Of a stretch of DNA of 38,994 bases, positions 1-38,994 are shown one piece after another. Position numbers and translations under genes: made by a program. The notes under the pieces are model-generated. The model did not search any database. It had not been told where the DNA came from and saw only the letters and a list, made by a program, of their open reading frames with translations. The DNA comes from Alphaproteobacteria bacterium (GTDB taxonomy: Bacteria > Pseudomonadota > Alphaproteobacteria > Rhizobiales > Devosiaceae): positions 1 to 38,994 of the forward strand of contig JAHJOS010000659.1 in the NCBI GenBank assembly GCA_018820005.1. Direction: 5' to 3'. Each line of letters begins with the position of its first letter. Within the stretch, counting starts at the first letter, position 1.

Positions 1-2
1 GC

Positions 3-80
3 CCACATTCATCCCTTGACCGGCAGACGCCGGATCAGGCCTACTTCAACGCGCTGGCACCAATGATGGTGGCGGCATAA
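3..80 (+). pseudogene. C-terminal end of an IS3-family OrfB (DDE) transposase, cut by the window edge
   Basis: Frame 3 reads PHSSLDRQTPDQAYFNALAPMMVAA*, the typical RPHSSLxxxTPxxxY OrfB C-terminus. Confidence 0.75.
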
Positions 81-491
81 TCGAGGCGGAAATCCACTTA
101 ACGAAACGCCCGAAACTGTTCAGACAAACCAAACCACCTCTACCAGCCGGCACGCCTTCAGGTGCACGGCGACATCGCCCACATCATGGCATCCATGGAT
201 GTGATCGACGTGCTGCAGCAGCAGTTCGTGGCCGCCGCCCAGAACGATCTGATGGCGCGCATGGCATCCGGTTGAGATCGACACGGAGCTCAAACGCCAA
301 AAGCTCCTCGACCGCTATGGTGAGGAGCTTACACGCAAATACTTAGCTTGGGAGGATTTTCGATTTTGATTGGTTGCGGGGGCCTGATTGCACGGAGACT
401 TGCATAATGTCCGCGTCGAGACGGCTAAAATTAGCGCTTTGTGGGGCAACCATAATTATGGAACTTTGCCCTCTATTGTTTGGGTTGTGAC

Positions 492-878
492 CTAATTCTC
501 GTCTAAAACCTCTGCTGCCAACCTGAAACAGTCCATCGCGGTGGGCACGCCGCAATAGGCGCCGATTTGCAACAGGACTTCCTTGATCTCGTCCGGCGTA
601 AGTCCATTATTCAGTGCGCCACGAACATGCACCTTGAATTCATGCGGTCTGTTCAGGGCGGCCAACATTCCAAGATTGACAAGGCTGCGACTGCGATGAT
701 CGAGGCCGGGCCTGTTCCAGGTCGCATCCCAACACCATTCGGTCGTCAAAACCTGCATGTCCCAGCTAAAGTCGGTCGCGCTTTCAAGTGCGCGATCGAC
801 ATAAGCATCTCCCAGGACCTTTCGACGCGTTTCCAGGCCACGCGTGAACCGCTCCGACGGCTTCGACAAACTCTCCAC
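492..878 (-). CDS. Carboxymuconolactone decarboxylase (CMD) family protein
   Basis: 128 aa, GTG start; LNNGLTPDEIKEVLLQIGAYCGVPTAMDCFRLAAEVL matches the CMD family pattern. Confidence 0.85.
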   Translation of the reverse strand: MESLSKPSERFTRGLETRRKVLGDAYVDRALESATDFSWDMQVLTTEWCWDATWNRPGLDHRSRSLVNLGMLAALNRPHEFKVHVRGALNNGLTPDEIKEVLLQIGAYCGVPTAMDCFRLAAEVLDEN

Positions 879-946
879 TGGTCTATCCTTCCAGATATCC
901 GGTGTGCCAGGCGATAGACCCGACAGACCCTGATTGGAAATTCGAG

Positions 947-2044
947 CTAGGCTTCGACCAGAGTGGCCACCTGCTCGGTAACAGCAATGGTCCCCATGTC
1001 TCCGCCAAATTCCATGGGTCGCAGGAGGTTCTGGGCAAATCCACTGTCAACCGCCTCGTCTATCAGCATCGCCGCATCAGCCAGTCGCTGATTACCAAGC
1101 TTTTCAGCTAGATAATCCAACATGAGGCCGGCGCTGAGAATGGCGGCAAGCGGGTTGGCCTTGTCCTGGCCAATAATATCGGGCGCACTGCCGTGGGCCG
1201 GCTGGAACAGCCCGACGCTGTCACCGATTTCGGCGCAGGCGGCCATGCCCATTCCGCCGACAAGACCTCCGGCGAGATCGGACAAGATGTCGCCAAACAT
1301 GTTCTCCGTGACCAGCACATCGAAGTCCCACGGCTTGCGTACCAGATCGAGCGCTTGTGCATCGACATAGTTGTACCCAACCTCAATGTCCGGATAGCCG
1401 GTCCTGACTTCATCGAAGATTTTTCGGAAGAAGGCCATGGAGGTAAAGACATTGGCCTTGTCGACGCAGGTGAGCTTCCCGGACTTTCCCCGTTGCTTGC
1501 GCTTTTGTGCAAGGCCGAAGGCAAAATGATGCAGGCGAGTGGTCGTTGGCCTTGTGATGCGCAAGACATCCTGGACTTCATCGTCAGTCACCACCAGGCT
1601 GCGCCCATGTGCCGCCGCGGAATAAAACAGGCCTTCAGTCGACTCCCTGAGAATCACGAGATCGATTGCTCTCGCCCTCGGATCGGCCAGACGCTGGGGC
1701 GCATTCGGATAAGCCTTGACCGGCCGCACACCGGCATAGAGCCCGAAGCGGTCTCGCAACCTGAGATGTGGAGACACCTCGGTGCCATCCGCGTATCGCA
1801 CGGATGGCAGGCCAATCGCGCCCAGGAAGATTGCATCCGCATCGCCGGCACGCTTTTCGCCATCGACTTCGATATCGCGGCCCGCTTCCCTGTAGTATCC
1901 GGCGCCAGCCTGTATATTATCATAAGCCGGTTTCGGCTCGCCCACTTTTGCAAGGGCGGCCTCCATCACATGAATTGCCGCGCTCGCCACGTCCACACCA
2001 ATTCCATCCCCTTTGATCAGGGCGACGTTGATCGCATATCCCAT
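947..2044 (-). CDS. Isocitrate/isopropylmalate dehydrogenase family protein (tartrate-DH-like)
   Basis: MGYAINVALIKGDGIGVDV N-terminus, LVILRESTEGLFYS, and NMFGDILSDLAGGLVGGMGMA motifs; ATG at 2044 preferred over the longer ORF start at 2098. Confidence 0.85.
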   Translation of the reverse strand: MGYAINVALIKGDGIGVDVASAAIHVMEAALAKVGEPKPAYDNIQAGAGYYREAGRDIEVDGEKRAGDADAIFLGAIGLPSVRYADGTEVSPHLRLRDRFGLYAGVRPVKAYPNAPQRLADPRARAIDLVILRESTEGLFYSAAAHGRSLVVTDDEVQDVLRITRPTTTRLHHFAFGLAQKRKQRGKSGKLTCVDKANVFTSMAFFRKIFDEVRTGYPDIEVGYNYVDAQALDLVRKPWDFDVLVTENMFGDILSDLAGGLVGGMGMAACAEIGDSVGLFQPAHGSAPDIIGQDKANPLAAILSAGLMLDYLAEKLGNQRLADAAMLIDEAVDSGFAQNLLRPMEFGGDMGTIAVTEQVATLVEA

Positions 2045-2118
2045 ACTGATGGTCCCATTCTCTTTTTCGAGGCAGGATCGGACTGATCCTGCCAACATGC
2101 GTTCCCTTACAGTCCGGC

Positions 2119-2769
2119 CTAGTCATCCCATTGCACTGCAAAGCGATCGACGATCTGGCCGACTTGCTCGTCCGTCAATTTGTTCACCGCAACTCCACGC
2201 ACCAGAAAGGCCAGGCGAGCCGTCGCTTCCAACTCCTCCATCGCATTGATCGCGGCCTCAAGGTTCTTGCCGGCGACCACCGGCCCATGATTGGCGAGCA
2301 GCACAGCCGACCGCTTGCCTGCCAGCCCGCGAATTGCCTCCCCAATCATCGGATCGCCCGGAAGAAAGAACGGCAGAAGCTTCACCTTGCCGAGCAGCAT
2401 GACGCCATATGCAGTCAGCGGCGGCAGGACATTTTCGCAATCCACGTCAGGCAGAAGCGACAGTGCCGTGGAATGACAGGAATGAAGGTGCACGACAGCA
2501 CCTGTTCCGTGGCGCGTGTCGTAGAAGGCCTCATGGAGCGGCATCTCTTTTGTTGGCGCATCGCCTGAAAGCAGGCGACCCTCCGCGCCGATATGGCTGA
2601 TCCGCGCCGGGTCGAGGAAGCCCATCGAGGAGCCGGTGGGCGTCACAACCAGCGAACCGTCCGACAGGCGGGAGGAAATGTTGCCCGACGAGCCATGAGT
2701 CAGTCCCCGATCAAAGATCGACTTGGCATGCAGTGCGACAAGTTCTCGGGCGCGGGACACTTCGCTCAT
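2119..2769 (-). CDS. otnC: Class II aldolase/adducin family protein, probable 3-oxo-tetronate 4-phosphate decarboxylase (OtnC-like)
   Basis: THGSSGNISSRLSDGSLVVTPTGSSMGFLDP, VVHLHSCHSTALSLL, VLLANHGPVVAG motifs; directly coupled to the OtnK-type kinase. Confidence 0.8.
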   Translation of the reverse strand: MSEVSRARELVALHAKSIFDRGLTHGSSGNISSRLSDGSLVVTPTGSSMGFLDPARISHIGAEGRLLSGDAPTKEMPLHEAFYDTRHGTGAVVHLHSCHSTALSLLPDVDCENVLPPLTAYGVMLLGKVKLLPFFLPGDPMIGEAIRGLAGKRSAVLLANHGPVVAGKNLEAAINAMEELEATARLAFLVRGVAVNKLTDEQVGQIVDRFAVQWDD

Positions 2770-3998
2770 GACCGTCCCTCGAGCGCCGCGAGGGCTTCGG
2801 CAAAGAACTGTGGCCCACCGAAGTTTCCCGATTTAAGGGCAAGCACCACATCTCGATCCCTGACCTTCACCGCAGGTACTCCGGCCGCGATTTTTGGTCC
2901 GATCTCAAGTGCCGAGGCTCCTATCCCCGCGACCACGGCCCCTGATGTCTCCCCGCCGGCAACGACAATCCGTCTGACACCGGCTTCAACGAGCGCCCGA
3001 GCCAGATCGGCGAACAGTTGCTCGACCGCGCCGGCAACTTCTCTTTGTCCAAACTGCTCCTGCGCCGCCGAAACCACGGCGGGATCTGCGGACGAATAGA
3101 TCATCGGAGCTTGTTGTTGCACCATCACCCATTCAACCAGCTCGCCGAGCGGATAGGTGCCCGCCATGATTCCTTCGGCAAGCAGTTCGCGCGAGGGCGC
3201 GTTCAATCGATAGGTCTCGACCTGCGCCCGCGTCGCCCTCGAGCAAGAGCCGGATAAGACCGCCCCCGGCCCGGAAAGGCCTGCCCAATCGGGCAACTCC
3301 GAGACAAGATCGAAATTGGCTGGTAGGCCGAGTGCGATCCCGGAGCCACCGATCAATAGCCGCCGACTGCGCGCGGCCTTTCCGATGTTGATCAGGTCCT
3401 GATCACGAATGGCGTCCACAATGACCATTGACCTGCCTGACAAGGCGAGAGCCTTCTCCAGCGCATCGGCACCGCCGAGGGTCGTGGAGATCGGGACATG
3501 GGATACCGGCCACTCGGTCTGCCGCGCTAGAACCCGGCGTAAATCAGAATCGGTCATCGGCGTCAGCGGATGGTTCTCCATGCCGCTGTCGCTCAGGAGG
3601 CGGTCGTTGACAAAAAGATGCCCTTGATAAACGGACCGGCCATTCTCTGGAAATGCAGGGCACACGACGACGATACTCTCGCCAAGACGTTCCGCCAACG
3701 CCGCAGCCACCGGCCCTATATTGCCCGCATCGGTTGAATCGAAGGTCGAACAGATCTTGTATACGATTTGCTTGCAGCCCTGCCCCAGCAGCCAGTCGCA
3801 GGCATCAAGCGCAGCGCTGACAGCCGTTGCTGCCGGATCGGTGCGTATCTTGAGCGCGACGACACCGGCATCGACCAACGGGTCCGCTGGCATGTGGGGC
3901 ACGCCAATATATTGAACGGTTGACATGCCGCGGGAGGACAAGGTCAGGCCTATATCAGATGCGCCTGTGAAATCATCCGCTATGACCCCGAGCATCAT
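2766..3998 (-). CDS. otnK: Four-carbon acid sugar kinase family (DUF1537), probable 3-oxo-tetronate kinase OtnK
   Basis: MMLGVIADDFTGASDIGLTLSSRGMSTVQYIG N-terminus; VVAGGETSGAVVAGIGASALEIGPKIAAGVP; LALKSGNFGGPQFF; ATG at 3998 overlaps the stop of the upstream gene. Confidence 0.87.
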   Translation of the reverse strand: MMLGVIADDFTGASDIGLTLSSRGMSTVQYIGVPHMPADPLVDAGVVALKIRTDPAATAVSAALDACDWLLGQGCKQIVYKICSTFDSTDAGNIGPVAAALAERLGESIVVVCPAFPENGRSVYQGHLFVNDRLLSDSGMENHPLTPMTDSDLRRVLARQTEWPVSHVPISTTLGGADALEKALALSGRSMVIVDAIRDQDLINIGKAARSRRLLIGGSGIALGLPANFDLVSELPDWAGLSGPGAVLSGSCSRATRAQVETYRLNAPSRELLAEGIMAGTYPLGELVEWVMVQQQAPMIYSSADPAVVSAAQEQFGQREVAGAVEQLFADLARALVEAGVRRIVVAGGETSGAVVAGIGASALEIGPKIAAGVPAVKVRDRDVVLALKSGNFGGPQFFAEALAALEGRS

Positions 3999-4792
3999 GT
4001 GAGGATGTCCTTTATTGGGCCGCGGTCGAGGCGAAATATGTGATCCGCTAATTCCGAGGGAAAATATTCCCGGACCAGCGGGTCGTGGCCCGGAATTACG
4101 AGCCTCGGCATGCTTGCCAGCCGACGCAACACCTTGAAGCCATCCAGCATATCCTGGAGATCGACGACAATCGGGAATGGCTTTTCGTGGATGAAGTTCT
4201 CGTAGTAGTGCGAAGCATCTGACGCGAGGCACAGCCATCCCGCTTCGGTCTGGACACGGACCGCCTGAAGCCCACGGCTATGCCCCCCGATGCGATGCAC
4301 CGTGACCCCATCGGCAACCTCACCATCACCGTCGTGGAATACCATCCGTCCGGAATAGAGACGCTGCACTGCCTCGCAGACATGGGTGGCCGTAAATGGT
4401 GCTCGCAGCACGCCGTGACACATGCAGGGGCCAGTCGCATAGGCCATCTCGGCTGCCTGAATATGGATCGTCGCGTTGGGGAACAGCCGCAGCCCGCCTG
4501 CGTGGTCATAGTGCAAGTGGGTGACGATGACGGTATCAACTGTTTCCGGGGCAATCCCCAGCGGTTTCAGGGCTTCCACCGGGCTCATCCGGATCGGGCG
4601 GGCACGCTTCGCGCCCTCTTCCTCATCATATCCGGTATCGACCAGGATCGTGCGGCCGTCGCACCTTAACACCCAGATGAAGTAATCCATTGCATGTGCA
4701 ACGTCATGACTTTCATCGAAGAGGAAGCTGTCCTTGCGGGTTCGCTGATTGCGGTCCGCATATTTTACAGCAAAGACTTCCCAGGAACTCAC
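3995..4792 (-). CDS. MBL-fold lactonase (N-acyl homoserine / gamma-butyrolactone lactonase family)
   Basis: TVIVTHLHYDHAGGLRLFPNA (HxHxDH), GGHSRGLQAVRVQT, LASDASHYYENF, VIPGHDP; ATGA overlap with otnK. Confidence 0.82.
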   Translation of the reverse strand: MSSWEVFAVKYADRNQRTRKDSFLFDESHDVAHAMDYFIWVLRCDGRTILVDTGYDEEEGAKRARPIRMSPVEALKPLGIAPETVDTVIVTHLHYDHAGGLRLFPNATIHIQAAEMAYATGPCMCHGVLRAPFTATHVCEAVQRLYSGRMVFHDGDGEVADGVTVHRIGGHSRGLQAVRVQTEAGWLCLASDASHYYENFIHEKPFPIVVDLQDMLDGFKVLRRLASMPRLVIPGHDPLVREYFPSELADHIFRLDRGPIKDILT

Positions 4793-5079
4793 GCTTCTAC
4801 CCTCCTGAAGGTCCCAACCTCCTTCGAAAGAACCATGTCCCTGACTTCGGCATCAAACGAGAGAAAATGCGGCATCTTCAGATGCGCCTGAAATGCTTCG
4901 GGACTGTCATAGATCTCGTACAGCAGGATCTCATCGGCGGCCCCGGTCGACACACAGACGTCGAACTGGTGACAGGCCGGCTCCAGCTCGACCGACAGCC
5001 TGGCGTTCTGCGCCATGAGCGGCATGAACGCTTCCGCGCAGCCTGCATGAAGTTGAAAGCGAACCACAACGACGAACAT
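4789..5079 (-). CDS. Putative quinol monooxygenase / ABM-domain protein
   Basis: 96 aa MFVVVVRFQLHAGCAEAFMPLMAQNARLSVELEPACHQFDVCV...EILLYEIYDSPEAFQAHLKMPHF; internal ATG of the larger ORF 4789..5502. Confidence 0.8.
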   Translation of the reverse strand: MFVVVVRFQLHAGCAEAFMPLMAQNARLSVELEPACHQFDVCVSTGAADEILLYEIYDSPEAFQAHLKMPHFLSFDAEVRDMVLSKEVGTFRRVEA

Positions 5080-5090
5080 GGATGTCTCCC

Positions 5091-6374
5091 TCACCGAAAC
5101 AGATAGACCATGCCCATGGACACAAAGGGCACATAGGTGACGAGGGCCAGCGCGAAGATGGCAGCGATGTACAGCGGCGCCATACTGCGCGCGATCGAAA
5201 GGACGCCGACACCCGAGATACGGGAAGCGACGTAGAGCGTCGCGCCGACCGGTGGAGTGAACAGGCCGATCGCCACGTTGCATGTCATGATGACGCCGAG
5301 ATGTACCGGGTCGATACCAAAGGCCTGAGCGGTCGGCAGGAAGAGCGGCGCGGTCAAGAGGATCGCTGGAACCGGGTCGAGCACAAGGCCGAGAATGAGC
5401 AGAACGATATTGACCATCAGCAGGAACATCCATGGGCCGCTCGAGTAGGCCTGGACGAACTCGACGAGAATCTGTGGCATCTGTTCCAGTGTGATCAGCC
5501 ATCCGAGCACGCTAGTCGCGCCGATCACCACCATCACCACGGCGCTTGTGACGAAGCTGTCGACGAGAAGTGACGGAAGATCTCGCAGCTTGAAGTCGCG
5601 GTAGACCACCGTTGTCACGAATAGCCCGTAAACTACTGCCAGCGCAGCCGCTTCAGTCGGCGTGACCCAACCGGTAAAGATCCCCCCGAGGATGAGGATT
5701 GGCATGAACAACGCGGGCGCCGTGCCGATAAACGACGACAAGAGCTCCTTCCCGGAGATGGTCCTGCCGCCAGGGTCGCATTTCGTGGTCTTGCCGACAT
5801 AGTAGCAGACAGCCATGAAGAATAGGCCGAACATCAGGCCAGGCACCACTCCTGCAAGAAATAGGTCTGCGACAGATACGTTGCCGACAAACCCATAGAT
5901 GAGCATGGGAATGGAGGGGGGAATGATGATGCCGATCGTACCTGCGGCTGCTACAAGGCCTGCCGCAAACGCAGTATTGTAGCCTTCACGCGCCATGTTC
6001 TTGATCATGACCGAACCGATAGCTGCGGAATCGGCGATTGCTGAACCCGATATGCCGCCGAAGATCATCGAGGCGCCTACGACCACCATGCCGAGCCCGC
6101 CGGCCATGAAACCGAAGGCGGCCCGGGCAAAACCGATGATGCGTAACCCAACGCCGCCACGGCTCATCATTTCGCCGGCGACGATGAAGAGCGGAATGGC
6201 AAGGAAGTGATTGGGCTCCACGCCCCCGATAAAGTTCAGGAAGAGTGCCTGAAGGGGATAGCCAAGATCGAACACGATGATCGGCAGAGTGGCGGTGAGC
6301 AGGATCGCCCACACCAACGGGATACCGAGAAATACTGTGGTGAGGAAGACGGCAACAACGAAAAGCAGGATCAT
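5091..6374 (-). CDS. TRAP transporter large permease (DctM family)
   Basis: 427 aa membrane protein; VVVGASMIFGGISGSAIADSAAIGSVMIKNMAREGY and TIGIIIPPSIPMLIYGFV motifs. Confidence 0.93.
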   Translation of the reverse strand: MILLFVVAVFLTTVFLGIPLVWAILLTATLPIIVFDLGYPLQALFLNFIGGVEPNHFLAIPLFIVAGEMMSRGGVGLRIIGFARAAFGFMAGGLGMVVVGASMIFGGISGSAIADSAAIGSVMIKNMAREGYNTAFAAGLVAAAGTIGIIIPPSIPMLIYGFVGNVSVADLFLAGVVPGLMFGLFFMAVCYYVGKTTKCDPGGRTISGKELLSSFIGTAPALFMPILILGGIFTGWVTPTEAAALAVVYGLFVTTVVYRDFKLRDLPSLLVDSFVTSAVVMVVIGATSVLGWLITLEQMPQILVEFVQAYSSGPWMFLLMVNIVLLILGLVLDPVPAILLTAPLFLPTAQAFGIDPVHLGVIMTCNVAIGLFTPPVGATLYVASRISGVGVLSIARSMAPLYIAAIFALALVTYVPFVSMGMVYLFR

Positions 6375-6901
6375 GACAGCGCCTCACCACCATCGCTATG
6401 GTTGCCATGCGGCATCACTGGATGACGGAATTCGATATAGATATTGAACATGTGGAAGATCAAAGACACCGTCATGCCGGCGGGCATCGATGCATAGAGC
6501 AAGCCCATGGGCCAGTAGAGGACAGTCGTGGTTTGGTCCCAAGTGCGGATCGAAATTTGCCAGCCGATCACGATCAGCAGAAGCAGCAAGCCTGCGACTA
6601 TTGCGTTGATCACCATATTGAGAATACGCAAGCCGATCCCGGGAAACAGCCCTTCAGCAATCTCCGTCACCCGCATATGCGCCCCACGGGCGATGGCTGC
6701 CGAACAGCCCAAAAACGTTGTCCAAAGTAAAAGAAAGCTTGTCACTTCAAGCGACCAGGCCAGATCAAAGCCAGCGAAACCGCGTAGGGCAGCGTTGCCA
6801 AAGACAAGCGTGAGGACGCAGAAGCCACCGACCATCAGACACAAGTCCACCAGGCCGCTAAGGAGCCGGAGGGCTCGCGGGTAAGATGCTCGATAATCCA
6901 C
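6371..6901 (-). CDS. TRAP transporter small permease (DctQ family)
   Basis: 176 aa four-TM pattern; WSLEVTSFLLLWTTFLGCSAAIARGAHMRV. Confidence 0.88.
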   Translation of the reverse strand: MDYRASYPRALRLLSGLVDLCLMVGGFCVLTLVFGNAALRGFAGFDLAWSLEVTSFLLLWTTFLGCSAAIARGAHMRVTEIAEGLFPGIGLRILNMVINAIVAGLLLLLIVIGWQISIRTWDQTTTVLYWPMGLLYASMPAGMTVSLIFHMFNIYIEFRHPVMPHGNHSDGGEALS

Positions 6902-6962
6902 CTATATCCTCCTCAAGTCGGGGAGCGATCAACCAGCCGCCCCCCTTTAGTGACGCTGGCAA

Positions 6963-7970
6963 TCAGTTTGCGGGGATTGCTTCGCGGATCGATGCAGCGT
7001 CAGCGAGGATCTTCTCGACCGCCTCAGCACCATAAACGTCCTTCGCCTTCCCGTAGACCGACTGAACAGCGGAACGGAACGGCTCGATATCGGGCGTGCT
7101 AACCTTGGCGCCCGCAGCGGACATCTCCTCCAATTGCTTCTCGACCGAATTCTTCACCAGATCACGGCTGAACGTTGCCGAGTCCTTTGCAGCCTTCATG
7201 ATTGCTTGCTTGTCCTCGTCGGAAAAGGACTGCCAGGTTTTCTCCGAGACTGTCAGCGGCAACGGGCTGTACACATGCCGCGTCAAAGTGATGTAGGGAG
7301 CCACCTCGTAGAAGCGCTGTGACTTGATCGTGTCGACAGGGTTCTCCTGACCATTGACGACGCCTTGCTGGATGGAGAGGTATACATCGGTGATCGGCAT
7401 CACGACCGTTTGGAATCCCATCGCCTCCATCGACCAGCGGATCATGTCATTGGGAAACACGCGCATTTTCATTTTCTTCGCATCTTTGGGCGAAGTCAGT
7501 GGCTCACTGGTGGTAAAGCTGCGGAAGCCTGCCTCCCATGTGGACAGCACCCGAAAGCCTTTCTCCGGCAACTTCCCAAACTCACCCTGAAGCCATTCAG
7601 AATTGTCGTAGAGCTCCCAGCCCTGCTCATAGGTATCGACCAGGAACGGCATTGCAGTCAGGTTCAATGACGCCAGGTGTGGCGCGTAGGAGCCCGTGGC
7701 GGAAACAGTAAAGTCCACCGCACCGAACTGCATCATCTCGATGGCTTTCGGGTCGTTAGCCAACTGGCCCGACGGAAAGATTTTCACGTCATAGCGGCCG
7801 CTCGTATACTCGGCTACTTTTTCAGCGAAAACTTCCGCGGCGGCCTGGCGGGAACCTCCCGGATTATCGGTATGACTGAACTTCAGCGTTTGTGCCGCCG
7901 TTGCATGTCCGGCAAGAACCATTGCCAAAAACGCTGCTGCAGCACCAGCGGCTGTCACTTGCTTTACCAT
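6963..7970 (-). CDS. TRAP transporter substrate-binding protein (DctP family)
   Basis: Signal peptide then TLKFSHTDNPGGSRQAAAEVFAEKVAEYTSGRYDVKIFPSGQLANDPKAIEMMQFGAVDFT; VVNGQENPVDTI. Confidence 0.92.
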   Translation of the reverse strand: MVKQVTAAGAAAAFLAMVLAGHATAAQTLKFSHTDNPGGSRQAAAEVFAEKVAEYTSGRYDVKIFPSGQLANDPKAIEMMQFGAVDFTVSATGSYAPHLASLNLTAMPFLVDTYEQGWELYDNSEWLQGEFGKLPEKGFRVLSTWEAGFRSFTTSEPLTSPKDAKKMKMRVFPNDMIRWSMEAMGFQTVVMPITDVYLSIQQGVVNGQENPVDTIKSQRFYEVAPYITLTRHVYSPLPLTVSEKTWQSFSDEDKQAIMKAAKDSATFSRDLVKNSVEKQLEEMSAAGAKVSTPDIEPFRSAVQSVYGKAKDVYGAEAVEKILADAASIREAIPAN

Positions 7971-8127
7971 CTCTTGTCTCCTCCCAAAGAACAGCAATTT
8001 TCCGTTTGCATCATTTTGCGTATACATTAATTTATCCGTTGTCAACGACGCCGGATCACTCTATCCATCGGACGCAGCAATAGATGGATGGCTATCCCAG
8101 GTTCGAAGAGGCTCGGAGGAGATCGCA

Positions 8128-9162
8128 GTGGTGGATACAAGTCCGATACGCGTTGCCTGCTTGGGAGCAGGTTACTTCGCCCGCTTCCACTACGACGCTT
8201 GGAACAGGATTGACGAAGCTCTTTTGGTGGGGGCCTGTGACCGAGATATAGAACGTGCGCAGGCGACAGGTGTGGCTGCGTTCACGGATCCTGAAAACAT
8301 GCTTTCTGCAACCCGCCCGGACCTGCTGGATATCATCACTCCACCTCCATCACACCTCGAAGCGATCCGCATCGCGCTAAGCGCCGGCGTGAAAAATATT
8401 ATCTGCCAGAAGCCCTTCTGCCAAAACTACCTTGAAGCTCTGGAAGCGACGGAAATGGCGGAGAAGATGGGGGCCAATCTCATCATTCACGAGAATTTTC
8501 GTTTTCAGCCCTGGTACAGAACCATTCGCGCCGTGATAGATGCCGGCGAACTGGGCGATGTCTGTCAGATAACGTTCAGACTTAGGACAGGCGACGGACA
8601 AGGTGAGCATGCCTATATGGATCGACAGCCCTATTTTCGATCCATGCCGAAATTGCTGATGCACGAAACAGGGGTGCACTGGATTGACACGTTCCGGTAT
8701 CTGCTTGGAGAGCCTGAGGCAGTCTACGCGGACATCCGAAGGCTCAATCCGGGCATTGCGGGCGAAGACGCAGGATATTTCATCCTCGATTTTTCCGGTG
8801 GTAGGCGCGCATTGTTCGATGGCAACAGGCTTCTCGATCACCGCGCGGACAATCACCGCACGACACTCGGCGAGGCCGCAATCGAAGGGACCAAGGGAAC
8901 GGCTCTGCTTGACGGCAACGGGGTAGTAAGCCTTCGCGCATTTGGAGAGACCCGGGTGACCGAAGTTCTTTCCCGTCAGGCTTGGGCCGGCTTTGCGGGG
9001 GATTGCGTCCGGGCACTGAACGAGCATGTGGTGAGGGGCATGAAGGGGCTGGGTGAATTCGAAAACACGGCGAGAGACTATCTCAAGGTCATAGCGATAG
9101 AAGATGCCATATATGCATCAGCGGAAACCGGGCGGAAAATTTGGGGGTTCGATGACAATTGA
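8128..9162 (+). CDS. Gfo/Idh/MocA family oxidoreductase
   Basis: VACLGAGYFARFHYDAW Rossmann start, PDLLDIITPPPSHLEAIRIALSAGVKNIICQKPFCQ. Confidence 0.9.
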   Translation: MVDTSPIRVACLGAGYFARFHYDAWNRIDEALLVGACDRDIERAQATGVAAFTDPENMLSATRPDLLDIITPPPSHLEAIRIALSAGVKNIICQKPFCQNYLEALEATEMAEKMGANLIIHENFRFQPWYRTIRAVIDAGELGDVCQITFRLRTGDGQGEHAYMDRQPYFRSMPKLLMHETGVHWIDTFRYLLGEPEAVYADIRRLNPGIAGEDAGYFILDFSGGRRALFDGNRLLDHRADNHRTTLGEAAIEGTKGTALLDGNGVVSLRAFGETRVTEVLSRQAWAGFAGDCVRALNEHVVRGMKGLGEFENTARDYLKVIAIEDAIYASAETGRKIWGFDDN

Positions 9163-9829
9163 GGCCGCAAAACAGAAATCCACGACAACCCATGCCGTTG
9201 ACAGCATTCGCTCGCTGATATTCAGCGGCGAGCTGGCGGCTGGCACCGATCACTTGGAAAGTGAGCTGGCCGAACGGCTGGGCATATCGAGAACACCGGT
9301 CCGGGAAGCCACGTTGATGCTGGCGCAACAAGGGTTGCTGGAAGTACGACCTCGCAAGGGTGTTCGCATTTGCGCGCTTTCCGTGAAGGACATGGAAGAG
9401 GTCTATGCTGTTCTGACCGAGCTTGAGAGCCTGGCAGCCGAAGATGCCGCTCGTATGGGCTACAGCACCCGTGAACTCGCAAGCCTAAAATCGGCAATCG
9501 ACAGCATGGATCGCGCGATCGCCGAACAGAACCTGGAGGATTGGGCCACCGCCGACGATCAATTTCACCACGAACTCGTCCGGCTTGGTGGCAATTCCAG
9601 GGTCCAGGCGATTGTGACAATGATGAGCGATCAGGTTCGCCGTGCCCGCTCCATTACCCTTCACATCCGGCCACTACCTGTGAAGTCGAACGAAGACCAC
9701 CGGGAACTTTATGAGGCCATCAAGCGCGGAGACCCGCTCGCGGCCCGCGAAATCCACCGCCGCCACCGCAGCCAGGCCCGAGAACTGCTCGTGGGGATCC
9801 TGCATCGCCACCGGTTAAGCTTTCTGTAG
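9152..9829 (+). CDS. GntR family transcriptional regulator (FCD domain)
   Basis: IRSLIFSGELAAGTDHLESELAERLGISRTPVREATLMLAQQGLLEVRPRKGVRI; start overlaps the Gfo/Idh/MocA stop. Confidence 0.92.
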   Translation: MTIEAAKQKSTTTHAVDSIRSLIFSGELAAGTDHLESELAERLGISRTPVREATLMLAQQGLLEVRPRKGVRICALSVKDMEEVYAVLTELESLAAEDAARMGYSTRELASLKSAIDSMDRAIAEQNLEDWATADDQFHHELVRLGGNSRVQAIVTMMSDQVRRARSITLHIRPLPVKSNEDHRELYEAIKRGDPLAAREIHRRHRSQARELLVGILHRHRLSFL

Positions 9830-9882
9830 CTGGACAGTATACAAATGTCTGTGTGCTGGCCGGACGGCCTCTGCGCGTGCGG

Positions 9883-9898
9883 GTATGTCCAGACATAC
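9883..9898. promoter_or_regulatory. Inverted repeat GTATGTC-CA-GACATAC in the convergent intergenic region
   Basis: Perfect 7-bp arms read directly. Confidence 0.35.
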
Positions 9899-10056
9899 GC
9901 TGTCGTCCTATCTACATGTCCCGACAAAGCCATTGCGCGAGTTGCACGCCCATTCAAGGGCGGCGGACCAAGCCCGCCTAAACATGCGGTTGGGGTCGGT
10001 TCGACGACTGCTTTTCCGCCAGGATGAGACTGTGACATTTGACCGATGAATTCAGT

Positions 10057-10809
10057 TCAGGACCAGCCCGCATCGACGACGAGCGTTTGGTTGGTAATTG
10101 CGCTCGCGCAATCGGAGGCGAGCATCAACACCGGGGCTGCAACATTTTCCGGTTCGATGAAACGTTTTAGACACTGGCTTGCAAAAACAGTTGTTTCGAA
10201 TTCCGGGGTGAGCCAATTCTCGATCTGTCGCTTGGTGCGCACGAAGCCCGGGAGTACACAGTTGACCCGAATACCCGACGGACCAAGCTCCCTCGCAAGC
10301 GAATGTGTCAAACCTTCGATTGCCGCCTTCGCCGTGACGTACGCGGGAGCATTCGGCAGCCCGACGCGCCATGCAATTGAGCTCATGTTGATGATGGAAC
10401 CTTTTTGCTTTCTGCGCATGGCGGGTATCACCGCCTGCGCCGCAAAGAAGTGATGATCAAGATTGATCGCCATGCGCTCTCGCCAATAGCCTGGTGTCAC
10501 GTCCTCGATGCGATGGCGATCGTCATGTGCAGCGTTGTTGACCAACACATCAAACGGACCAAAAATCTCAACCGCAGCATTGAACCCGTGATTCAGCTGT
10601 TCGAGGTCCACCAGGTCCAGGTGCTGAAAGGCGACATTTTCGCCTAATTCGGCAAGGAGTGTCTGACTGGCGGCTTCGTCGCGATCAAAGAACACCACAC
10701 TGGCTCCCTGATGCGAAAACGCGGCAACGATCGCCGCGCCAATACCGCTGGCACCGCCCGTGACGGCCACGACCTTGCCACGGAGATCGGGATAAATCGC
10801 CTCGGTCAT
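10057..10809 (-). CDS. SDR family oxidoreductase, sugar 1-dehydrogenase-like (resembles D-xylose dehydrogenase XylB type)
   Basis: YPDLRGKVVAVTGGASGIGAAIVAAFSHQGASVVFFDRD; NNAAHDDRHRIEDVTPGYWRERMAINLDHHFFAAQAV; YVTAKAAIEGLTHSLARELG. Confidence 0.88.
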   Translation of the reverse strand: MTEAIYPDLRGKVVAVTGGASGIGAAIVAAFSHQGASVVFFDRDEAASQTLLAELGENVAFQHLDLVDLEQLNHGFNAAVEIFGPFDVLVNNAAHDDRHRIEDVTPGYWRERMAINLDHHFFAAQAVIPAMRRKQKGSIINMSSIAWRVGLPNAPAYVTAKAAIEGLTHSLARELGPSGIRVNCVLPGFVRTKRQIENWLTPEFETTVFASQCLKRFIEPENVAAPVLMLASDCASAITNQTLVVDAGWS

Positions 10810-11924
10810 AGCCGTTGCTCAGTCGCTGGATCGAAGAGACACGCTTTCGTCATATCGACAGCAAAGGAAACCGTGTCCCCTTGCGATGGAGCGTGATCGG
10901 GTTCACAGGCAATCACCGCATCCGAGCCGCCAATCGTAACCATCAGGATCGTTTGCGACCCCGTTGGTTCCACCATATCCACTTTGGCCCGCATGATGAC
11001 GGATTGCCCCCCCTTGCGCTCGGCACGCTGTTCGTGCGCGGGCGAGAAGTGTTCAGGGCGCACACCGAGCACAATGTTCCGGTCCGGGGCCAGGTTGCTG
11101 AAGGTCCCGGAGGGCAAAGGCAAGACCGAACCATCGCCGGCTGCGAGAACAAGTCCCACTCCGCTCTCGCTTCGGGCAACGCGTGCATCCAGAAAATTCA
11201 TCGTCGGCGAGCCCATGAAGCTCGCGACGAACCGGTTCACGGGCCGCTCATAGATCATCTTGGGCGTATCATATTGCTGCAAGACACCCTTGTGCATAAC
11301 AGCTATGCGAGACGCCAGGGTCATGGCTTCGATCTGGTCGTGGGTCACATACACGGTCGTTTTTCCGACATTCTGGTGCAGCTTTTTGATCTCGGTTCGC
11401 ATTTCAATACGAAGCTTTGCGTCGAGGTTGGAGAGCGGCTCATCGAAGAGGAAGAGCTTGGGATCGCGCACAAGCGCCCGTCCCATGGCAACACGCTGCC
11501 GCTGACCACCTGAAAGCTGACTTGGCTTGCGATCGAGCAACGGTTCGATCTGCAACAAGGCCGACACACGATCAATCGCCTCCTGCTGCTGGGCTTTCGG
11601 GACATGACGGCTTTCCATGCCAAAGGTCATGTTCTCGCGAACGCTCATCGTTGGATAGAGCGCATAGCTTTGGAACACCATGGCAATATCGCGATCCTTA
11701 GGCGCCCGATCATTGACGAGAATGTCGTCAATGCGGATTTCGCCCGAGGTTACACTTTCCAGGCCGGCGATGATCGACAAGAGGGTGGACTTGCCACAGC
11801 CCGACGGACCGACAAGCGCGACGAACTCCCCGGACTCGGCTTCAAGATTTATATTTTTCAGAACCTCGACGCTGCCATAGCTTTTGCGCAGATCCTTGAT
11901 CAGAAGAGATGACATAGGTTTCAA
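10806..11924 (-). CDS. Sugar ABC transporter ATP-binding protein (UgpC/MalK-like)
   Basis: Walker A GPSGCGKSTLL, LSGGQRQRVAMGRALVRDPKLFLFDEPLSNLDAKLR, C-terminal TOBE region; start may be 11915. Confidence 0.95.
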   Translation of the reverse strand: MKPMSSLLIKDLRKSYGSVEVLKNINLEAESGEFVALVGPSGCGKSTLLSIIAGLESVTSGEIRIDDILVNDRAPKDRDIAMVFQSYALYPTMSVRENMTFGMESRHVPKAQQQEAIDRVSALLQIEPLLDRKPSQLSGGQRQRVAMGRALVRDPKLFLFDEPLSNLDAKLRIEMRTEIKKLHQNVGKTTVYVTHDQIEAMTLASRIAVMHKGVLQQYDTPKMIYERPVNRFVASFMGSPTMNFLDARVARSESGVGLVLAAGDGSVLPLPSGTFSNLAPDRNIVLGVRPEHFSPAHEQRAERKGGQSVIMRAKVDMVEPTGSQTILMVTIGGSDAVIACEPDHAPSQGDTVSFAVDMTKACLFDPATEQRL

Positions 11925-11928
11925 CTTT

Positions 11929-12831
11929 CTATTTGACCGCGCCCTGGGTGAGGCCTCGGACGAAATACTTGCCCCCGACGAGATAGATGAAGAGCGGTGG
12001 AATGGCCGCCATGATCACGGCGGCGGCCTCGACATTGTAGTGACGTTCGCCGGTTCCAGAGCCGGAAAAGGCCACGATGGCCGAGGTGATCGGCTGGTTC
12101 GCACCCGATGTAAAAACGGTGCCGAATAGAAACTCGTTCCAGATCCCGGTGAATTGCCAGATCACTGCGACGATGATGATCGGCGGCGACAGCGGCAATA
12201 TGATCCGGCGAAAGATGCGCCAGAACCCGGCACCGTCGATACGCGCCGCCTTGATTAGGTCATCGGGAATGTTGACGAAGTAGTTGCGGCAAAAGAGCGT
12301 GGTGAATGACAGTCCCTGAACCGTATGCACCAGGACCAGCCCCGATATTGTGTTCGACAATCCAAGTTTGCCCAACACGAACGCCCACGGGAGCAACGTC
12401 ATCTGGGCGGGCATGAACACACCGAGTGTTATGATACCGAACAGAGCATCGGATCCGCGAAATCGCCATTTCGACAGGACATAGCCGTTCACCAACCCGA
12501 TAGCCGTTGACAGAATCGTCGCCGGAACGGCCATCATCAGCGAGTTCTTGAAGAAACGTGATACGCCTTCACAGGTGCCTCCGATGCAGAAGGTGCTCCA
12601 GGCTTCGCCCCAATATTGCAAGGAAACATCATGCGGCCAGGCGATGAAACCGCTGCGCACGATTTCATCCAGGGGGCGCAATGTGTTAATCAGGATGATC
12701 ACGAGAGGAACGAGATAGCCCAGGGCAAATATTGTCAGGGCCATGTAGACGGAGGTCTTGGACAGTATGCGCTGCCGGAAGCTTCCGGTTGAAAGAGGAT
12801 CGAAATCGCGATGGGGTACGGCGTCAGCCAT
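11929..12831 (-). CDS. Carbohydrate ABC transporter permease (MalG-like)
   Basis: EAA-loop region PDDLIKAARIDGAGFWRIFRRIILPLSPP. Confidence 0.92.
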   Translation of the reverse strand: MADAVPHRDFDPLSTGSFRQRILSKTSVYMALTIFALGYLVPLVIILINTLRPLDEIVRSGFIAWPHDVSLQYWGEAWSTFCIGGTCEGVSRFFKNSLMMAVPATILSTAIGLVNGYVLSKWRFRGSDALFGIITLGVFMPAQMTLLPWAFVLGKLGLSNTISGLVLVHTVQGLSFTTLFCRNYFVNIPDDLIKAARIDGAGFWRIFRRIILPLSPPIIIVAVIWQFTGIWNEFLFGTVFTSGANQPITSAIVAFSGSGTGERHYNVEAAAVIMAAIPPLFIYLVGGKYFVRGLTQGAVK

Positions 12832-13762
12832 GATGGGCTCCTTCTCTGCTCCGGCGCCATGCGGTGTAGGCAGTATAGGGAACGAGCACTGTTGCGAGTG
12901 CCAAAAGGATCATCACTGCTGCGGCTGCGCCTTGGGCAATCTGGCCACGCTGGAACATCAGGTCGTATACGACGATGGCCGGCACTGTAGTGGCAACACC
13001 TGGGCCACCCTGTGTGAGGGCGACCACAAGGTCGTAAGTTTTAATCGCAAACTGCAACAGAACCACCGCGACGGCCAGGAATATCGGCCAGATCACCGGC
13101 AGGATCACACGCCGGTAGGTGCGCTGAAGCGAAGCGCCGTCAATTTGGGCAGCCTTGATCAGATCTCCGTCCACCGAGCGCAAGCCGGCGAGGATAAGGG
13201 CCATCGCAAATCCCGAAGCATGCCATATCCCCGTGATAACGACGACGTAGATCGCGAGGTCGCGATTGGTGATCCAGTCGAATCGGGCAGCCAGCCAGCC
13301 CATGTCCTTCAGAGCCAGCTCCACACCGGTTTGCGGATGAAAGATCCAGCGCCACACTGTGCCGGTCACGATGAAGGATATCGCGAGCGGATAAAGATAA
13401 ATCGTTCGCCACACCGACTCGAAACGGACACGCTGGTCAATCAGGATCGCCAGCAGTGTTCCCAGAATCATGGAACCGACGACATAGAGCAAGCCGAAGA
13501 GGAACAGGTTCTGATACGCGACCGTCCAGCGCTTGTTTTGCCAAAGTGCTGCATATTCATGAAACCCGGCAAACGTCGGATCTGGCAGGACAGTCGACGC
13601 CGAAACAGACAGCCAGACTGTCCAGAGCGAAAACAGCACGACATAAGTCAGTGTTGCGAATACCGTCGGGATCAAGACGATCTGTGGCATATGGTCGGCC
13701 AGCCACCGGCCTCTGGCGTGCAGATACCCAGCCTCTATTTGCGAGCGCATGTTCTTTCCCAA
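12824..13762 (-). CDS. Sugar ABC transporter permease (MalF/UgpA-like)
   Basis: DGDLIKAAQIDGASLQRTYRRVILPVIWPIF; TM pattern; start could be 13750. Confidence 0.92.
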   Translation of the reverse strand: MGKNMRSQIEAGYLHARGRWLADHMPQIVLIPTVFATLTYVVLFSLWTVWLSVSASTVLPDPTFAGFHEYAALWQNKRWTVAYQNLFLFGLLYVVGSMILGTLLAILIDQRVRFESVWRTIYLYPLAISFIVTGTVWRWIFHPQTGVELALKDMGWLAARFDWITNRDLAIYVVVITGIWHASGFAMALILAGLRSVDGDLIKAAQIDGASLQRTYRRVILPVIWPIFLAVAVVLLQFAIKTYDLVVALTQGGPGVATTVPAIVVYDLMFQRGQIAQGAAAAVMILLALATVLVPYTAYTAWRRSREGAHHG

Positions 13763-13783
13763 TCTTTCATGTCATATCGGGTG

Positions 13784-13815
13784 CCGCCTCATGGAACTCG
13801 TGCTCCATGAGGCGG
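13784..13815 (-). terminator. Intercistronic stem-loop between the substrate-binding protein and permease genes
   Basis: CCGCCTCATGGA (13784-13795) / TCCATGAGGCGG (13804-13815): perfect 12-bp arms, 8-nt loop, no T tract. Confidence 0.7.
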
Positions 13816-13823
13816 TGTTTCCG

Positions 13824-15098
13824 CTATTGCTGGGCTTCGACAGCATCGGCTAACTGGTTTGCGCCCTGTTCAGGTGTGATGCTGGTGTCGGCGACGAATT
13901 CGGTGATCACCTCCATCATGGCGCCGCGATACTTCTGCAGCACGGTCATGTTGTGAGCCATGGAGCGAACCAGCGTGCCCTCGGCCACAGAGGCTTTCAG
14001 ATCGGACTGGCTTTTCTGCTGACACTGCGTGAAGCCGCCGGTCGACAAGTCCACGTCAGTACGCGAGGGGATAGACCCCTTGGCGACGTTGAATGTGACC
14101 TGGAATTCCGGTGACATGATCGTCTTGGCCAGCAATTGCTGCCCTTCGATATAGTCGGGATCCTTCTGTTTGAAGAACACCACGGAATCCGCATTCAAAA
14201 TGTACCCATTGCCACCCCAGTTCACCGGGGTCTGGCTGCAAAGGTAATCGACATCTTCGTTGTAGCCCGCCAGATTTGCGGATGCGACCGTCCAGTCCCC
14301 CATCAGGAAGAAAGCGGCATCGCCATCCATGGTCATCGCCATCGATTGCTCCCATGAGCGACCATTGATGCCGGAATCCATGTAGCCAACCATTTTGCGC
14401 AACTGCGCAAAGGCATCGATCATCCCCTGACTTCGCATGGCTTCGGTATCAGCTTCCTGGAAAGCCTTGCGATAGAGATCGATGTCCATTCCATAAACGA
14501 CGCTGTCGAATGTCGTGGTATCGGCCCAATCTGCGGCGCCATGAGCGATACAGATCTTTCCGGCTGCCACGATCTTGTCGCAGGCGGCATTGAATTCATC
14601 CCAGGTGCCGGGAACGGCCAGGCCCAGTTCGTCGAGGATTTTTTTCGAGCTGTAAAGCCAGTTCACCCGGTGGATGTTCATCGGGGCGGCAACCCAGTGG
14701 CCGGTCGGCTTCATCACAGAGATCAGTTCCGGTGCGACCACCGCGTCCCAACCTTCGGCGGTGGCCAGGTCATCCAGATTGGCTGTCTGTCCAGTCTGGT
14801 TCCATTCCGTGATTTCGGGCCCCTTGAGCTGTACGGCCGCCGGTGCGTTGCCCGCAACGACGTCAGAGCGAAGCTTGGCAAGGGTGTTGGAGGTGTGGCC
14901 GGAAATTGCGGTCTGTTCCCACTTGCCGCCGGCGGCCTCGAACATTTCGCCAAGCTTGGCGATTGCCGCAGCTTCCGATCCCTGCGCCCACTGGTGCATC
15001 ATGTTGGTTTTCGGCTGCGCATGCAGCGCCAATGCGCTTGTACTGAATGCCAAAGCAGCGATCGCTGCCGTCCTTAGCTTCTGTCTGGTCTTCTCCAT
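13824..15098 (-). CDS. Sugar ABC transporter extracellular solute-binding protein (family 1)
   Basis: MEKTRQKLRTAAIAALAFSTSALALHAQ signal peptide; HQWAQGSEAAAIAKLGEMFEAAGGKWEQTAISGHTSNTLAKLRSDVVAGNAPAAVQLKG. Confidence 0.92.
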   Translation of the reverse strand: MEKTRQKLRTAAIAALAFSTSALALHAQPKTNMMHQWAQGSEAAAIAKLGEMFEAAGGKWEQTAISGHTSNTLAKLRSDVVAGNAPAAVQLKGPEITEWNQTGQTANLDDLATAEGWDAVVAPELISVMKPTGHWVAAPMNIHRVNWLYSSKKILDELGLAVPGTWDEFNAACDKIVAAGKICIAHGAADWADTTTFDSVVYGMDIDLYRKAFQEADTEAMRSQGMIDAFAQLRKMVGYMDSGINGRSWEQSMAMTMDGDAAFFLMGDWTVASANLAGYNEDVDYLCSQTPVNWGGNGYILNADSVVFFKQKDPDYIEGQQLLAKTIMSPEFQVTFNVAKGSIPSRTDVDLSTGGFTQCQQKSQSDLKASVAEGTLVRSMAHNMTVLQKYRGAMMEVITEFVADTSITPEQGANQLADAVEAQQ

Positions 15099-15218
15099 AA
15101 TGGGCTCCTCCCGTTGATGATGGACAATAGAATTCACGTCGATCAGCGAAGCTGCTCGTGAACGGTAACGGCTGCAGTGATTGTCTTGTGGTCCGTTAGC
15201 CGGACGTTTGTGGAGTAT

Positions 15219-15974
15219 TCAGATCGTGATACCTCCATCAATGTTGATCGTTTGGCCGTTGACGAAGCTCGCCTCGTCCGAAGAAAGGAAGGCGCACACG
15301 GCGGCAATTTCCTCAGGGGTGCCGAGACGCCCCGCCGGCTGGCGGTCAAGAAACAATTTTTCCGCCGCGGCCATGCCTCCCAGGCTGTCTGCCAGATCTG
15401 CCATGCGACCACGCAGTGACGGGCTATCTACAGTGCCAGGGCAGATCGCGTTGAAGCGGATGTTCTCTCGCAGGTAGTCCGCTGCGCAGGCCTTTGTCAG
15501 GCCGATAACACCGCCCTTTGCGGCACCATAGGCCGCGCGCCTGGGGAAGCCTTTGATTGATGAGGCGACAGAGGCAATCGTGATGACGCTGCCACCATGG
15601 TTTTTCATTTTCGGAATGACAGCCTTCAGCGCGATGTAGGTACTGTCGAGGGTGAGATTGAGACTGCGACGCCAATCTTCTGGGCCGCATTCCTCGATCG
15701 TTCCTTGATGCACAAAGCCAACGGCGTGGACCAGGATGTCGATCCGCGGGAAGGACGCAACCCAATTGCCGATCGCCTCAGAGTTTGTTGCATCCAGAAC
15801 GGTCGTCCTTGCCGCAGTCAGGTCTGCCAGCGCTGAGGCGCTCAGATCGCAAGCACTCACATCTGCACCGTCCCGGGCCAGGCGTTCGGCGACGGCGCGT
15901 CCGATTCCCTGTCCCGCGGCAGTCACCAGCGCAACCTTCCCTGCCAGGGGCCCCTTTGCATTAGTGGTTGTCAC
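15219..15974 (-). CDS. SDR family oxidoreductase
   Basis: [56 protein letters not shown] start at 15974 overlapping the IlvD stop. Confidence 0.87.
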
Positions 15975-17742
15975 GGGGGATACCTTTCGTCTGTGCGATA
16001 TGCTGGTATTTGACCGCTGGCTTAAGGACCATGCCCTGGTCGAATTGATCCACCATTCCACGTTGAATTTCCTGCCACGGCGTCTGGTGTTGAGGATAGG
16101 CAAAGCCGCCTTCCGCCAACAGGGCGGCTCGCCGTTCCGCAATTTCTTCCTCCGAAAGACGGACATTGACCGTTGCAAGCTTCAGATCCACGCGAACGAT
16201 GTCGTCGGTGCGCAAGATCGCCAAGCCGCCCATGACCGCCGCTTCCGGGCTGGCATTGAGAATCGAGGGGGATCCGGATGTTCCGGACTGTCGTCCGTCT
16301 CCAATGCACGGCATTGCTGTTACGCCGCGCTGTATCAGGGCACCAGGCGGCTGCATGTTGACCACCTCGGCACCGCCGGGATAGCCAACGGGACCAGTTC
16401 CGCGGATTACGAGAATACAGTTCTCATCGATGCGGAGTGCCGGATCATCGATGCGGGCATGGTAATCTTCGGGGCCATCGAACACGATCACTCGCCCTTC
16501 AAAGGCCTCAGGATCTTCGGGATTGCACAGGTAGCGGTCCCGAAACTCGTCGGAAATAACGCTGGTCTTCATAATCGCGGTGTCGAACAAATTGCCCTTG
16601 AGCGCGAGAAATCCGGCACTTTCCTTGAGCGGTTCGCCAAAAGGTCTGATCACTTCGGTGTTCAGCACCCTGGCGTCGGCATAAGCCTGTTTCACCGTTT
16701 CGCCCGTGACCGTCATGGCGTCGGGATGCGGCAAAGCGCCAGCTTTGAGCAGCTCTGCCATCACGCCTGGCACACCACCCGCGCGATGAAAATCCTCCCC
16801 GAGATACCTCCCCGCCGGCTGCATGTCGACGAGCAACGGGATATGATGGCCGACGTCCTGCCAGTCCTTGTTGTTGAGGTCCAATCCGAGATGCTTCGCA
16901 ATGGCGATCAGGTGGATCGGCGCGTTTGTTGACCCGCCTATCGCTGAGTTCAGCACAATGGCGTTCTCAAAGGATTCCCGCGTCATGATGTCGGACGGCT
17001 TCCTGTCGGCAAGCACCATTTCGACGATACGGCCGCCGGTTTCATAGGATATCTGGCCGCGCTCGCGGTAAGGAGCCGGGATAGCAGCCGATCCAGGCAA
17101 CTGCATACCAAGCGCTTCGGCAAGCGCATTCATTGTGCTGGCTGTACCCATCGTATTGCAGTAGCCCACAGATGGTGCAGAGGCCGCCGCGACATCCATG
17201 AACTCGTCATAGTCAATCTGGCCAGCCGCCAGGTTCTGGCGCGCTTCCCAGATTGCAGTTCCCGAACCGGCTCGTTTTCCCTTGTGCCATCCGTTCAGCA
17301 TGGGCCCCACGGACAAGGCAATCGCCGGTATGTTCACAGTGGCCGCCGCCATAAGCATTGCCGGAGTAGTCTTGTCGCAGCCAATCGTCAGCACAACGCC
17401 ATCAATGGGGTAGCCGAAAAGCGTTTCGACAAGCCCGAGATAGGCAAGGTTCCGGTCAAGTGCTGCCGTCGGTCGCTTGCCGGTTTCCTGAATAGGGTGG
17501 ACGGGGAACTCGAAGCATATGCCACCTGCTGCGACAATTCCTTCCCGTACGCGCTTTGCCAATTCGATATGATGCCGGTTGCAGGGCGAGAGATCCGAGC
17601 CTGTCTGGGCAATGCCGATGATTGGTTTGCCCGACTGCAATTCGCTGCGGGTGATGCCGAAATTCAGATAGCGCTCGATATAGAGAGCCGTCATCCCGGG
17701 ATTGTCAGGATTGTCAAACCAGCTTTGCGAACGGAGCTTCAT
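15961..17742 (-). CDS. IlvD/Edd family dehydratase (probable pentonate/aldonate dehydratase)
   Basis: [119 protein letters not shown]. Confidence 0.92.
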
Positions 17743-17752
17743 CGGGAAGTTC

Positions 17753-18502
17753 CTAATATGTGGCTCGACCACCGGACAGGTCGAAGGCTGCCCCCGTGGT
17801 GAAGGAATTTTCAGCGGATGCCATCCAAAGGATCATGCTCGCGATTTCGTCGACGCTGACAAAACGTCCACGCGGAATTTTCGACAGCATGAAGTCAATA
17901 AACTCCTGGCTGACCTGGTCGAGGATACGGGTCTTCGCCGTGGCGGGTGTGACACAGTTCACGGCGATGTCGTGGCCGGCCAATTCTTTTCCGAGCGACT
18001 TCGTCATGGCAATGACCGCTGCCTTCGACGCGGAATAGGCCGAGGCATTCGGGTTGCCCTCCTTACCAGCGATCGACGCGACGTTGACGATACGCCCATA
18101 ATTGCGCGCCATCATGCCGGGGGTGACGGCTTTGCAACACAGCAACGTGCCCTCAACATTGACCTTTTGCACTTGGCGCCACTTGTCCAAGGGGTATTCG
18201 ACAAGCGCACTTGTCGGCCCGGCAATTCCGGCACTGTTGACAAGGATATCAACTTTGCCGAACGCTTTTTCTGTCTGCCCCATCGCGGCCTCGACACTGT
18301 TTTCGTCGCTGACGTCAACCTGAACCAGCATCCGCTGTGCCTCGGGGATTGCCACAATCTTGGCCTCAAGTGCGCCAACATCCATGTCCCAGATAGCCAC
18401 GCGAGCACCGGACTTGGCCATGCGCTCGGCCACCGCCGCACCAATTCCGTTGGCGCCGCCAGTAACCACCGCGACCACGTCGGAATAATCGTAGCTGTTC
18501 AT
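17753..18502 (-). CDS. SDR family oxidoreductase, candidate 2-keto-3-deoxy-acid 4-dehydrogenase
   Basis: [72 protein letters not shown]. Confidence 0.85.
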
Positions 18503-19362
18503 TTGATCACCTCTTCAATCGGAACAACCACCTGATGCTGGGTGCCAAGCCCGCCAATACCCAGAGAAACCCTGTCGCCCGGGTTGAGAAATCTGGGCGG
18601 CTTCATGCCCGCACCGACTCCCGGCGGGGTTCCCGTGCAGATCAGATCGCCCGGCTCCAGCTGGCAGAACTCGCTCATGTAGGAGACGATGGTCTCCACG
18701 TCGAAAATCATCTTCGCGGTCGTGCCTCGTTGCATTCTGTCGCCATTGACGTCCAGCCACATATCGAGGGCCTGAACATCGTCCAGTTCATCTACCGTCA
18801 CCAGCCAGGGGCCTGTCGGGCAGAAGTTCGGGAAGCTCTTTCCCTTCACCCACTGTCCGCCACGCTCCATTTGCCATGCGCGCTCGGAGACATCGTTGAC
18901 CAGCACGAAGCCTGCGACATGATCCATGGCGGCCTCGCGGCCAATATTCAGGGTTGGCTTGCCGATGACGATGCCCAACTCGACCTCCCAATCGAGCTTG
19001 GTCATCTTTGGTGAAAACAGGATTGGATCCTCGGGGCCGCAAAAGGTCGCGGAGGACTTGTTGAACAGAATGGGCTCCAATGGCACCGGGAGGCCCGCCT
19101 CGGCGGCATGGTCGGAATAGTTCAGCCCGATGCACCAGATGTTGAGCGGCTGCGACATTGGTGGGGCAAGACGAAGGCCCTCGGTTGCCACGATCGGCAG
19201 CGCTGTGAGATCTGCCGCATGCAAAAGGCTGATCAGATCTGGGGACAATGTCTTCGGTCCAAAGTCCTCGACAAGAGAGGATACATCCCGCGCTTGTCCG
19301 TCACTGTCCATGACGCATGGAATTTTCTTTCCGAGGCGTTCGCCATAACGCAGGAGCTTCAC
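18499..19362 (-). CDS. Fumarylacetoacetate hydrolase (FAH) family protein, candidate 2,4-diketo-3-deoxy-sugar acid hydrolase
   Basis: WCIGLNYSDHAAEAG; PILFSPKMTKLDWEVELGIVIG; GFVLVNDVSERAWQ; GDLICTGTPPGVGAGMKPP; GTG start at 19362 overlapping the enolase stop. Confidence 0.88.
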   Translation of the reverse strand: MKLLRYGERLGKKIPCVMDSDGQARDVSSLVEDFGPKTLSPDLISLLHAADLTALPIVATEGLRLAPPMSQPLNIWCIGLNYSDHAAEAGLPVPLEPILFNKSSATFCGPEDPILFSPKMTKLDWEVELGIVIGKPTLNIGREAAMDHVAGFVLVNDVSERAWQMERGGQWVKGKSFPNFCPTGPWLVTVDELDDVQALDMWLDVNGDRMQRGTTAKMIFDVETIVSYMSEFCQLEPGDLICTGTPPGVGAGMKPPRFLNPGDRVSLGIGGLGTQHQVVVPIEEVIK

Positions 19363-20678
19363 TTGCTGTTTCCTTCTGATTGTCTTGCCCACCAGGTATT
19401 GGCCAAGGGCCTGCCAGCAACAAATGCTGCCCCCCCCAGCTCATCCCCGATCCGCAGGCATTCATTCCATTTCGCCATTCGTTCAGAGCGAGTGAACGAA
19501 CCGACCTTCAATTGTCCGGCATTCAGCCCAACGGCGAGATGGCAGATCGAGACATCTTCGGTCTCACCCGAGCGCGCCGAAACGATAGTCTGGTAATTGC
19601 GGGCCTTGGCGGCGGAAAGACAGGCCAGGGCTTCCGAAACCGTGCCGGCCTGATTGACCTTGATAAGTACGGCGTTGCAGGCGCCCGCCTTGACCGCTGC
19701 GGCCACGAGATCGGCATTGGTCACGAGATAATCGTCACCGATAATCTGGACCTTGCCGCCGAACTCCCGGGTGAATGCCGTCATGCCTTCGATATCATCC
19801 TCGGCGAGCGGATCCTCGATGGAGGCGATCGGGTAATCCTTGATCCAGCGCCCGAGCAGATCGATCATCTGATCGCGATCGAGGTCACGCTCTTCAAGCG
19901 CCAGGCGATAGCGCCCCTTGGTGCCAAACTCCGAGGCCGCGATATCGAGCGAAATGACCACGCGCTCGCCCGGTGTCTCGCCTGCAGCCTCGATGGCACG
20001 CACCAGTGTTTCAAGTGCCTGCTCATTGCTGTCAAAGACTGGCCACCATCCTCCTTCATCTGCGACCCCGACGGAATGCCCCTTGGCCTTCATGAGCGAA
20101 CCGGCCGCACGGTAGATTTCTGATGTGACCTCGAGCACTTCGTCGAAGCTGGCGGCACCGGGGACCATGACCATAAAGTCCTGCACATCGACCCGTCGGC
20201 CGGCATGGGCGCCGCCGCCGAAAATCTGGATCTCCGGAAGAGGTAGCGTTGGCGCCTCACCCGTCAGGTCGGCGACATGCCGCCATAGGGGGACGGCTTT
20301 TGCGGCTGCAGCCGCATGAAGAACGGCAAGTGACGTCGCAACCATGGCGTTCCCGCCCAGTTTCGATTTCAGTGGGGTTCCGTCCAGCGCGATCAGCGCC
20401 GCATCGACTGCGGCCTGATCGTTGGAATCCATGTCTTTGAGACGCGGCGCAATGAGGTCGTTGACGTTTGCGACCGCCCTTCTGACGTCCATTCCTTGCA
20501 GGCCAGTACCACCATCGCGGAGGTCGAGCGCCTCGCGCGTTCCACGCGAAGCACCGGCTGGCGCTATTGCCCGGCCGCTCACTCCGGATGCGGTCTTGAC
20601 CTCGACTTCAACCGTGGGATTGCCGCGACTGTCCCAAACTCTGCGAGCACGAAGCCCGGTTATTGCCGAAGCGTTCAT
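19359..20678 (-). CDS. Enolase (phosphopyruvate hydratase) family paralogue
   Basis: MNASAITGLRARRVWDSRGNPTVEVEV; GGGAHAGRRVDVQDFMVM; VADEGG; SIEDPLAEDD; GDDYLVTN; LIKVNQAGT; VSARSGETED; NAGQLKVGS. Confidence 0.92.
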   Translation of the reverse strand: MNASAITGLRARRVWDSRGNPTVEVEVKTASGVSGRAIAPAGASRGTREALDLRDGGTGLQGMDVRRAVANVNDLIAPRLKDMDSNDQAAVDAALIALDGTPLKSKLGGNAMVATSLAVLHAAAAAKAVPLWRHVADLTGEAPTLPLPEIQIFGGGAHAGRRVDVQDFMVMVPGAASFDEVLEVTSEIYRAAGSLMKAKGHSVGVADEGGWWPVFDSNEQALETLVRAIEAAGETPGERVVISLDIAASEFGTKGRYRLALEERDLDRDQMIDLLGRWIKDYPIASIEDPLAEDDIEGMTAFTREFGGKVQIIGDDYLVTNADLVAAAVKAGACNAVLIKVNQAGTVSEALACLSAAKARNYQTIVSARSGETEDVSICHLAVGLNAGQLKVGSFTRSERMAKWNECLRIGDELGGAAFVAGRPLANTWWARQSEGNSK

Positions 20679-20688
20679 TCTCTGGTCC

Positions 20689-21690
20689 TCATTGCATTCT
20701 GTTCAATAATTCGGAGAGCGTCGCCGGCGGCTGCCCAATCAAGGGAACGGCTTGCGCACGCACGTCTGCCTGCTCCGAAAGGGCAAGATATTCTACCGGC
20801 GATTTTCCATCGACCCGCGCCAGCATCAGCGCGGGTAGCAGGACTGCAAGCCTTTCCTCAAAAGCGCCTGCGGATTCCCAGCGTATCCAACCCTTGTAGG
20901 CGCGCCACATATCCAATACGGCCTGTCGGAGAGGACCTCGGATCTCGGGAACATGGCAGGACTTCAAAAGCAGATGGTTCATACAGAAGGCGACGTCGAA
21001 GACCGGATCACCCATTGTGGCGCATTCGGCATCCAGAATGATCGGCTGTTGGTTTCGCCAAAGGATATTCTTGGGACTGACGTCACCATGAACCAGCGCA
21101 ATCCCGGAAGACTTCTGCTGGTCCGCCAGCGCGATCAGATTTTTGGCGAGGCTTGGATATTGCTCAGCTGTGAACCGCAGATAAGGCTCCAGACGCAAAG
21201 CATCGAAATCCTCGGCATTGGCAAAGGGTGAACGATCGAAGGCCGGCGCAGTTGAAGCTGCATGAATGCGACCGAGCGTATCAGCCACAGAGACCGCGTC
21301 GCCTGCGACAGGCTCGCCCTGCAAAAGGGCGGACTTCCACAAATAGACGTCGGCGCCATCTATGAATTCCATGGCAAAGCCATTTTCGGCGTCGGACCAA
21401 CCATAGAGCGCCGGGACTGCTCCTGGCACGACAGTCCCGGCAAACTCCAGCCAGGCGTATTCAGCACGTCCCCGATGGAGGGGCGCAAACCAGTCAGCCT
21501 GGACCTTGAGCTTCGCCAACGCGAATTTTGCGCAAATCGTGCGGTTGCCGAATGTCACCGCTGCAATGTCGGATGCCACCCCACCGGTCAGGCGACGCAC
21601 CGCCACGACTTCTGACGGGGTAATCAGGCCAAGATCAAGTAGCAGCGCCTGACAATGACGTTCGAATTCAGAGACCACACCAAACTCCAA
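20689..21690 (-). CDS. APH/choline-kinase-fold phosphotransferase (small-molecule kinase)
   Basis: IALVHGDVSPKNILWRNQQPIILDAECATMGDPVFDVAFC (Brenner HGDxxxxN and hDxE motifs); start codon uncertain (TTG 21690 or GTG 21678). Confidence 0.85.
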   Translation of the reverse strand: MEFGVVSEFERHCQALLLDLGLITPSEVVAVRRLTGGVASDIAAVTFGNRTICAKFALAKLKVQADWFAPLHRGRAEYAWLEFAGTVVPGAVPALYGWSDAENGFAMEFIDGADVYLWKSALLQGEPVAGDAVSVADTLGRIHAASTAPAFDRSPFANAEDFDALRLEPYLRFTAEQYPSLAKNLIALADQQKSSGIALVHGDVSPKNILWRNQQPIILDAECATMGDPVFDVAFCMNHLLLKSCHVPEIRGPLRQAVLDMWRAYKGWIRWESAGAFEERLAVLLPALMLARVDGKSPVEYLALSEQADVRAQAVPLIGQPPATLSELLNRMQ

Positions 21691-21723
21691 AGATGTTCAC
21701 GTGAACTGTGCACGTGAACATCT
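21691..21723. promoter_or_regulatory. Probable LacI-family operator
   Basis: AGATGTTCACGTG-aactgtg-CACGTGAACATCT: perfect 13-bp arms with a nested TTCACGTGAA palindrome. Confidence 0.75.
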
Positions 21724-21736
21724 ATCGACTTCATCG

Positions 21737-21748
21737 TTGACATGTCAA
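21737..21748. promoter_or_regulatory. Palindrome TTGACATGTCAA, possible bidirectional -35 element
   Basis: Perfect 12-bp palindrome containing TTGACA on both strands, between divergent genes. Confidence 0.4.
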
Positions 21749-21800
21749 TCCGTACGGCGAAGAATCTACGACACGATTTTACGAACCGAGAGAACCCCCA

Positions 21801-22787
21801 GTGCGCGCCACGATCAAGTCCATCGCAAGAGACCTGAACATTTCCCACATGACGGTCTCGCGCGCCTTGAATGGCAGTCCCAATGTCAGTGAAGAAACGC
21901 GAAAGCTCATTGTAGCTCGCGCCCGCGAGCTGGGGTACGTGAAAAGTTCGGCCGCTAATACGATGCGCGGAGATCGGACAGCCATTGTCGGGTTGCTGCT
22001 GCCCAATATCATCAACGAATTCTATGCGCAGTTCGCCAATACGCTCGCCCTGCTTTGTGCCGAGCATGGGCTCGACGTCGTGATTCATCTGACCAGTGAT
22101 GACAGTGAAAAAGAGCACCAGGCACTCCTGAGACTTCAGGGCTTGCAGGCGGCGGCCGTGATCATGGTACCCACATCCCAGGCCGGTCTGGGCGATTTTC
22201 CCATTCCGCAGTCGATGATGATCATTGATCTAATCCGCACCAGCGAACACCCACAACCAAGCGACCAACTATTGTTGGATGATGGCCCATCCATTGAGGC
22301 GGCGGTCGATCATCTGGTCGCCACCGGCCGGAACAATATCGGCTTTATCGGCGCAGACGCTTCTTTGTCATCCGGACGCGGCCGCTTTGCCGCATTCCGG
22401 TCAGCACTGCAGCGCAACGGCATGGACGTCGATAGGCGGTTGGTGCGCACCGGACAGCCGAGTTTCAACATGGGCCATGACAATGCCGTGTCCCTGTTGG
22501 ACGGCGCAGTCCCGCCTGGGGCGCTTGTTTGTGGCGGCTTCGAAATCTCAAATGGAGCACTTGAAGCCTGCCTCGAGCGTGGCATGCAATTTCCCGAAGG
22601 AATGGCGTTTGTAGGCTACGGTGATCCACCCGCCTATAAATGGATCGCCGGCGGCATCACGACCATCAGCCTTTCGACCGATGATATAGCGCAGCGCGCC
22701 GTCGCCATGATCCTGGATTCGGCTGATGAGCGACCTCACTCAACCGGTCGCTCCCCCACAGCGTTGATCGTGCGAAAGTCGGCATGA
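21801..22787 (+). CDS. LacI family transcriptional regulator
   Basis: ATIKSIARDLNISHMTVSRALNGSPNVSEETRKLIVARARELGYVKSSAANTMRGDRTAIVGLLLPNI; GTG start. Confidence 0.94.
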   Translation: MRATIKSIARDLNISHMTVSRALNGSPNVSEETRKLIVARARELGYVKSSAANTMRGDRTAIVGLLLPNIINEFYAQFANTLALLCAEHGLDVVIHLTSDDSEKEHQALLRLQGLQAAAVIMVPTSQAGLGDFPIPQSMMIIDLIRTSEHPQPSDQLLLDDGPSIEAAVDHLVATGRNNIGFIGADASLSSGRGRFAAFRSALQRNGMDVDRRLVRTGQPSFNMGHDNAVSLLDGAVPPGALVCGGFEISNGALEACLERGMQFPEGMAFVGYGDPPAYKWIAGGITTISLSTDDIAQRAVAMILDSADERPHSTGRSPTALIVRKSA

Positions 22788-22793
22788 GCGGGC

Positions 22794-22835
22794 CTAACTG
22801 CCCTGAGCCCTTCCCTTTGCGCCCAGGGCAGTTAG
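22794..22835 (+). terminator. Stem-loop downstream of the lacI-type gene
   Basis: CTAACTGCCCTG (22794-22805) / CAGGGCAGTTAG (22824-22835): perfect 12-bp arms, 18-nt loop, no T tract. Confidence 0.55.
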
Positions 22836-23497
22836 CGCCTCAGGCTGTGGCGTGATGTCGTTTGCGAATCCAACGGATTCATCGGGAACAGGCAGAGAGC
22901 TCTTTGCAGCGGCCTGCTCGAGGACCCCACAGGGCATCACGGCCCCTCAACCTTCAGTCACTGTCACGCAACGGCTGCTCCACGACGAGGCCTCATGAAT
23001 AGCTCGAACCTGAGTATTACCGGCTGGATTGCGCAACTTTTGCTGATGCGACGCGTTAAGGACCCGACCTTCGGAATCTTTGAGCCATGGTTGAGCGCTC
23101 AGGGCCCGAGATGTTCGAAATGCTTCGAGCATGAACGAGGAGCGAGAGCAAGGTGCGCTTCAACAGTGCCATCAAAGAGATCATAAGCAGTTCCTGCCGA
23201 TCAACTGCGTCATGTCAATTGCAGCTAATCTGAATCTTCCCGATCAGATTTTCACGTTACCTGCCAAACGGGCTCGAAGCGGCCACGTTCGCACGGTGAA
23301 CTGCCAAACGACACCTACACCGCAACCACGCAAGCCGGCTGGTCAGACACCGATGAAATCAACCGCGCCTCTGACAAGACCGGTTTGTGAACAACAATTC
23401 CATCAGGCCCGATGGCGCAAACTGAAGGCTGCCCTCCGCAGCTCGATTTCCAACATGCTGAACGTGCTCCCATTGCCTCCTATAGAACCGTGACGGC

Positions 23498-24253
23498 TCA
23501 GACATTGACCTTGCCGCCATCCACGTTCAGCGTTTGTCCAGTTACGAAGTCACTGTCAGACGTAATCAGATACATCAGCGAACCCAGCAGGTCCTCCGGC
23601 ACCATTTCCCGCTTGATCGAGCGCGACTGGACAGTTGGCGCCCGCGCCGGATCGAAACCCGTGTTGCCTTGGAGCGCTTCGCTTTCGGTCAGCCCCGGCG
23701 CGATGGCGTTGACCTGGATGTTCTTGTCGCCCAGCTCGCGACCATGGCAGCGCGTGAGCGCAATGACTGCGCCTTTTGATGCCGTGTAATGGGACAGACC
23801 GGGAGGCCCGTAATAGAACGTGCCGGACGCGATGTTGACGATCTTTCCGCCTCCGGCGCGCAACATCGCCGGCACCACCGCCTTTGTGGCCTGATGCACG
23901 CCTCTTGCGTTGACCGTCATGACCTTGTCGAATTCATCATTGTCGATCTGCATGAATGGCTTGGGCTCAAGCGCGGCAAAAATCGATGCGTTGTTGACAA
24001 GAATGTTCAGGCTGCCGAATTGCTTTTCAGTTGCCTCAACCATGGCAGCAAGATCGGCGTCCGACGTGATGTTGACGCTCAGACCGATCGCCGAGCCGCC
24101 GTCCCTTTTTATTGCGGCGACTGTTGCATCCGTATCCAAGACATCGGTCACCACGACATTGGCGCCCTCCTGCGCCATGCGTTTCGCCATCACGGCCCCA
24201 ATTCCGCGGGCTGCGCCTGTTATGATTGCGGTTTTGCCTTCAAGACGGGCCAT
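23498..24253 (-). CDS. SDR family oxidoreductase
   Basis: LEGKTAIITGAARGIGAVMAKRMAQEGANVVVTDV; YTASKGAVIALTRCHGRELGDKNIQVNAIAPG. Confidence 0.9.
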   Translation of the reverse strand: MARLEGKTAIITGAARGIGAVMAKRMAQEGANVVVTDVLDTDATVAAIKRDGGSAIGLSVNITSDADLAAMVEATEKQFGSLNILVNNASIFAALEPKPFMQIDNDEFDKVMTVNARGVHQATKAVVPAMLRAGGGKIVNIASGTFYYGPPGLSHYTASKGAVIALTRCHGRELGDKNIQVNAIAPGLTESEALQGNTGFDPARAPTVQSRSIKREMVPEDLLGSLMYLITSDSDFVTGQTLNVDGGKVNV

Positions 24254-24267
24254 TGCTGCCTCCTTGT

Positions 24268-25086
24268 TCAGGTTTCGATTTCCAGAATTCTCGCGACTTC
24301 AGGCCAGCTCGTAGCCCCGTTTTCGAGCAGATCATTGGTCAGGTCTTCAGGCACCCAATCGATCAGGCATTTCCTGAAATTTTGCAGCGCCTCGATCCTG
24401 GCAAACCATTGCTCAACATTGGGCAGCCGACCGTTTTCCCACATGCCGCGCATCGACATCATGGCAAGCCGATTGACGTAGGGGGTCATGGCGATATCGG
24501 CGATGGAGAATTTATTGCCTACCAGCCAGTCATCGCCGCCACTCAGCGCGTCTTCCATCTTCTGCAGATAGCGATCATAGAGCTTCACCTTCTCTGCAGC
24601 ACCGGGAGCCGCGAATCCGTAGCGGGTAAAGCTGTCCTTCTGGCTCTTCCAGTTCGATGTGACGGAGAATGGAGGGGTTGATGCCAGGAAGTCCTTCACC
24701 CCTTGCTCGCCAAGGTTCTTCAACACGGTGTGCCGGTGCGAGCAGACAAAGGTCACTGCGCCGCAGGCTGGATGCAGGTCTTCGTCTACCGCCTTGGTCC
24801 AGTATCTGGCCTGTGCGCGCTCCCACGGGTCAGTCGGATGAACGCTGGTTTCCGGCGCGATATGGTCGAGATATTCGATGATCACCGTGCTGTCGAGGAT
24901 GACCGTTTGGTCATGCACGAGGGTCGGGACCACGCCTTTGGGATTGAGGGCCAGATAGTCCGGGGTGAACTGCTCTCCCTTGAGGATGTCGATATAGACG
25001 CCATCCCAATCGAGCCCTTTTTCAGCCATGGCGAAGCGCACCTTGGCGGCACAAACAGAAGATCCGTGATGATAGAGGGTGAACAT
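24268..25086 (-). CDS. Glutathione S-transferase family protein
   Basis: MFTLYHHGSSVCAAKVRFAMAEKGLDWDGVYIDI; LNPKGVVPTLVHDQTVILDSTVIIEYLD. Confidence 0.88.
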   Translation of the reverse strand: MFTLYHHGSSVCAAKVRFAMAEKGLDWDGVYIDILKGEQFTPDYLALNPKGVVPTLVHDQTVILDSTVIIEYLDHIAPETSVHPTDPWERAQARYWTKAVDEDLHPACGAVTFVCSHRHTVLKNLGEQGVKDFLASTPPFSVTSNWKSQKDSFTRYGFAAPGAAEKVKLYDRYLQKMEDALSGGDDWLVGNKFSIADIAMTPYVNRLAMMSMRGMWENGRLPNVEQWFARIEALQNFRKCLIDWVPEDLTNDLLENGATSWPEVARILEIET

Positions 25087-25188
25087 TCTCGTTTCCTTGG
25101 TTTACGGCCCGAACATTGAGTTCGGCAAATACAGAGCGATCTGGCGAAACAGGAGCAGCAGGGTGATCGCTGCATTTGCTCGCTGCTC

Positions 25189-26628
25189 TTAAAGCTGAAT
25201 GGTCACCCATTTCAGTTCCGTCATCGCCTCCATGTCAGCATCCGTGCCCTCCCGGCCGACGCCGCTTTCACCGTTGCCGCCAAACGGTACATGGGCCTCG
25301 TCATGAATGGTGGGTCCGTTGATGTGGCACATGCCGGCACCGATGTTGCGGGCGAAGTGAAACGCCCGGTCGATGTTCTTGGTGAATATCGCAGAAGACA
25401 GGCCGAACTCCGTATCATTTGCCCGCTCAAGACCCTCTTCGTAGCTGTCGATCGGGTAGATCGAGGTGACAGGCCCGAAGGTTTCGGATCGACAGACAGT
25501 CATCTCTTCGGTCACGCCGGTCATCAGTGTTGGCTGGCAGCGATTGCCCTCCCATCCCCCGCCGGTCACAATCTTCGCACCCTTGGCCACCGCGTCGGCG
25601 ATATGGTCTTTCACCCGCTGCCGCTGCCGCTCCGAAATGATCGGAGCAATGACAGTGGCGGGATCACGCAGATCCCCCATCCCGACCTTCGAAGCAATCA
25701 TGGCAAACCGCTTGACGAATTCATCGAATATCGGCCGCTCGACATAGAAACGGCTGGAGCCGATGCAGGCCTGCCCGCCGAACATGAAGATCGAGCGCGC
25801 CACCAGCGGCATAGCCTTGTCGAGATCGGCATCGGCCATCACAAGCGTTGGACTCTTGCCGCCCAGTTCCAGTGTATTGGGTGTCTTGTTCCTTGCGCAG
25901 ATCTCGCTGATGTGCTGGCCGACGACAGAAGAGCCGGTGAATGTGACGAAATCCACATCCTTGTGGCTGGTCAGGGCATCGCCGATCTCGTGGCCGTAGC
26001 CGGTGACCACGTTGTACGCCCCGTCCGGAAACCCGGCCTCGGCCACGATCGAGGCAAACAGCAGCGACAAATGCGGCGCCATTTCCGAGGGCAGATGGAC
26101 CACCATGTTGCCAACGGCCAGGGCGTTGGCAACGAGCCGGGTCGTCTTGATCAGAGGCACATTGAAGGGCGTGATTACCGCGACCACCCCGAGCGGCTCG
26201 CGGATCGACATCGAGAATTTGCCCGGTGCGTCGGATGGAATGGTTTCGCCCCGCACATTCCGGCACAGGCCGGCGGCGGCACGGACCATGGTCAGGCCCT
26301 TTTCGAATTCGAACATGGCCTTCTGGACCGGCGAGCCGATCTCGTCGATCAGGCAATCGAGCAATTCCGCCTTGCGCGCCTCCATGATTTCGGCGACGCG
26401 CAAAAGCCAGCGCTCGCGGTCCTTGGGCAAGGTTTCCCGATATCCAGCAAACGCGGACTTGCCTACAGCAACAGCCTTGCGCATATCGCCATCTGTTCCC
26501 CTCGCCGCGCGGGCGTAAAGGCTGTCGTCCAGCGGATTGAGCACCTCAAAAGTGGCACCGGTATCGGCATCGATCCACTCGCCACCAATGAAGTGTTTGA
26601 GTGTTTTGACGTCGGGTTTCGTTTTCAT
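25189..26628 (-). CDS. Aldehyde dehydrogenase family protein (aromatic aldehyde DH-like)
   Basis: FIGGEWIDADTGATFEVLNP; VITPFNVPL; FTGSSVVGQHI; LELGGKSPTLVMADADLD; FMFGGQACIGSSRFYV. Confidence 0.92.
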   Translation of the reverse strand: MKTKPDVKTLKHFIGGEWIDADTGATFEVLNPLDDSLYARAARGTDGDMRKAVAVGKSAFAGYRETLPKDRERWLLRVAEIMEARKAELLDCLIDEIGSPVQKAMFEFEKGLTMVRAAAGLCRNVRGETIPSDAPGKFSMSIREPLGVVAVITPFNVPLIKTTRLVANALAVGNMVVHLPSEMAPHLSLLFASIVAEAGFPDGAYNVVTGYGHEIGDALTSHKDVDFVTFTGSSVVGQHISEICARNKTPNTLELGGKSPTLVMADADLDKAMPLVARSIFMFGGQACIGSSRFYVERPIFDEFVKRFAMIASKVGMGDLRDPATVIAPIISERQRQRVKDHIADAVAKGAKIVTGGGWEGNRCQPTLMTGVTEEMTVCRSETFGPVTSIYPIDSYEEGLERANDTEFGLSSAIFTKNIDRAFHFARNIGAGMCHINGPTIHDEAHVPFGGNGESGVGREGTDADMEAMTELKWVTIQL

Positions 26629-26644
26629 GGAACGGCTCCTGCTG

Positions 26645-28006
26645 CTATCCGCCGACGATTGTCTGTGGCAAGAAAAGTGCTATTTGCGGAAAAAGGATGA
26701 GAAGGCCGATCATCGCGGCCATGGCGAACCAGAAGGGCCAGATACCACGGAAGATCTGGCTCATCGGCACTTCGGGCGCGATGGATTTGACGATGAAGAC
26801 ATTGATCCCGACCGGCGGGCTGATCATGCCCATCTCCAGCACGATCACCACGATAATGCCGAACCAGATCAGGTCCCAGTCAAGCCCGATCGCGATCGGG
26901 ATGACAACCGGGATCGTCAGCACCAGCATCGCCATGGATTCCAGGAACATGCCGAGAAACATGTAGGCAAGGATGATGACCATTAGAACACCCAGGTCGC
27001 CGATTGGCAGCGAAGTCAGGATGGTGACCAGATCTGCGGGCAGGCCGGTCAGAGACATGAAGGGAATGAAGACGAACGCGCCGATAATGATCAGAAAAAC
27101 CGTGCCGGTGGCATTCATGGTCTGAATGATCACGTCACGCACCGCCTTGGGCGTCAGCGACCGGCGCCAGAGGGCAACGATGAGTGTGAAGAATGCACCA
27201 ACAGCGGACGCTTCAACCGGCGTGAAAAAACCCGTATACATGCCGCCGATTGTCACCAGGACCACCCCCAGGATCGGCGAAGCACGTCCAAGCGAGGCCC
27301 ACCGTTCTTCCCACCCCGAGATTTTGCCGCAAGGACCTGCCTCGGGCTTGCGTGCGACGACGAGATAGATTGCAGCGATGAACAGAAGCGTCAGAATGAT
27401 GCCCGGGAACACCCCGGCCATGAACAGCCGCCCGATCGATTGCTCGGTCAAAACGGCATAGATGATCATGCCGCCCGATGGCGGGATCAGAAACCCGAGC
27501 GTTCCGCCGGCAGCAACCGATCCGGTGGCCAGACTGTCAGAATACTTGTACCGCTTCATCTCGGGCAGGGCGACGCGGCCCATGGTGACGGCCGACGCCA
27601 GAGACGAGCCGGAAAGCGCGGCAAAGCCCGCACAGGCGGCGATGGTGGCCGAAGCCAGACCACCACGGAAATGGCCCATCCAGCTGTATGCTGCGGCAAA
27701 CAGGTCTTTCGACATTCCCGAAACACCTGCCAAGCTGCCCATCAGCACGAACATCGGGATCACCAGCAGATTGAGGTTGGACGCGGCCTCGAATGTCTCG
27801 CCGGAGAGGTTTGAATAGGCAATGGTCCAGCCTCTGGCCCAAGCCTCGCCAGACGCCATGCCAACGTTGATGAACTGGTTGGCATTGGCGACCACCGTGC
27901 CGATAAAACCGACACCGAGCATCGACAAGGCAACCGGCATCCGCAGCGCCAGCAGGATGAACAGGACCAGGAGGCCCAGAAGACCCAGGAGTGTCATGCT
28001 GATCAT
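26645..28006 (-). CDS. TRAP transporter large permease (DctM family)
   Basis: CAGFAALSGSSLASAVTMGRVALPEMKRYKYSDSLATGSVAAGGTLGFLIPPSGGMIIYAVL. Confidence 0.93.
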   Translation of the reverse strand: MISMTLLGLLGLLVLFILLALRMPVALSMLGVGFIGTVVANANQFINVGMASGEAWARGWTIAYSNLSGETFEAASNLNLLVIPMFVLMGSLAGVSGMSKDLFAAAYSWMGHFRGGLASATIAACAGFAALSGSSLASAVTMGRVALPEMKRYKYSDSLATGSVAAGGTLGFLIPPSGGMIIYAVLTEQSIGRLFMAGVFPGIILTLLFIAAIYLVVARKPEAGPCGKISGWEERWASLGRASPILGVVLVTIGGMYTGFFTPVEASAVGAFFTLIVALWRRSLTPKAVRDVIIQTMNATGTVFLIIIGAFVFIPFMSLTGLPADLVTILTSLPIGDLGVLMVIILAYMFLGMFLESMAMLVLTIPVVIPIAIGLDWDLIWFGIIVVIVLEMGMISPPVGINVFIVKSIAPEVPMSQIFRGIWPFWFAMAAMIGLLILFPQIALFLPQTIVGG

Positions 28007-28542
28007 AGCGGTTCACCGCCCATTCTCAGCATGGCGATCTTTTCGCCGCGCAGCAATTGCCAGATATCGAGAACTACAACCACGGCATAAAGCCCGACCG
28101 AAGCCGAAAGCAGGTAATAGAATGGCTCGTAGGAAATCAGCAGCTGCTGGGTAGTCTCGCCAAAACGCTCAGCACTTTGTCCAGCGTGCCAGAGCCGCCA
28201 GGACATCGCTGCCAGCAGCAGTGTGCAAAGCACTTTGACGAAGATCATCGACCATCTGGCAAATCCGGCCGACATGCGCGATTCCAGCACTTCGATTTCG
28301 ATATGCGCCCCGGTCCGCGCTCCGAGCGGGACAGATAGCGCCACGATCACGACAAGCGCCAGGATCAACAGATCTTCAGCACCGGCGATGGGGCTGTTCA
28401 ACGCCTTGCGCATGATCAGCACGTTCCAGACCGAGAATCCGGTCATGAACGCCAGCGTCGTGCCACCACAGATCAGCGAGACCCAGAGCAATGCCCGGTC
28501 CAGCTGACCGATCAGGCCGGAATTGTTACACTCGTTTGACAT
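28003..28542 (-). CDS. TRAP transporter small permease (DctQ family)
   Basis: AGAEDLLILALVVIVALSVPLGARTGAHIEIEVLESRM; TM pattern; ATG at 28542. Confidence 0.85.
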   Translation of the reverse strand: MSNECNNSGLIGQLDRALLWVSLICGGTTLAFMTGFSVWNVLIMRKALNSPIAGAEDLLILALVVIVALSVPLGARTGAHIEIEVLESRMSAGFARWSMIFVKVLCTLLLAAMSWRLWHAGQSAERFGETTQQLLISYEPFYYLLSASVGLYAVVVVLDIWQLLRGEKIAMLRMGGEPL

Positions 28543-28561
28543 TGGCCCTCCCCCAATGGGA

Positions 28562-28578
28562 CGGGGCGCGAGGCCCCG
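28562..28578 (-). terminator. Short GC-rich hairpin between dctP-type and dctQ-type genes
   Basis: CGGGGC-gcgag-GCCCCG, 6-bp arms, intercistronic. Confidence 0.4.
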
Positions 28579-28588
28579 CACCGTGGAT

Positions 28589-29599
28589 TTACTGATTGAT
28601 CGCGTTGTAGATTTCTTCCGCATTGTCGATGCCGCGCGAAGCGTATTCGGCAAAGACAGCCTTCATCCCCTCTGCCACCGCCGCGTCCATCCGCGCGCGT
28701 TCGTCCGGCGACACTTCGACCAACTTATAGTTTTTGCCTTTGGTCTCGTTCATCATGGCAAGCGATTCCTGATCGGCCACGTCAAAACTCTCGGCCAGCT
28801 TGAACGAGGCCGCCTCGCCAGCCAGGTCGTCGATGATGGCGCGATGTTCCGGGCTCAGTGCCTCATAGCGCTCGCGGTTCATCACCACGAAAACCACCGC
28901 ATGCTGCACCGGGACATTGGTCACGAAATGGGACGCAACGTCCCAGAAATTCCAAGGCGGCGTCATGTTGTTGAAGGTCGAATAGGTGCCATCGATGGTT
29001 CCGGTGGACAGCCCTGTGTACATTTCGGTCACGGGCATCTGCACCGGCACCGCTCCCATCGCTTCGATGATCGGAGTGGTCAAGGCTGCATAAGGCACGA
29101 CCTTGGCGCCTTTCAGCCCCTCCATTGTTGAGACGTCCCGGGTCGCGGCAATGCCGATCCCTGCTGCGGTGGTTAAACCGATCACCTTCACATCGGTGTA
29201 TTCGTCAGCCAGGTACTTGTCGAATACCGCCAGGAGGCGTTCGGTGGCCTCATGAGAGTTCGCTGCCTTCCCCGGCGGGATCATCAGCATGGTCTTGGGG
29301 AACAGCGCGGGCGTATAGGCAGAAACACCAAAAGTAATATCCGCAACGCCTTCAACTGCGCGCTTGTATTGCTGCACCGGGCCGGCACCAAGCTGCCCGG
29401 CCGGAAACAGCTTCATGGTAAGCGAACCACCGGAGCGCTTTTCCAATTCCTCGCCGAACCACTTGAACATCACTGTGTTGGAGTGGTGCTGCGGTGGTAC
29501 GAATGTCGCGACCGTCAGCTCTTCACTGACGGCGGCTTGTGCAGAAAAACCGAGCGCGGATGCTAGCGCCAGAACGAAACTGAGACGAGTTTTAGCCAT
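28589..29599 (-). CDS. TRAP transporter substrate-binding protein (DctP family)
   Basis: Signal peptide; KWFGEELEKRSGGSLTMKLFPAGQLGAGPVQQYKRAVEGVADITFGV; TIDGTYSTF. Confidence 0.92.
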   Translation of the reverse strand: MAKTRLSFVLALASALGFSAQAAVSEELTVATFVPPQHHSNTVMFKWFGEELEKRSGGSLTMKLFPAGQLGAGPVQQYKRAVEGVADITFGVSAYTPALFPKTMLMIPPGKAANSHEATERLLAVFDKYLADEYTDVKVIGLTTAAGIGIAATRDVSTMEGLKGAKVVPYAALTTPIIEAMGAVPVQMPVTEMYTGLSTGTIDGTYSTFNNMTPPWNFWDVASHFVTNVPVQHAVVFVVMNRERYEALSPEHRAIIDDLAGEAASFKLAESFDVADQESLAMMNETKGKNYKLVEVSPDERARMDAAVAEGMKAVFAEYASRGIDNAEEIYNAINQ

Positions 29600-29637
29600 T
29601 GTATCCTCCCAAGATTAGCAAAGCCGACGAGTGCGCA

Positions 29638-29651
29638 TTTGGGATCCCATC
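29638..29651. promoter_or_regulatory. GntR operator-like site, TTTGGGATCCCATC
   Basis: Imperfect copy of TTTGGGATCCCAAA, 39 bp upstream of the dctP-type gene. Confidence 0.6.
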
Positions 29652-29713
29652 CCCAAACCACATCGGCCTTCCCAGGCCGAGTTTCATCGAACTACACCCA
29701 ACAAGCATCATTA

Positions 29714-29725
29714 TCGGATCCCAAA
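29714..29725. promoter_or_regulatory. Second partial GGATCCCAAA site
   Basis: tcGGATCCCAAA in the divergent intergenic region. Confidence 0.5.
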
Positions 29726-29729
29726 TCAA

Positions 29730-29749
29730 GCAGAATCATTTGATTCTGC
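29730..29749. promoter_or_regulatory. Distinct inverted repeat GCAGAATCA-TT-TGATTCTGC
   Basis: Perfect 9-bp arms, 2-nt spacer. Confidence 0.5.
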
Positions 29750-29773
29750 GAAATTTTAAGAATCTTTCTTGAC

Positions 29774-29787
29774 TTTGGGATCCCAAA
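29774..29787. promoter_or_regulatory. GntR operator-like perfect palindrome TTTGGGATCCCAAA
   Basis: 14-bp perfect palindrome immediately upstream of the gntR-type gene. Confidence 0.65.
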
Positions 29788-29803
29788 TTGACTGAGTAAC
29801 GAC

Positions 29804-30592
29804 ATGGAATCTATCGATACAGAACTTGCCGCCCGCATCAGAAGCGACATCATCAACGGCACCTATGGCGAGGGGAAACGCCTCTCGGAGGCGCAGCTTT
29901 GCCAAGCTCACAATGTCTCCAGAACGCCTGTCCGCATGGCCTTGCGCCAGGTGGAACGCGAAGGGTTGGTCCGGCGTGCTGAAGGCCGGGGATATTTTGT
30001 CAACAGTCCGACGGTCGCCGACATCATGCAGGCCGTGCAGGTGCGCGGCCATCTGGAGAGTCTTGCAGCCCGCCTGATGGCTCAGTCCCCCGGACGCGAA
30101 AATGTGCTTCCCGATCTGGAATCCGCCATCGACGAGATCGACCGCCTGATCAACCTCGGCGACATGAGCGACACTTCGCTGCGGCTGCTGCAGCGGCAAA
30201 ACGCGGTCTTTCACAAGACCATCCTTGAAGGTTGTGGCAACGAGTTCGTCAGTTTCACCTGCAACCGGATCAGCCATCTCCCGATGCTCAAGGCTGGATC
30301 GATGGTTTTTGATACGCAGGTTCTCTCAACGAAAGAGGGTATCGAACGCAGCCTGTTCCGCCTGAGAATCGGCAACTCGCAACACAAGGTCATATTCGAG
30401 GCCATCCAGAGAGGAGATGCCGTCCGTGCCGAGGGCATGATGCGCGAGCACTCGAACACGATGGTCGAGTACATTGAAGTTTTTGAGAAGCGAAACGAAA
30501 AGCTGACCGTACCGGATTTGATCAGCTATTCCGGCATCCAGCTATCGGACCCCGAAACCGGCCCAATATCGGACAACAACCGCACGTCATGA
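29804..30592 (+). CDS. GntR family transcriptional regulator (FCD domain)
   Basis: IRSDIINGTYGEGKRLSEAQLCQAHNVSRTPVRMALRQVEREGLVRRAEGRGYFV. Confidence 0.92.
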   Translation: MESIDTELAARIRSDIINGTYGEGKRLSEAQLCQAHNVSRTPVRMALRQVEREGLVRRAEGRGYFVNSPTVADIMQAVQVRGHLESLAARLMAQSPGRENVLPDLESAIDEIDRLINLGDMSDTSLRLLQRQNAVFHKTILEGCGNEFVSFTCNRISHLPMLKAGSMVFDTQVLSTKEGIERSLFRLRIGNSQHKVIFEAIQRGDAVRAEGMMREHSNTMVEYIEVFEKRNEKLTVPDLISYSGIQLSDPETGPISDNNRTS

Positions 30593-30713
30593 AGCAAGCT
30601 CACAGACATTTCCCGGCCCGTGAATTAATCGCATTTGCTGGAACTTTCTCCCCTCTCAAAATTCACGAAATCGTCCTTGGTCCGGTTTCGCCCCGAATGA
30701 AAAGGATATTTTC

Positions 30714-31916
30714 ATGGCAATAGGAACAAACACCCTCGTCGACAGCGGCCTGCCGCTATTCTTTGAACTGGTGAATGCCGCGGAAGTTGGCATTGAACCA
30801 CCAGAAACCAGGATGGGCGACAGCCTGCGGACATGGGTTCGCTCCCTTTCGGTTTTTCAGAAGGAAGCCCTTGTCGCGTCCTCCCGCACCGGCAAGGTCT
30901 GGCGCCTAGCCAGCGATGAAGGCCCCTATCTCGACGGGCACGACGCTGCCCCCTGCCCGCTGGCATTCCTGACAACCGGGATGATCGCCAGCTACATGAA
31001 CGAGATCACGGCGCTGGCAACGCAGCAGAATATCGAGATCAGGAAATTAAAGCTCACTCAGGACAACTACTACACAATGACCGGCTCCATGCCCAAACGC
31101 ACCATGGTTGGCGGTGCTTTGCCGGTTGAGCTTCAGGTCGAGATCGATTGCGATCTTGCTGACGCCAGTCTCACGCAGTTCCTGATGAACGCGGTGCACG
31201 CCTCGCCTCTGAACGGCCTGATGCGCGGGAAGCTCGAAAGCCTGTTCACGCTTTCCAAGAATGGACGAGAAATTTCCAACGGGAAGGCTCTGCGAGCGGC
31301 TGGGCCGGTCTATCCAGATCCCGGAAACAGGTTCTCCCTGGTCCAGTCGGGCTCTGGTTCGGCTACCGAAACCCTCTGCTGGCCTGAAGGAATTACTCCG
31401 AAGAAACAGATCAGGGGCGGAACCGAAACAGCAGGCTCGTCATTGGCGGCGGAACAAAACCGGACGCTCAACATCGGCGCAACATGCACCCTGCGCGAAG
31501 ATGGAATGAAGGAAATCCTGCAACTGCAATACAGCCCTCACGGAACCTCTTTTAATTTCCTTTCCGAGGAAGCGCCGATCAATGGCGGCCTTGGCCGAGC
31601 GCCGGACGCCAATAGCTATATCTCCGCAGGTATCGGCTTCTGCTTCATGACCCAGTTCGGCCGCTTCGTCAAAATGCTCAATCTCGATCTGAGCGATTAC
31701 CGGATTGTACAGGACAGCCATTTTTCGCTGGGCGGAGCGTCAGGCGGCACCGGCAAGCCGGGTAAAGCGGATCCGCTGGAAACACACGTCTATCTGGAAA
31801 CCGGCGAAAGCGATGAGGTTGCCCGCGAGATGCTGGATATCTCGGAACAGACCTGCTTTCTCCATGCTTTCTGCAAGACCGACCTGAAAACCAAACTGAG
31901 GATTAACAGGATCTAA
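30714..31916 (+). CDS. OsmC-family protein with two OsmC-like domains in tandem
   Basis: First half PCPLAFLTTGMIASYMNEITALATQQNIEIRKLKLTQDNYY...ASLTQFLMNAVHASPLNGLM; second half SYISAGIGFCFMTQFGRFVKMLNLDLSDYRIVQDSHF...EMLDISEQTCFLHAFCKTDLKTKLRI. Confidence 0.72.
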   Translation: MAIGTNTLVDSGLPLFFELVNAAEVGIEPPETRMGDSLRTWVRSLSVFQKEALVASSRTGKVWRLASDEGPYLDGHDAAPCPLAFLTTGMIASYMNEITALATQQNIEIRKLKLTQDNYYTMTGSMPKRTMVGGALPVELQVEIDCDLADASLTQFLMNAVHASPLNGLMRGKLESLFTLSKNGREISNGKALRAAGPVYPDPGNRFSLVQSGSGSATETLCWPEGITPKKQIRGGTETAGSSLAAEQNRTLNIGATCTLREDGMKEILQLQYSPHGTSFNFLSEEAPINGGLGRAPDANSYISAGIGFCFMTQFGRFVKMLNLDLSDYRIVQDSHFSLGGASGGTGKPGKADPLETHVYLETGESDEVAREMLDISEQTCFLHAFCKTDLKTKLRINRI

Positions 31917-32103
31917 AGGTGGCAATCGCGTTCAATGGTCGCTTCCTTGTTGTCGTGAAAAGGACGCTATTCAGTCTGCACGGTTTTGCCTATTGCCCAT
32001 TTCTGAAGTCATAGTTCGGAAAAACAGAACAAAGCGAACGGATAAGCCTAAAGAACGCACGTAATTGAAATAGCGTCTATAAAACGCATAGTGGGTGTTT
32101 GAT

Positions 32104-32904
32104 CTAATCGATCAGCGTCACGTTCAGGGTGACCTGATCCACCTGTCGCGACCGTGTACCGACGGCATGGTCCAACACTTCGCGAAAGTTGTTGCCCGCC
32201 ACGTCTTCAAGCACGGCATCGACCTCGACGGTGACGTCCCGATCCCCCCACGGGTCATCCGGGGTAAACTGCCAGACCGTCGCGTTGTCGCGCACCTCCA
32301 CCCTGCCCGGCAACCGCTGACCGGCAGCGTTGCGCAAGGCAATGGCTTGCGGCAGTTGGAACCGGTCGAAAGGCCGGTCAAAACGCAGAACCAGCGGCAT
32401 GTGCGTACCGATGCGCGGCGGCGTGACGGCCCAGTCGCTCACGTCAGGACGGTTTCGAAGCGCATTGCCAACACGGAACGTCGCTCGGAATTCGGTGGGC
32501 AATTCCTGACCTGCCGTATTTGGCCAACCAGCAGCGACGACGATTGTATAGTTTTGCCCGGCCTCCAGTGCCGGCCCAAGGTCCATGTTCGTGGCAACGC
32601 CGCGCTTGATCCGGCCCGGATCTATCAACAACGTGAGCCGCGTGCGATCGGCATTCCACAGTTCTTGTTTGAACGTCATGAAGGCAGCGCTGTCTGTGGT
32701 GCCATCGGAACGTTCCAGCGTGATGAAAGCATCGGAGCGATGCGGCTGCATGGGGGATGCAAACTCGATGTAGAACCTGAGAGTGTTCTCGGGCAGGACC
32801 GGCCCGCTTGGATAGATCGCAACAACCTCGGTTGGTTGCGGCAGGTTATCGGAAGCGATGGTGAATTCCTTCAGCGTTGCACCGTCGATTAGCGCCGAAT
32901 AGAC
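32104..32904 (-). pseudogene. C-terminal part of an exported Ig-like-domain protein, interrupted by IS66
   Basis: Open frame runs ...YSALIDGATLKEFTIASDNLPQPTEVVAIYPSGPVLPENTLRFYIEFASPMQPHRSD...LTLLIDPGRIKRG... up to the IS66 left end; joins in frame with 35887-36188. Confidence 0.88.
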
Positions 32905-32982
32905 GTAAGCGGTGTCCCTGTCACACCTCGGCCCCCCGATGGAGATGAGGTATCCGCTCAGTAGGCTGTCACACGCGACGAT

Positions 32983-33396
32983 TTATGGCAGGTCATGCGC
33001 ATGAACGAAGCACAGCTTGTTTCCCTCGGGATCGCGACAATAGGCAGCGAAAAAGTCATCACTGTATTGCGGACGGACGGCGGGTTCGCCTTCATCTGAT
33101 CCTCCGTGGTCAATCGCGGTTTGCCAAGCAGCGACGACGTGCTGTCGCGATGCCGCGGCAAAACTGACTTGTACGCCGTTACCCGCAGTTGCGGTTCGGC
33201 CATCGAACGGACGCCTTAGAGCAAACTGGGGCCATCGTTGTCCGCACCGCTGCCAGATGAAACCGGCTTGGCTATCGGCCGCGTGAACGGGATCACGAGC
33301 TAATCCTAAGGTGCCAAGCACTGCATCGTAGAAGGCCACCATAGCCTCAACGTCATTTGCGCCAATCATTACGTGGCTGAACATCTTAAATCTCAT
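32983..33396 (-). CDS. VOC/glyoxalase superfamily protein, passenger gene within IS66
   Basis: MFSHVMIGANDVEAMVAFYDAVLGTLGLARD ... FFAAYCRDPEGNKLCFVHA; 15 nt downstream of tnpC and inside the IS ends. Confidence 0.88.
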   Translation of the reverse strand: MRFKMFSHVMIGANDVEAMVAFYDAVLGTLGLARDPVHAADSQAGFIWQRCGQRWPQFALRRPFDGRTATAGNGVQVSFAAASRQHVVAAWQTAIDHGGSDEGEPAVRPQYSDDFFAAYCRDPEGNKLCFVHAHDLP

Positions 33397-33411
33397 CCTG
33401 CCGGGGCAAAA

Positions 33412-34992
33412 TCATACCCTGGCGAAGCTATTCCAAGGCAGTAATTCATCAATCCGGCTCTGCCTGTGGCCGTTGACGATGGCGATGAGCGTCGCAGTCA
33501 AATAGGTCAGCGGATCGACGGCATTGAGTTTGCAGGTCTCAACGAGCGAGGCGATGGTTGCCCAGTTCTCCGCTCCCGCATTATGCCCCGCGAAGAGCGC
33601 ATTCTTCCTGTTAAGGGCAATCGGCCTGATTGTCCGCTCAACGGTATTGTTGTCGATCTCGATACGACCGTCGATCAGGAATAGCTGCAGGCCATCCCAG
33701 TATTTGGCAATGTAGGCCAGTGCCTCGCCGAGTGGAGACTTCGTTGAAACGCGTGCGCGGTGATGGACAAGCCAGTCATGCAGGCCAGCGACGAGTGGCG
33801 CTGATCGTTCCTGCCGTCCAGCGAGACGAGCCTGCGGATCAAGGCCGCGCAGTTCGGCTTCGATGCGATACAGTTCGCCGATCCGCTTCACGCCATCCTC
33901 GGCAATCGGTGCTGACTCGTTGCGGGTGATCTCCACCAGCTTGCGCCGGGCATGCGCCCAGCAGTAGGCAAGCTGAATGTCTGGGCCGACACGCTCTGGT
34001 GCGATCAGCCTGTTGTATCCCGCATAGCCATCCACTTGCAGGATGCCGGAGAAGCCCTGCAGTATTCGTTCGGCATGAATGCCTCCCCGGCCAGGAGCAT
34101 AGGTGAAGGCAACACCTGGCGGAGCACCGCCGCCCCACGGGCGATCATCCCGCGCCAGCGCCCAGAAGTATCCGGTCTTCGTCTTGCGGGAGCCCGGATC
34201 GAGAACCGGGGCACGGGTCTCATCCATGAACAGCTTGGTTGAGCGCTTCAGGTCGGCGATCAACGCATCAAAGACGGGCCGCAGTTCATAGGCTGCCCGA
34301 CCGACCCAGTCGGCTAGCGTGGACCGGTCGAGGTCGATGCCCTGGCGGCTCATGATCTGAGCCTGGCGGTAAAGCGGAAGGTGATCGGCATACTTGGAGA
34401 CGAGAACATGCGCGACGGTGGCTTCCGTCGGCAGCCCAGCCTGGATCAGTCGTGCCGGAGCTGGAGCTTGAACGACACCGTCAGTGCAAGCACGGCACGC
34501 ATATTTGGGCCGCCGGGTGACGATCACGCGGAACTGTGCCGGGATCACGTCCATTCGCTCGGAGACATCCTCGCCAATGCAATGCAGACAACCGCCGCAG
34601 GCGCACGTCAGGCTTTCCGGCTCGATCACCTCTTCGACACGCGGGAGATGCTTCGGAAGGGAACCGCGATTGATCGCGCGTGGCTTGGCAATCCTGCTTC
34701 CAGCCGGAACGTCCGCCTCATCCTCGGCATGGATCACGGCCATAGCCGTCTCCAGGTCTTCCAGCGCCAGGTCGAATTGGTCCGGATCGGTCTTCTCGGA
34801 TTTGCGTCCGAAGGCTGCCTGCTTGAATGCTGCGACCAGCTTCTCAAGCCGTTCGATCCGCTCATCCTTGCGGGCGATATGTTCGTCCTTGCTGGCTATC
34901 GCGACATCCTTGGCCGCCTCGCGGGCCTGCGCCGCGATCAGCATCGCCTTCAGGGCGGCAATATCATCGGGAAAGTCGGCGGCATCAAGCAT
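33412..34992 (-). CDS. tnpC: IS66 family transposase TnpC
   Basis: AAFGRKSEKTDPDQFDLALEDLE; KYADHLPLYRQAQIMSRQGIDLDRSTLADWVGRAAYELRPVFDAL; IDNNTVERTIRPIALNRKNALFAGHNAGAENWATIASLVETCKLNAVDPLTYL. Confidence 0.97.
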   Translation of the reverse strand: MLDAADFPDDIAALKAMLIAAQAREAAKDVAIASKDEHIARKDERIERLEKLVAAFKQAAFGRKSEKTDPDQFDLALEDLETAMAVIHAEDEADVPAGSRIAKPRAINRGSLPKHLPRVEEVIEPESLTCACGGCLHCIGEDVSERMDVIPAQFRVIVTRRPKYACRACTDGVVQAPAPARLIQAGLPTEATVAHVLVSKYADHLPLYRQAQIMSRQGIDLDRSTLADWVGRAAYELRPVFDALIADLKRSTKLFMDETRAPVLDPGSRKTKTGYFWALARDDRPWGGGAPPGVAFTYAPGRGGIHAERILQGFSGILQVDGYAGYNRLIAPERVGPDIQLAYCWAHARRKLVEITRNESAPIAEDGVKRIGELYRIEAELRGLDPQARLAGRQERSAPLVAGLHDWLVHHRARVSTKSPLGEALAYIAKYWDGLQLFLIDGRIEIDNNTVERTIRPIALNRKNALFAGHNAGAENWATIASLVETCKLNAVDPLTYLTATLIAIVNGHRQSRIDELLPWNSFARV

Positions 34993-35061
34993 GGCTGGAA
35001 GCTACCAAATCCGGAGCCGATTTGCCTTCGGAATTTACGGTGCTGAGTCATCGTGCCGCAG

Positions 35062-35415
35062 CTATTCGATGGCCTCTGGCGTCCTCGTCTGGATGGCATG
35101 AACCCGCCGCCAATCAAGGCCCGCGAACAGGGCTTCGAACTGGGCGTGGGTGAGCGTCATCAATCCATCTTTGATGCCTGGCCAAGTGAAGGTGTGCTCT
35201 TCTAGCCGTTTGTACGCCATGACGATCCCGGAGCCATCCCAGTAGATCAGCTTCAACCGGTCCGCCTTGCGGGACCGGAAGACAAAGACCGTTCCGGTGA
35301 ACGGGTCCTTGCGCAGTTCGTTCTTCACCAACGCCGCCAAGCCGTCATGACCCTTGCGGAAGTCTACGGGTTTGGTGGCCACCATGATCCGCACGCGGTT
35401 CGATGGAAAGATCAT
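35062..35415 (-). CDS. tnpB: IS66 family accessory protein TnpB (Orf2)
   Basis: MIFPSNRVRIMVATKPVDFRKGHDGLAALVKNELRKDPFTGTVFVFRSRKADRLKLIYWDGSGIVMAYKRLE. Confidence 0.96.
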   Translation of the reverse strand: MIFPSNRVRIMVATKPVDFRKGHDGLAALVKNELRKDPFTGTVFVFRSRKADRLKLIYWDGSGIVMAYKRLEEHTFTWPGIKDGLMTLTHAQFEALFAGLDWRRVHAIQTRTPEAIE

Positions 35416-35828
35416 GTCGCTGCCGCCAGGGCGCGAGCGATAGCTGCGATCCGGGACGCCGACGCGCCTTCCTCAAGACGGATCGTAACTGGACCCACGA
35501 CGATCTCGGCGCGGGAAGCGGCCTTGACGGTCTGCGGCTCCGGCGCTGGAGCATCAACAACGATGGCCGCAAACTCGACTGCGTCTTCCGGCTCGGGCAA
35601 CACCAGCTTGCCCTGCCGAGCCAACGTCCGCCACGATGACAGGTAATTGGCCTTCAGCCCGTAGCGTCCTGCTACTTCGTTCACGGTTACGCCTGGTCTC
35701 AAGCTCTCCGAAACGATCCGTGCCTTGACCTCATCGGGGCCATTGGCGATGGGCCTCACGGCTGCTCCGCCGCGTTGTGAGAACCTCCAACGTAGACTCC
35801 ATGGAGAAACTCCTTGTCGCTCATCCAT
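35412..35828 (-). CDS. tnpA: IS66 family accessory protein TnpA (HTH)
   Basis: VKARIVSESLRPGVTVNEVAGRYGLKANYLSSWRTLARQGKLVLP. Confidence 0.9.
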   Translation of the reverse strand: MDERQGVSPWSLRWRFSQRGGAAVRPIANGPDEVKARIVSESLRPGVTVNEVAGRYGLKANYLSSWRTLARQGKLVLPEPEDAVEFAAIVVDAPAPEPQTVKAASRAEIVVGPVTIRLEEGASASRIAAIARALAAAT

Positions 35829-35886
35829 GGAAACTCGATCACAGATCAGGCAGCGGCTGCCAATGTGGGGGCGGAACAGCGCTTAC

Positions 35887-36188
35887 GAATAGACTTGGCC
35901 TTCCAGCAGTGGAAAGAGCGACTCAAAGATCACTGCATCCCCATCCATCCGGTAATGCCCCAAGACTCGAGACCGCCCTGCGCAACACTGGGATTGCGGA
36001 CCGACAAAGATCGACAACCTGTCTGCCGGCGGGCGCGCATCGGTGCTGTCCAAGTGCAGAATGATCTGATGCTCGCCACTGGCGGGCAGGACAAGGTCGC
36101 CCCCTGCAGAGAGGGCGATCTGAGGCAAAACCGCCGGCATCGTGGTCGCCAGACAGACCAGCCAAGCCGTCAGGCGACCACGCACCAT
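35887..36188 (-). pseudogene. N-terminal part of the exported protein interrupted by IS66
   Basis: MVRGRLTAWLVCLATTMPAVLPQIALSAGGDL signal peptide, ...FESLFPLLEGQVYS, then a stop supplied by the IS66 terminus (GTAAGC); continues in frame at 32896 after IS removal. Confidence 0.88.
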
Positions 36189-36191
36189 GGC

Positions 36192-37424
36192 TCACTTGCC
36201 TTCCCAGTATTGCGGGAAGTCGAACTCGGCCACCAGATTGTGCAGGCGGTTCGGGAACCCGGCAAAGTTGGAGTCCATGTTCAGGCTGCCGGTATAAATG
36301 TCGCGGGTCAGCGAGACAAAGAAGTTTTCGCCAAGGTTGGCGATTTGCAGCGACATACCGTCGAACATTATCGCCTTGCCGGTGTCGCCGACCGGCATCA
36401 GCGGCATGGTGTCCACTTTTCCGCCGTCCGGCAGATCGCCCTTGGTGTAGGTCTGCGCGCCGCTCAGTCTGGCAACCGGGATGATATGCGGCGACCGGCT
36501 GTTGCTGGTCAGGAACAGCGTGTCTTCGCCGTCCAATTTGTAGCTCAGCATGTCCAGCGGCTGGCCATTGCCGTAGTCCATGATCGTGCGCGCCGAGATC
36601 TTGGCGCCGTCCACGATCTCGTCAAGGTCGATCAACACGATCGGACTGCAGGTATAGGCAGCCACAAGCGTCGGTTTCCCGTCAACCTGCTGAATGGACA
36701 TCGCCCGGATCGGGGCGCGGGTTTCGAACTGATCGTGCGAGATATGGTACATCTCGACATTTGCGGCCGACTGATCCTCTGTGAAAGGGTAAGGCATGCG
36801 ACGCAGGGTCGACAGGAAGTTGTCAAAGGCCACGCCCGAAACGAACAGCTCGCCCTCGTGGTATTCCATGTCCATGATCGCCAGCGAACTCAGCGTGATG
36901 TTGCCCTTTGCCTCGTCACGCACGAGCGGTGGCATCTGGCCAAGGCCTCGCGGGCGAAAGGTGGTTTCCTGATCGGGAAAGTGGTCCAGCATCTGCTTGT
37001 GCGACGGCAAGGCAGCCAGATCGACGATGTCGATGCTGCCGGACTGGGACACCCGAACAATCGCCGGTGCGGATTCGAAATTGCCGATCCGGGTGACCGA
37101 AATGTAAATCTCGGCGCTGATTGGATGCACGGCCATGTCGTTGATCGCCAGCGCGCTGGACGGAATGCCTAGGGCATCGGCGATCTTCACGTCGATATCA
37201 CCGATATTCACCGGTGCGATCTGCGCCGGTGCGGCGGCGACCTTCATCTCGAAGGCAAAGATGGCACCGGAGTAGTTATCGCCGACAAACAAGGTACCGT
37301 CGTCCGCAAATTCCAGCGCTCCAGCAAATCTCAGGTCTGTTTCGGCGGACTGCGCGGTTGTTGCCGCACCGAGCGGAAGGGTCGCCGCAACAGCGGCCAA
37401 CACGGTTGTTCTAAGGGATCTCAT
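36192..37424 (-). CDS. Exported protein of unknown function, probable beta-propeller
   Basis: MRSLRTTVLAAVAATLPLGAATTAQSAETD signal peptide; repeated strands such as FADDGTLFVGDNYSGAIFAFEM, AINDMAVHPISAEIYISVTR, IVLIDLDEIVDGAKI, DTLFLTSNSRSPHIIPVARL. Confidence 0.7.
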   Translation of the reverse strand: MRSLRTTVLAAVAATLPLGAATTAQSAETDLRFAGALEFADDGTLFVGDNYSGAIFAFEMKVAAAPAQIAPVNIGDIDVKIADALGIPSSALAINDMAVHPISAEIYISVTRIGNFESAPAIVRVSQSGSIDIVDLAALPSHKQMLDHFPDQETTFRPRGLGQMPPLVRDEAKGNITLSSLAIMDMEYHEGELFVSGVAFDNFLSTLRRMPYPFTEDQSAANVEMYHISHDQFETRAPIRAMSIQQVDGKPTLVAAYTCSPIVLIDLDEIVDGAKISARTIMDYGNGQPLDMLSYKLDGEDTLFLTSNSRSPHIIPVARLSGAQTYTKGDLPDGGKVDTMPLMPVGDTGKAIMFDGMSLQIANLGENFFVSLTRDIYTGSLNMDSNFAGFPNRLHNLVAEFDFPQYWEGK

Positions 37425-37490
37425 ATCTGGGTTCCTCGGGTTTAAAGCGTCCATACATCCAGATTAGCCCTAGGGGTATAATTCATCTAT

Positions 37491-37507
37491 TGTGCGTTTT
37501 CAGCACA
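37491..37507. promoter_or_regulatory. LysR box-like inverted repeat TGTGC-N7-GCACA
   Basis: Perfect 5-bp arms upstream of the divergent lysR-type gene. Confidence 0.4.
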
Positions 37508-37529
37508 CACTGATTGGGCAGGCAGAACA

Positions 37530-38414
37530 ATGATCGATCACCTCAAGCAGATGGCCGTCTTCGCACGCGTGGTTGACGAAGGGTCGTTTCGCGCAGCGGC
37601 CAAAGTCTTTGGTTTGTCCCCGTCTAGGGTCAGCAATATGGTCTCGGAACTTGAACACTTTCTTGGCACCACGCTTTTGTACCGCACGACCCGCATGATC
37701 GCCCTGACCAACGAGGGCCGGATGTTCTATGGCCGCGTGGTCGACATGCTGAGGAGCGCCGAAAGCGGCCTGAACGAATTGAACGCCCTGTCGCTTGATT
37801 CCGTCGGGGCGTTGCGCATTTCCTTGCCTGCCTTTCTTGCTGGCGGGCCTTTGACCACGGCGGTCGCCTCGTTCGCCAAGCTACACCCAAACGTCGCCTT
37901 TTCGATCGTCTACAGTGACAATCGTTTTGGACTGGTCGAGGATGGGTTTGACATAAATGTCCGCGTTGGCTGGCTTGACGACAGTTCGATGATGTCGCGC
38001 AAACTGGCGGACGGGGAACGCGTGCTTGTCGCGGGCACCGGATATGCTGCCAAAAGACCGGGGCCGCAGCATCTCAAGGACCTTGAGGATTGGGACTGGA
38101 TCCACTACAAAAACCGGTCCGATACGGTGACCTCCACCGGCCCAAGCGGCACGCAAGAATGCATTGCGGGATATTCCCGGATCGAGGTCGACAGCATCGA
38201 CGCGTTGTATCACCTTGCGATTCAGGATGCGGGCGCAACGATCCTGCCATCGTTCCTGGCAAAGCGGGGTGAAGAGGCTGGCAAACTGGTCCGCCTGTTG
38301 CCCGACTGGACACTGCGCCCGCTTGGGATCTATGCTGTCTGGCCCGACAAATCCCGACGCGAGAGCCTGACGCTGTTGTTCGTCAGATATCTGGCCGAAC
38401 AGGACCTGTGCTAA
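37530..38414 (+). CDS. LysR family transcriptional regulator
   Basis: MIDHLKQMAVFARVVDEGSFRAAAKVFGLSPSRVSNMVSELEHFLGTTLLYRTTRMIALTNEGRMFYGRVVDML. Confidence 0.95.
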   Translation: MIDHLKQMAVFARVVDEGSFRAAAKVFGLSPSRVSNMVSELEHFLGTTLLYRTTRMIALTNEGRMFYGRVVDMLRSAESGLNELNALSLDSVGALRISLPAFLAGGPLTTAVASFAKLHPNVAFSIVYSDNRFGLVEDGFDINVRVGWLDDSSMMSRKLADGERVLVAGTGYAAKRPGPQHLKDLEDWDWIHYKNRSDTVTSTGPSGTQECIAGYSRIEVDSIDALYHLAIQDAGATILPSFLAKRGEEAGKLVRLLPDWTLRPLGIYAVWPDKSRRESLTLLFVRYLAEQDLC

Positions 38415-38435
38415 GAAGGCGAAATGTCGGATCAA

Positions 38436-38544
38436 GGGCCGACCAGGTCAAAGCTTGCCGCTGTTCGCCCATGCGTTGCTCGTCGCGCGCCTTCATCATC
38501 TCGCTGACCAAGGAGACAGACGTGGTGAAGCCGACCGCCATACG
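38436..38544 (-). pseudogene. Fragment resembling IstB (IS21 helper ATPase)
   Basis: Reverse strand reads MAVGFTTSVSLVSEMMKARDEQRMGEQRQALTW, similar to the internal IstB segment VGFTTAxxLVxELxEARDE. Confidence 0.45.
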
Positions 38545-38585
38545 TTCCATTGAGAGCTGACCGGCGTTTCCACCGAGAACTGACC
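38545..38585. repeat. Two 18-bp imperfect direct repeats of IS21-terminal type
   Basis: TTCCATTGAGAGCTGACC (38545-38562) and TTCCACCGAGAACTGACC (38568-38585), 15 of 18 identical. Confidence 0.6.
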
Positions 38586-38594
38586 CGCCTTTGG

Positions 38595-38994
38595 CTAGAC
38601 GAGTGCCAGGATATCGACCATCTCTCGATCGCCACCCGGCTTCTTGAGCAGGTATTGCTGCAAGGTCCGGAATGCATCGGGAAGCTCAATGAACGGTGCG
38701 CCGTTACGAAGAGCACCAGGCTTACGCTGCACCACCGCCAGATAGTGACGCCAGTCGTAGATGGTCTGACCCGGCCGATCATGGGACCGATCTATGACGC
38801 GGCGGTGCTCGCAAACGATCTGGCCTTCTGCGGCGACCACGACACGATCCGGATAGACCCGGAGGCTCACCGGTCGATTGGCGAAGGATGCCGGAACGCT
38901 GTAGCGATTGCGCTCCAGATGCACGAGGCAGGTGGGCGTGACCCGCTTCGTATATTCGACGAACCCGTCGAACGGCCTGGAGAGCGCCATGAGA
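38595..38994 (-). pseudogene. istA: IS21-family transposase IstA, C-terminal region; runs off the window and appears truncated at its 3' end
   Basis: VTPTCLVHLERNRYSVPASFANRPVSLRVYPDRVVVAAEGQIVCEHRRVIDRSHDRPGQTIYDWRHYLAVVQRKPGALRNGAPFIELP; ends abruptly at DILALV*. Confidence 0.82.

Follow-up and report, generated by a model that had tools for sequence, protein, structure and literature searches.

A VOC-superfamily passenger gene between tnpC and the left terminus of an IS66-family element from Devosiaceae

Insertion sequences that carry passenger genes are known as transporter IS (PMC3129680; PMC9330008). IS66-family elements with a transposition-unrelated passenger gene inside their terminal repeats are classified as tIS66 (PMC3129680, PMC12888890), and such passengers are present in 7 of the 25 Pseudomonas IS66 elements of ISfinder (PMC12888890). 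In the Pseudomonas element ISPa75, the passenger is fosZ, which lies downstream of the transposase gene tnpC, has a promoter between IRR and fosZ and has been shown to lower fosfomycin susceptibility (PMC12888890).

The DNA analysed here (38,994 nt of contig JAHJOS010000659.1, from an alphaproteobacterium of the Devosiaceae; referred to as the window) contains one complete IS66-family element at positions 32905-35886 (minus strand). This element carries a transposition-unrelated gene of the VOC superfamily inside its terminal repeats. It therefore belongs to the known tIS66 arrangement, with ISPa75-fosZ as the closest published case: both have tnpA, tnpB, tnpC and one passenger downstream of tnpC inside the terminal repeats, and they are of similar length (2996 bp for ISPa75, 2982 bp for the window element). 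ISPa75 differs in belonging to a Pseudomonas lineage and in its terminus (GTAAGCGTCCGGCG). The window element is thus a clear further example of an IS with a host gene, outside the described Pseudomonas cases.

The window element is assigned to the IS66 family by its TnpC, its tnpA and tnpB genes, its termini and its target duplication. The genes tnpA, tnpB, tnpC and VOC are encoded in that order on the minus strand, and all three tnp reading frames are intact. TnpA (35412-35828), the IS66 accessory HTH protein, matches PF01527 above cut-off and falls just below the cut-off of NF047595 (73.3 bits, cut-off 74). TnpB (35062-35415), the IS66 Orf2 protein, matches both PF05717 and NF033819 above cut-off. 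TnpC (33412-34992), the DDE transposase, has the domain PF03050 (339.8 bits) and matches NF033517 at 466.4 bits (cut-off 180). The left terminal repeat (IRL, 32905-32930, plus strand), whose 26-bp conserved end adjoins the passenger, and the right terminal repeat (IRR, 35861-35886, minus strand) start with GTAA, as in the IS66 family, and form imperfect inverted repeats (GTAAGCGGTGTCCC.../GTAAGCGCTGTTCC...; 14 of the first 20 positions agree). When the whole 39-kb window was scanned with a 26-bp terminus consensus built from other elements, the two best matches were the exact element ends (22/26 each), with no copy inside the element. On either side of the element is one copy of a perfect 8-bp target duplication, the length typical of the family (GAATAGAC; left copy 32897-32904, right copy 35887-35894; 8/8), and none of 300 shuffled-flank controls gave an equally good pair.

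The insertion site lies within a gene for an Ig-like protein (Big_5, PF13205), of which the 3' part (32104-32904) and the 5' part (35895-36188) are both on the minus strand. Removal of the element and one copy of the duplication restores a single open frame across the junction. Taken together, ends, duplication and rejoined frame confirm to the base the element given in the first-pass annotation, its length of 2982 bp included. No homologue of this host gene spanning the junction was found in 120 related genomes, and plasmid matches cover only residues 122-336, with the junction outside. As the gene (32104-36188) is unmatched in these 120 genomes, the contig may belong to the accessory genome, stem from horizontal transfer or have been placed in the wrong bin.

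The passenger gene (32983-33396, minus strand) encodes a protein of 137 aa with the conserved domain PF00903 (Glyoxalase; 39.3 bits, cut-off 20.6) and a further match to PF18029 (Glyoxalase_6), and the assignment also rests on alignments. Its reading frame begins 15 nt past the tnpC stop codon. The true start is probably the internal ATG at 33384, 12 nt later than annotated: in the Aquamicrobium relative the first ATG is missing, and the second is preceded by a conserved AGGA motif. The gap between tnpC and VOC would accordingly be 15-27 nt, and no promoter-like site was found in it. Because the two genes are co-directional and so closely spaced, the shared tnp transcript proposed earlier is plausible, and in the absence of a promoter-like site in the gap, read-through from tnp transcription is the most likely route of expression. 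In this respect VOC differs from fosZ with its promoter on the IRR side. The coding sequence is under purifying selection, with NG86 dN/dS values of 0.056/0.206 against the Hoeflea relative (ratio about 0.27) and 0.084/0.509 against that of Aquamicrobium (ratio about 0.17).

The protein belongs to the VOC superfamily both by its Glyoxalase Pfam match and by the paired beta-alpha-beta-beta-beta fold seen in its model and in the fold search. The AlphaFold2 model is confident (pLDDT 86.8). The nearest solved structures are 4qb5 (glyoxalase/bleomycin-resistance-like protein) and 4z04 (a probable lactoylglutathione lyase of Brucella), which have the same fold at 32-39% identity. As far as tested, neither is a mobile-element protein, whereas the window VOC is an IS66 passenger. 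4z04 was crystallised with glutathione; for the window protein, a link to glutathione is predicted. Among VOC relatives, H8 is nearly invariant and E124 invariant. From the structural matches, the best guess is that the product is a small, probably glutathione-linked glyoxalase-like enzyme. No defence match was returned by PADLOC.

Comparison with other IS66 copies places the passenger in a variable slot (32931-33429, minus strand), which extends from the inner edge of IRL to the PWN codons of tnpC and at both edges of which homology ends. In a comparison of 16 elements with different loads, conservation of the left end is limited to 26 bp, whereas that of the right end reaches further inward, and homology on the tnpC side ends just past the PWN codons. 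A BLAST search of the element against 72,556 plasmids gave 62 records with a query coverage of 80% or more; the 40 listed matches end at the tnpC terminus, and none of them reaches into VOC. Sister elements with cores of 83-89% DNA identity have unrelated genes in the same slot (TauE, EamA, SnoaL and an unrelated VOC), most of them with perfect 8-bp duplications that enclose the extra gene. Across the copies examined, the slot is occupied by TauE/SafE permeases (L034, L038), a LysR regulator with an EamA transporter (L035), a SnoaL-like protein (L037, L144), the unrelated VOC protein (L145, discussed below), Imm26 (L153), what looks by eye like an aminotransferase-like protein (L124) and small unnamed proteins. 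Cargo-less copies in the window's genus (L088) and order (L132) run from tnpC straight into IRL, with about 31 bp left; cargo-less copies with perfect duplications exist. The first-pass annotation had considered cargo in an IS66 element notable. That was an overstatement, as tIS66 is a recognised class (PMC12888890) and nearly all close relatives examined have extra DNA at the slot position, although the sample was picked by similarity and recognisable ends and the cargo-bearing fraction is not an unbiased estimate. Its proposed search for other copies did yield elements that lack VOC, which is one half of the condition set there against a passenger; these bear other slot genes, and the other half, a nested boundary, is absent from them.

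Slot contents do travel, because the SnoaL element occurs at two sites in one strain with different duplications (L037 and L144) and elements of the host genus with a small slot ORF likewise occupy several sites with different duplications. In the core tree, the nearest neighbour of the window element is the TauE element on a plasmid of Rhizobium sp. SL42 (L034; 88.9% DNA identity, support 100/99). This closest core has the same slot and architecture, but its TauE/SafE permease gene is in the opposite orientation, whereas VOC is co-directional with tnpC. All 13 sampled cores of the clade have extra DNA, of different kinds, and the elements of the window's own genus form a separate clade (about 73%). 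From the core tree and the varied slot loads, we infer that the core of the window element probably came from a Rhizobiaceae-type source and that the cargo turned over faster than the core.

A further related element is on plasmid pR132501 of Rhizobium leguminosarum WSM1325 (L145; core 84.9% DNA identity), with a co-directional VOC-family passenger in the same slot and an 8/8 duplication; its tnpC reading frame is unannotated. The two VOC proteins are just 26% identical, which points to a separate capture. With this other VOC-family gene, unrelated to that of the window (L145:5365-8453, perfect 8-bp duplication), it seems that the slot has taken up genes of the VOC type on more than one occasion. 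Slot-bearing IS66 elements also adjoin vir genes on the Ti plasmids pTiCFBP7129 of A. tumefaciens (L150) and pTi2788 of A. fabrum (L038).

What is new here is the slot itself, which runs from the PWN codons of tnpC to the 26-bp left terminus and is filled with many unrelated loads in one clade, and this is the part that a specialist might find useful. The boundary gives a simple rule for finding one-gene transposons that are annotated merely as "IS66 transposase next to gene X". Tentatively, and with rather less confidence than would be needed to favour it, the space between the PWN codons and the left end in this Rhizobiaceae-centred clade could be a preferred exchange site, at which one gene after another replaces its predecessor next to an unchanged core. 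Such elements would capture one gene at a time, with an effect comparable to that of integron cassettes, and the window VOC would be one such load. If the slot is truly an exchange site, individual genes, among them resistance genes such as fosZ, would have a cheap and general way to move between plasmids.

The history of this particular VOC gene was traced through its closest relatives, found in Hoeflea (89% protein identity), Aquamicrobium (84%), Aliirhizobium terrae (83%; truncated gene) and Rhizobium rosettiformans (78%). On the Aliirhizobium plasmid, a decayed tnpC end is joined to VOC (82% DNA identity over 455 bp, z 54). Aquamicrobium has a shorter relic of the tnpC end by VOC (score 44; the highest score among 500 shuffles was 26). 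In Hoeflea, VOC and the left end are retained (90% DNA identity over 516 bp), with tnpC reduced to its last dozen bases. These tnpC-VOC relics, together with VOC and the left end in Hoeflea, indicate that the association of this VOC with the element extends beyond the window. In the Hoeflea MAG (L039:3197-3716), the VOC block starts with the last tnpC bases and ends at the left terminus, which is almost exactly the extent of the slot, and no transposase adjoins it. In R. rosettiformans and Agrobacterium vitis, the gene order is nadE, cysteine hydrolase, VOC with no IS nearby, and this locus is a plausible ancestral setting. A native IRL-like sequence downstream of VOC was considered as the origin of the left end and is not supported, as the native R. 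rosettiformans and A. vitis loci have no similarity to the left-end side (z about 0 or below). No second intact VOC-bearing element turned up elsewhere in the fragmented genome of the host, among 398 genomes from the order and 385 from the class, on plasmids or on viral contigs, and the viral contigs had no VOC copies. We therefore infer movement of VOC itself from the anatomy and the relics; these are in line with the earlier expectation that a gene inside the element should move with it.

The window element is thus very probably a tIS66 consisting of tnpA-tnpB-tnpC and one VOC-superfamily passenger in a variable slot between tnpC and IRL. In the model proposed for it, the transposase would work on the outer repeats, such that the whole 2982 bp, including VOC, is copied as a mobile unit. 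VOC, at the tail of the tnpABC transcript, would most likely rely on a ribosome-binding site of its own for translation, and its product, judged by fold and relatives, would probably be a glutathione-linked metalloenzyme that helps the host against a reactive compound. Comparison with sister elements shows the position of VOC to be one that holds other genes elsewhere.

Three other readings were weighed against this model. VOC could be an ordinary chromosomal gene beside which an IS landed, the left end being there by chance or as a solo remnant of another IS66, and the IS-free relatives at the nadE loci of R. rosettiformans and A. vitis agree with such an origin. However, it is the end on the VOC side that the 8/8 duplication pairs with IRR, and the host gene continues from one side of the whole element to the other; the in-frame empty site refutes this reading. 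The tnpC-VOC junction is also found again in other genera. The consensus scan of the 39-kb window also found no internal terminus between tnpC and VOC, and a nested boundary there was rejected because terminus-like sequence is absent. A chromosomal neighbour is hence scarcely credible. VOC, inside the paired termini and with no second terminus separating it from tnpC, is a genuine passenger of the element, and the first-pass description of a complete gene 15 nt past tnpC and inside the left terminus holds.

The drug-resistance reading takes the passenger to confer resistance to fosfomycin, bleomycin or a similar compound, as in ISPa75-fosZ, with which VOC shares its position and its fold superfamily (PMC12888890). 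The fosfomycin effect of fosZ is demonstrated, whereas the function of the window VOC is predicted from sequence and fold. FosA-type proteins, FosZ among them, have a VOC fold, but the best sequence and fold matches are glyoxalase-like, and FosA is absent from the sequence matches and from the 50 best fold matches. In addition, relatives of about 60% identity are widespread in Pseudomonas genomes, more as expected of a housekeeping or stress enzyme. A resistance function is therefore unlikely, and the link to fosfomycin or bleomycin suggested earlier finds no support, the nearest structures being the glyoxalase-like 4qb5 and 4z04. It is also highly improbable that the gene in the slot belongs to the IS66 core as a fourth member that takes part in transposition, rather than being host cargo. 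Some slot occupants might be element parts, as a 90-aa orphan ORF recurs in several host-genus slots and in an Agrobacterium rubi element, but the occupants as a whole come from unrelated families (TauE, LysR with EamA, SnoaL, VOC, Imm26), and there are cargo-less copies with perfect duplications.

The 90-aa orphan family (MNDQDDPNLVTSGKSQRVVVDGYAF...) fills the slots of L085, L091, L095, L097 and L148, that is, of several host-genus elements and the A. rubi element. The one member checked (L148) has no Pfam match, and the orphan may have served the element as an accessory gene for a long time. Two further features of the window were recorded. A reading frame at the window edge (38595-38993, minus strand) looks by eye like the C-terminal region of IstA, the IS21 transposase, and positions 30714-31916 encode an OsmC-related protein that scores 126.4 bits with the NCBIfam (seleno)protein model OsmC_like_Se (cut-off 95).
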